DNA from: Candidatus Stahliibacteriota bacterium
Lineage (GTDB): Bacteria; Hydrothermota; Tepidihabitantia; SM23-42
Reading direction: 5' to 3'
DNA length: 40,796 bases
Assembly: GCA_030602565.1 (NCBI GenBank)
Contig: JAUVZL010000021.1
Span: forward strand, 1 to 40,796
The notes under the pieces were generated by a model, which saw only the letters and a list, made by a program, of their open reading frames with translations, was not told where the DNA came from and searched no databases. The translations under genes and the position numbers were made by a program. Numbering within the stretch: position 1 is the stretch's first letter; each line of letters opens with the position of its first letter. Positions 1 through 40,796 of this stretch are shown piece by piece.

Positions 1-120
1 ATGCTGATGGCGATTTATATCTGTTTGGTCCGAAGAATTGCTGATAGCGTAATCCTTTCTTTTCTTTCCCTTTAAAGAAAAGACTTTCTTTAGTGCTTCT
101 ATTGAAAGCTCTATAATCAT
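1..120 (-). CDS. Truncated ORF of a repeated element (first 40 codons)
   Basis: An open frame starts with ATG at 120 and is uninterrupted to the contig edge. The peptide begins MIIELSIEALKKVF and is rich in Lys and Ser. A -10-like TATACT ends 5 nt before the ATG, as in other leaderless-type starts of this window, but I see no matching -35. An identical copy lies at the other end. Being repeated, abruptly bounded and cut off by the assembly fits an insertion sequence transposase, but I do not recognise the family from 40 residues. Confidence 0.45.
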   Translation of the reverse strand, partial: MIIELSIEALKKVFSLKGKKRKDYAISNSSDQTDINRHQH

Positions 121-141
121 GTTATAGTATAACATATAAGT
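1..141. repeat. Left copy of 141-bp inverted terminal repeat
   Basis: Positions 1-141 are the exact reverse complement of 40656-40796, and identity stops at position 142. The copy contains the first 40 codons of an ORF running leftward off the contig. A perfect match of exactly 141 bp at both contig ends equals a common maximum k-mer length in metagenome assembly, so the ends probably mark where the assembler entered a longer multi-copy repeat. The real repeat edge is then near 141 and the element continues beyond the window. Identity is seen; the assembly explanation is inferred. Confidence 0.95.
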
Positions 142-195
142 AGCCTGATTTATCCACGCCCCTTATGAAGGAGCGGGATGAATTGGGTGACTACA
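140..195. repeat. Two-hairpin palindromic repeat, GTAG...CTACA type
   Basis: The unit opens with GTAG at 140, contains a degenerate first arm (CTGATTTATCC) and a second arm around GGGATGAATTGGG, and closes with GACTACA at 189-195. It belongs to the same family as units at 21268-21313, 27400-27457 and 40509-40655. The terminal 141-bp repeat begins exactly at its outer end. Confidence 0.6.
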
Positions 196-270
196 TTATT
201 AAATACGATTTTGGTAATTTGCTTTAGCTGTTTTTATCATTTTTTAGAATAGCTTACCTATTACATAAGA

Positions 271-462
271 TTGACCGGAGATATTACATCTATCCTCAAA
301 CCTGCTGAAGTAGACCTTGTAATCCTAAATGAAGCTCCCCTTTCTCTCTGCTTTCAGGTTCTAAGAACCGGTAAATTACTATTTTCTAAAGATGAGGTAA
401 TGCGTATTAGTTTCATCAGCAATGTGTATGACATGTATTGTGACACCGAACCTCTAAGGTAG
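271..462 (+). pseudogene. MntA-like nucleotidyltransferase antitoxin, C-terminal remnant
   Basis: The 63-residue peptide matches in style the last third of MNT-domain proteins (MntA antitoxins of HEPN/MNT pairs): VDLVILNEAP, then VLRTGKLLFSKDE, and a final DTEPLR. The N-terminal catalytic part with the GSxxRG and DxD motifs is absent; the upstream 100 bp is AT-rich and contains stops. The TTG at 271 is only the first possible start in the surviving frame, not a likely native start. It lies 43 bp before a HepT-like gene, the usual partner, so this is a 5'-truncated antitoxin next to a damaged toxin. Family assignment is by motif memory. Confidence 0.7.
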
Positions 463-505
463 TCTGCTCAAGAGAACTTACTTACGAGAATTCGGGAGGG
501 AAAAT

Positions 506-926
506 TTGGTTTTAGATAACGCGATATCGAAGAGAATCGAGCGAATTGATGAAACATTGAAACGCCTTGTACAAATTAAAGAATTATCTCTGGGTGATTT
601 CCTAAACGACTGGAAATCTCAGGATGCAGCACTTCATAATCTGCAGATTGCGATCGAAGGATGCCTGGATATTGGAAATCATATCTTGAGCTCAATTGGT
701 AGTAAAGCACCTGAATCATATGTTCAAATAGTGGAAATTCTTGTCTCTGAGAAAATTCTGCCATTTGATTTTGCAGAAACAGCAAAGAATATGGTTAAAT
801 TCAGAAATCTCGTTGTACACGAATATCTTCAAATCGACCTTTTAAAATGTATACTCATTTCTTTCAAGAATAGAAGATATACGTAAATTTGTTAAATATT
901 TGATTATTTACATCGAGAAGAAATAA
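506..926 (+). pseudogene. HepT-like HEPN ribonuclease toxin, frameshifted
   Basis: The frame opens with TTG at 506 behind a GGGAGGG ribosome site. HEPN/HepT toxins are small helical proteins whose R-x4-H motif forms the RNase site; here it is R100-NLVV-H105 followed by EY. The reading frame stops at 886 with an atypical tail (ILISFKNRRYT). Dropping one base near 845-851 (an AAAA/TGTA run) restores a family-like tail reading KVYSFLSRIEDIRKFVKY and ending at 926, so a single-base frameshift is very likely. The catalytic motif precedes the break, but the final helix is lost. With the truncated antitoxin upstream, the module is probably decayed. A sequencing or assembly error could also produce the shift. 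Confidence 0.75.
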
Positions 927-1276
927 GTACAAATAGATTCTTTTTAGATACAAAACACATTTATTTCAAGTAATAAGAAGTTGGTTGCTCTGCAAAAATC
1001 AAGCAAAAAGAGCTGCAGAAAGCGTTGCGAATGATGACGTATCAAGACTTGCCGTGTCACCGCATGAAGTGATGAGCTAACCAGCCTTGTCAATGAGCAG
1101 AATAGTTCGGGCATTGGTGCCTTGCAAGAGACGGCTTAACGTATCGTTGATTGCCCAAAATCCTCATTGAAGAGGTCGATGCCATCCCTCATCGTAAGAT
1201 TACAGATATTATTAAATAGAAGTCAAGTAGGATGTATCAGCTGATTTATATTATCCAAAATGATTAGGTGTTGGTA
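927..1276. other. Gene-free stretch
   Basis: About 350 bp without an ORF that looks coding on either strand. Frames are broken by stops every few dozen codons. The base composition around 1010-1190 is richer in G and C than its flanks, which could mean remnants of an old gene, but I could not match a family. Confidence 0.4.
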
Positions 1277-1304
1277 TTGACAAATCTGTTATAGTTACTA
1301 TTAT
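1277..1304 (+). promoter_or_regulatory. Promoter of the 1322 secreted protein
   Basis: TTGACA at 1277-1282, 16-nt spacer, TATTAT at 1299-1304. Transcription should begin near 1311, leaving a leader of about 10 nt that holds little more than GGGAGG (1312-1317) before the GTG. Confidence 0.75.
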
Positions 1305-1321
1305 TATTTACGGGAGGTATC

Positions 1322-2185
1322 GTGATTTTGTTTAATAGAATAATCCTGACTATTACTTCATCATTGATTCTCGGTTTTACCCTACAATATGCTCAAACTC
1401 CAGATACTCTCTGGACAAAAACCTATGGCGGTGCAGAAAATGATGCAGGACTATCCGTCAAACAAACTCCATATGATAATGGATATATAATAGCAGGCTA
1501 CACCAGATCGTTTGGTGGTGGCGGACGAGATGTTTATCTAATAAAGACTGATGAAAATGGAAATCCTGATTGGACAAAGACCTACGGTGGAACAAGCTGG
1601 GACTGTGCTCATTCTGTCCAACAGACTTTTGATGGAGGTTATATTGTCGCAGGATATCGATATGAACTTACCGGTCACGCCGATGTCTGGTTGTTAAAAA
1701 CAGATTCAAATGGTGATACACTCTGGACAAGGATTTATGGTGGAACAGCCAATGATCAAGCCCGGTCAGTACAGCAGACTTCTGATGGCGGCTATATCAT
1801 AACTGGTTATATTGAATCATTCGGTGCAGGCGCGAGAGATGTTTGGTTGCTAAAAACAGAACCAGACACGCTTAGCCTTGCAGAGAACCAAATCCGTAAT
1901 CCTCAAATTTCATTTTTAGGAATTTCTCCGAATCCCTTTGAGGAAAAAACCAGTATTAGATATCAGACAATTAATGACAACACTGATATAAAAATGCAAA
2001 TTTATGATATCACTGGCAGATTAGTTAAAACCTTTTTCCCTCCTTCAACTAATTCTTTAGTACCAACTGTCGTCTCTTGGAATGGACGGAATAATGCAGG
2101 CGATAAGCTTTCCAGCGGTGTATACTTCTTGACATTAGAAGCTCGGAATTATGCGAAGACAACAAAATTGCTGCTGATAAAGTAG
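1322..2185 (+). CDS. Secreted propeller-type repeat protein with T9SS-like sorting domain
   Basis: 287 residues. A signal peptide (about 1-25, ending in LQYAQ) is followed by three repeats of roughly 50 residues, each reading like LWTKTYGGxxND...S(V/K)QQT.DGGYI(I/V)AGY...DVWLLKTD, a pattern of bacterial WD/PQQ-like secreted repeats. From about 200 the sequence becomes a Por-secretion-type C-terminal domain: ISPNPF, IYDITGRLVKTF, SWNGRNNAG, LSSGVYFL, and a final TTKLLLIK. Such domains direct export through the type IX system or form FlgD-like Ig folds. Start is GTG at 1322 with a strong GGGAGG site and its own promoter. With only three repeats it is short for its class and may be a reduced paralogue of the 34785-36197 protein. 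Biological role unknown. Confidence 0.8.
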   Translation: MILFNRIILTITSSLILGFTLQYAQTPDTLWTKTYGGAENDAGLSVKQTPYDNGYIIAGYTRSFGGGGRDVYLIKTDENGNPDWTKTYGGTSWDCAHSVQQTFDGGYIVAGYRYELTGHADVWLLKTDSNGDTLWTRIYGGTANDQARSVQQTSDGGYIITGYIESFGAGARDVWLLKTEPDTLSLAENQIRNPQISFLGISPNPFEEKTSIRYQTINDNTDIKMQIYDITGRLVKTFFPPSTNSLVPTVVSWNGRNNAGDKLSSGVYFLTLEARNYAKTTKLLLIK

Positions 2186-2269
2186 TCCCAATTCTTATTA
2201 TTGAAGAGTATCCACACTAAATCACACCCTTCGTATCTTTGCTACAAATATTATTTTTAAAAGTGTTTA

Positions 2270-2297
2270 TTGACATTAATGTTAATTTAAATATACT
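2270..2297 (+). promoter_or_regulatory. Promoter upstream of the first glycosyltransferase
   Basis: TTGACA at 2270-2275, 16-nt spacer, TATACT at 2292-2297. The next gene starts at 2367, so unlike most promoters here this one leaves a leader of about 60 nt. Confidence 0.7.
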
Positions 2298-2366
2298 TGC
2301 GATTATTAAACAGAGAAAGGCGTAGTTATTACTAAATTATCTCGGAGTTATTACAAAGAATCAAAA

Positions 2367-3284
2367 TTGAAACCAATTGATTTATCAATAGTAATTGTCA
2401 ATTATAATGCCAAAAAATTCTTGAATGACTGTTTCTCATCTGTTTTTAATACAATAAGGCGAATAAATTACGAAGTTATTGTTATCGATAACAACTCTAG
2501 TGATAATAGTGTAGAATTTATAAAAAGGAACTATCCCAATGTGAAACTAATTATAAACAACAATAACGTAGGATACGCGAAAGCCAACAATCAGGGTATA
2601 AAAATCGCCCAGGGTAATTTTATTCTGCTGTTAAACCCTGACACCGTTGTGTTTGATAAATCCATCCACAAAATGGTTTATTATATCAAAAAGAACATAA
2701 ATATTGGTATTTTGGGCTGTAGGGTTATGAATCCAGGGAATAAACTTCAGTGGGATAGTTGCGGAAGGTTTTTGACTCCTTTGACTTTGTTTTTAAAACA
2801 ATCAGCAATAGAGAAATGTTTTCCATATAGTCATTTTTTGGGCCAAAGACTAATGCGTTACTGGCAAAGAAATTCGTCTCGCTTAATCGATTGGGTATCA
2901 GGGGTTTGTATGCTTATTAGAAGACAAACGATTGAAAATATCGGCATGTTAGACGTAAGATTTTTTGCCTATATGGAAGATATGGATTTTTGTCGCAGAG
3001 CCACGAAAAAAAACTGGCAAGTATATTTTATACATGATGCGAAAATACTACATAATCTATCGATCAGTTGGAAACAACGCTCCGAGAAGCATTTATTTAC
3101 ATCGCTGACGAGTGAAAGTAGGTATTTTGAAAAATACTATGGAAAACTCGGCATGCTATTTTTCAAACTTCTTTACCTGTGTGGTAGCTACCTCAGATTT
3201 TTTATAAATATCATAGCAAATAATAAGGAAAAGGCGAGAGATCATTATAGAATTTTAATTTGGTTAATAAAAAATAAAATATAA
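2367..3284 (+). CDS. Family 2 glycosyltransferase, rhamnosyltransferase-like
   Basis: 305 residues. A GT-A fold is evident: VIVNYNAKKFL at the N-terminus, the nucleotide-binding DNNSSDNS at 41-48, NVGYAKANNQG, and the metal-binding N-PDT around 90-93. A middle acidic motif (YMEDMDFCRRA) fits the usual ED catalytic region. It should move a sugar from a nucleotide donor to a growing lipid-linked saccharide at the inner membrane. The start is TTG at 2367, with CGGAG at 2343 too far upstream to be an ideal ribosome site, so the exact start is uncertain. It opens the polysaccharide locus and converges with the next gene on the opposite strand. Substrate not predictable. Confidence 0.85.
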   Translation: MKPIDLSIVIVNYNAKKFLNDCFSSVFNTIRRINYEVIVIDNNSSDNSVEFIKRNYPNVKLIINNNNVGYAKANNQGIKIAQGNFILLLNPDTVVFDKSIHKMVYYIKKNINIGILGCRVMNPGNKLQWDSCGRFLTPLTLFLKQSAIEKCFPYSHFLGQRLMRYWQRNSSRLIDWVSGVCMLIRRQTIENIGMLDVRFFAYMEDMDFCRRATKKNWQVYFIHDAKILHNLSISWKQRSEKHLFTSLTSESRYFEKYYGKLGMLFFKLLYLCGSYLRFFINIIANNKEKARDHYRILIWLIKNKI

Positions 3285-3327
3285 CTAATTTTTAAAGAGT
3301 ATTTTTACACATTTTAAACTTCCCACT

Positions 3328-4395
3328 TTATTCATTTGATAAATACGGGGATAAAGAATCAAATGTCTGTTGCACTACATCATCCCAACTCCGAAAATTT
3401 CGGCTTGCTTTAAAATTTTCCTTACCTATCTGCATCTGCAAATTCCGATTGTTGAGTAATTTTTTGATCTTCTGCGATAAACAGGTAGCGTCATCAACTG
3501 AACAGAGATATCCATTCACATTATTTACAACTATCTCTCTCGTGGTTGGAATATCAGTTGCAACAATTGGTAAGGCGAAAGACATGGCCTCTAAAAGGAC
3601 CATGCCATACCCTTCATGTCTGGATGGAAAAACAAAGACGTTTGCATTTCTATAAAACCCCTCTATATCATCAGAAGTAACTCTCCCATGGAAGACTACT
3701 TTCGTAGATAATCCACACCTTATCACAAGATTTTTCACATATGCGTAATATCCTTTGTGTTTTTGACAATCACCAATAATCTGGAAGGAAAATTTCGCAT
3801 CCTTTATCAACGAAAGAGCTTCGATTGCAATATGCAATCCTTTTCGTGGTTCAAGGTTCCCGACAAATAGAATATTGTTACGAAAGGGTTTTTGCGGAAT
3901 TTCATAATTTCTATACACGCACGTTGGATTTATGACAACTATTTTATCATTGCTAATATTTAGTTTTCTGACATCTGAAGCTGTTTTCTTACTTGGAACA
4001 ACAACGAATCGAGCATTTTTAAGGAAAATTTTCTCGGATAAATACTCAATTACTTTTCTTATCATGTTATCTTTTATTTTATAGAACACATGGTGACAAA
4101 TTGTAGCATAACCATTTTTCTTTAAAAGAGAACTTAATAGAAGCGGCATACTAAATCTTAAATGCAGGCGATGATCGATGAATACGAAAAAGTTCTTTTT
4201 CCAGAGACAGAATACTATATAATAAATTATCTCGAGAAATCTGTTACTACGCATTAATACATTTTCCTGCGATAGATCAATTAATGTCGTTTTCTTATAG
4301 ACCCTCTTCGCATATGCTGCCAAATTGCTTATCCATATCAAACCACCAGTGATTTTTTGAAAACTCGTTGCTATTATGAGTAAATTCCTATTCAA
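3328..4395 (-). CDS. Family 4 glycosyltransferase
   Basis: 355 residues with a GT-B fold. The C-terminal donor-binding half is clear: ILFVGNLEPRKGLHIAIEAL, a HGRV strand, and the retaining-enzyme E-x7-E motif in SRHEGYGMVLLEAM. The start is TTG at 4395, preceded by a GAGG-like site. It is the only glycosyltransferase of the locus on the minus strand and converges with the GT2 gene at 2367, with 43 bp between the stop codons. It probably adds one sugar of the repeat unit; donor and acceptor are unknown. Confidence 0.85.
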   Translation of the reverse strand: MNRNLLIIATSFQKITGGLIWISNLAAYAKRVYKKTTLIDLSQENVLMRSNRFLEIIYYIVFCLWKKNFFVFIDHRLHLRFSMPLLLSSLLKKNGYATICHHVFYKIKDNMIRKVIEYLSEKIFLKNARFVVVPSKKTASDVRKLNISNDKIVVINPTCVYRNYEIPQKPFRNNILFVGNLEPRKGLHIAIEALSLIKDAKFSFQIIGDCQKHKGYYAYVKNLVIRCGLSTKVVFHGRVTSDDIEGFYRNANVFVFPSRHEGYGMVLLEAMSFALPIVATDIPTTREIVVNNVNGYLCSVDDATCLSQKIKKLLNNRNLQMQIGKENFKASRNFRSWDDVVQQTFDSLSPYLSNE

Positions 4396-4432
4396 TTTCT
4401 ACCCTTTCGCACCTCAGTTTCAGCCATAAATT

Positions 4433-4462
4433 AATATAAACATTAGATTGGTTATATGTCAA
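4433..4462 (-). promoter_or_regulatory. Possible promoter of the minus-strand GT4 gene
   Basis: On the minus strand, TTGACA (4462-4457) and TATATT (4438-4433) are 18 nt apart. The spacing is longer than the 16 nt seen elsewhere in the window, so the -10 choice is less certain. Confidence 0.45.
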
Positions 4463-4581
4463 GAATGCCCATAGCCAATTACCGAAAGAGGTTATCTTCA
4501 AAGATTTGATCATGTTTGGATTATAGCTTTGTTTCTCTTAAAGTCAATGCAATAACATAATCCACTGAAAAACAGTAGAAG

Positions 4582-4609
4582 TTGACTTTCATAGTAAATC
4601 TGCTATAAT
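4582..4609 (+). promoter_or_regulatory. Promoter with a short leaderless ORF downstream
   Basis: TTGACT at 4582-4587, 16-nt spacer, TATAAT at 4604-4609. The first ATG (4616) is 6 nt past the -10 box, the spacing that marks leaderless starts elsewhere in this window. It begins a 26-codon ORF, not the large gene at 4706. Confidence 0.75.
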
Positions 4610-4615
4610 AAGACA

Positions 4616-4696
4616 ATGCAGAACACCATGAATTCTAATATTGTTGCTGACACTTTATGGTTTTTTACTTATTGTTGGAAACGCATGAAGTACTAA
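4616..4696 (+). CDS. Candidate 26-residue leaderless small ORF
   Basis: The ATG at 4616 lies 6 nt after the TATAAT box, and the frame runs 26 codons to TAA at 4694-4696, 9 nt before the ATG of the next gene. The peptide starts MQNTMNSNIVADTLW and contains a short aromatic stretch (WFFTYCW) and a basic end. It may be a leader peptide coupling translation to the downstream propeller gene, or a small membrane-associated protein. No family recognised; support comes only from promoter placement. Confidence 0.4.
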   Translation: MQNTMNSNIVADTLWFFTYCWKRMKY

Positions 4697-4705
4697 AGAA
4701 TAAAC

Positions 4706-5980
4706 ATGATTGAACACATGTGCGCGCCAGTAAAAGCTATCACCAACGGACCAAAGCATCACTTCTTTGGTTATTATGACAAATGCCCTTGGAGTTATGA
4801 TGGTAAATATATGCTCACAATGCAAGTCTCTTTTAATGACCACTTCCCAGTGAATGAATCAGCTGACATAGGTTTGGTTGACTTGTCTAATAAAAACAAT
4901 ATAACCATACTCGCACAAACCACGGCATGGAACTGGCAGCAGGGCGCCATGCTGCAGTGGTCTCCTTTGTCACCAAACAGAACCATTATTTACAGTGATC
5001 GTCAGAACAATCAGTTTGTTTCGGTCGTTCTAGATATTACAACCGGTTCAAAAAAAACTCTGCCGCGTCCAGTAGCGGCTGTAAGCCATTCCGGCAAAAA
5101 AGCGTTGAGCATTAATTTCGCACGCTTGTACCATACACGCAAAGATTACGGTTATGCTGGTTTACCGGATCCCTGGCATGCAGAATTGTATCCAAATGAT
5201 GACGGTATTTATCTCATGGACGTTGAAAATGGAAAAAATCAGTTAATCGTATCGATTCACCAGATTGCTCATTTTGATTCCGATACAATCATGCCGGGCG
5301 TGCGCCACTGGATCAATCACCTCGCTTTCAATTCAGCCGATACCAGATTTTGTTTCCTCCATCGTTACGACCTACCGCATATGAAGCGATTTGGAACTAG
5401 ATTGTTTACAGCAAATATAGATGGTTCAGATCTTCGTTGCTTATGGAGTAGTCATGTCTCACATTTTGATTGGCGCGATGCCAATCATATTCTGACCTGG
5501 GCGGTTCAGCAAAAAGCCTCCTCAAAAACGTCCAAGGTAAAGATGTTTGCGTTAACACTCGTCAAGCAAAACCAGTGGTTGTATAGGCGGTTGAAAATGT
5601 TTCCTTTCTTGAGGTCACGTGTCTATGGTGGTGCTTTTTTTCTGTTCCGTGATACAAAATCTTCTGAGAATACGTATGAAATTGTAGGAAAAAATCTCCT
5701 TACTGAAGATGGGCATTGTACCTATTCACCTAACAGAACATGGATATTACTGGACACATATCCTGATGTGTACGACCTTCGATATGTTCTTCTCTATGAT
5801 ATCAAAAACCAGGAATGTATTGATATTGGAAGCTTTTTTTCACCGCCCTTTTTGACTAAAGAGCTCAGGTGTGATCTCCATCCTCGATGGAGCCGAGATG
5901 GCAGGCAAATATGCATTGATTCTGCACACGAGGGCAGTCGGCAAATATATACTATTGATGTCTCTGCTATTGTAAAATAA
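4706..5980 (+). CDS. Uncharacterised beta-propeller-like protein of the polysaccharide locus
   Basis: 424 residues without signal peptide or membrane segment. The N-terminus has a distinctive motif, GPKHHFFGYYDKCPWS, followed by repeated blades of TolB/WD40 character: SYDGKYMLTMQ, SPLSPNRTIIYSD, FNSADTRFCFLHR, SPNRTWILLDTYPD, and HPRWSRDGRQICIDSAHEG. A conserved-looking HWINHLAFN segment lies mid-protein. I associate this type with surface-polysaccharide loci but know no function. The cytosolic prediction and the conserved His/Tyr/Asp/Lys cluster at the N-terminus leave room for an enzymatic role. The start ATG follows the 26-codon ORF; no strong ribosome site is visible, so translational coupling is plausible. 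Confidence 0.6.
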   Translation: MIEHMCAPVKAITNGPKHHFFGYYDKCPWSYDGKYMLTMQVSFNDHFPVNESADIGLVDLSNKNNITILAQTTAWNWQQGAMLQWSPLSPNRTIIYSDRQNNQFVSVVLDITTGSKKTLPRPVAAVSHSGKKALSINFARLYHTRKDYGYAGLPDPWHAELYPNDDGIYLMDVENGKNQLIVSIHQIAHFDSDTIMPGVRHWINHLAFNSADTRFCFLHRYDLPHMKRFGTRLFTANIDGSDLRCLWSSHVSHFDWRDANHILTWAVQQKASSKTSKVKMFALTLVKQNQWLYRRLKMFPFLRSRVYGGAFFLFRDTKSSENTYEIVGKNLLTEDGHCTYSPNRTWILLDTYPDVYDLRYVLLYDIKNQECIDIGSFFSPPFLTKELRCDLHPRWSRDGRQICIDSAHEGSRQIYTIDVSAIVK

Positions 5981-6009
5981 CCTTTGAGCATAGCAAATTT
6001 CGCATTTAA

Positions 6010-6037
6010 TTGACTTTATCTGTTATCTGAATATAAT
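6010..6037 (+). promoter_or_regulatory. Leaderless-type promoter of the ExoA-like gene
   Basis: TTGACT at 6010-6015, 16-nt spacer, TATAAT at 6032-6037; the ATG at 6044 is only 6 nt downstream, leaving no room for a Shine-Dalgarno site. Confidence 0.8.
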
Positions 6038-6043
6038 ACAAAA

Positions 6044-7087
6044 ATGACCGATAATACGCATAAAAATCTCCCCTATGTATCGATAGTCATGCCAATGCGT
6101 AATGAAGAACATTTCATCGCCAAATGCCTTGATTCAATAATGGCTAATGATTATCCTGTTGATCGCTTTGAAGTACTTATTGTCGATGGAATGAGCAATG
6201 ATAATTCGAGGAAAATAGTAGGTGATTATTCAAAAAAATATCGAAATATTAAATTGCTCGATAATCCTAAAAAGATCCGAGTAACTGCAAATAACATAGG
6301 GATTAAAGCTGCAAAGGGTGATATTATCTTGAGTATGGACGCTCACGTGATTTATGTTCAAGATTATATTCGTCAATGCGTTGATTTACTTGAGACGACT
6401 GGGGCAGCAAATGTTGGTGGTTTACAAAAAGCTGTTGGGTATAATTATATTACCAATGTAATTGCCCTGGCAACATCAACCCCATTTGGTATCGGTGATG
6501 CCGAATTTCGTTATCTTGAAAAGGAAAAGTGGGTTGATACTGTCTATCTCGGTGCCTGGTATAAAAAAACTCTGGATGAAGTTGGTTATTTCAATGAAAA
6601 TTGGATTCGTAATGGTGACTATGAGCTAAATTATCGAATAAGAAAAGCAGGTGGCAGAATATTACTTTCTCCGAAAATAAAATGTGATTATTTTGTTAGA
6701 GGTTCTCTCTCAAAACTGGCTAAACAATATCTGCTTTATGGCACATGGAGAGTTAAAACCATAAAAGCACATCCAGATTCAATACGATGGAGACATCTTT
6801 TGCCTCCGCTATTAATTTTGTGGCTCATTTTTTCTCCTGTTCTGTTAGCGTTAGGATCGAAATTTTGGTGGATCCCCATTGGATCATATCTTTTGTATAC
6901 AATACTGACATCTATTGGTATTAGTATCAAAAAAGGTCTTAAGTATTTCCCATTATTAAATCCAACATTATGGATATTACATATATATTGGGGAATTGGT
7001 TTTTTTATCGGCATTTTTAAATTTGGTCCACCTAAAATACGTATTAAAACAATACTAAATGATATACTTGGAAAATCAAAACTATAG
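6044..7087 (+). CDS. Family 2 glycosyltransferase, ExoA-like
   Basis: 347 residues. The N-terminal GT-A domain (about 10-230) has VSIVMPMRNEE, the nucleotide-binding VDGMSNDNS around 47-55 and the metal-binding SMDAH around 97-101, in the arrangement of succinoglycan ExoA-type enzymes. The C-terminal third holds two to three hydrophobic helices (LLILWLIFSPVLLAL; YWGIGFFIGIFKFG), so it is membrane anchored. It should transfer a sugar to an undecaprenyl-linked intermediate on the cytoplasmic face. The start is set by the promoter 6 nt upstream. Twelve bases separate it from the next glycosyltransferase, so the two are co-transcribed. Confidence 0.85.
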   Translation: MTDNTHKNLPYVSIVMPMRNEEHFIAKCLDSIMANDYPVDRFEVLIVDGMSNDNSRKIVGDYSKKYRNIKLLDNPKKIRVTANNIGIKAAKGDIILSMDAHVIYVQDYIRQCVDLLETTGAANVGGLQKAVGYNYITNVIALATSTPFGIGDAEFRYLEKEKWVDTVYLGAWYKKTLDEVGYFNENWIRNGDYELNYRIRKAGGRILLSPKIKCDYFVRGSLSKLAKQYLLYGTWRVKTIKAHPDSIRWRHLLPPLLILWLIFSPVLLALGSKFWWIPIGSYLLYTILTSIGISIKKGLKYFPLLNPTLWILHIYWGIGFFIGIFKFGPPKIRIKTILNDILGKSKL

Positions 7088-7099
7088 ATTCTTCTTATT

Positions 7100-8200
7100 A
7101 TGAAAATAAACGTTCTTATATTGGTTACCGAGGCAATCGGTGGTGGCGTCGAAAGGCTCATATATGATCAAATGCGTTTCTACGATAAAAAAAGAATAAA
7201 TCTTCATGTTATTACACTGCGAAAAGGATATTTAGAAACAGAATTCAGCGAAACCTCTGCAAACTATATGTGTTTAGATATAAATAGAAGATTGAGCTAT
7301 AGAGCTCTCAAGAAACTGGTATGTTATATCAAAAGCAATCAAATTGATATTGTGCATACCCATTTATATCTACCTGATATCTATGGATTTCTTGTCAAAA
7401 TGATCGTACCTCGAGTAAAACTTTTTACTACAAAGCATAATACAAATCAATTTCGAAAAAAACTGTTTTGGGGAATCCTTGATAATATTTTATCGTTACC
7501 TGCAGCTCGGATTATTGCAGTATCAGAAGCTGTTAAAAAATTTATTGCAAAATATGAATACATACCTCCAAATCGTATAAGCGTTATCTATCATGGTGTA
7601 GATATTAACCGTTTTTTTAAAAAGGTTAATATTGATGATATTCGAAAACAGCTGCGAATTAGTAAAGATAATTTTGTCATCGGTATTATCGGAAGAATCA
7701 CTGAGCAAAAAGGACATATTTATCTTCTGCGGGCTGTTGCTGAATTGAAATCAAAGATTCCAAGCATTAAACTGCTGGTTATTGGTACCGGTGAATTGCA
7801 GCAAGAACTATCGGATTACTGTCACAAATCAAATATTGAAAATCACGTAAGTTTTTTGGGATTCAGAAACGATATGCCAGAATTGTACTCGCTCATGAAT
7901 GTTCTCTGTCTACCATCTGTGTATGAGGGCCTGGGATTGGTGCTTGTTGAAGCAATGCTATGCAATACTATCACAGTGGGTTCAAAGATTCACGGTATAG
8001 AAGAAATTATTAATGATGGCATTAATGGTTTTTTGGTTCCCCCCAGAGATAGCGAGGCATTGATAAAGGTTCTGTATAAAATATATAAATCAGATTATGA
8101 TAAAAATATGCTTGTGCAGGCTAGATTGGCTGCCTTGCAATTTGATTTTACGAAAAATCTAAAAAAAATTGAAAAAACGTATTTTGATGTATTACGATAG
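7100..8200 (+). CDS. Family 4 glycosyltransferase
   Basis: 366 residues, GT-B fold. The N-terminal loop VTEAIGGGVERLIYDQ is typical of GT4 enzymes, and the retaining motif E-x7-E appears in SVYEGLGLVLVEAM. Donor-site strands IGIIGRITEQKGHIYLLRA and VSFLGFRNDMPELYSLM are present. It follows the ExoA-like gene by 12 bp without a clear ribosome site, suggesting reinitiation or coupled translation. It adds a sugar to the lipid-linked repeat unit; specificity unknown. Confidence 0.85.
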   Translation: MKINVLILVTEAIGGGVERLIYDQMRFYDKKRINLHVITLRKGYLETEFSETSANYMCLDINRRLSYRALKKLVCYIKSNQIDIVHTHLYLPDIYGFLVKMIVPRVKLFTTKHNTNQFRKKLFWGILDNILSLPAARIIAVSEAVKKFIAKYEYIPPNRISVIYHGVDINRFFKKVNIDDIRKQLRISKDNFVIGIIGRITEQKGHIYLLRAVAELKSKIPSIKLLVIGTGELQQELSDYCHKSNIENHVSFLGFRNDMPELYSLMNVLCLPSVYEGLGLVLVEAMLCNTITVGSKIHGIEEIINDGINGFLVPPRDSEALIKVLYKIYKSDYDKNMLVQARLAALQFDFTKNLKKIEKTYFDVLR

Positions 8201-8423
8201 TAGAGGAGTAACGAAAACAAATTTAAAGCGCTTCTGTAGATAAAATAACCCAACAACAAATAGCAATCTAAATGATTGACCACTAAGTGATAGAAAAACG
8301 CATGGAGAAAAGTAGCATTAGGGCATGTATATTCAGCCTAAATCTTGGATTGGTAAGTTGCTACATGCAATTCAATTTGAAAAACTGCCGAGTTTAGTCG
8401 TTTTACCTAAAAAAATGAAAATA

Positions 8424-8452
8424 TTGACACTTTATTATTCATCGGATATACT
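8424..8452 (+). promoter_or_regulatory. Consensus promoter of the flippase operon
   Basis: TTGACA at 8424-8429, 17-nt spacer, TATACT at 8447-8452; the ATG at 8462 is 9 nt downstream, so the transcript should have a leader of only two or three bases. This is the only clear 17-nt spacer in the window. Confidence 0.8.
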
Positions 8453-8461
8453 GTTACCAGA

Positions 8462-9985
8462 ATGAAACGATTAGAAATAAGTGGCAGGATTTTGGCGCGC
8501 AATACAATACTTAATCTTATTGGTCGGGCTGTACCGCTCCTTGTTGGAATAATCACAATACCTTTAATTGTCCGTGGATTGGGAACCGAGCGATTTGGAT
8601 TGCTCTCCCTTATTTGGGTTGTCCTGGGATACTTCACGATCTTCGACTTGGGGTTGGGGCGAGCAACCATCAAGTATGTGGCTGAGGCATTAGGTAAAGG
8701 TGAGACAAAACAGGTATCAAATATTGTCTGGACAGCTGTTACAGTTCAGGCAATATTTGGAATAATTGGAAGTGTCATCGTACTTAGTGGCACACCTCTG
8801 CTGGTTGAGCGTGTCTTAAATATCTCAGCGCCGCTACATGCTGAAGCCCGAGCTACATTCTATGTTCTCGCTTTATCTATGCCAATAGTTCTTATTTCTA
8901 GTTCATTCTCCGGCGTGTTGGAGGCGGCTCAACGTTTTGATCTTACTAATGCAGTAAGGATTCCATCAAGTGCATTAACATTTCTCCTTCCAGTAGTTGG
9001 TCTTCACTTTAATTTCACCTTGCCCGGTATTGTGGCCTTAATTCTCACAGCCAGAGTTGGGGCATTAGTCGCCTTTATTGTGTTGGACTTCCATATTGCC
9101 CCTCAGGTAAGAAGGTATTCAGGATCTTTCTCCCTTTTTATGCGCCTTCTAACTTTTGGAGGCTGGGTTACGGTTTCTAATATTATCGGACCAATTTTGC
9201 AGTATTTGGACCGTTTTTTAATTGGAGCGCTTCTCACGATGAGTGTTGTTGCTTATTATACTGCGCCTTTTGACGTAATAAATCGGCTCTGGATCATACC
9301 GGGAAGTTTAGTTATGACAATCTTTCCTGCATTTAGCACACTCGGATTAACACGTATCAAGGACTTGAGGTTTTACTTTATCCGCGCTACTAAATACGTG
9401 TTCTTGACCGTAGGTCTAATTGCATTAATTCTTATGTTATTTGCCCATGAAATCCTTACCGCATGGCTGGGTAATGCCTTTGCTCAAAATAGCACACTCG
9501 TCATTCAAATCCTCTTGGTTGGCGTGTTAATCAGCTCCTTGACTCATCTGCCTCTTGCCTTTTTCCAGGGAATTGGCCGTCCTGAAATAACGGCGAAGAT
9601 TCAACTATTGCTACTTCCTATTTCGGTTTTATTATCCATTATTTTAATCAAAAAAATAGGTATTGTAGGCGCAGCTTTATCCTGGACATTCTGCCGAGCA
9701 ATTGGCATGCTTATGTCCTGGAAGGTAGCCTGGAGAATTATCCGATTAGATCGTACTATTTTAATTAGAAATCGAATATTACTTGAATTCATATGGTTCC
9801 TTACATTAGCTGGTTTGCTTTTACCTTTATTGTTCCTGAATAATATTTTCGTCAAATCTCTCGGCGCAATGTTTGTCTGCATTGTGTTTATAATTGCAGG
9901 TTGGCGATATATACTGGATGCTCAAGATCGATCTATAATGTTCGTTCTCCGCAATCGCCTGCTGAGGCCGTCTCCGCGTGACTAA
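8462..9985 (+). CDS. wzx: Polysaccharide flippase (Wzx-like)
   Basis: 507 residues with about 12-14 hydrophobic helices throughout, the size and pattern of the MOP/PST flippase superfamily. The N-terminus carries the typical NTILNLIGRAVPLLVGIITIPLIVRGLGTERFGLLSLIW segment and the FDLGLGRATIKYVAE motif. It moves undecaprenyl-linked repeat units from the cytoplasmic to the periplasmic face for Wzy. It starts a run of four co-directional genes with FkbM, Wzy and Wzz. No Shine-Dalgarno sequence precedes the ATG; the start follows the -10 box by 9 nt. It is more GC-rich than the flanking glycosyltransferases. Confidence 0.88.
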   Translation: MKRLEISGRILARNTILNLIGRAVPLLVGIITIPLIVRGLGTERFGLLSLIWVVLGYFTIFDLGLGRATIKYVAEALGKGETKQVSNIVWTAVTVQAIFGIIGSVIVLSGTPLLVERVLNISAPLHAEARATFYVLALSMPIVLISSSFSGVLEAAQRFDLTNAVRIPSSALTFLLPVVGLHFNFTLPGIVALILTARVGALVAFIVLDFHIAPQVRRYSGSFSLFMRLLTFGGWVTVSNIIGPILQYLDRFLIGALLTMSVVAYYTAPFDVINRLWIIPGSLVMTIFPAFSTLGLTRIKDLRFYFIRATKYVFLTVGLIALILMLFAHEILTAWLGNAFAQNSTLVIQILLVGVLISSLTHLPLAFFQGIGRPEITAKIQLLLLPISVLLSIILIKKIGIVGAALSWTFCRAIGMLMSWKVAWRIIRLDRTILIRNRILLEFIWFLTLAGLLLPLLFLNNIFVKSLGAMFVCIVFIIAGWRYILDAQDRSIMFVLRNRLLRPSPRD

Positions 9986-10026
9986 TTGCATTAGCAAAGG
10001 AAAAGATTAACAAAAAAGGAGTCGAA

Positions 10027-10941
10027 ATGGTAAAAAATATTCATAAATTAATATCTGCTTACCAAAACAAAGGATTAGTGGGGATCATTGAAAAGTTTTT
10101 CCACTACATAACTAATTGGCGAGTAAGAAGGGAAAACATTATCTGGTTTTTGAAGCGCATTCACATAGGTCAACCCTACCCAACCACTAAGGTACATGGT
10201 TTAAAATATTATGTACATTTCTATGATCCAGGTATTAGTAGAGAATTAGCTATCTACCATATTCATGAACCTAATGCAACAGCTTTGTATAGAAATTGTA
10301 TAAAAAAGGGTATGTACGTGGTTGATATTGGCAGTAATCTGGGTTATTATGCACTTCTGGCATCAACTTTGGTTGGTCACAGAGGAAAAGTGCTCGCCAT
10401 TGAGCCAGAGCCCCAAAATTATAAATTATTAACAATTAACGCAAATACTAATCACCTTCAAAATATAGATATTATTCAATGTGCTGTGGGTGGTAAAGAT
10501 GGCATGAGCGAATTTTACATCACCGAAGCCTCGAATACCAATTCACTTATTCCACCGATAACCGGTAAGGTAATTTCTTCTATTCAAATAAAGACGAGAA
10601 AATTGGATACTTTGCTCAAAGAACACAACTTTTCAAAAGTTGACCTTATCCGTATGGATATTGAAGGTGGGGAAGTTGTCGCAATAGGGGGGATGCAAAA
10701 TACATTTAAGCAATACAAACCAACTATAGTAGCAGAACTTCATTGTGATGCAGTTGGAACTGAGTCAATTGTGAAACTACTGAAATCTTTAAAAAGTTTT
10801 GGATACAATGCTGAGTATATCATTAATCGAGACCAGGATTTTGTGTGGATAAAAAATCAATGTGTCCGGCGTTTGACTTCTCTGGGCGAACTATTAAAAT
10901 TGATTATCAATTATCGTGTGGCGACAGTTCTTTTGAGGTAA
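10027..10941 (+). CDS. FkbM-family methyltransferase
   Basis: 304 residues. The SAM-binding motif is VVDIGSNLGYYALLAS, followed by VLAIEPEPQNYKLLTIN, and the family's C-terminal signature is DLIRMDIEGGE. FkbM enzymes O-methylate sugars or polyketides; in this context the target is probably a hydroxyl of the surface polysaccharide. An AAAAAGGAG ribosome site lies just before the ATG. It is 41 bp after wzx and one base before wzy, so it belongs to the same operon. An N-terminal helix-rich extension of about 90 residues precedes the catalytic domain. Confidence 0.85.
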   Translation: MVKNIHKLISAYQNKGLVGIIEKFFHYITNWRVRRENIIWFLKRIHIGQPYPTTKVHGLKYYVHFYDPGISRELAIYHIHEPNATALYRNCIKKGMYVVDIGSNLGYYALLASTLVGHRGKVLAIEPEPQNYKLLTINANTNHLQNIDIIQCAVGGKDGMSEFYITEASNTNSLIPPITGKVISSIQIKTRKLDTLLKEHNFSKVDLIRMDIEGGEVVAIGGMQNTFKQYKPTIVAELHCDAVGTESIVKLLKSLKSFGYNAEYIINRDQDFVWIKNQCVRRLTSLGELLKLIINYRVATVLLR

Positions 10942-10942
10942 T

Positions 10943-12217
10943 ATGACACTATTTTTGATTTTCAGCGCCGGGACTGTTGGTATATTTCTGGGGCGTTTTC
11001 TAATGAAACGTTGGTTTAATCACCTGTCAGTTTATTCTTTTTTCTGGACAGCCAGCCTGGCATTCTACACTCTTCGACTGATCCGGTATTACGAGATTTC
11101 TGCTGAGGCTTGGTTTTACATTGGTATAAGCTGGTTTATGCTTTTTTTGGGTACTTTTGTGAGTATATGGGCGCGGGCAGCAACGCACCAATCAGTTGAT
11201 TCTTCGCAATTTGGAGAAGAGTCAAAGCCTCGTTTTTCACGTAATCTCAAATTCCTATCAAGGGTCATCATTGTATTATCAATATTATCCCTTGTTACAA
11301 TAATTTATCAGTTCCTATTAATCATTCGCACCTTTGGGAACATTGGCGCAGCACTGATACAGGCAAATATGCTTTATGGTGCACGCTTAACTGGAGAGAT
11401 AAGTGGAATTCCTTACTTGGGTAGTTTACCGTTGGCTGCTTGTTGCCTCGCTGGTATTTATACGGCATTACGTAGAAAAATAACTTTCTTAAGTATTCTA
11501 CCATTTATCGTGGTGGGTTTGCATGGGATTATAGTTATGGGCAGATGGAATATTGTTATCGCTTGCTATCTCTTTCTTACAGCTTTACTTTATACTCCTC
11601 ATGAGCGATTTATAAAACGCAATACTATTATTACGTTTATATTGGTGGCTATCTTAGTTCTCGGGACATTCATATTGATAAGTTCAAGCCGACGGCTTAA
11701 GATACATTTCAAATACGAATTAGAGGATATGGAGACAGTACGTTCAACAATTTTATTTCTACCCTCATTTTATTTTTATTTTTCTGCACCACCTGTAGCA
11801 TTTAGCGAGTATCTTTACATTGGTGAAGAAAAGTTTTATCCTGGCAGTTATACATTTAAACCTGTATATAATATATTAGCGAAGCTCGATCTTGCAGAAC
11901 GTCTTCCACCCTTTAATCTATTCATCAACACACCCGAGCGGATCAATGCAGGAACATACTTGCGTGAGATACATGCTGATTTTGGGCCACCCGGTGTGAT
12001 CATATTCCCCTATGTGCTTGGTATTATACTGACATTATTGTATCTAAGGATTACCTATCGACCCAGTGTAATATGGATTGTAATATTTGCACATTTTTTT
12101 GTTATAGTATGTCACTCATGGAGTGTAAATGTAATGAAGCACGGACAATGGGCAGTAAGTATATTAATTAGTGTAATAGTTGCCTTAAAACTTGATTCTA
12201 TGGCAAAAGAAGAGTAA
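10943..12217 (+). CDS. wzy: O-antigen/oligosaccharide repeat polymerase (Wzy-like)
   Basis: 424 residues with about 10-12 membrane helices and a large hydrophilic loop around 250-350 (including NTPERINAGTYLREIHADFGPPG). That loop and the motif GTYLREIHADFG fit the OPS/Wzy polymerases that join lipid-linked repeat units in the periplasm. Wzy proteins are poorly conserved, so the call rests on topology, the loop and position between wzx/fkbM and wzz. ATG at 10943 follows the FkbM stop by one base, suggesting translational coupling. Confidence 0.8.
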   Translation: MTLFLIFSAGTVGIFLGRFLMKRWFNHLSVYSFFWTASLAFYTLRLIRYYEISAEAWFYIGISWFMLFLGTFVSIWARAATHQSVDSSQFGEESKPRFSRNLKFLSRVIIVLSILSLVTIIYQFLLIIRTFGNIGAALIQANMLYGARLTGEISGIPYLGSLPLAACCLAGIYTALRRKITFLSILPFIVVGLHGIIVMGRWNIVIACYLFLTALLYTPHERFIKRNTIITFILVAILVLGTFILISSSRRLKIHFKYELEDMETVRSTILFLPSFYFYFSAPPVAFSEYLYIGEEKFYPGSYTFKPVYNILAKLDLAERLPPFNLFINTPERINAGTYLREIHADFGPPGVIIFPYVLGIILTLLYLRITYRPSVIWIVIFAHFFVIVCHSWSVNVMKHGQWAVSILISVIVALKLDSMAKEE

Positions 12218-12274
12218 TTCCCTTTTTTTAAATAAAACAACCTTTTTGGTCATTTGGAGAATTATCCATTTGTC

Positions 12275-12302
12275 TTGACATTTTACTATTACTGAATAAA
12301 CT
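12275..12302 (+). promoter_or_regulatory. Leaderless-type promoter of wzz
   Basis: TTGACA at 12275-12280, 16-nt spacer, TAAACT at 12297-12302; ATG at 12310, 7 nt downstream. It gives wzz its own transcription start inside the locus. Confidence 0.75.
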
Positions 12303-12309
12303 AATAATT

Positions 12310-13566
12310 ATGAAAAAGAGAAAATCTGCATCTTTTGTCGATTATCTTGCAATAATTTTCAAACGACGGCTTTTCATTATCAAAACTTTCTTGGCAATCA
12401 CCCTGTCTGCTGCTGTCATCAGTCTCTTGGTTCCATCGAAATACACAGCAACCACCACCATCTTACCCCCGAGCTCTCAGCAGGAAAGCATGTTCGGTCT
12501 CATGGGTGCGAGCCTCGCAGGGAACCTGGGAAATTTCTCAGGTTTGGCTGGAATGCTTCCGGGAGCGACATCTGTTTCTGATCTTTTTGCTGCCATATTA
12601 GAGAGCGGTACAATCGTAGGCAAGATTATGCATAAGTACGATCTTAAAAAAGTTTTCAAAACGAAAAGTACGTATGATGCCTCAAAGATGCTAAAAGATA
12701 TAACGAACATCAGAGTATCTCCAGAAGGGATTATAGTTGTCTCGGTGACCTGGAAAGACAAACAATTAGCTGCAGATATTGCCAACTCATATGTTGAGGA
12801 GCTCGATCAGTTCAACACAGAAACTGCAATGACAGTAGGAAAGCGATACCGCATATTCATCGAGCAAAGATTGAAGGAAACTACTGACACTCTCGTAAAA
12901 GCAGAAGAAGCCTTGAGGCAATTTCAGGAGAAACATCGCATCATTGCTCTGGAGGTGGAAATCGAAAGCGCCATCGCAACAATTGCCGACCTTAAGAGGC
13001 AAATACTCTTACTTGAAGTCAAGAAAGGAACTCTTTCTTCTTCGTCTCAGATAGATAACCCACATCTATACAATATCAACCGTGAAATAAGAGAACTCAA
13101 AAGGCAACTTTCAAAAATTGAATTTGGTAATATGAAAGAAAACAAAGGTGAATTCGGCGCCGGATTTTCTGTACCGCTTTCAAAACTACCTGAAGTTTCC
13201 TTAGAATATGCGCGACTCTATCGAGATGTAGAAGTACAGCAAGTAATATTTGAAGTTTTGACCCAACAATATGAACAAGCCAAGATTATGGAATTGAAGG
13301 ATACACCCACAGTACAGGTTTTAGATAAAGCGAGTCCGCCAGAAAAACGAAGTTCACCAAAGAGACGTCAAATAGTAACATTAGCTGCATTATTTAGCTT
13401 GATCCTTGGTGTAAGTGTTTCATTTTTCCAAGAATGGTTTGACCATCTTAAAACACGACCGGATGAATATGTAAAGCTGGTTGATATCCGTACAAAATTA
13501 AAAACCGATTTGCATAATCTGAAATTTAAACTGTTAAGAATTTTTAAATCACGCAAAGCCGATTAA
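12310..13566 (+). CDS. wzz: Chain-length determinant protein (Wzz-like)
   Basis: 418 residues in the Wzz/PCP layout: a first membrane helix at about 20-42, a periplasmic coiled-coil domain (about 195-330, many Glu/Lys/Leu) and a second helix near 352-372 preceded by the family's proline-rich segment (DKASPPEKRSSPKRR). There is no C-terminal tyrosine kinase, so it resembles O-antigen length regulators rather than Wzc. A Gly/Ala/Met-rich insert (LMGASLAGNLGNFSGLAG) after the first helix is common in long PCPs. It controls the number of repeat units added by Wzy. Leaderless-type start. Confidence 0.88.
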   Translation: MKKRKSASFVDYLAIIFKRRLFIIKTFLAITLSAAVISLLVPSKYTATTTILPPSSQQESMFGLMGASLAGNLGNFSGLAGMLPGATSVSDLFAAILESGTIVGKIMHKYDLKKVFKTKSTYDASKMLKDITNIRVSPEGIIVVSVTWKDKQLAADIANSYVEELDQFNTETAMTVGKRYRIFIEQRLKETTDTLVKAEEALRQFQEKHRIIALEVEIESAIATIADLKRQILLLEVKKGTLSSSSQIDNPHLYNINREIRELKRQLSKIEFGNMKENKGEFGAGFSVPLSKLPEVSLEYARLYRDVEVQQVIFEVLTQQYEQAKIMELKDTPTVQVLDKASPPEKRSSPKRRQIVTLAALFSLILGVSVSFFQEWFDHLKTRPDEYVKLVDIRTKLKTDLHNLKFKLLRIFKSRKAD

Positions 13567-13645
13567 GATAATTTGTTTTTCAATATAAATTTTCTGCACA
13601 TATTCCTTCTTCCTAAAGGAAAGAAAATCAAGGTGAAGGTTAAAA

Positions 13646-16600
13646 ATGGTTCATAAAATGCTCCTTTTGTTAACACTGTTATTGCTCCAATACGTGCACG
13701 GCAATTATCTTTCTGAAACAAACACCGAGTTCCACCTTAAAAATGAACACACGGAAATTCATATTTCGAAAAAAACGGGCAACATTACCGCAATAATTGC
13801 TGAAGGTAAAAACCTCCTTTCTCAAGAAAGCACGGTTGATATAAATATTCATTCGAAAAAAAGTGAAGGAAAGATAGTGGAAATAGATTGCAAAGACAAT
13901 TATCCCCAGTTTGCCAGAGTTTATATTAAGCAAGAATGGAGAGAAGCATTTTTAGAACATCAATTTATTATTGACAGCCTTGCTTTACGATGGCAAGTAG
14001 AAATATTCTGCAAAAGTAACGTTGAGCAAGAAGTGTTTTTGAATTTCAAAATACCTGCCGTAAAAAAAATGAGCCATCTATTTTATCCTGCACAAGATAC
14101 GGTTTTCTCCATCAACAAAATAAGTACGCAGATCCGCACCTACCGTCGGAGTTTTTTAATACCGATATTCTGTGTATATAATTCTGAGGAGGACTATGGT
14201 TTGAGTATCATCGCACCTTTTGAAATTTCCAAACCTAGCCTTACTTTTTCGGCAGATAAAGAAAACTTGATTGTTACATATAATCATCTTAGACTTACAG
14301 AAAACAGAAAAATCAAGGTGGCAATTTATGTTGTCCCTCACGAAGGTGGTTGGCGACCTGGTTTAAATTTCTTATTGAATAAGTATCCAGAATATTTTTA
14401 TCCTGCAGTTGAGAATACTAAAATTGGTGAGGGCTGGTATTATCTTGGAAACCCTTTTGATAACAAAAATAAGATTATGCAGCTAAAGAATCATGGTGTT
14501 AAATGGATTGAATTACACGGGCACTTTCCCTTTTATGGCCTTTATACACCCAAACAAAAAGATTGGGGTATTATTATGAATTCAGACAAAATAAGTTTAA
14601 ATAACTGGGAAAAAGGAGTTGGGAAAAAAAGCAATAGTTATAAAAATATGCAAAATCTGATAAATTTATGGCACAAATACGGTATTCAAGTCTATCTCTA
14701 TTTTCAAAGTTTTGAGGCGTGGCATCAATATGCTGAAAAATATTTTGCTGTGGATATAGCTCGTAACAAATGGAATAGACCTCATTCAGCATGGAAACTC
14801 TGTAATTTGATGAACCCTGACCCAATGAGTAAATGGGGTAAGTATATTATAGGTCAAGCTAAGGATTTGATAGAAAAATATCCCATGATCGATGGCGTTT
14901 TTTATGACCGAATGGATTATTGGGAATACGATTTTGCTCATGATGATGGAATTACAATGATCGATGATAAATCTGCATATATGCTCGGTTTTGCCTTAGA
15001 GAAAATAAATGAAACCATTTTTGATATTTTCCACAAAAACAAAAAGGGTATTTGGGGAAATAACCCAACATCAATCGAGGTTTGCAAAAATCTGGATGGC
15101 ATAATGGCCGAGATACACCCATCAGCCCTTTGTAAAATCCAATACTTAGGTTTAGTAAAACCAATAATTTTCCTAACCAAGGATAGAACGCCAAAAGAAA
15201 CACAAGAAAAACTCAAATATGCTCTTCTCTATGGTGCTTATCCTTCAATAACATTTGGTGATGTTAAGTGTCAAAAACTTGATGAAAAATACGTATCCCT
15301 CTTTGATCTTATAAAAAATAGAAAATGGGTATTGAGTAAAAACCCGATTGAAATTCCTGAAGGTTTTAGAGGTAATATATTCAGAACGCCTACAGGAGAT
15401 TATGTAGCAATTATTATCAGCCCAGTGAAATCTCAATTAATACCTCACCCATTTGAATATGAGATTCCAATTATAATTAATATACCAGATGCAGACGAAA
15501 TTAAGCATGTCTATTTGCTGTCTGGCGATTGGTCAGGTGTTAATACTATCGATTTCAAGAGAAAAAAGACTGCTCTAAAAATCAACTTACCATATCATCT
15601 GTCTTGTTCTTCAATACTCTTATCCAAAAAGAGAAAATATGAAATGACAAGGGTTTCTTCACCAATACTGATTAAAGAAAGAAACGAGGATTTGATATTT
15701 CGTATAGAAAATCCTACTGATAAAAAGACATGCTCACTTGAAACACCGTGGCTTAAGCAAACGAAAGCAATTACCTCAAATAAGGTAAAGTTTAACACCA
15801 GGGTTCCAAAAGATACTGATGGCGAAGTTGAGATAAAAGTTCGATATAATGGTAAAGAATATAAAATGAGCTGCTGGATTGTCGATGCAATTTCTATTAC
15901 TCCGAAAGAAGATGTTTTTATAAAATTCAATGAAGGAGAAGATATTCTATTTTATATTACCAATAATTCAAACAAGAAGCGTTCAATAGATATTAACGGC
16001 AGATTTATTAAAGGATCGGGTAAAGTTAAAACACCGACCCAGTTTTTATTACAGCCCTTGGAGCATAAAGAAATCAAAATCCCAATCGTTGCAAAAACAG
16101 ACGGAATTATTCAACTAACATTGATTTCGAAAAAAGAAGAAATAAGAAAATTATTTCCATTAAAAGTGGCTTTATTTTTTAGTGAAAGCGATTTATTCCA
16201 TGATGACTTTAAAAAGGGGATGGGAAAATGGACATTAAATAGGGGAAAGTGGAGCGTCGTGAATTGTATTGCCAAAGGCAGTGGATCATCACATTTTGCC
16301 TTCATAAAAAATGTTGGGTGGAAAGATTATGAATTTGAAGTCAGAACAAAGATTCTGGGTAGCGATAATCCTGCTGTCGATTGGTTAAAATCATATATTT
16401 TCTTCAGACTACAGGATGAAAAGAATTTTTATAGATTTGGCATTCACGGCGATGCCGGGATAATAGATTTGCATAAATGTGTTGATGGTAAATGGATTAG
16501 GATTGGTTCATCGTTTTTTACTCCTGAAAGAGATAAATGGTATGCATTAAGAATTTGGGTAAAAGGAACAAAGATTACTGGCTATATTAATGGTAAAAAA

Positions 16601-16708
16601 ATCATTGAAGCAAATGACGACACATTTTCAACTGGTGGGATTGGCATAGGTGTACTCGAAGATGCTATGAGATGTGAATATAATGATGTGGTTGTGAAAA
16701 AGTTATAA
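13646..16708 (+). CDS. Large secreted glycosidase-like protein with C-terminal jelly-roll domain
   Basis: 1020 residues. Signal peptide about 1-19 (MLLLLTLLLLQYVHG). An N-terminal beta domain (about 20-240) precedes a TIM-barrel-like region (about 255-560) with GWYYLGNPF, GVKWIELHGHFPFYG, YLYFQSFEAWH and IDGVFYDRMDYW (near 415), resembling the DUF6259 / GH-clan D-type barrels. Ig-like linkers follow, then a concanavalin-like domain (about 850-1020; FHDDFKKGMGKWTLNRGKWS, EFEVRTKI, WYALRIWVKG). No type IX sorting domain is seen. It sits 80 bp after wzz and may trim or modify the polysaccharide outside the cell. Asp residues in the YDRMDY motif are candidate catalytic groups. Substrate unknown. 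Confidence 0.65.
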   Translation: MVHKMLLLLTLLLLQYVHGNYLSETNTEFHLKNEHTEIHISKKTGNITAIIAEGKNLLSQESTVDINIHSKKSEGKIVEIDCKDNYPQFARVYIKQEWREAFLEHQFIIDSLALRWQVEIFCKSNVEQEVFLNFKIPAVKKMSHLFYPAQDTVFSINKISTQIRTYRRSFLIPIFCVYNSEEDYGLSIIAPFEISKPSLTFSADKENLIVTYNHLRLTENRKIKVAIYVVPHEGGWRPGLNFLLNKYPEYFYPAVENTKIGEGWYYLGNPFDNKNKIMQLKNHGVKWIELHGHFPFYGLYTPKQKDWGIIMNSDKISLNNWEKGVGKKSNSYKNMQNLINLWHKYGIQVYLYFQSFEAWHQYAEKYFAVDIARNKWNRPHSAWKLCNLMNPDPMSKWGKYIIGQAKDLIEKYPMIDGVFYDRMDYWEYDFAHDDGITMIDDKSAYMLGFALEKINETIFDIFHKNKKGIWGNNPTSIEVCKNLDGIMAEIHPSALCKIQYLGLVKPIIFLTKDRTPKETQEKLKYALLYGAYPSITFGDVKCQKLDEKYVSLFDLIKNRKWVLSKNPIEIPEGFRGNIFRTPTGDYVAIIISPVKSQLIPHPFEYEIPIIINIPDADEIKHVYLLSGDWSGVNTIDFKRKKTALKINLPYHLSCSSILLSKKRKYEMTRVSSPILIKERNEDLIFRIENPTDKKTCSLETPWLKQTKAITSNKVKFNTRVPKDTDGEVEIKVRYNGKEYKMSCWIVDAISITPKEDVFIKFNEGEDILFYITNNSNKKRSIDINGRFIKGSGKVKTPTQFLLQPLEHKEIKIPIVAKTDGIIQLTLISKKEEIRKLFPLKVALFFSESDLFHDDFKKGMGKWTLNRGKWSVVNCIAKGSGSSHFAFIKNVGWKDYEFEVRTKILGSDNPAVDWLKSYIFFRLQDEKNFYRFGIHGDAGIIDLHKCVDGKWIRIGSSFFTPERDKWYALRIWVKGTKITGYINGKKIIEANDDTFSTGGIGIGVLEDAMRCEYNDVVVKKL

Positions 16709-16714
16709 TTCGTT

Positions 16715-16741
16715 AATTTACAATTTTATCTTTTTTGCCAA
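16715..16741. repeat. 27-bp copy of the epimerase 3' end
   Basis: This stretch matches 17714-17740, the last codons of the epimerase gene, at 24 of 27 positions, same orientation. The SAM methyltransferase gene lies between the two copies, so it may have been inserted with duplication of the epimerase 3' end. Confidence 0.55.
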
Positions 16742-16747
16742 AGGATT

Positions 16748-17647
16748 CTAAAAAGTAAGTGAAACTATGAAACTGGCAATATTCAAATCCTGATCTGATA
16801 GTTGGCAGAATTGCTTATGAAGTTTACTTTTGGGAGTTGGTAATTTATTCCAAATGTTTTTGCTAATTACGTTAATTTTAAATCCTGCCTTTTCGAAAAA
16901 AGACAGCATTTCGGAGAACCTGATTCTATTAGTGTAGAAACCAGACTTGACAAAAAAGTCAGATTCCCAAATTAAATTCGAGAATCGTAGATGATTCAAT
17001 CCACCACCAAGATGGTCTCTCAAATCAACAACATGAGAACAAATACCGGTTGGTTTCAAAATTCGGTGAAGTTCCTTTAGAGTTGGTAAAAATTCACTTC
17101 TTCTTATATGTTCAAGCACAGCATTTGAAAAAATAAAATCAACAGAATTATCAGGTAGTTCCATCAGGGACTGCAAACCAGATGTTAGGTAAACTGCTCG
17201 ACAAGATCGCATTAAATTATCAAAGTTTGAAAGATCCACTTCAAGATTGTATCCTTTTTCCAACAAGAATGAATACATTGAGTGGTATATAATCATACTA
17301 CGACTAGCACAATCTTCGACATCCACCAAGAAAACCCTTTTTGATCCAAAAGCTCTAGCTATTAAGGCAGAAAAGAGAGAATCTCCGGGTCCAAGTTCCA
17401 AACAAACAAACGAACTCATATTTTTAGTCATTGAAAAATGTTTAGTGAAAATAGAATATGCATACTGGAATGACTGCATAGGACCATAATGGAATAACGG
17501 CAACATTCTCCATATTTTATGTCGCACCGGGAAGTGTGATAAAAATATTTTAATAATAATTTTTGCGTACCAAGGAATGCTTTTTTTTATTAAACCACTT
17601 AATTTTGCCAAAATCTTATCCACAAACAATGTATTCTTTCTCAACAA
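16748..17647 (-). CDS. Class I SAM-dependent methyltransferase
   Basis: 299 residues as the longest frame. Motif I is VCLELGPGDSLFSALIAR, the post-I acidic strand is VFLVDVED, and NSVDFIFSNAVLEHIRR plus LHRILKPTG are the methyltransferase-11 type motifs. A DLRDHLGGGLNHLRFS segment is typical of a family found in polysaccharide loci. The first possible TTG (17647) overlaps a TATAAT box at 17652-17647, so translation probably begins further in, for example at TTG 17629 or GTG 17623; the N-terminus is therefore uncertain. The gene is flanked by 27-bp near-identical sequences. Confidence 0.75.
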   Translation of the reverse strand: MLRKNTLFVDKILAKLSGLIKKSIPWYAKIIIKIFLSHFPVRHKIWRMLPLFHYGPMQSFQYAYSIFTKHFSMTKNMSSFVCLELGPGDSLFSALIARAFGSKRVFLVDVEDCASRSMIIYHSMYSFLLEKGYNLEVDLSNFDNLMRSCRAVYLTSGLQSLMELPDNSVDFIFSNAVLEHIRRSEFLPTLKELHRILKPTGICSHVVDLRDHLGGGLNHLRFSNLIWESDFFVKSGFYTNRIRFSEMLSFFEKAGFKINVISKNIWNKLPTPKSKLHKQFCQLSDQDLNIASFIVSLTF

Positions 17648-17674
17648 TTATATTTGAAATTATTGAAAAATCAA
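17647..17674 (-). promoter_or_regulatory. Probable promoter of the methyltransferase
   Basis: On the minus strand TTGATT (17674-17669), 16-nt spacer, TATAAT (17652-17647). It overlaps the first in-frame TTG of the gene, which argues for a downstream start codon. Confidence 0.55.
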
Positions 17675-17716
17675 TGTAAATATGAGGTGCTCGAAAAACG
17701 ATCATGATTTTTGAAT

Positions 17717-18925
17717 CTACAATTTTATCTTCTTTGCCCATGAGCGGTTTTCTGTAAACCATTTAACTGCAGATTCTATACCCTGCTCTAATTTTATTTT
17801 TGGCTGCCAGGCAAGAATATTTTTTGCCTTGGTTATGTCAGCCCAGGTTGCCTGCATGTCAGCAGGATGGAATGGTTCATGTACAATCTTTGCTTTCTTG
17901 CCCAGCTTCTCCTCAATAAGCTTCAGAAATTCGAGTAATTCATGAGGTTGATCACAGCCAAGGTTTATTATATCAAAACCCAAAGGTTTTAATGCCATTA
18001 TTGTACCGCGGGCAATATCATCAACATATGTGAAATCACGTGACTGTTTACCGTCACCATAGATGATCACGGGTTTTTCTTGATAGACCCAGGAAATAAA
18101 TCGTAAAGGACTCATATCAGGTCTGGATGCTGGTCCGTACACAGTGAAATACCTTAAAATCGTTATATCTATATCGTATAAGTTATGATAGGTATAGCAC
18201 GTTACTTCAGCACTCTTCTTTGATGCAGCATAGGGTGATATGGGTTCATTTACGGGCAAATCTTCTTTAAACGGCATTTTCTGTCCTGCATAGAGCGAGG
18301 AGGTCGATGCAAGAATGAATTTTTTCACACCAAATTCACGACATAGTTCGAGAAGGTTTAAAGTACCTATGACGTTTGTCGTATAATAGACAAACGGGTT
18401 TTCCAAACTGTAGCGAACACCGGCACGGGCAGCGAGATTTATTATTGCGAGAAACGGAGCAGAGGAGCAGGGGTGATGAGTAGAATTTGTTACACCCTCA
18501 CCCCCTGAAACAAGTTCAGGGCAGGCTTTACCCTCTCCCATCAAGGGAGAGGGAATATGAGTTGGTGCACCTCCCTTCAAGGGAGAGGGATTTTTGAGAG
18601 TTGAATATTGCTGAAAGAGCTTCTTAAGAGAATCGTAATTTTCGATGTCGAGTTTGTGAAAAATAAATTTAGATTCATACGGACTTTGGGATTGATTCAT
18701 ACTGATTTTATTTAATTGCTCGAGGCGCCATTGTTTTAGGCGGACATCGTAGTAGTCGTTCATGTTGTCTATGCCGATGACGTTGACAGATTTTACCCCC
18801 TCACCCTTACCCTCTGCTTCAAGAGATGAGGGAATGAGATCAGGTTTTGTGAGGAGGAATTCACATACTTTCCAGCCGATAAAACCAGCCGCGCCGGTGA
18901 CTAATATATTTATTTGATGAGACAT
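17717..18925 (-). CDS. UDP-glucuronate 4-epimerase-like SDR enzyme with palindrome-derived inserts
   Basis: Extended short-chain dehydrogenase/reductase. NAD-binding TGAAGFIG at 10-17, IDNMNDYYDVRLKQWR (typical of UDP-glucuronate 4-epimerases), catalytic YAASK, and YFTVYGPASRPDM. It should interconvert UDP-glucuronate and UDP-galacturonate for the neighbouring locus. The frame extends to an ATG at 18943, but that ATG overlaps the TATAAT box at 18940-18935; the next ATG, 18925, sits 9 nt past the box and begins MSHQINILVTG, so I choose it (402 residues). The family is usually about 320-340 residues. The excess comes from two in-frame inserts, residues about 28-46 and 108-156, made of hairpin repeats (Pro/Ser/Gly/Glu-rich, e.g. 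PSPLMGEGK). Confidence 0.85.
   Translation of the reverse strand: MSHQINILVTGAAGFIGWKVCEFLLTKPDLIPSSLEAEGKGEGVKSVNVIGIDNMNDYYDVRLKQWRLEQLNKISMNQSQSPYESKFIFHKLDIENYDSLKKLFQQYSTLKNPSPLKGGAPTHIPSPLMGEGKACPELVSGGEGVTNSTHHPCSSAPFLAIINLAARAGVRYSLENPFVYYTTNVIGTLNLLELCREFGVKKFILASTSSLYAGQKMPFKEDLPVNEPISPYAASKKSAEVTCYTYHNLYDIDITILRYFTVYGPASRPDMSPLRFISWVYQEKPVIIYGDGKQSRDFTYVDDIARGTIMALKPLGFDIINLGCDQPHELLEFLKLIEEKLGKKAKIVHEPFHPADMQATWADITKAKNILAWQPKIKLEQGIESAVKWFTENRSWAKKIKL
18461..18600. repeat. Three consecutive palindromes inserted in frame in the epimerase
   Basis: In gene sense three hairpins follow one another: CCCTCTCCC-TTGA-AGGGAGG, CCCTCTCCC-TTGAT-GGGAGAGGG, and CCCTGAAC-TTG-TTTCAGGG followed by GGTGAGGG. 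Together they encode roughly residues 110-150, which have no counterpart between the conserved DIEN and INLAARAG blocks of the family. Confidence 0.75.
18788..18844. repeat. Smaller palindromic insert near the epimerase N-terminus
   Basis: In gene sense CCCTCATCTCTTGAAG...CAGAGGG...GGTGAGGGGG forms a nested hairpin and encodes about residues 28-46 (PSSLEAEGKGEG), between the first helix and the second strand of the Rossmann fold, where the family normally has only a few residues. Confidence 0.65.
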
Positions 18926-18934
18926 TATCAGACC

Positions 18935-18962
18935 ATTATACAAATATTCACGGTAGAGTCAA
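18935..18962 (-). promoter_or_regulatory. Promoter of the epimerase gene
   Basis: On the minus strand TTGACT (18962-18957), 16-nt spacer, TATAAT (18940-18935). It fixes the start codon at 18925, leaving a leader of only two or three bases. Confidence 0.8.
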
Positions 18963-19019
18963 CGAAAAATCAAATACTTTATTTCCCCAATACCCTGTGG
19001 AAATTCATTATTTGTTACA

Positions 19020-19115
19020 ACAGACCTCCTTATCTGCGAGAAATCATGATTTCTCGCCTCGACCACTACATTGATTAGGGAATTACCACAGTCCAATAAA
19101 TTGGGCGACTATAAC
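19020..19115. repeat. Palindromic repeats with ACTACA/ACTATA tails
   Basis: A perfect 22-bp palindrome at 19036-19057 (arms GCGAGAAATCA) is followed by CTCGACCACTACA. A second hairpin, CCAATAAATTGG at 19093-19104, is followed by GCGACTATAA. Both are members or fragments of the two-hairpin family with ACTAC ends seen elsewhere in the window. Confidence 0.65.
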
Positions 19116-19181
19116 CCTGATGAAGGTTCTCGACTTCGCCTGCGACAAAAGCAGGCAGGCTCGAACAATAGTTACTAAGGA

Positions 19182-19301
19182 GAACATATAATAGATTAAT
19201 TACCGAAATCACCCCCACTTTTACCCCGTTAGATAGTAAAGATCTAACGGGGTTAATCCTCCCCCGTCGAAGGGGGAGGAAAATTAAAGTATTATATGTT
19301 C
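19182..19301. repeat. 120-bp MITE-like nested palindrome
   Basis: Ends are 20-bp inverted repeats (19182-19201 and 19282-19301) that match at 18 of 20 positions: GAACATATAATA, a 2-base difference, TTAATT. Inside lie a 12-bp-stem hairpin ACCCCGTTAGAT/ATCTAACGGGGT (19223-19253) and a second hairpin CCTCCCCC/GGGGGAGG. There is no coding capacity. The last bases come close to the stop of the M1 peptidase gene (19315), so transcripts of that gene would end in this structure. Confidence 0.7.
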
Positions 19302-19314
19302 GGCGAAAATTTTC

Positions 19315-21165
19315 TTATTTTACAATGACAACTCGTTTTTTCTTATCCCCAACTATAACATGATAGATACCCGCGCTTGATGGTCGGTAGACCAATTCCT
19401 CAGCATAGGTTTTATAGACCATTCTTCCGGTTATATCAAAGACCTTGATCAAACCCGGTTGCGTGAGGGTAAGTTCTATGTGCCGACCGATCGAATTGAT
19501 CTTCTCAATTGCAATATTATTACTGACATATTCTTCAATACCTTGCGTGACCGTGTTTTTCTGAATGATCCAGGTTTCGGGATCAACGACAATGTCCATT
19601 GGCTCTTGTGCTAATACATACTCAAAGTGTTGTGGGGACTGATTTATGTCGAGCGTTAATATTGTATCACCGCTCGGGTAATCTACTCCGATTGGCAAAG
19701 GCATATGAAAGACTGAAGGCCCCATAGGCTGTGTCTGCGTGATATCAAGTACCAAACGCCAGTTTGGCGATTCATAGACTTTAACCCAGACGATATCGTA
19801 AATCGGATAATATAAATCATAAACCCACTCATTAAAAAACCAATCATAATTACCCCCGAGCGCCTGATTGAGGATAAGATTTGCATCATCAGTCGAGGAA
19901 TTCCCATACTCAAATGAATCACGGTAAGTACTCATGAAGCTCAACCAGATGTTATCATCTTCGCATAGATAACGTATCATATGGAGTACCCACGAAGCCT
20001 TGCAATAATCATGCCCCCAGCAGAAAAGATCGGTCAGGGTTGTATCGTATAGAGGTCTTGGATGAGAAGCCTCTGCGGAAAAATACGCATTACGGCGCGA
20101 TATCATGGTATTGATAAATGACTGATGTCCTTCTCTTCGCTCCCTGTAAAGGGCATCTGAATAAGTTCCAAATCCTTCGTTCAACCAGACATTCTGCCAA
20201 CCAAAACACGTTACCATATCGCCCCACCACATGTGAGACATCTCATGTGCCATCAAGTAATAATCATTACCGACAAAGCCTGTACGATATATCGAACTCA
20301 TGGTTTGATGTTCCATGCCCGCATAATAGAATGGATGGAGTATTACCATGCCATACCGTTCAAATGGATAATCACCGTATAGCGAATCATAATAATACAT
20401 CATATCAACTGTATGTTGAAATGCAGTAGGGGCATAAATCGTATCCTCAGGCCAGAAATGATATTTGATCTCAATACTGTCAGACGCTGACGGATAATAC
20501 CAATCTGAATATGTGGTAAAGATACTTGAGGCAAAGTGAATAAGATAAGGAGCAATCGGATAATTATGTTTCCAATTGAATGTTGCATAACCTGCCGTAG
20601 TATCTACATCAAGTAATTCTCCAGTAGCGCAGACATAATAGGAATCCGGTACAGTTATAAAAAACTCGACACCATAATCAGCCTTGTCCCATAATCGGTC
20701 ATAACAGGGTAGCCATCTTCTTGTGCAGAATGGACAACCCAGGGTATATGAAATGGGGTGGGTGCTGGTATACCAGAGATAACCCATACTGCCTGAACCC
20801 GTACCACTATAGCCCACCATTATATCAAAGGAATCACCCTGATTATAGACTTGAGGCAAGTTCACATATAAAGTCTCGTAATTGTGGGAGTAAGATGCAG
20901 TAAGTCCATCGACTTTTAAAGAGTCAACATTCAAGCCTAAAAGGTGGAGGTCAAGAATCGTCAAATTATCCTGATTACTCCGGGCTGAAATCGTAACTGC
21001 GCCTTCAAGATAACGGGAAGTCATGGCCAGGTCAAGATCAATGAAATAGTGTAATACATCATATGTATGTGTTGACTCGGCTCTTACCGGTTCAGGATAG
21101 AATACCTGTTTGTTCTCGATATTAAGAAATGATTGGGTTGCTAAAAACAATATTATTAGTGTCAT
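19315..21165 (-). CDS. Secreted M1-family metallopeptidase with C-terminal sorting domain
   Basis: 616 residues. A signal peptide-like N-terminus (LIILFLATQSF) precedes the aminopeptidase-N beta domain (about 35-225), the catalytic domain with HEMSH at 307-311 and the third zinc ligand E330 in NEGF, giving the M1 HExxH-x18-E spacing. The usual exopeptidase motif G-x-MEN reads GMEHQT at 283-288, a variant that may affect N-terminal recognition. The last 80 residues (about 535-616; IKVFDITGRMVYKT, SSAGIYHVIVG, KKKRVVIVK) form a Por/T9SS-type sorting domain, so the protein is probably exported to the cell surface. An AGGAGG ribosome site and its own promoter lie upstream. Monocistronic. Confidence 0.9.
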   Translation of the reverse strand: MTLIILFLATQSFLNIENKQVFYPEPVRAESTHTYDVLHYFIDLDLAMTSRYLEGAVTISARSNQDNLTILDLHLLGLNVDSLKVDGLTASYSHNYETLYVNLPQVYNQGDSFDIMVGYSGTGSGSMGYLWYTSTHPISYTLGCPFCTRRWLPCYDRLWDKADYGVEFFITVPDSYYVCATGELLDVDTTAGYATFNWKHNYPIAPYLIHFASSIFTTYSDWYYPSASDSIEIKYHFWPEDTIYAPTAFQHTVDMMYYYDSLYGDYPFERYGMVILHPFYYAGMEHQTMSSIYRTGFVGNDYYLMAHEMSHMWWGDMVTCFGWQNVWLNEGFGTYSDALYRERREGHQSFINTMISRRNAYFSAEASHPRPLYDTTLTDLFCWGHDYCKASWVLHMIRYLCEDDNIWLSFMSTYRDSFEYGNSSTDDANLILNQALGGNYDWFFNEWVYDLYYPIYDIVWVKVYESPNWRLVLDITQTQPMGPSVFHMPLPIGVDYPSGDTILTLDINQSPQHFEYVLAQEPMDIVVDPETWIIQKNTVTQGIEEYVSNNIAIEKINSIGRHIELTLTQPGLIKVFDITGRMVYKTYAEELVYRPSSAGIYHVIVGDKKKRVVIVK

Positions 21166-21182
21166 TGTTCCTCCTTTAATAA

Positions 21183-21210
21183 ATTATAAGCAATGTATGG
21201 GCGGTGTCAA
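21183..21210 (-). promoter_or_regulatory. Promoter of the M1 peptidase
   Basis: On the minus strand TTGACA (21210-21205), 16-nt spacer, TATAAT (21188-21183). The leader would be about 11 nt and consist mainly of the AGGAGG site. Confidence 0.85.
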
Positions 21211-21267
21211 GATAACAAAATGGTTTATGGGTTTGGGTATGGAAGCGGGAAGAAATAGATGATGAAT

Positions 21268-21313
21268 TGTAGTCGTCTGATTTATCAGACGCTCGATAAA
21301 TCGAGCAACTACA
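21268..21313. repeat. Clean two-hairpin palindromic repeat
   Basis: This is the best-preserved unit of the family. TGTAGT, then hairpin CGTCTGAT-TT-ATCAGACG, then hairpin CTCGAT-AA-ATCGAG, then CAACTACA. The loops TT and AA are complementary, and the outer GTAGT and ACTAC ends pair. It lies between the speB stop and the M1 peptidase promoter. Confidence 0.75.
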
Positions 21314-21361
21314 GATCATTTGCCATCTGAAACAAATGATAAAATTATGACTGCTTAGTGC

Positions 21362-22183
21362 TTACTGCGTACTGCTTACTATTAGAATGAGCTCCCGCAG
21401 TATCTCGGCCACGGTAGAACCTGATGCATAAGGCGAGGCTGCGAAAGGGTTGTATTCGACAATATCAGCTCCAAGGATTTTTTTATCTTTGAATAATAAC
21501 AATGCCTTGATAAGTTCCTGATACGAGACCCCACCTGGTTCAGGTGTGGAAACTGCTGGCAAAACGCCCGGGTCTAAGACATCTACATCTATTGACAGAT
21601 AAATAGGTTCTTTAATATTGTTTATTACTGAAGACAAAGGTTTAAAAACATCAAATTTATACAAATTCTTAGCAAGGCGAAATTCGTCTTGAGTTCCTGA
21701 GCGGATCCCAAATTGATACAGATTATCAAATCCAATTATATCACCTACTCGTCGCATTACTGTGGCATGACAGATTTTCTGCCCGAGATACTCATCACGC
21801 AGATCACAGTGAGCATCGAAATGAACCAGTGAGAAATTTTCATATTTCTCTTTGAGGACTTGAATGATCGGTACGGTAATTGTATGCTCACCGCCGAGTG
21901 TAATGAGATATTTCTTTCTGTTTATGTATTTCTCGACTACGGTACGCGCTTTTAAGACCCAATCTTTTGTGTCAAACTCTACATCCCCGCAATCACATAT
22001 TTTCACGTCATAAAGGCTCTTATTCTGATAAGGAGAATAATCTTCAATGTTTTCAGAACACAATCTTATGAATTCGGGTCCAAATCGCGAACCGGGGAGA
22101 AAAGATGAAGTTCGGTCATAAGGAAGACCAAGGATGATAACTTGAGCATTGTCCAATGTGGAGTTGGAATAATATAACTTCAT
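21362..22183 (-). CDS. speB: Agmatinase/arginase-family ureohydrolase
   Basis: 273 residues, the usual size. The binuclear manganese ligands are present: GGEHT, DAHCDLRDEY and SIDVDVLDPG, and the substrate-side PEPGGVSYQEL segment is intact. The enzyme hydrolyses agmatine to putrescine and urea, the biosynthetic polyamine route, though arginase or another guanidino substrate cannot be excluded. It follows rnfB by 31 bp on the same strand, with GAGGATCAGG before the ATG, so the two share the promoter at 23240-23267. Confidence 0.85.
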   Translation of the reverse strand: MKLYYSNSTLDNAQVIILGLPYDRTSSFLPGSRFGPEFIRLCSENIEDYSPYQNKSLYDVKICDCGDVEFDTKDWVLKARTVVEKYINRKKYLITLGGEHTITVPIIQVLKEKYENFSLVHFDAHCDLRDEYLGQKICHATVMRRVGDIIGFDNLYQFGIRSGTQDEFRLAKNLYKFDVFKPLSSVINNIKEPIYLSIDVDVLDPGVLPAVSTPEPGGVSYQELIKALLLFKDKKILGADIVEYNPFAASPYASGSTVAEILRELILIVSSTQ

Positions 22184-22214
22184 CCTGATCCTCTGATAGC
22201 CTGATGTCCTAACA

Positions 22215-23231
22215 CTATGCTACTTCTATATATCCCAGGGCGCCGGCCATGGTAATAACCTTTATCGGACAGACTTCAAAACACCTGCCACAACCTATGC
22301 ACTTATCTTTTATCACGGTGTGGCGTTTTCCTGGTTCACCCTCAATCGCCTTGAATAAACATACCTTCAGGCATTCTCCACAGCCATCGCACTTTGAAGA
22401 AATAATGGCATAAGGTCGCGCTGGGGCACGGTCAATAAATGATTTGGTTGGACATTTATTATAACAGATACCGCATGATGTACACTTGGTATAGTCCATC
22501 TTGGGAAGGTTACGGTCCATTTGTATTGCTCCTTCATAGGGACAGGACTTAACACAGAGGGTACAACCAATACAACCAACTTTACAGACATTTTTGACTA
22601 CTTTGCCTTTATCCAGAGTCTTACAGGCTAAGTATATCAATTGAGCGCGGGGCATTAACTCAAGAACCTGACGCGGACACTCTTTTACGCAAATACCACA
22701 TGCCGTGCATTTGTGTGGATCAATAATAGGCAGACGATTCGGTCCCATTGTAATGGCATCAAATGGACAAACAGTCTCACAGTGACCACCGCCCAAACAC
22801 CCCCATTCACATGCTTTATTGCCGCCCAAGAGGATGTAATTGCTTCGGCAATCACCTGGCCCTATATACTCAAACTTTTCAACTGCGTTTTCCCTGCCGC
22901 CCCGGCACCGCAATACGCACAGCATTGGTTCTGCTGCCTCAACCTCAATCCCCAGAATTTCGCCGATTTTCCTGATTGTTTCGGCACCACCGACCGGGCA
23001 GAGGTTTAACGCTACCTCACCAGCATTTTCAATTAAGGCATGGGCATAGGCATCACAACCAGGAAAACCACAGGCACCGCAATTTGCACTTGGCAAGGCA
23101 TCTCTCAGTTTCTGCTCTTGTTCACTAATTTTGACCGCGAGTTTCTTGAATGCAATAGCCAGAACAATACCAAAAATCAAACTGAGACCGCCAAGACCAG
23201 CAACTGATTTTATGACTTCTATTGCACTCAT
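22215..23231 (-). CDS. rnfB: RnfB-like multi-cluster ferredoxin
   Basis: 338 residues. An N-terminal membrane helix (about 10-28) is followed by the RnfB-specific CGACGFPGC...C cluster domain (about 47-80). Then come several ferredoxin motifs: CTACGICVKECP, CIGCTLCVKSCP, CTSCGICYNKCP, CDGCGECLKVC and CIGCGRCFEVCP, so about six 4Fe-4S clusters in all, like the long RnfB of acetogens. RnfB passes electrons between ferredoxin and the Rnf membrane complex. No other rnf gene is in the window, so it may work with a complex encoded elsewhere or serve the FAD/2Fe-2S oxidoreductase encoded next door. The ATG is 8 nt past the -10 box. Confidence 0.85.
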   Translation of the reverse strand: MSAIEVIKSVAGLGGLSLIFGIVLAIAFKKLAVKISEQEQKLRDALPSANCGACGFPGCDAYAHALIENAGEVALNLCPVGGAETIRKIGEILGIEVEAAEPMLCVLRCRGGRENAVEKFEYIGPGDCRSNYILLGGNKACEWGCLGGGHCETVCPFDAITMGPNRLPIIDPHKCTACGICVKECPRQVLELMPRAQLIYLACKTLDKGKVVKNVCKVGCIGCTLCVKSCPYEGAIQMDRNLPKMDYTKCTSCGICYNKCPTKSFIDRAPARPYAIISSKCDGCGECLKVCLFKAIEGEPGKRHTVIKDKCIGCGRCFEVCPIKVITMAGALGYIEVA

Positions 23232-23239
23232 AACATGGT

Positions 23240-23267
23240 ATTATATAGAGAAAAGTTGGGCTGTCAA
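23240..23267 (-). promoter_or_regulatory. Near-leaderless promoter of rnfB-speB
   Basis: On the minus strand TTGACA (23267-23262), 16-nt spacer, TATAAT (23245-23240); the rnfB ATG follows after 8 nt. Confidence 0.8.
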
Positions 23268-23317
23268 TGAAACTGCTTGGTCCGCCAAGAAACGTGGCGG
23301 ACTCGCAAAGACCTTGG

Positions 23318-24439
23318 TTAATGCGGCTTCAACCGACTGAGACCAGATACAATCCTTTGTTCAAATGGTGAGGATCTGATTATTGATAATTCCCTTTTTG
23401 CCTGTTGGGCAATCTCTTTACCCTGCTTGGTCTCGCCGTATAGAACTTCGTGCGCCTTGGCGCCGGCAATCTTGCCTTCGAGTATAGCAGTAGACGCCTC
23501 CTCAATACACGCCAGATCACCGCACACAAAGATGTTTTTCTGGGTAGTCATCATGTCTTCATTGTGAAGGGGCATATGACCGCCAAGCTCAGGGATATAA
23601 TCTATACGACATCCTGCCTGGTACAGCAACTCGCAGAGTGGCGAAAGACCGATCGCAATCAGAATCATATCGCACTCAATTGTTTTTTCTGTACCGGGCA
23701 GGCACTCATATTCTCCGTCGACCTTACTGATGAGTGCAGCTGCAACACAATCTCTACCCTGGGCTTGAATAATTGTGTGTTTGAGGATAATCGGCACACC
23801 AGCTCTTTTTATCTTTGCCGCGTGAACATAATAACCACCGACTTTATCCATGATTTCTATAATTGCCGCGACCTCAACACCAGCCTGCAGCAACTGATAA
23901 GGAACAATCAAGCCGATATTACCAGAGCCGATTACCACAGCTCTTTTCCCTGGCACAACACCATAGACATTCATCATGGTCTGTACAGCACCGGCGCCAT
24001 AAACACCAGGTAAATCTGCGTTGTCAAAGGCGAGCATGTTTTCACTAGCCCCGGTTGCAAAAATGTACGCTCTAGCCTTTACTGACAACAATTTATCATG
24101 TTGCAACACACCGATGATATCATCATCATAATACCCAACTACAGTTGCATTGTGGAGAACGTCAAAACCTAAATCCTTAATCTCTTTGCTGAGAATACCT
24201 GCTATATCAACGCCTCTTACACCACAATAATGCGCTTTAGAGCCGAAAAACTTGTGTGTCTGCTTAATTAATTGCCCACCGAGCACTGGGTTATCATCGA
24301 TTATCATAACCTTGGCTCCGAGCCTACGTGCAATGATCCCGGCTTCAAGACCTGCAGGACCGCCGCCTATCACACAGATATCGAGGGTTTGAAGTTTCGA
24401 AGTAGCGAAGTTTAGAACCTGTCCTTTGTCGTTTGTCAT
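23318..24439 (-). CDS. FAD-dependent oxidoreductase (HcnB / sarcosine-oxidase-alpha-like)
   Basis: 373 residues from the chosen start. FAD-binding CVIGGGPAGLEAGIIARRLG near the N-terminus with a downstream ATGASENMLAF, a second Rossmann motif VVIGSGNIGLIVPYQLL, and the terminal FVCGDLACIEEASTAILEGKIAG. This is the pattern of the FAD subunits of amino-acid or opine dehydrogenases (HcnB, OoxA, SoxA core). A longer frame reaches 24502, but the ATG at 24439 overlaps the upstream stop as ATGA, the usual coupled arrangement, and I prefer it. Residues just after the start are encoded by a small CGAAG-rich palindrome. Together with the 2Fe-2S protein it likely oxidises an amine or imino acid; substrate unknown. 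Confidence 0.8.
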   Translation of the reverse strand: MTNDKGQVLNFATSKLQTLDICVIGGGPAGLEAGIIARRLGAKVMIIDDNPVLGGQLIKQTHKFFGSKAHYCGVRGVDIAGILSKEIKDLGFDVLHNATVVGYYDDDIIGVLQHDKLLSVKARAYIFATGASENMLAFDNADLPGVYGAGAVQTMMNVYGVVPGKRAVVIGSGNIGLIVPYQLLQAGVEVAAIIEIMDKVGGYYVHAAKIKRAGVPIILKHTIIQAQGRDCVAAALISKVDGEYECLPGTEKTIECDMILIAIGLSPLCELLYQAGCRIDYIPELGGHMPLHNEDMMTTQKNIFVCGDLACIEEASTAILEGKIAGAKAHEVLYGETKQGKEIAQQAKRELSIIRSSPFEQRIVSGLSRLKPH

Positions 24440-24747
24440 TGTTTCTGACTTTTTCCTTTTTGCCGACGCACTTTCATACCTGATTTCAGTAATTCCACGC
24501 AAACCATTACATTGGAACGACCATCAACCTCCATTAAGCAAGAAGAGCATTTGCCAACTGCACAAAAGAACCCTCGGGGACGATTATACCTTTCTGAGAA
24601 ACTCAGCACCTTAATACCAGCTGCGTGCAAGGCTGCGGCTACAGGAAGTCCTTCATAGCCCTCGATTTCTCGGTTCTCGAAAAAGAACTTAACTTTTTTG
24701 CCGCGTTTGAATTCTAAAATCGGATGTTCTTTTAAGTAACCATCCAT
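24436..24747 (-). CDS. 2Fe-2S ferredoxin-like subunit (HcnA-like)
   Basis: 103 residues with a Fer2_4-type fold. Cluster ligands lie in FFCAVGKCSSCLMEVDGRSNVMVC (C-x4-C-x2-C-x11-C spacing by eye). Such proteins are fused to, or encoded beside, the FAD subunit of HcnABC- and sarcosine-oxidase-type dehydrogenases. The stop overlaps the start of the FAD gene by four bases. Upstream, GAGG of the CGTTCG palindromic repeat seems to provide the ribosome site. No promoter of the usual form is evident. Confidence 0.8.
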   Translation of the reverse strand: MDGYLKEHPILEFKRGKKVKFFFENREIEGYEGLPVAAALHAAGIKVLSFSERYNRPRGFFCAVGKCSSCLMEVDGRSNVMVCVELLKSGMKVRRQKGKSQKQ

Positions 24748-24754
24748 AATGACA

Positions 24755-25115
24755 CCTCACTTCGTTCGGTAAATCCCAAAATCAAAATTCTAAATCTTAA
24801 ACAAATTCCAATGATCAAATCCAAAAAATTTTTAGTTGTCATCATCCGGTTTAGCCGGATGATCCCGGAATAGGTATTCTGGATTGCCTGGTCAAGCCAG
24901 GCAATGACAGAATGGTACTTCTCGACTCTCATTCGCGAAGCTCATGGTCGCTCGAAGAATAAAATCATTATTGTTCGACCTGTATCGAGTAAAATCGAGA
25001 TAGCTTGCCCTGTTAAATACAAAATATTACACCTCCGAGTAAATCTATCATCTCATTAAACCCGCTTTTTTCTTCTATCATAAATCAATCTCTATTATTT
25101 AACGGGGCTTGTCGA
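24755..25115. repeat. Cluster of unrelated palindromic repeats in a gene-free spacer
   Basis: No coding region is supported between 24748 and 25164. The spacer holds: a CACTTCGTTCGGT element near 24756; the hairpin ATCATCCGG/CCGGATGAT at 24841-24863; the hairpin ATTGCCTGG/CCAGGCAAT at 24883-24905, followed by GACAGAATGG; CTCG-rich arms at 24920-25000; and a longer inverted pair, GCCCTGTTAAATA (25007-25019) against TATTTAACGGGGC (25096-25108), matching at 12 of 13. The open frames here translate repeat sequence only. Confidence 0.7.
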
Positions 25116-25164
25116 GAACTCACCATAATGATAGCTACTAATAATTCTGTTGAAAAACACTCGG

Positions 25165-25932
25165 TTATACCTTAAAGTACTTGACTGCATTTTCGAAAAT
25201 TCGCAGCCCATCACCGGTTTCATCGAGTTTTTCCCGGGTGTGATTGGGGTGTTGCAAAGACGAAATATGCCGTTCTGGATGCGGCATCAATCCCAGTATT
25301 CTACCTGTTGGGTCGGCTATACCAGCGATACTGAGTACTGAACCATTTGGATTGAATGGATAACCAGCATCATTACCTTTTTTGTCAACATACTGGAAAA
25401 CAATATGTTCTTGGATTTGTTTTAGAATGTCGTCATCCTTAACAACGAATTTGCCCTCAGCATGGGCTACTGGAAGGGTTATTATTGATTTCATCCCTTT
25501 AGTGAAAATCGACCTATTACGGTGGACCTTCAGATGAACCCAACGATCCTCAAAGCGTGCAGAATCATTACTTATTAGACTCACTGATTGTGCTTCAAAG
25601 CTTCCATCAAAAGCAGGTAAAATCCCGCATTTCACCAATACTTGAAAGCCATTACAGATTCCAATTATCAAATTATCCTGCTCAATAAACTCAAGAAACT
25701 TATCCCGGAATTTATATTTGATCTCATTGGCAAGGATTTTCCCGGCGGCAATATCATCACCATAAGTAAACCCACCAGATAGAGCGATAATTTGGTAATC
25801 GGTTAGTTGTCGGTGTTCAAGTTCATCTATATATACGCTTTCAATTTCTGCACCGGCGATCTTAAAGGCATAAGCTGTTTCGACATCACAATTTGTCCCA
25901 GCGGCTCGAAGAACTAAAACCTTGGGCTTCAC
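25165..25932 (-). CDS. purQ: Phosphoribosylformylglycinamidine synthase glutaminase subunit
   Basis: 255 residues. Class I glutamine amidotransferase with the nucleophile C93 in GICNGFQVL and the His/Glu pair in LMPHPERH near the C-terminus; GTNCD at 12-16 and GGFTYGDD are typical of PurQ. It supplies ammonia to PurL for the fourth step of purine synthesis. The length is in the upper PurQ range. It is the last gene of a bactofilin-MBL-purQ run, 9 bp after the MBL stop; purL and purS are not in the window. Confidence 0.9.
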   Translation of the reverse strand: MKPKVLVLRAAGTNCDVETAYAFKIAGAEIESVYIDELEHRQLTDYQIIALSGGFTYGDDIAAGKILANEIKYKFRDKFLEFIEQDNLIIGICNGFQVLVKCGILPAFDGSFEAQSVSLISNDSARFEDRWVHLKVHRNRSIFTKGMKSIITLPVAHAEGKFVVKDDDILKQIQEHIVFQYVDKKGNDAGYPFNPNGSVLSIAGIADPTGRILGLMPHPERHISSLQHPNHTREKLDETGDGLRIFENAVKYFKV

Positions 25933-25941
25933 TATGCGTTT

Positions 25942-26763
25942 CTATTTCAAAATGATTGTCTTACCGTCGGCGGCTGCTTGAATGTTGTATTTGGGATATT
26001 TACCCCGGTACCCTTTCACAATGCCATCTATGCATTTATCAGTACTGCCGTGATCATGGTGGGTAAACATAACATTTCTTACACCAGCATCCTCAGCAAG
26101 TTTCATGGCTTGACTGTACGTTGAATGACCCCAGCCCAATCTTTTTTTATAGATATCGTCTTTGTATTGTGCATCATGGATGAAGAAATTCACACCTTTT
26201 ATGAAATCAACGAATTTTTCGTATGGGGTATTGCCATTCTTGTCAAAAAGCTCGTTGTCCGTTAAAAAGGCAAACGAGTTCTTGCCTTCAGTAAACTTTA
26301 GTCCTAAGGCTTGATCTGGATGGTTGTTTATAATGGTCTGAATGTCTATATCTCCGATAGTTAATTTATTCTTCAAGGTTTTGAATGTGATTTTAGAAGG
26401 TAATTCAGACAATATTGCGGGAAAGTAAGGTCGCGTCATTTGATACGACAAAGCCTTTTTTGGATCTGTCATTTTTGATGAACCGTAAATATCTACAACT
26501 GAACTCGGCAAAAATATCGGTGTAAAAAAGGGAAAGCCTTGAATATGATCCCAGTGATAATGGGTGAATAGCATATTTATCTTGCTCTTCTTCTCTTGTA
26601 TTAGGTGAACACCTAATAGCCGGATACCAGTCCCCGCGTCGACTACTATTACATCACCTGAATTCGATTCAACATATAAACATGTCGTATTGCCGCCGTA
26701 TTTTTTAGTTTCTTTATTAGCAACTGCTATGGAACCTCTTGTTCCGTACAACTTAATTATCAT
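25942..26763 (-). CDS. MBL-fold metallohydrolase
   Basis: 273 residues. The metal site is FTHYHWDHIQGFP (HxHxDH), with further ligands in HDAQY and FTHHDHGS. N-terminal LYGTRGSIAVANKETKKYGGNTTCLYVE is typical of a bacterial group related to RNase Z/PhnP-like phosphodiesterases, sometimes linked to cyclic nucleotide hydrolysis or signalling. The start overlaps the bactofilin stop by 11 bp. Substrate not predictable. Confidence 0.82.
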   Translation of the reverse strand: MIIKLYGTRGSIAVANKETKKYGGNTTCLYVESNSGDVIVVDAGTGIRLLGVHLIQEKKSKINMLFTHYHWDHIQGFPFFTPIFLPSSVVDIYGSSKMTDPKKALSYQMTRPYFPAILSELPSKITFKTLKNKLTIGDIDIQTIINNHPDQALGLKFTEGKNSFAFLTDNELFDKNGNTPYEKFVDFIKGVNFFIHDAQYKDDIYKKRLGWGHSTYSQAMKLAEDAGVRNVMFTHHDHGSTDKCIDGIVKGYRGKYPKYNIQAAADGKTIILK

Positions 26764-27112
26764 CTACGGCTTTTCCTTTGGTTTTTTGAGACATCTGGCA
26801 AGTACCTTCAAAAAAGACGCCCGAATGGATGATTATGCCTTTGCAAATAATGTCACCAAACATCTGCGCGCCACTCTGGAATTCAACAATGTCTTGGATA
26901 TTGATATTGCCTTGAATCTTACCGCCAATGATTGCTGATTTGCAGTAAATATCGCCTTTTATCACGGAACTTTTACCAACAAAGAGACTATCTTTTACGG
27001 TAACGCTTCCTTTGACCTTCCCGTCAATTTTAGTTGAACCATCAACCTTGATATCGCCATTTATAACAGTCCCTTTTCCCACGACACTGTCTATCTGACC
27101 TTCTTTCGCCAT
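26753..27112 (-). CDS. Bactofilin
   Basis: 119 residues. A central right-handed beta-helix is visible as short repeats rich in G, I, V and D (VINGDIKVDGSTKIDGKVKGSVTV..., SSVIKGDI, AIIGGKIQGNINI). Bactofilins polymerise without nucleotide and shape the envelope or position other proteins. The terminal KTKGKAVDDN tail is disordered. An AGGAGG site lies ahead of the ATG, with a promoter 38 bp further up. First gene of the three-gene minus-strand operon. Confidence 0.88.
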   Translation of the reverse strand: MAKEGQIDSVVGKGTVINGDIKVDGSTKIDGKVKGSVTVKDSLFVGKSSVIKGDIYCKSAIIGGKIQGNINIQDIVEFQSGAQMFGDIICKGIIIHSGVFFEGTCQMSQKTKGKAVDDN

Positions 27113-27149
27113 CCAATCCTCCTTTGAACCAGTAATTTATTTACATAAA

Positions 27150-27177
27150 TTATATGCAAAATCTTCATTTTGTCAAT
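27150..27177 (-). promoter_or_regulatory. Promoter of the bactofilin operon
   Basis: On the minus strand TTGACA (27177-27172), 16-nt spacer, TATAAT (27155-27150). The leader of about 30 nt ends in AGGAGG. Confidence 0.85.
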
Positions 27178-27194
27178 AAACGATTTCAAAAAAA

Positions 27195-27270
27195 TAGCGC
27201 CAACGGGATTTGAACCCGTGATCTTCGCCTTGAGAGGGCGGTGTCCTAAACCAAGCTAGACGATGGCGCC
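27195..27270 (-). tRNA. tRNA-Glu (anticodon CTC)
   Basis: 76 nt form a cloverleaf. The acceptor strands are GGCGCCA (5') and TGGCGCT (3'; the G1-T72 pair is a wobble), the D arm contains GGTTTAGGA, and the TPsiC arm is ACGGG-TTCAAAT-CCCGT. The anticodon loop CTCTCAA gives anticodon CTC, reading GAG. CCA is not encoded. The mature 5' end is only 7 nt past a -10 box, so the primary transcript would need little or no 5' trimming. Confidence 0.92.
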
Positions 27271-27277
27271 GTGGGAT

Positions 27278-27305
27278 ATTATAGATATTCCACAAGAAAT
27301 GTCAA
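27278..27305 (-). promoter_or_regulatory. tRNA-Glu promoter
   Basis: On the minus strand TTGACA (27305-27300), 16-nt spacer, TATAAT (27283-27278), then 7 nt to the first base of the tRNA. Confidence 0.85.
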
Positions 27306-27315
27306 CGCTTAATTA

Positions 27316-27350
27316 AGAGATATTTCTGAATCATTTTCAGAAATATCTCT
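27316..27350. repeat. 15-bp-stem hairpin
   Basis: Perfect inverted repeat AGAGATATTTCTGAA (27316-27330) and its complement (27336-27350) around a 5-nt loop. It lies directly upstream of the tRNA promoter. No T-tract follows on either strand, so I do not call it a terminator. Confidence 0.7.
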
Positions 27351-27399
27351 CGATTACAATGATGCAAAAAAAGATTACAGTGATATATCATGACTTTAA

Positions 27400-27457
27400 G
27401 TAGTGGCAGACCTCGGTCTGCTCAAATTGAGAGATGTCGAGCAAGCTCGACCACTAC
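27400..27457. repeat. Two-hairpin palindromic repeat
   Basis: GTAGTGG, hairpin CAGACC-TC-GGTCTG, spacer, hairpin TCGAGC-AA... read as TCGAGC/GCTCGA, then CCACTAC. The outer seven bases pair exactly. Same architecture as 21268-21313 but with unrelated inner stems. Confidence 0.75.
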
Positions 27458-27493
27458 AATGTGGGTTGTGCAATGACAGATTTATGAATATAC

Positions 27494-27521
27494 TTTACAT
27501 TGAGCGATTTTTCCATATAAT
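27494..27521 (+). promoter_or_regulatory. Leaderless-type promoter with GTG start
   Basis: TTTACA at 27494-27499, 16-nt spacer, TATAAT at 27516-27521. The GTG start codon at 27528 is 6 nt downstream. Confidence 0.75.
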
Positions 27522-27527
27522 CTGGAC

Positions 27528-28190
27528 GTGGAGGTGACAGTCATTATCCCGGTATATAATGAAAAAGATAATATTAATGCGGTAATCGATGTGGTCAAAA
27601 GTGTCGGTATAGTTCAAGAAATTATCGTGGTCGATGATTTTTCAGTGGATGGAACCAGAGATCTTTTAAGAAAAAGAAAAGAAATAAAAACGATATTTCA
27701 CGAGAAAAACAGAGGGAAAGGAGCCGCCGTCCGAAGTGGCTTGCAAATTGCCTCTGGAGATATAGTTATTATTCAGGATGCTGATTTAGAGTATTCACCT
27801 AAGCAGTATCCACAGCTGATCAAGCCAATCAAAGAGAAGAAAACGAGTGTTGTCTATGGCTCAAGAATTTTAGGAAAAGGTAGTTTCTTAAAATCAAGTT
27901 ATTTTGCGAACCGGTTCTTAACCTTTTTGACAAATGTTTTATTTGGCAGCCATATATCAGACATGGAGACATGTTATAAGGTCATAAAGACTGAGCTCCT
28001 AAGGGATCTACACCTAATATCATCGCGTTTTGAGATCGAACCTGAAATAACCTGCAAAATCCTGAAAAGAAAAGAGAAGATTGTCGAAATACCAATTAGC
28101 TACACCGGGCGCAAAAAAGGTAAGAAAATAGGTGTGACAGACGGCATTCAGGCAATCTGGAGCTTGGTCAAATGGAAATTCAAGAAATGA
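27528..28190 (+). CDS. Family 2 glycosyltransferase, DPM1/polyprenyl-phosphate type
   Basis: 220 residues with no membrane anchor. VTVIIPVYNEKDNI, the nucleotide site VVDDFSVDGTRD, the metal motif QDADLEYSP and a later GSRILGKGS place it with dolichol-phosphate-mannose synthase-like enzymes, which load a sugar onto a polyprenyl phosphate. GTG start fixed by the promoter. It precedes a GT4 gene by 142 bp; that spacer contains degenerate AACACGAAT-type repeats and no clear promoter. Confidence 0.87.
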   Translation: MEVTVIIPVYNEKDNINAVIDVVKSVGIVQEIIVVDDFSVDGTRDLLRKRKEIKTIFHEKNRGKGAAVRSGLQIASGDIVIIQDADLEYSPKQYPQLIKPIKEKKTSVVYGSRILGKGSFLKSSYFANRFLTFLTNVLFGSHISDMETCYKVIKTELLRDLHLISSRFEIEPEITCKILKRKEKIVEIPISYTGRKKGKKIGVTDGIQAIWSLVKWKFKK

Positions 28191-28332
28191 TAGTTTACAC
28201 CAATGAACACGAATATAAAATAATCGCGAATTTACACGCATATTTTAACACGAATTGCCCCAATATAAAAGAATCACTAATAGAGACTAATATTACAATG
28301 TGTTTAATTAATTTACTTAGATTCGAAATTTT

Positions 28333-29505
28333 ATGAGGGTTCTGTTCGTAACAACTGCATATCAACGATTTAAAGGGGATGTAATAACCCCCTGGCTTAC
28401 CGAGCTAATACTCCGGCTTCGTGACCAAAAAATCGATGTCGAAGTATTTACTTCATCATACAAAGGTCTACGTGATCAGATCCTTGACCGGGTCAAAGTT
28501 CATCGTTTCCGTTATTTCTTCAAAAATCTGGAAAAGCTCACGCATGAGGAAACAGTTGTCGACCGGGTAAGCCGCAACCCCTTAAACCTACTGCTGATAT
28601 TTTTCTATATGATAGCTGGTACCTGGGCAATTGTCCAACTAGTCAAAAGAGAAAAATATGATATCGTTCACGTTCACTGGCCATTTCCTCATATTATTTT
28701 TGGAGTATTCGCCCGCATTGCCGGTAAAACCCGCTTATTCTCTACTTTTTATGGACGCGAAATACGCTGGTTCACGAAAAAATTCAAGTGGCTGACAAAG
28801 TGTCTTTCGATTTTGCTGAATAAGTCTGATATGATTACTGCGATATCTACCCATACCAGAACTGAATTAAGAAGGTATATAAAAAGTGAAATTGAAGTCA
28901 TACCGTTCAGCGCTGCAGTTCCGGAAAGAGTATCGAACATCAGTGATGAAAATGAAATTCTCTTTGTTGGTCGGCTGGTGGAGCGCAAAGGGATCAAGTA
29001 TTTGATACAAGCCATGGCTGAGCTAAGAAATGAAATACCCCATAAATTAGTAATCATCGGCGATGGAGCAGAGCGACCTGAACTGGAAAACCTTGTTGAC
29101 CGTCTTGATCTGCGCTCTCGGGTTTATTTTACCGGCTGGATTTCAGCTGATGAAAAGTTGCGGCACTATGAAAAATGCGGCTTTTTTGTACTGCCGGCAG
29201 TATACGATAAACAAGGCGATATTGAAGGTCTTGGTGTAGTCTTAATCGAGGCGATGAGTTGCTATAAACCAGTTATTGCCTCGAAGGCTGGGGGCATTAC
29301 TGATGTTGTTGAAGATGGTGTGAACGGCATTCTTGTCCCGCCCGGCGATGTCCCGGCACTTACCAAGGCAATACGAAGACTGGCAATTGATAAAAAACTA
29401 CGTGAAGAAATGGGGAAGAGGGCTAAGAAGAGCATTGACGAAAGGTTCAATTGGGATAAGATTGTAAATAAGTTGATTTCGCTATATGTCACCAAGGAGA
29501 AATAA
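28333..29505 (+). CDS. Family 4 glycosyltransferase
   Basis: 390 residues, GT-B fold. VTTAYQRFKGDVITPWLTEL at the N-terminus, then ILFVGRLVERKGIKYLIQAM, VYFTGWISADEKLRHYEKC and the E-x7-E motif in EGLGVVLIEAM. The family includes mannosyl- and glucosyltransferases for glycolipids and polysaccharides. It directly abuts scpB (stop 29505, next ATG 29506), the first of four tightly packed genes. Confidence 0.87.
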   Translation: MRVLFVTTAYQRFKGDVITPWLTELILRLRDQKIDVEVFTSSYKGLRDQILDRVKVHRFRYFFKNLEKLTHEETVVDRVSRNPLNLLLIFFYMIAGTWAIVQLVKREKYDIVHVHWPFPHIIFGVFARIAGKTRLFSTFYGREIRWFTKKFKWLTKCLSILLNKSDMITAISTHTRTELRRYIKSEIEVIPFSAAVPERVSNISDENEILFVGRLVERKGIKYLIQAMAELRNEIPHKLVIIGDGAERPELENLVDRLDLRSRVYFTGWISADEKLRHYEKCGFFVLPAVYDKQGDIEGLGVVLIEAMSCYKPVIASKAGGITDVVEDGVNGILVPPGDVPALTKAIRRLAIDKKLREEMGKRAKKSIDERFNWDKIVNKLISLYVTKEK

Positions 29506-30171
29506 ATGGACGGTTCTAATATGAAACGCACTATAGAAGCACTATTAATAGCAACTGATGCTCCTTTGACATTGCAAAAGATCACTGAAATAACCAATTT
29601 ACAAAAAGATGAGATTGTCAGCTGTGTTAAGGAGTTGAATCAAGAATATCGCGAGTCACAACGAGCTTTTGAAATAAAGGAAATCGCTGGAGGCTATCAG
29701 ATATACACCCTACCAGAATTTGCTCTATGGGTCGGTGCACTCCACGACCGCAAGAGCAGGCTTTCAAAAGCTGGACTGGAAACCCTTGCAATAATAGCAT
29801 ACCACCAACCTATTACCAGACCAGAAGTTGAAAAAGTAAGGGGCGTTGATTCAACCTGGATATTAGACGTTCTCCTGCAGAAAAATCTGGTTAAAACATG
29901 CGGTAGACTGCCGGTTCCTGGTAGACCAATTAGGTATGGCACGACCAAAGAATTCTTAAGATATTTTGGCATAAAAGACCTGGGTGATCTACCCCGAGAA
30001 GAAGATTTTGGTGAAGCAATTGCAACCGTGGAAGACACGGGTACTGAACCTTCTGGCAATGAACAAGGACCTGAACCGAGCACTGAGGGACCAGAGCAAG
30101 AAACTACTGAGGATGAAGACACAGATGAAGAGACAGTAAAAGACAAACCTGATGAACCGTTCCTTATATGA
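29506..30171 (+). CDS. scpB: Segregation and condensation protein B
   Basis: 221 residues. Two winged-helix domains (about 5-85 and 90-160) with the ScpB-typical LETLAIIAYHQPITRPEVEKVRGVDS segment and PGRPIRYGTTKEFLRYFGI. The last 50 residues are an acidic tail of Glu, Thr and Pro. ScpB links ScpA to SMC in the condensin complex. AAGGAG precedes the start; ATG 29521 is a possible alternative. scpA is not in the window. The next gene overlaps by 4 bp. Confidence 0.92.
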   Translation: MDGSNMKRTIEALLIATDAPLTLQKITEITNLQKDEIVSCVKELNQEYRESQRAFEIKEIAGGYQIYTLPEFALWVGALHDRKSRLSKAGLETLAIIAYHQPITRPEVEKVRGVDSTWILDVLLQKNLVKTCGRLPVPGRPIRYGTTKEFLRYFGIKDLGDLPREEDFGEAIATVEDTGTEPSGNEQGPEPSTEGPEQETTEDEDTDEETVKDKPDEPFLI

Positions 30172-30815
30172 CATCAGTCAAAAAAGAAGTCTGCTCATTC
30201 CTTCTGAACTATAATGTCAAAATCATTGGTTTTGGCAAAGTGCCAGAAGATGTTGAACTGTTAGAAATCAAAGCTAGGTTGCCAAGGGCAATCGTTTTTG
30301 GCTACCCATTATCAGAATCGGTTTTACAGACGATAAAAGACCGGCCAACGCTCATTTATAAACATCATTACAAGACAGTGAACTGGATATTAGACCAAAC
30401 TGCCTATCACCTTGTGCGTTTTATCGAAGAAAAAGGCGCAAAGGCAATTGCCATTCCAGCATCTCAGACAGTTGATTGGCAGATGCAAAAAGGCCATATT
30501 TCTCATAAATCATTGGCAAAAGCAGCTGGTCTTGGCTTTATCGGCAGAAGTGGCTTACTCATCCATCCACAATATGGAGCTAGGGTTCGGTATTGCTCAC
30601 TCCTGACCGACTTATCATTTGAGCCTGACCAAAAAGTGGAACAAAGTTGTGGTGAATGTATCAAATGTATTAAGGCATGTCCAGGTCAAGCTATTTCTAA
30701 AGACGGTGTTGACCTAACTCGCTGCCTGGAACAATTAAAGGAATTCTCCAAGATCAGAGGTATTGGTCAGTATATATGTGGCGTGTGCGTAAAGGTCTGT
30801 GATGGCAGAGATTAA
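30168..30815 (+). CDS. QueG-like iron-sulfur protein, short form
   Basis: 215 residues. The region KGHISHKSLAKAAGLGFIGRSGLLIHPQYGARVRYCSLLTDL matches the conserved part of epoxyqueuosine reductases, followed by cluster motifs CGECIKCIKACPG and CGVCVKVC. It lacks the C-terminal HEAT-type extension and is about 100 residues shorter than QueG. It could be a reduced QueG or a related ferredoxin-like oxidoreductase. Other queuosine genes (queD, queC) lie downstream, which supports but does not prove a role there. It overlaps scpB (ATGA). Confidence 0.7.
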   Translation: MTSVKKEVCSFLLNYNVKIIGFGKVPEDVELLEIKARLPRAIVFGYPLSESVLQTIKDRPTLIYKHHYKTVNWILDQTAYHLVRFIEEKGAKAIAIPASQTVDWQMQKGHISHKSLAKAAGLGFIGRSGLLIHPQYGARVRYCSLLTDLSFEPDQKVEQSCGECIKCIKACPGQAISKDGVDLTRCLEQLKEFSKIRGIGQYICGVCVKVCDGRD

Positions 30816-31350
30816 ACCGACCCAGAAAGTTCTGGTCATGACTGGATTGATTTACGTTGACGATTTTCGAGTGAGGGACGTGTTAGATGCATTAACTAAA
30901 GACTTCGGGAATATATCCATGAAATCTGAAGTCATCCCGTTTACGCACACAACATACTACAATAAGGAAATGGGCGATAAGCTCTTGCGACAGTGGTGTG
31001 TCTTTGATGATTTGGTAGATCCTGATGTCCTTGCTGATTTGAAACACCGAACTAATAGAATTGAAAGCTCCTTTGTCCATGAAAACAAAAGAAGGAAGGT
31101 TAATATTGACCCCGGACTCATAACCTTGAGCAACATAGTCCTTGCCTCAACCAAGGATTACTCACACCGTATTTACATAGGTAAAGGTATTTACGCAGAA
31201 GTCACGCTCATTTACAAAAATAAGAGGTTCAGATCCTTAGCGTGGACATACCCGGATCACCAGGAAAAAATCGCTCTTGATTTCTTTGAAAAAGCCCGGC
31301 TACTTTTAAAGGAACGGTTAGGAAATCAATTTGGGAATTTAGGTGTTTAG
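30802..31350 (+). CDS. DUF4416 family protein
   Basis: 182 residues. Recognisable features of the family are VLVMTGLIYVDD, FTHTTYYNKEMGD, the RKVNIDPGLITLSNIVLASTKDYSHRIYIGKGIYAEVTL block and FRSLAWTYPDH. Function unknown. The ATG at 30802 overlaps the QueG-like gene's 3' end by 14 bp. Its last codons run straight into the palindromic repeat block at 31357. Confidence 0.82.
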   Translation: MAEIKPTQKVLVMTGLIYVDDFRVRDVLDALTKDFGNISMKSEVIPFTHTTYYNKEMGDKLLRQWCVFDDLVDPDVLADLKHRTNRIESSFVHENKRRKVNIDPGLITLSNIVLASTKDYSHRIYIGKGIYAEVTLIYKNKRFRSLAWTYPDHQEKIALDFFEKARLLLKERLGNQFGNLGV

Positions 31351-31356
31351 GTGTTT

Positions 31357-31388
31357 ACCCCGTTTAGATAGTACACATCTAACGGGGT
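31357..31388. repeat. ACCCCGTT hairpin
   Basis: ACCCCGTTTAGAT and ATCTAACGGGGT pair around a short loop. It is nearly the same hairpin as at 19223-19253, here 7 bp after the DUF4416 stop codon, where it could also act on the 3' end of that operon's transcript. Confidence 0.7.
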
Positions 31389-31412
31389 TTAGGTATTTTA
31401 GGCATTTGCATA

Positions 31413-31460
31413 GTGGGGGCGGGCTGCCCGCGAATATCAAGCCCAGAAGGGCTTTCCCAC
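31413..31460. repeat. GC-rich two-hairpin repeat, GTGGG...CCCAC
   Basis: Outer GTGGG/CCCAC enclose hairpins GCGGGC-T-GCCCGC and AGCCC-AGAA-GGGCT. The layout is that of the GTAGT/ACTAC family but with different sequences. Confidence 0.7.
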
Positions 31461-31482
31461 AAGAAAAAGACTGCAAACTGTC

Positions 31483-31507
31483 TTCCTCCCCCTGGAAGGG
31501 GGAGGAA
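31483..31507. repeat. TTCCTCCCCC hairpin before queD
   Basis: TTCCTCCCCC-TGGAA-GGGGGAGGAA, a perfect 10-bp stem, followed by AAAGGTGGGGGTGA. The same pair of motifs occurs in the 19182-19301 element. It ends about 24 bp before the queD ribosome site. Confidence 0.75.
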
Positions 31508-31540
31508 AAAGGTGGGGGTGATATATGCCAGGAGGAATAT

Positions 31541-31900
31541 ATGTTTGATCTTTCAGTTGAAGGAATGTTTTCAGCCGCACATCAGGTAAAAGGATATCCT
31601 GGTGATTGTGCTGGTATACACGGCCATACTTATCAGGTAAAAGTAATATTGAGGGTGGATAAGCTGGATAATATAGGGATGGCTATTGATTTCAGACGCG
31701 TGAAAACCGCGCTCAATGAAATTCTCTCTGAACTTGACCACAAAAACTTGAATGAGCTTTTATACTTCAAAGAACGTAATGCGACAACAGAATATATCGC
31801 AATGTATGTTTTTAATGAAATGAAGAAAAAAATCAATATGATAAAAGCGGTCACTGTGTGGGAAGGACGTAACAATACCGTCACATATTATGAAGATTAG
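31541..31900 (+). CDS. queD: 6-carboxytetrahydropterin synthase
   Basis: 119 residues. Zinc ligands lie in FSAAHQV and HGHTYQVKV, with the family's MAIDFRRVK, LDHKNLNEL and TTEYIAMYVF motifs. It makes carboxytetrahydropterin, the second step of the route to 7-deazaguanine (queuosine). An in-frame upstream ATG exists, but its first 66 codons only translate palindromic repeats; ATG 31541 with GGAGGAATAT immediately ahead begins the family sequence and gives a normal length. Followed by queC. Confidence 0.92.
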   Translation: MFDLSVEGMFSAAHQVKGYPGDCAGIHGHTYQVKVILRVDKLDNIGMAIDFRRVKTALNEILSELDHKNLNELLYFKERNATTEYIAMYVFNEMKKKINMIKAVTVWEGRNNTVTYYED

Positions 31901-32035
31901 ATTGCCACGTCAGGAAAAGATGAAGTTAAGAAGTTATGAAGTTGAGAAGTTCAGAGGTTCTGAGCCTCACATCTTCAAAGCTTCGATATACGACGGGGCG
32001 AAAACCCCTATTCCACTCGATTGCCAGCAAGCAAA

Positions 32036-32671
32036 ATGAAACCTAAGAGTATCATTCTCCTATCCGGCGGTCTTGACTCTTTAGTCAGCGCGACAATTGC
32101 CAAGAAGAAAACAAGACCGCTATTTGCGCTAACATTTGATTATGGCCAACGGGCTGCAAAAATGGAAATTTCCTCATCCAGAAAGATATGTAAGGCATTA
32201 CAAATCAAACACAAGGTTGTCAAAATACCTTTTTTCAAAGAATTTAAGAAACTCCTTATGCTTCAGTCCAAGAATGTCAGTATTAGGAAATTTAGCAACT
32301 TGAAGAACGTTTGGATTCCAAACAGAAATGGTCTTTTCATAAATATTGCTGCGTGTTATGCAGAATATGTAGGCGCCGAGTTCATTATTACAGGGTTTAA
32401 CCGCGAAGAAGCCGAAGAATTCCCGGATAACAGACCACAATTCATGGCAGCAATGAATCATACACTCATGTTTAGCACGCTTACAAAGGTTAAGGTGAGA
32501 AGCTTTGTTCTTGAATATACAAAGAAACAAATCTACAAACTCGGACTAAAATACAGTGCGCCTATGCGATATATCTACTCATGCTATCTTGGAAGAAAAG
32601 AAATGTGCGGTAAATGCGCCTCCTGCAAGAAACTTATCAAAGCCAGGGAGAACAGAAAGACCTTCCGTTAA
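32036..32671 (+). CDS. queC: 7-cyano-7-deazaguanine synthase
   Basis: 211 residues from ATG 32036 (a TTG 15 bp upstream is possible). The PP-loop ATP site is SGGLDS, FDYGQRA and GFNREEAEEFPDNRPQF match QueC, and the zinc site is C-x8-CGKCASC near the C-terminus. It converts carboxydeazaguanine to preQ0. No clear ribosome site or promoter is visible; 31915-32030 holds short GAAGTT-type repeats and a CGACGGGGCG/CCCC hairpin. queE is not in the window. Confidence 0.9.
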   Translation: MKPKSIILLSGGLDSLVSATIAKKKTRPLFALTFDYGQRAAKMEISSSRKICKALQIKHKVVKIPFFKEFKKLLMLQSKNVSIRKFSNLKNVWIPNRNGLFINIAACYAEYVGAEFIITGFNREEAEEFPDNRPQFMAAMNHTLMFSTLTKVKVRSFVLEYTKKQIYKLGLKYSAPMRYIYSCYLGRKEMCGKCASCKKLIKARENRKTFR

Positions 32672-32677
32672 GACCTA

Positions 32678-32763
32678 TGGAGTGCAACGAGTCCTCTCGT
32701 TATAACTATGGAGTGCAACGGGTCTGCGATGAGCTCAGTCGAATCGTCCTCTCGTTGCGAAAT
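32678..32763. repeat. REP-like palindromes upstream of the RAYT gene
   Basis: Two copies of ATGGAGTGCAACG: the first (32678-32705) reads TGCAACGAG, short loop, CTCTCGTT; the second (32708-32763) is longer, with a GAGCTC-containing loop between GTGCAACG and CTCTCGTTGC. The stem motif CAACGAGA/TCTCGTTG is shared with copies downstream of the gene and inside pdp. Confidence 0.75.
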
Positions 32764-32772
32764 TATGAAACT

Positions 32773-33336
32773 ATGAACAAAAATAACGCTAAATACATAA
32801 TCTACAAACATAATCCACCCCATCTTTTCCTATCAAATGCTACCTATATAATAACCGCATCTATTTATAAAAGAAAAAGATTTTTTCACAATGATGAGCT
32901 AAAAAGTCTTATACTAACTTCTATTCTACACTATTTCTCGAAATACTCATGGCATATTAAGGCATATGTAATTTTAACAAATCATTATCACTTATTGGTA
33001 CATGCCCCAGAAAACAATGTATCCTTATCAAAAATCATATCAAAAATCATAAATAATATACATAGATATACCGCTCACAAAATCAATCAAATAAATAAAA
33101 AATCGGGAATGAAAATATGGTGGAATTATTGGGATACTTGTCTGACTTATGAAAAATCATATTATGCACGATTAAATTACATTCACTTTAATCCAGTAAA
33201 ACATGGGTATGTAGATGATCCAACGAAATGGAAATTTAGTAGTTATAATGAATTCTGTGAATCAAACTATACTGAAGCGAAAAGGGTCGAAAAAGAATTT
33301 CCATTTGAGAGGGTAAAGGTGTATGATGAATTTTAA
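32773..33336 (+). CDS. REP-associated tyrosine transposase (RAYT)
   Basis: 187 residues. Y1/HUH transposase with the metal-binding HYH at 71-73 in LTNHYHLLVHAPE and the C-terminal NYIHFNPVKHGYVDD and WKFSSYNEF blocks typical of TnpA-REP proteins; a Tyr in the YYARLNYIHF helix is the likely nucleophile. RAYTs nick and move REP palindromes as single strands. Upstream in-frame codons only translate repeats, so I choose ATG 32773. REP-like palindromes flank the gene on both sides. It has no ribosome site and is AT-rich compared with queC and pdp. Confidence 0.9.
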   Translation: MNKNNAKYIIYKHNPPHLFLSNATYIITASIYKRKRFFHNDELKSLILTSILHYFSKYSWHIKAYVILTNHYHLLVHAPENNVSLSKIISKIINNIHRYTAHKINQINKKSGMKIWWNYWDTCLTYEKSYYARLNYIHFNPVKHGYVDDPTKWKFSSYNEFCESNYTEAKRVEKEFPFERVKVYDEF

Positions 33337-33353
33337 AAGAAAAAACAAAGAAA

Positions 33354-33418
33354 AGACGCAACGAGAGACTCGTCGCAGTCCAAACCTAAAAAGGACGTAA
33401 TGAGAAATTCGTTGAATC
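33354..33418. repeat. REP-like palindromes downstream of the RAYT gene
   Basis: GACGCAACGAG-AGA-CTCGTCGC (33354-33380) is followed by a degenerate copy GACGTAATGAG...TTCGTTGAATCC (33394-33418). The second contains the ATG of pdp, so the repeat seems to have supplied the start codon region. Confidence 0.65.
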
Positions 33419-34731
33419 CAAAAGTTATTATTCGTAAAAAACGCGATGGTAAAAAATTAAATGAACACGAAATAAAGTATCTGATTTCTGAATACACAAA
33501 ATACAATATCCCTGACTATCAACTGGCTGCTTTTTTAATGGCGGTGTATTTTCAGGGTATGGATTTTAAAGAAACCACTGATTTGATGCAAGCCATGATG
33601 CACACTGGAAAGACGCTCAACCTTTCAGAAATTAAAAAGCCAAAGATCGACAAGCATTCTACGGGCGGCGTCGGTGATAAGGTATCACTTATTCTGGCAC
33701 CTTTGATGGCATCATGTGGTATCTGTGTTCCCATGATCTCGGGTCGCGGTCTGGGGCATACAGGTGGTACTTTAGACAAATTAGAATCAATCCCCGGGTT
33801 TCGCACTAATCTAACGCTCAAAGCATTCAAGCGCCAGTTAAAAAAACTCGGCGTTGCCATGATTGGGCAAACCGCAGAAATTGCGCCAGCCGACAAAAAA
33901 ATATATGCCTTGCGCGATGTAACAGCAACGGTTGATTCAATACCACTCATATCTGCAAGTATTATGTCGAAAAAGCTTGCTGAAGACCTCGATGGTCTGG
34001 TGCTCGATGTTAAGTTTGGCAGTGGCGCATTCATGGCCGATTTAGAAAAAGCAAAAAGACTCGCGCGCACCATGATTCAAATCGGCAAACGCTTTGGAGT
34101 GCAACGAGACTCTCGTTGCAGAAAAATTAAAGTCATCGCCATCCTAACTGACATGAATAATCCTTTGGGAAAATATATTGGTAATTCTCTGGAAGTTATT
34201 GAGGCGATTGAATCATTAAAGGGCAGGGGTCCAAAGGATTTGATGGAAGTTACGTTCGCGCTTGGCAAGGCAATGCTTAAGCTCGCTAAAATTAAAGGCG
34301 GGAAAAAACTCATTGAGAAAAAGATAGCAAACAGTGAAGCCTTAAATAAATTTAAAGAGATTATTTATTATCAGAGTGGTGATGTCCGTATCATTGATGA
34401 TTATTCACGTTTACCAGTAGCAAAAAATAGAATTAAAATCAAAGCACAACAAACAGGGTATATACATCATATTGATACTTTTGATATCGGTCTGTTGCTC
34501 GTACAATTGGGCGGGGGTAGACTTAAAAAAGAAGACAAACTCGACCCATCATGCGGGTTTAAAATCCACAAAAAGATTGGTGATTATGTAAAAAAAGGCG
34601 AATGTTTAATGGAAATCATTTGTGACAATCGATCTAAAGCAAGGGCTGTGGCCAAACAAATGCATGCAGTATTTACGATCAAAAGAAAATCCTGCCGTAG
34701 TAAAAAATTGATACGAGAAACAATTCATTAG
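33400..34731 (+). CDS. pdp: Pyrimidine-nucleoside phosphorylase with palindrome insert
   Basis: 443 residues. The family signature KHSTGGVGDKVSLILAPL and SGRGLGHTGGTLDKLESIPGF are intact, as are KKLAEDLDGLVLDVKFGSGAFM and the C-terminal QTGYIHHIDTFDIG. It phosphorolyses thymidine/uridine to base and (deoxy)ribose 1-phosphate. In related enzymes IGKRxG is followed at once by the TxAVI(S/T)DM strand, but here about nine extra residues (VQRDSRCRK) intervene, encoded by a 21-bp palindrome of the neighbouring RAYT's repeat family. The frame stays open, and the site is a surface turn before a strand. The native start may be TTG 33412 (MNPKVIIRKKRDGK); ATG 33400 lies in a degenerate repeat. Confidence 0.88.
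   Translation: MRNSLNPKVIIRKKRDGKKLNEHEIKYLISEYTKYNIPDYQLAAFLMAVYFQGMDFKETTDLMQAMMHTGKTLNLSEIKKPKIDKHSTGGVGDKVSLILAPLMASCGICVPMISGRGLGHTGGTLDKLESIPGFRTNLTLKAFKRQLKKLGVAMIGQTAEIAPADKKIYALRDVTATVDSIPLISASIMSKKLAEDLDGLVLDVKFGSGAFMADLEKAKRLARTMIQIGKRFGVQRDSRCRKIKVIAILTDMNNPLGKYIGNSLEVIEAIESLKGRGPKDLMEVTFALGKAMLKLAKIKGGKKLIEKKIANSEALNKFKEIIYYQSGDVRIIDDYSRLPVAKNRIKIKAQQTGYIHHIDTFDIGLLLVQLGGGRLKKEDKLDPSCGFKIHKKIGDYVKKGECLMEIICDNRSKARAVAKQMHAVFTIKRKSCRSKKLIRETIH
34100..34120. repeat. REP-like palindrome inside pdp
   Basis: Perfect stem TGCAACGAGA / TCTCGTTGCA around a single C, preceded by GGAG as in the copies at 32678 and 32708. Its 21 bp keep the reading frame and encode the extra residues of pdp. 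Confidence 0.85.
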
Positions 34732-34784
34732 CACATTCTCGCACTACGGTAATTCTCCAATTGGCATAATGGCGTAGTGAGAAG

Positions 34785-36197
34785 TTAATCCCAGCGGATA
34801 ATCCCGAGCTGTTCAGCTTTTCCGAATTTTATTAAGTATGCATCAGACCCCTTATCTGACACGCTTTCTACACCAACGCAGAAACTTCTAAATGCGGTTG
34901 GCCTGCATACTGTCCCGACCTTTGCGTATCTTATAAACCAGGAAATAAATCCTTTGGTATTGTGTTTCAAAACCAATACATCATCGCCCACATATCCAGT
35001 TATGTAGAAATTATTGACGTCGTGCTGTGTTGGAGAATGGATTATTCTAGGTCCGTGCAGACAGGGTTTTGCTGATTCGTTTTTTCTCCCTTTGAATGCT
35101 TTTGTCCATATTTCGTTGCCGGTTAGATCATACTTCACAGTAAGCACTTCACTCACGCCATCTTCGTTCTCGCTGCTGCCAATAGCATAGACATACAATG
35201 ACCCCGCGTATGAATCCTCCACAATCAAGGCATTGGCGACATCATCCTGATGCGCTGGTCCATCAAAGCATTTTTCAAACAGGAGACTGTCGTTTTTATC
35301 ATAGACTACAGTTACGTAGTCCTTGCCAGTTTTATTGTTGTGGGTTGTACCCAGAAGATAAACATTACCATGCTCATCAATTCGTGCATCTGCCAATGAA
35401 ATCTCCTGCATAGAAGTTTCGCACTTTGTCAGATTCACAAGCTTCCCAAGACTATCATATTTCATGAAAAAGAAATCCTTGTTATGTTTTAGATGACCGG
35501 CAACCAGAAACTGGTCATTCTTGCTAAAGCCAAACTTTAAGGTATCAAAGACAAGAGCAGGGTTATGATATTTGTTCAACCAAGCCAGTTCTCCTGAAGG
35601 TCGATATTTGGCAATGAAGATATCTATAGAATCTGCGGAATTAGTTGTCCAGCCAGCTATATAGAGGTTATTCAAGTGGTCGCTCAGCAATACACTCGTT
35701 ATCTCGCCTCGGGATTTTTCAACAACCTTGTCCCATTGTACATTACCAAGGCTATCATATTGTATCAGGACTACGGCGTTGACATCTTTTAAGTCAGTGG
35801 TTTGTGCCAGTACATAAATGTCATGTTTAACCTCGACAATTTCACCTGTGATGGCACGGATAGCATTCCCTTTTGAAGATTTCAAGCCTTGCGATTCATA
35901 GACTGTGTGCCAGATGAGTTCACCATCAGCATCATAGTTTGCAGTAATGCAGACTGATTCCTTCTCATCTATCCAGTATGCCCCAGTAACAACATAAGAA
36001 TGTGTCTTTGAAGAAGAAACTCCTTTGACTCGGTGGTCGTAGTTGTGTGAACTAGTATATGTCCTTGAAGAAGAAATCCCATTGATTCGATAATTACCTG
36101 GACCTGCTGGTTCGAATTTTACTTCCCATTTGGTCTCCATTTCACTACAATTCACGATCAAAATTATTGATAGGACTATATATACTATGTTCTTCAT
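34785..36197 (-). CDS. Putative lipoprotein with propeller-type repeats
   Basis: 470 residues. The N-terminus (IVYIVLSIILIVNCSEM) is a signal sequence with Cys17 as a possible lipid site, although Asn before the Cys is unusual for a lipobox. Repeats such as LIQYDSLGNVQWDKVV, YRPSGELAWLNKYH and VKYDLTGNEIWTKAFKG recur every 50 or so residues, resembling secreted SBBP/PQQ-like beta-propellers and the 1322 protein. Residues 39-75 contain a tandem 19-residue duplication (GISSSRTY..., GVSSSKTH...). It starts 6 nt after the -10 box. Role unknown; probably an envelope protein. Confidence 0.75.
   Translation of the reverse strand: MKNIVYIVLSIILIVNCSEMETKWEVKFEPAGPGNYRINGISSSRTYTSSHNYDHRVKGVSSSKTHSYVVTGAYWIDEKESVCITANYDADGELIWHTVYESQGLKSSKGNAIRAITGEIVEVKHDIYVLAQTTDLKDVNAVVLIQYDSLGNVQWDKVVEKSRGEITSVLLSDHLNNLYIAGWTTNSADSIDIFIAKYRPSGELAWLNKYHNPALVFDTLKFGFSKNDQFLVAGHLKHNKDFFFMKYDSLGKLVNLTKCETSMQEISLADARIDEHGNVYLLGTTHNNKTGKDYVTVVYDKNDSLLFEKCFDGPAHQDDVANALIVEDSYAGSLYVYAIGSSENEDGVSEVLTVKYDLTGNEIWTKAFKGRKNESAKPCLHGPRIIHSPTQHDVNNFYITGYVGDDVLVLKHNTKGFISWFIRYAKVGTVCRPTAFRSFCVGVESVSDKGSDAYLIKFGKAEQLGIIRWD
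36001..36114. repeat. 57-bp imperfect tandem duplication inside the lipoprotein gene
   Basis: The segment starting at 36001 repeats at 36058 with the shared core TTGAAGAAGAAA and TTGAnTCG further on. The period of 57 bp keeps the frame (19 codons). Confidence 0.55.
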
Positions 36198-36203
36198 AAT
36201 GAT

Positions 36204-36231
36204 ATTATAGTAGTAGATAGTTAAGTGTCAA
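36204..36231 (-). promoter_or_regulatory. Leaderless promoter of the lipoprotein
   Basis: On the minus strand TTGACA (36231-36226), 16-nt spacer, TATAAT (36209-36204); the ATG at 36197 is 6 nt downstream. Confidence 0.82.
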
Positions 36232-36253
36232 GAGGCTAATCATCCGCTTCCTC

Positions 36254-36281
36254 TTGACTTTGTGACGATTTTAATTATGAT
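36254..36281 (+). promoter_or_regulatory. recA promoter
   Basis: TTGACT at 36254-36259, 16-nt spacer, TATGAT at 36276-36281. The start site near 36288 leaves a leader of about 10 nt made almost entirely of the AAGGAGG ribosome site. It is divergent from the lipoprotein promoter, with 22 bp between the two -35 boxes. I see no obvious LexA-type palindrome. Confidence 0.7.
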
Positions 36282-36297
36282 ATAGGCAAGGAGGAAT

Positions 36298-37341
36298 ATG
36301 GCAAAAGACGATAAACAAAAAGTCTTGAATGTAGCAATCAGTCAAATTGAAAAACAATTCGGTAAAGGATCCATTATGCGCCTTGGCGACAAAGGAGCAA
36401 GAGTAGATGTCAAAGTGATTCCAACTGGCTCAATCGGTCTTGACTTTGCCCTGGGCGTTGGCGGATTCCCACGCGGTCGGGTTGTTGAGATATTTGGCCC
36501 AGAAGCAGGTGGTAAGACCACCCTTGCCTTGGAGGCTATTGCTCAAGCTCAAAAAGCTGGTGGAACCGCGATCTTCATTGATGTCGAACACGCTTTTGAC
36601 CCAAGTTATGCTCAAAATCTTGGGATCAATCTAACCGACCTGCTCATTTCCCAACCAGATACTGCTGAACAGGCTTTAGAAATTACCGAAATCCTAACCC
36701 GTTCTGGCGGCGTTGATATTGTCGTGCTTGATTCAGTTGCTGCCTTAGTACCGAAAGCTGAGATTGCCGGAGAAATGGGTGAACTACAAGTCGGCTTGAT
36801 TGCCCGTCTCATGTCTCAAGCACTGAGAAAACTGACTGGCGTCATCAGCAAATCAAATACCTGCGCAGTTTTCATCAACCAAATACGCTACAAAATCGGG
36901 GTTATCTATGGTTCACCCGAAACAACACCTGGCGGCATGGCGTTAAAGTTTCATTCGTCAATCCGATGTGATATTAGACGGATCGCCACGATAAAGAAAG
37001 GTGATACAATGATCGGTTCGAGAACAAGGGTTAGGGTAGTAAAGAACAAACTCGCCCCACCTTTTAAGAAAGTGGAGTTCGATATTATTTATGGAGAAGG
37101 AATATCCAAATATGGAGAATTAGTCGATATCGGCGTGGATCTGAATATTATCCAGAAAGCAGGTTCCTGGTATTCTTACGGCGACGAACGAATCGGCCAA
37201 GGACGTGATGCCGTAATCGAGTTATTAAAAACAGATAGCGACATCGCCCAGAAAATCGAACAGAAAATACGGGCAGAGATGAAGCCTGCACAGATATCCA
37301 AGCGTGAAGATAAGCAAGATCGAAGCTCAGAAAAAAAATAG
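36298..37341 (+). CDS. recA: Recombinase RecA
   Basis: 347 residues, full length and free of an intein. Walker A reads [10 protein letters not shown], Walker B is [17 protein letters not shown], and the L2 loop region ([30 protein letters not shown]) is intact. It forms filaments on single-stranded DNA for strand exchange and SOS signalling. Strong AAGGAGG site. recX overlaps its last 38 bases, and alaS follows, an arrangement common in many bacteria. Confidence 0.97.
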
Positions 37342-37939
37342 GAAACGTTGTTCTATATTTATCGACGGTGAATTCAGATTTGGATTACCCGAGAAAATAG
37401 TTCTCCAGTATGGTTTGTATGAAGGTATTGAAATTACCGACCGAGAAATTGATGAAATTGTGCACCATGCAGAAAAAGCCAAAATCATGGAGCGGGCATT
37501 CAAAATACTCCACTATCGTGAAAGGTCAGTTGAGGAACTCAGGGATAGACTGATGCGTATTGGTTTTGACAATTCACTCGTAGATGAAGTAATTGACGAA
37601 TTGATCGCTGATAAAACACTTGACGATGAACGGTTTGCCAGGGCTTTTGTAAATGACTATACAAGCTTAAAGCCAAAGGGGAATCGTTTCATCTTAAGCG
37701 AACTGATTAGAAGGGGTGTTGATAGGGAAATCATTACGAATTTGCTTGACACAAGGGATGAGGGAGAACTGATAAGAAATTACATCGAAAAAAAAGCGCG
37801 CAATTTAGATATGAAAAACCCTAAAGAACGCCAGAAACTTGTCCGTCGCTTACTGGTTCGAGGATTCACCCCAAGCCTTGTATATGAAATTATTAACGAA
37901 CCCTCACCTTTCTCTCCCCCTTCAAAGGGGGAGAGATAA
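37304..37939 (+). CDS. recX: Regulatory protein RecX with palindrome-derived C-terminus
   Basis: 211 residues. Three-helix RecX repeats: [39 protein letters not shown] and a C-terminal [16 protein letters not shown]. It modulates RecA filaments. GTG start at 37304 inside recA. The last residues, [13 protein letters not shown], are encoded by a CTCTCCCCC/GGGGGAGAG hairpin, which also contributes the stop codon region, so the native C-terminus seems to have been replaced or extended by a repeat. Confidence 0.88.
37912..37935. repeat. Palindrome forming the recX 3' end
   Basis: CTCTCCCCC-TTCAAA-GGGGGAGAG, followed by ATAAAGAGAGGGGG, the latter being the purine-rich site ahead of alaS. Related to the hairpins in the epimerase gene and before queD. 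Confidence 0.75.
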
Positions 37940-37957
37940 AGAGAGGGGGATAGATAT

Positions 37958-40507
37958 ATGAAAAGCAATGAACTGCGCACAAGTTTCCTGGAATTCTTTA
38001 AAGATAAAGACCATACCATTGTTCCTTCAATGTCATTGATTCCAAGAGATGACCCGAGTTTATTGTTCACAAGTGCCGGCTGTGTGCAGTTTAAACCTTT
38101 GTGGACAGGCTCTGTGCCCCTGCCGTATAAACGCGCAACAAGTGTGCAAAAATGTTTCAGGACATCGGATTTAGATAATGTGGGAAAGACCAGACGCCAC
38201 CATACGTTCTTTGAAATGCTGGGCAATTTTTCATTTGGCGACTATTTTAAGGAAGACGCTATTTTATGGGCATGGGAATACCTGCTTGAGGTGCTGGGAA
38301 TCGACCCGACCAGATTGTCTGTCTCAGTATATAAGGATGATGATGAGGCATATGATATCTGGCATAAGAAGATTGGTTTGAAAAAAGAAAGAATCTTCAG
38401 GTTCGGTGATGAGGATAACTTCTGGGGACCAGCAGGCAACTCAGGACCTTGTGGTCCCTGCTCAGAAATATTTTTTGACCTTGGCGAGAAATATTCCTGC
38501 GGTAAGAAAACTTGTGTACCGGGCTGCGACTGCGACCGGTATCCGGAAATCTGGAATCTGGTATTCCCCCAGTTTAACCAGACTGTAGCCGGCGAAAGAT
38601 TACCTCTAAAGAACCGCGGGGTGGATACGGGCATGGGTTTTGAAAGACTTGCAGCGGTCCTGCAAAATAAGGACTCGGTTTTTCAGACCGACCTGTTTTA
38701 TCCTATTATTGAGGATATTATTAAACACAAGAATTTGAAATATGGTGAAGATAGAAGAATTGATGTAGCTATCAATGTGATGGCAGACCACGTCAGGGCA
38801 TTAGTCTTTGCAATAGGTGATGGTATTATCCCTTCAAATGAAGAACGTGGGTATGTGCTACGAAGGATTTTACGTAGGGCTGTCCGATTGTGTCGAAATC
38901 TGGCTATAAATGACCCTTTTCTCTACAGGTTTGTACCGAGGGTTATAGATATGTATAAACCTGCATATGCTGATTTAGTTGAAAGGAGAGAAGAAATCAC
39001 TCTTATTATAAAATCAGAGGAAGAAGGGTTTCTCGCCACCCTGGAAAAGGGCTTGCACCAGTTTGATGAAATATGCAAAACCCGCAATTCTATCTCTGGC
39101 GAACAGGCGTTCAAGCTCTATGATACATACGGATTCCCCATTGAATTAATTCAGGAAATAGCCAAGGAAAAAGGTATTAGTGTTGATGAAAAAGGCTTCA
39201 TGGCTATGCTTGAACAAGCCCGCGAGATCTCAAAAGCAGAAGCAAAATTTATTCCCAAGGGTGAGTGGACTATCTTAAACGATGAAAATGGCACATTCAT
39301 TGGTTACGATAAAGTCAGCGTTGAAACCAAAATAATAAAATTTAATGCACATGAAAAGATCATTGAGATAGTATTAAAAGAATCACCTTTTTACGCTGAG
39401 GCTGGAGGTCAGGTAGGCGACCAAGGTGAAATTGTTGGGGAAGGATTTAAACTTGATGTTAAGGATACTTACTGGCACCAGGGCATGATTGTATGCCATT
39501 GCAAACTTGCTCAAGGTAAGTTTACACCTGGTAAAGTTGTTGCTGAGGTAGATTTAAGGAAACGCAAAGAAAGCGCGCGTGCGCATACGGCAACCCATCT
39601 ACTCCATGCTGCGCTCAGGAAAACCCTTGGCGAACATGCCCGCCAGGAAGGTTCGTTCGTTGAACCAGGAAGGTTCCGTTTTGACTTTACGCACTTTAAG
39701 CCGTTGAGCAACGATGAAATCAATGTCATTGAAAATATAGTAAACGAAAAGGTCCTGGACAATATACCCGTTGAAAAATTCAATACAACATTGGATGAGG
39801 CAAAGCGACTCGGTGCAATGGCGATATTCGGCGAGAAATACGGTGATAAAGTCAGAGTGGTTAAGGTCAATGATTTCTCAATTGAACTCTGCGCTGGGAT
39901 CCACCTCGATAATACCGGTCAAATTGGACTCTTTAAGATTATCTCGCAGGAAGCTGCAGCTGCTGGAATAAGAAGGGTAGAGGCTGTAGTTGGTCTTAGA
40001 TTATTTGAAGCACTGAGGAAGAGTGTAAGCACCATAAAAGAACTCTCCCAAATTCTCGGAACAGATAAAGACCTAATTAAAAAGGCTTATGATTTTCAAG
40101 AAAGATTAAAAGAATTAGAAAAACTGCATCGGGAAACAAGTGTTCAATTAGCACGCATTAAAGCGAATGAATTGGTGAGAAAACTTAAGAAGGAAAAATC
40201 AAAAATCATTGCCCAACAGTTTGACAAGTATAGCCCTGATGCAATAAGATTAACTGCTGATTTTATCAGAGAAGATACAAAGAATTGTATCGGCATTCTC
40301 TATCAAGAAATCAATGGTAAATTAAATTATTTAATTTTTGTGGGACAGAATCTGGTTAAAAAACGTCCAGCCAATAAACTCATCAAAGATGTCAGCAAAA
40401 TCCTTGGCGGCGGCGGGGGTGGTCGACCCCACATGGCAGAAGGCGGCGGTGGCGACCCAAAAAAGGTCGCAGAAGCAATTGATTTTCTGAAAAACAAAAT
40501 CGAGTAG
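37958..40507 (+). CDS. alaS: Alanyl-tRNA synthetase
   Basis: 849 residues, normal length. Class II catalytic core (FTSAGCVQFKPLW, VQKCFRTSDLDNVGKTRRHHTFFEMLGNFSFGDYF), editing domain zinc motifs HTATHLL and CAGIHLDNTG, a coiled-coil linker, and a DHHA1-type glycine-rich end (GGGGGGRPHMAEGGGG). It attaches alanine to tRNA-Ala and clears mischarged Ser/Gly. The AGAGAGGGGGA ribosome site comes from the repeat that ends recX. Last gene of recA-recX-alaS. Confidence 0.97.
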   Translation: MKSNELRTSFLEFFKDKDHTIVPSMSLIPRDDPSLLFTSAGCVQFKPLWTGSVPLPYKRATSVQKCFRTSDLDNVGKTRRHHTFFEMLGNFSFGDYFKEDAILWAWEYLLEVLGIDPTRLSVSVYKDDDEAYDIWHKKIGLKKERIFRFGDEDNFWGPAGNSGPCGPCSEIFFDLGEKYSCGKKTCVPGCDCDRYPEIWNLVFPQFNQTVAGERLPLKNRGVDTGMGFERLAAVLQNKDSVFQTDLFYPIIEDIIKHKNLKYGEDRRIDVAINVMADHVRALVFAIGDGIIPSNEERGYVLRRILRRAVRLCRNLAINDPFLYRFVPRVIDMYKPAYADLVERREEITLIIKSEEEGFLATLEKGLHQFDEICKTRNSISGEQAFKLYDTYGFPIELIQEIAKEKGISVDEKGFMAMLEQAREISKAEAKFIPKGEWTILNDENGTFIGYDKVSVETKIIKFNAHEKIIEIVLKESPFYAEAGGQVGDQGEIVGEGFKLDVKDTYWHQGMIVCHCKLAQGKFTPGKVVAEVDLRKRKESARAHTATHLLHAALRKTLGEHARQEGSFVEPGRFRFDFTHFKPLSNDEINVIENIVNEKVLDNIPVEKFNTTLDEAKRLGAMAIFGEKYGDKVRVVKVNDFSIELCAGIHLDNTGQIGLFKIISQEAAAAGIRRVEAVVGLRLFEALRKSVSTIKELSQILGTDKDLIKKAYDFQERLKELEKLHRETSVQLARIKANELVRKLKKEKSKIIAQQFDKYSPDAIRLTADFIREDTKNCIGILYQEINGKLNYLIFVGQNLVKKRPANKLIKDVSKILGGGGGGRPHMAEGGGGDPKKVAEAIDFLKNKIE

Positions 40508-40508
40508 T

Positions 40509-40655
40509 CCCTCTGATTTATCAGACATGAATTGACCACTATTTTAATGTACAGGTCATTAGCTTTGTTTGATAAATCAAACGACTACAAACACGCACCT
40601 GTAGTTCCCTGATTTATCAGGCATGAACATGGCTATAAGCCCAATAAATTGGGCA
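40509..40655. repeat. Tandem two-hairpin palindromic repeats after alaS
   Basis: Two consecutive units. The first starts GTAGTCCC with hairpin TCTGAT-TT-ATCAGA and ends with TTTGAT-AA-ATCAAA followed by CGACTACA. The second starts TGTAGTTCC with CCTGAT-TT-ATCAGG and ends with CCCAAT-AA-ATTGGG followed by CAACT. The first arm always has loop TT, the second AA. The terminal 141-bp repeat begins at the last ACT. Confidence 0.7.
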
Positions 40656-40796
40656 ACTTATATGTTATACTATAACATGATTATAGAGCTTTCAATAGAA
40701 GCACTAAAGAAAGTCTTTTCTTTAAAGGGAAAGAAAAGAAAGGATTACGCTATCAGCAATTCTTCGGACCAAACAGATATAAATCGCCATCAGCAT
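40656..40796. repeat. Right copy of 141-bp inverted terminal repeat
   Basis: Exact reverse complement of 1-141. It starts 21 bp before the ATG of the truncated ORF, so the repeated element's edge is close to its gene. Confidence 0.95.
40677..40796 (+). CDS. Truncated ORF of a repeated element (first 40 codons)
   Basis: Identical to the left-end ORF, running off the right edge with no stop. A TATACT box (40666-40671) lies 5 nt before the ATG, but no -35 is visible. Possibly a transposase; family not recognised. Confidence 0.45.
   Translation, partial: MIIELSIEALKKVFSLKGKKRKDYAISNSSDQTDINRHQH

Follow-up and report, generated by a model that had tools for sequence, protein, structure and literature searches.

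The window, i.e. the complete stretch of 40,796 nucleotides analysed here, carries on the minus strand a gene for an NAD-dependent epimerase/dehydratase of the extended SDR type. The open reading frame codes for 408 residues from a TTG or 402 residues from the ATG at 18925; the latter is the more likely start. Pfam matched the families Epimerase and GDP_Man_Dehyd. The cofactor motif GAAGFIG (residues 17-23, GxxGxxG) and the YxxxK pair Y238/K242 are intact, and an SDR fold was indicated by Pfam, Foldseek and an AlphaFold prediction that drew on 39 homologues (pTM 0.86). Homologues in the named collection were from many phyla and at most 53% identical (best segment). The closest solved structures found by Foldseek were UDP-glucuronic acid 4-epimerases from Bacillus cereus (6zll and related entries). 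These have the same fold (TM-score about 0.90-0.92, target-normalised) at about 32% identity, yet with 314-321 residues they are devoid of the enlarged loops described below. NCBIfam equivalogs did not match at cut-off; the likeness to UDP-glucuronate 4-epimerases is that of the nearest structures only. An Rfam search over 17500-19400 gave nothing at threshold, a single chance snoRNA match reaching 26 bits versus a gathering score of 100. The features are collected in Table 1.

Table 1. Epimerase gene, its enlarged loops and the repeat copies within them (window coordinates).
Feature	Position	Strand	Basis or reference
NAD-dependent epimerase/dehydratase (extended SDR)	17717..18943	-	Pfam, structure search, dN/dS
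Enlarged alphaA-beta2 loop, residues 34-53, 20 aa	18785..18844	-	2-3 aa in 39 distant homologues
Degenerate GEG copy (insert 1) that retains the right arm and the GGGTAAGGGTGAGGG tail	18798..18832	-	BLAST to C87, C81
Enlarged alphaB-beta3 loop, residues 78-92, 15 aa, no hairpin	18668..18712	-	median 5 in 39 homologues
Enlarged alphaC-beta4 loop, residues 114-165, 52 aa	18449..18604	-	3 aa in 39 distant homologues
Composite GEG element, predicted to code for NPSPLKGGAPTHIPSPLMGEGKACPELVSGGEGV (34 aa)	18491..18592	-	BLAST, comparison with other copies
Hairpin A of composite, CCCTCTCCCTTGAAGGGAG	18571..18589	-	
Hairpin B of composite, CCCTCTCCCTTGATGGGAGAGGG, 36 nt after A	18531..18553	-	
Nested hairpin C, CCCTGAACTTGTTTCAGGG, within tail	18503..18521	-	
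Tail of composite, GGGTGAGGGTG	18493..18503	-	

Loop lengths were compared with those in 39 epimerase homologues from other phyla. The net gain was 17 residues in the alphaA-beta2 loop (insert 1) and 49 residues in the alphaC-beta4 loop (insert 2). This agrees well with the initial annotation, which had counted about 19 and 49 extra, in-frame residues between fold elements. The distant homologues lack the inserts. A third enlarged loop, alphaB-beta3 with 10 additional residues, had escaped it. In the AlphaFold model each enlarged loop links a helix to the following strand of the Rossmann domain. In Rossmann folds generally, such helix-to-strand loops sit at that edge of the sheet which faces away from the cofactor site. 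The prior suggestion of disordered loops is borne out by the model: residues 129-159 in the loop of insert 2 have a pLDDT below 50 and are predicted to be disordered, and the loop of insert 1 is modelled at lowered confidence (block mean pLDDT of 71 at residues 41-50). The insert-coded residues are predicted from the open frame; predicted tryptic peptides of the epimerase loop are NPSPLK and GGAPTHIPSPLMGEGK.

Both inserts contain in-frame copies of a palindromic repeat, here termed GEG element, with the peptide PSPLxGEGKGEGE and the consensus ATT-CCCTCTCCCTTGANGGGAGAGGGTAAGGGTGAGGG-TGAA. It is widely dispersed, as a proposed search for the same hairpins elsewhere in the genome revealed. BLAST with positions 18400-18900 retrieved 34 other places (E up to 0.001). 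The hairpin pattern with up to three mismatches gave 51 strand hits, many palindromes being counted on both strands, and a control with the reversed pattern gave none. Hairpin plus tail were present in 27 of the 61 genomes searched, including the genome under study (26 of 60 relatives); again the reversed-pattern control was zero. At up to two mismatches, 18 of 65 genomes of the class were positive, compared to 1 of 82 from the rest of the phylum. By this count, the GEG element is nearly restricted to the class. Our census comprises the pattern hits and the stretches around them. A GTAG/CGTC tag at the foot of the hairpin was not conserved; it occurred nearby, in either sense, in 16 and 11 of 101 copies. 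One five-unit hairpin array (L139, about 1980-2240) has a copy of ACACAGCGTTGCCAT on either side, which may represent a target duplication.

Genes other than that of the epimerase carry GEG copies, too. Among 95 testable copies, i.e. those away from contig ends, 13 (about 14%) were inside open reading frames of at least 400 residues with at least 60 residues on each side; about 86% were outside of long open reading frames. With looser copies and the window included, we counted 17 in-gene copies in 14 proteins. Fifteen of these are read in the PSPLxGEG frame, on either strand. As the hairpin is palindromic, this peptide can be read from both strands. The other two, both in HsdR of G025, use the frame HPHPxPLPSRERE. 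PSP frames constitute 40% of the open frames over the element (binomial p = 5e-5). The bias persisted when one event per protein was counted and the window was left out (p = 1.3e-4); in these counts some host open reading frames are truncated at the ends of the stretches used, one of them (L174) lacks any Pfam match, and related proteins do not contribute fully independent copies. The host proteins are functionally unrelated and include, besides the epimerase, an Eco57I-type methylase, a MocA-type oxidoreductase, HsdR, a histidine kinase and an FGGY kinase. The MocA-type oxidoreductase of this genome has a GEG-bearing insert for which a 72% identical ortholog has a clean empty site. The methylase (L129:435-3728, minus strand) contains a GEG array of three hairpins; its second insert, ACPACPERRRGELVSVGGGA, is related to the peptide of the nested hairpin. 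Two candidates were rejected as in-gene copies, a PTPS/QueD open reading frame (31343-31900) and an AcpS-type open reading frame at C53. In both the element is upstream of the conserved domain and of the likely start codon. In the former, a related hairpin (31484-31510) is situated just upstream of PTPS/QueD and precedes a likely ribosome-binding site and the ATG at 31541. At 37870-37960 of the window, the 13-residue C-terminal end of RecX is coded by a CTCTCCCCCTTCAAAGGGGGAGAG hairpin; thus, a GEG-like repeat seems to supply the RecX C terminus.

From these data we conclude that the enlarged epimerase segments are very probably in-frame insertions of a REP-like element, GEG, which is dispersed in the genome and in the class and the copies of which are tolerated in helix-to-strand loops.

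What occupies these loops in relatives? Family-level orthologs without the composite of insert 2 mostly have 14-23 residues in the alphaC-beta4 loop (36 in G003, 3 in G011). Orthologs without the hairpin of insert 1 have 13-17 residues in the alphaA-beta2 loop. In the ortholog of the congener G003 the alphaB-beta3 loop contains SSVIARNPEFVEGDEAIS and the alphaC-beta4 loop a different insert. Both stretches match other places in the G003 genome, that is, they are dispersed repeats. In the G025 ortholog 35 nt of the open reading frame match one other place in the genome, and close to the C terminus a further helix-to-strand loop is extended to 24 residues versus 8. A similar situation was encountered in HsdR from two genera (L199 in G003, L165 in G025), where unlike repeats sit at three equal loop positions, one of the inserts being a 12-residue tandem repeat, SSIKGEGIRGGV. 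The idea of a permissive loop in the initial annotation is therefore upheld between species, where the same or neighbouring loops hold different repeats; it does not apply as three landings in the epimerase. The epimerase loop of G003 and G016 shows MTNDSMT / NNSMT peptides, as do the surroundings of the GEG copy of the MocA protein (L010, L011, L133), which suggests a further short repeat family in loops (AATGACTCAATGACT). Tentatively, we extend this to the whole class. A few helix-to-strand loops, in the epimerase, HsdR and the MocA oxidoreductase, may be serial docking sites, filled independently by several unrelated palindromic repeat families, and the length and sequence of such loops may evolve mainly by insertion of mobile elements and not by point mutation. 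We consider this perfectly possible, though somewhat short of probable.

Alternatively, the enlarged loops could be a functional adaptation, e.g. for assembly, partner binding or regulation, which recruited repeat DNA and is kept by selection. The enlargement is maintained across the family, and the strong preference for a single peptide frame might be read in the same sense. However, the loop sequences are not conserved among the relatives, the alphaC-beta4 loop of G011 is short, and the element resides in proteins without a common function. Adaptation is thus an improbable explanation.

The initial annotation had interpreted the hairpins of insert 2 as three landings in one loop. Insert 2 does contain three distinguishable hairpins in a row (folding z = -2.94; 0 of 200 shuffles as good). 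It is made up of 36-37-nt hairpin units, a nested CCTGAACTTGTTTCAGG hairpin and a GGGTGAGGG tail. A similar order, hairpin units, a nested hairpin (GCCTGCCCTGAACTTGTTTCAGG or a variant) and a GTGAGGG tail, was found at C53, C101, C23 and C18; C41 and C38 have the last hairpin, the nested hairpin and the tail in common with it. The nested hairpin occurs either as CCCTGAACTTGTTTCAGGG or as CCCCGTACTTGATACGGGG; both are palindromic and differ by compensating changes. Arrays of hairpin units are present elsewhere, too. Their period is 36 nt in the array at C48 and 37 nt in other arrays. A coding-driven period of 36 nt was considered and dropped because an array outside of long open reading frames also has 36 and others have 37. 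By comparison with these copies, insert 2 is a single composite of about 100 nt coding for a predicted 34 residues, not the product of three landings. The recurrence of this arrangement at C53, C101, C23 and C18 indicated that the composite was assembled prior to its arrival in the epimerase. Three hairpin elements which landed successively in the same epimerase loop are therefore very unlikely, even though the third hairpin sits inside the tail of the second. The nesting indicates that the composite itself was once assembled stepwise.

The situation in insert 1 differs. Its BLAST matches, at C87 and C81 (query 395-436), identify a GEG copy by its tail; yet the folding of insert 1 alone was not significant (z = -0.77). 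Accordingly, of the four hairpins initially annotated the three in insert 2 stand and the fourth is a decayed copy. The 19 residues ascribed to insert 1 were not gained in a single step, as the loop already has 13-17 residues in family-level orthologs lacking the hairpin. Insert 1 is probably best explained as an older, decayed GEG copy in a loop which had grown earlier.

Is the epimerase with these inserts still a working gene? Comparison with the G003 ortholog yielded a dN of 0.163 and a dS of 1.10. The resulting dN/dS of about 0.15 indicated purifying selection. A genome search detected no second ortholog, the best other SDR being 35% identical. Taken together, dN/dS, intact motifs and a single ortholog, the gene looks functional. 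It is hardly credible that the gene is a pseudogene in decay, or an artefact of assembly, in which the inserted repeats are inconsequential: the assembly is of the metagenome type with 104 contigs and repeat insertions in genes often signal decay, but an open frame of 408 codons with intact motifs shows signs of purifying selection, an ortholog in another genome has equally enlarged loops, and a second intact copy is absent.

How could such an arrangement have come about? A composite of about 100 nt would have been placed in an alphaC-beta4 loop already of the length seen in most family-level orthologs. One frame of the palindrome gives PSPLxGEG, which is hydrophilic and usually free of stops. 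Copies in this frame would be tolerated in exposed helix-to-strand loops, where the peptide may be neutral, and insertions that fell into another frame or into structured regions were presumably removed by selection. We infer that the copies arose by transposition rather than by another copying process. Most likely, GEG is a non-autonomous palindromic element that is mobilised in trans, presumably by an enzyme encoded elsewhere than in the element. None of the 13 Y1_Tnp genes in this genome was flanked by the GEG hairpin within 900 bp. Within 32684-33400 of the window, GCAACGAG-N4-CTCGTTGC hairpins enclose a RAYT-like Y1_Tnp gene (about 32770-33336). This palindrome is found at 16 places in the genome; gene and palindrome are a candidate for a separate transposase-repeat pair. 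Yet another hairpin, ACCCCGTTAGAT...ATCTAACGGGGT, is present at both 19220-19256 and about 31357-31392 of the window.

New here are a repeat family without a tag and the finding that different repeats have recurrently filled the same loop or its neighbours. Because relatives differ in the repeats that these loops hold, the lineage offers a natural experiment to learn which protein loops accept foreign sequence. This bears on protein evolution and on the choice of insertion sites in engineered enzymes.

Two types of known elements invite comparison. Intragenic REPs have been described in several groups as single units, dimers and clusters coding for 43 to 82 residues; the recB genes from two species of Xanthomonas are reported to have different REPs at nearly the same position (PMC3733652). 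Like the GTAG/CGTC REPs, GEG is a short palindrome, mostly intergenic, with some units, dimers and clusters in genes. Unlike these, it has no conserved tag and possesses a nested second hairpin. In contrast to RAYT-linked REPs (REPtrons), it was found to flank no Y1 transposase gene in this genome (0 of 13, within 900 bp). The Rickettsia palindromic elements (RPE; Ogata et al., 2000; 2002) are in-frame palindromic repeats in genes (summarised in PMC10969869) of about 150 bp (PMC10969869; PMC3733652). RPE and GEG are alike as dispersed palindromes which are in frame in unrelated genes, code for a conserved peptide and are compatible with protein function. They differ in sequence family and host lineage; the likeness is by description, and membership in an RPE family is not claimed. 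GEG is also smaller, with units of 35 nt and composites that reach about 100 nt or more, its tested copies are predominantly outside of long open reading frames, and its one-frame bias on either strand comes from the palindrome. Nevertheless, GEG is of the RPE kind: a dispersed palindrome, in frame in apparently functional, unrelated genes, with a peptide in a preferred frame. A phenomenon familiar chiefly from Rickettsia thus reaches a further class of bacteria, with a clear case outside Rickettsia in which selfish palindromic DNA apparently becomes protein by a measurable rule, one peptide frame in helix-to-strand loops.

Follow-up and report, generated by a model that had tools for sequence, protein, structure and literature searches.

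An in-frame REP palindrome with a GGAG foot in the pyrimidine-nucleoside phosphorylase gene of a Candidatus Stahlbacteria genome, beside a RAYT gene

The pyrimidine-nucleoside phosphorylase gene (pdp) of an uncultured Candidatus Stahlbacteria (WOR-3) bacterium carries, within its reading frame, a palindrome of a REP family that is associated with the neighbouring RAYT (TnpAREP) gene. It is very probable that a single REP of this family, with a GGAG foot, inserted in pdp in the common ancestor of the genome studied (G000) and its congener G003, with a net gain of 27 bp. The window (the whole stretch of DNA that was analysed) is a complete contig of 40,796 bp. Its ends (1-153 and 40644-40796) form a 153-bp inverted repeat with 98% complementarity, probably because the assembly broke within a repeat or because an element ends there. 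The features of the pdp locus are as follows.

32036..32671, plus strand: queC, the upstream gene of the locus (PF06508, 177 bits)
32678..32703, plus strand: left flanking REP 1 of the RAYT gene (sequence repeat match)
32709..32759, plus strand: left flanking REP 2 of the RAYT gene, with about 25 nt of inner sequence splitting its stem (sequence repeat match)
32773..33336, plus strand: RAYT (TnpAREP, Y1/HUH transposase) with an intact HYH motif and a catalytic-type Tyr (NF047646, PF01797, 4er8)
33356..33381, minus strand: right flanking REP of the RAYT gene, inverted, a 27-nt, 89% match to the pdp REP that is also found in G001
33393..33419, minus strand: degenerate REP at the RAYT/pdp junction, containing the predicted pdp start codon at 33400 (G003/G001 comparison)
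33400..34731, plus strand: pdp, encoding a pyrimidine-nucleoside phosphorylase of 443 aa, with the REP in its reading frame (Pfam PF02885/PF00591/PYNP_C)
34096..34099, plus strand: GGAG, the unpaired foot 5' of the REP hairpin, also present in the REPs of related RAYTs (L042, L063 and L043)
34100..34120, plus strand: REP hairpin within pdp, TGCAACGAG-ACT-CTCGTTGCA, identical in G003
34100..34126, plus strand: net insertion of 27 bp encoding the extra residues Q235-I243, with ends ambiguous by at most 7 bp (alternative 34093-34119)

The 21-bp palindrome that the first-pass annotation had described at 34100-34120 (TGCAACGAGACTCTCGTTGCA) forms a hairpin whose 9-bp stem is perfect and whose loop has 3 nt; as single-stranded DNA, this hairpin has a predicted folding energy of -9.4 kcal/mol (z = -3.5). 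Pdp is a nucleotide-salvage enzyme and, apart from the insert, an otherwise normal one with intact domains, scoring 553 bits against TIGR02644 (cutoff 409) and aligning to PDB 1BRW with E=1.6e-122 (phmmer). Residues 235-243 have no counterpart in 1BRW, and the alignment is unbroken on both flanks. At this position the window Pdp has IGKRFGV-QRDSRCRKI-KVIAILTDM, against IGKRxGVKVxAxLTDM in homologues drawn from its family, order and class. Measured in this way against 1BRW and relatives, the gain of about nine residues that had been proposed is exactly nine (27 bp), and the frame is intact. These residues lie in a loop that links helix 215-231 to strand 244-251 of an AlphaFold2 model, in which residues 234-240 have a pLDDT below 50 (whole-model mean 87.6). 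The named Pdp relatives are MAGs of Candidatus Stahlbacteria / WOR-3. Homologues outside the genus lack the insert, and an ancestral Pdp loop is ruled out by its absence from many genera.

Comparison of pdp between G000 and G003, with the insert excluded, gives a dN of 0.033, a dS of 0.223 and an omega of 0.149. At this dN/dS of 0.15 outside the insert, purifying selection has acted on pdp while it carried the insertion. A pseudogene reading is ruled out by this value together with the intact domains.

The palindrome is repeated in the source genome: the exact half-site TGGAGTGCAACGAG is found 15 times in G000, 12 times in G003, four times in G002 and once in G001, against a chance expectation of well under one. 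A chance palindrome is ruled out by this copy number and by exact homology to dispersed copies. The earlier suggestion to look for the stem elsewhere in the genome was borne out to the extent of these 15 half-sites; copies of the pdp-type REP in G000 are nevertheless few (about 20 by pattern search, which undercounts degenerate copies) and mostly intergenic. Neither of the results that the first-pass annotation had named as refutations was obtained. A palindrome pattern allowing 3 mismatches gave hits at control level and was left out. Most G000 copies are inverted doublets, GGAGTGCAACGAGTCCCCTCGTTGCATGCAATGTCAGGAGACATTGCACTCC (GGAGTGC..GCACTCC), outside long reading frames, and a GGAG foot is found in the dispersed copies L127-L140. 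The majority of pdp-type copies are held by a larger dispersed element, CTCGTTAAATR-REP doublet-AAAATACGGGCGTAAACGCC (L128, L130-L132, L134-L138 and L144-L156). In G003 and G002 alike, one copy lies just before dnaJ; the REPs that give long open frames there (L144 and L155) precede the start codon and were left out of the intragenic count.

With respect to class, the pdp palindrome has the short hairpin (20-40 bp) and genomic repetition of a REP, and its family flanks a RAYT gene in inverted orientation. The canonical REP foot is GT[AG]G, and atypical feet have been published for other REP subclasses. GGAG stands in place of GTAG or GTGG in the pdp copy, as it does in most of the remaining copies and in related REP families; we did not find this foot in the REP literature checked. 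Since TGGAGTGCAACGAG is dispersed 15 times and the repeat flanks an intact RAYT, the pdp palindrome is, judged by its sequence, a non-canonical REP of this RAYT clade in which GGAG replaces GT[AG]G.

The RAYT scores 106 bits against NCBIfam NF047646 (curated cutoff 80) and matches its solved relative, PDB 4er8 (TnpArep), with E=8e-8. Alignment places HYH at 72-74 and Y137 in LNYIHFNPVKHG, in agreement with a predicted Y1 HUH enzyme with HxH and one catalytic Tyr. The first-pass annotation was correct that the stem in pdp also flanks this gene (on the left at 32678 and 32709, on the right at 33356-33381), with about 760 bp from the RAYT stop to the palindrome: a REP-type palindrome stands in frame in a functional gene, beside an intact RAYT with the same REP on its flanks. 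Inverted REPs flank the RAYT on both sides on contig C1 of G000 and at locus L042 of G028, and on the right side in G001. G028 belongs to another family of the class; its RAYT is 49% identical and is flanked by GGAGTGCAACGAG-CGT-CTCGTTGC..GCACTCC and the inverse, with the same stem. Two further RAYTs (44% identical; G000 C53 and G003 C13) are flanked by GGAGTGC-type REPs with other stems. The RAYT and pdp genes are joined by REPs (window 33337-33419; L041/L088 1-620), and the G001 pdp frame, from its predicted start at an ATG that overlaps the RAYT stop codon, stays open through two REPs. REPs with a stem split by the inner sequence CTGCGAYGAGCTCAGTCGAATCGTC (window 32709-32759; L153; L157) are present in G000, G003 and G002, which suggests a repeat nested inside a REP loop.

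The site in pdp is filled, empty or further expanded in the three congeners (G000 included) on which the insertion polymorphism is based; a fourth genome, G002, gave no pdp match. In G001, the relative lacking the insertion (Pdp identity 75%), a RAYT immediately precedes pdp, the palindrome is absent and the empty site reads GCAGGAGTAAAGGTC. G003 (Pdp identity 92%) carries the G000 palindrome unchanged and in the same position, within a run of 52 nt (34069-34120) that is identical to G000. After the palindrome, G003 has 117 bp more with two unrelated palindromes; the frame is kept and its Pdp has 483 residues. At the nucleotide level, G000 and G003 are 86-97% identical throughout pdp and over most of the locus around it, and a recombination tract at pdp is ruled out by the lack of an identity step at the insertion. 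No RAYT is found between queC and pdp in G003. Because G000 and G001 align over RAYT and pdp as a single block, with about 83% of nucleotides identical, the RAYT-pdp unit probably predates the insertion and was lost in G003. The pdp N-terminus of G003 is canonical and ancestral-looking (MEFSVLDIIRKK), and it could alternatively derive from recombination with a RAYT-free allele. Further empty/filled pairs were sought at C55 and C41, which were too repeat-rich for a clean empty site.

The ends of the insert can be placed in two ways. An insert at 34100-34126, 3' of a GGAG belonging to the host, requires the fewest substitutions and agrees with relatives that carry TTTGGAGTAAAA (L029) and GCAGGAGTAAAG (L014). 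The other placement is 34093-34119, with the GGAG foot travelling with the hairpin; it is suggested by TnpAREP biochemistry, as the enzyme cleaves at CT 5' or 3' of the REP, so that the foot would travel along (PMC8266576). The placement with fewest substitutions leaves GGAG in the host, contrary to foot transport of this kind, and this is a point against the single-REP history proposed here. The G003 stretch 3' of the hairpin, AAAAAGAA, also tracks a dispersed copy (C41:3447) and thereby favours a right end beyond the hairpin.

In the history that we propose, a RAYT or a relative of it would have moved a single-stranded REP into pdp by HUH chemistry. The allele may have been kept because the insert length, 27, is a multiple of three, its sequence has no stop in this frame and the exposed helix-strand loop is tolerant; the nine extra residues would have no function of their own. 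The G003 loop would later have taken further palindromes, also in frame. The pdp copy is a singlet, and the REPIN work of Bertels and Rainey (2011) found excision of REP doublets and not of single REPs (PMC3116915), which on our reading would count against single-REP mobility here.

The first-pass annotation had the neighbouring RAYT copy its own flanking REP 0.7 kb downstream into pdp, and this short-range origin did not hold up well: we consider it unlikely. The right RAYT REP is indeed an inverted match to the pdp copy over 27 nt (89%), including TTTGGA, and has a 3-nt loop as in pdp; moreover, the RAYT adjoins pdp not only in G000 but also in G001, a more distant genome, and so was probably present when the REP arrived. 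Several dispersed copies nevertheless match better: when copies are ranked by similarity to the pdp REP, the dispersed, intergenic copy C41:3447 is at the top with a score of 25 and other dispersed copies are next, whereas the RAYT-flanking copies reach at most 20-21. G003 also keeps the insertion with no RAYT at the locus, and a single event cannot show a preference for distance. The donor would thus most likely be any dispersed copy, rather than the REPs of the neighbouring RAYT specifically. A local origin is possible given the older RAYT-pdp linkage, also seen in G001, and the neighbouring RAYT may have supplied the enzyme.

Equally doubtful is a longer composite (a REP doublet, or a REP with other palindromes as in G003) that arrived first and was trimmed by deletion in G000. 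The G003 site, at 144 bp, ends in GGATTCC, which is similar to an inverted REP end, and doublets are both the mobile unit in Pseudomonas (PMC3116915) and the form of most G000 copies. One 27-bp insertion suffices for G000, however, and the CCCTCTCCC-type palindrome in the G003 extension is of an unrelated family, making a later nested insertion at least as simple. An origin by template switching or by recombination among repeats, with no transposase, has rather less to recommend it. A common non-RAYT route is conceivable in that unrelated palindrome families, for which we identified no transposase, are also in frame in G000; against this, the pdp palindrome matches a dispersed RAYT-flanking repeat in sequence, GGAG foot included. 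Least probable of all, and very unlikely in our view, is that the hairpin was kept for an action in pdp mRNA or as a DNA site, beyond mere tolerance. It does lie within the 52-nt identical run despite a synonymous divergence of 0.22, but that run already begins in ordinary coding sequence 31 nt before the hairpin, a single run is weak evidence, and the hairpin region has no match in Rfam. Insertion of one REP is preferred over each of these.

An in-frame REP in a gene is an already known kind of event. A 2013 catalogue lists in-frame intragenic REPs in unrelated genes, among them GTAG types associated with RAYTs, from Opitutus terrae, Thauera, Xanthomonas and other hosts, with different REPs at about the same recB site in related species (PMC3733652). 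These GTAG and CGTC REPs are likewise short palindromes of dispersed families, in frame in known genes; the pdp REP differs in its GGAG foot and its Candidatus Stahlbacteria / WOR-3 host. In-frame REPs inside tnpAREP (RAYT) genes of subclass 2.4, reported in 2018 (PMC6006769), are also in coding sequence and directly tied to the transposase family, but there the target is the transposase gene itself and here it is a neighbouring metabolic gene. As with REPINs/BIMEs (PMC3116915), the doublets that make up most G000 copies are spread through intergenic DNA. The likeness to Rickettsia palindromic elements (RPEs) drawn in the first-pass annotation stands at the level of protein behaviour: like an RPE, the pdp REP is an in-frame palindromic repeat inserted in a conserved housekeeping gene, at a tolerated site and with several families per genome. 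It is not the sole resemblance, given the published in-frame REPs (PMC3733652, PMC6006769), and it is one of description and not of compared sequence, with a host from a different phylum. The first-described RPEs, which encode a conserved peptide, are longer, at about 150 bp (PMC10969869), and RPE-4/6 of Rickettsia conorii have been assigned to the CGTC REP family, a class without transposase association (PMC3733652).

To these reports the present case adds the GGAG foot and a host from an uncultured phylum, together with a further gene that holds the pdp REP in frame, an epimerase gene that holds a different palindrome family in frame and, unlike in the GTAG/CGTC catalogue, a comparison of filled, empty and further-expanded alleles of close relatives with a test of selection (dN/dS). 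To our knowledge, there are few cases in which a REP has been caught moving. A filled pair, an empty third relative and a RAYT with the same REP at the same locus make pdp a concrete test case for the placement of REPs by RAYTs, and the locus also bears on how often short mobile hairpins turn into protein sequence.

The second in-frame copy of the pdp REP is in an Eco57I-type adenine methylase (G000 C5:34100-36199; L127), where it is read as ...ENSGVQRVLSLPDGD... after other palindromes. The same methylase loop has no palindrome in G016 and different ones in G017, G023 and G047. The other palindrome family is represented within the window.

17717-18943, minus strand: NAD-dependent epimerase/dehydratase (sugar-nucleotide epimerase), with an in-frame palindrome at 18531-18553

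The epimerase palindrome, CCCTCTCCC..GGGAGAGGG, is of a family distinct from the pdp REP and lies inside a stretch of tens of residues unmatched in the solved relative 5u4q. G000 has 44 copies of the CCCTCTCCC-type palindrome, of which two lie inside long open frames, a count that leaves aside four copies near contig ends or outside the sequence examined. We tentatively suggest, as a possibility rather than the expected outcome, that unrelated palindrome families repeatedly and independently insert in frame in the same surface loops of Pdp, the methylase and the epimerase, altering them between sister species; one of these families would be GGAG-footed and RAYT-linked, with single REPs that are mobile and may choose GGAG targets. 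Such recurrence in the same loops would suggest that loops in this phylum are continually provided with new sequence. The repeat-derived in-frame inserts of the epimerase are PSSLEAEGKGEG and NPSPLKGGAPTHIPSPLMGEGKACPELVSGGEG, and its G003 orthologue has different in-frame repeat-like peptides at or near the same places.
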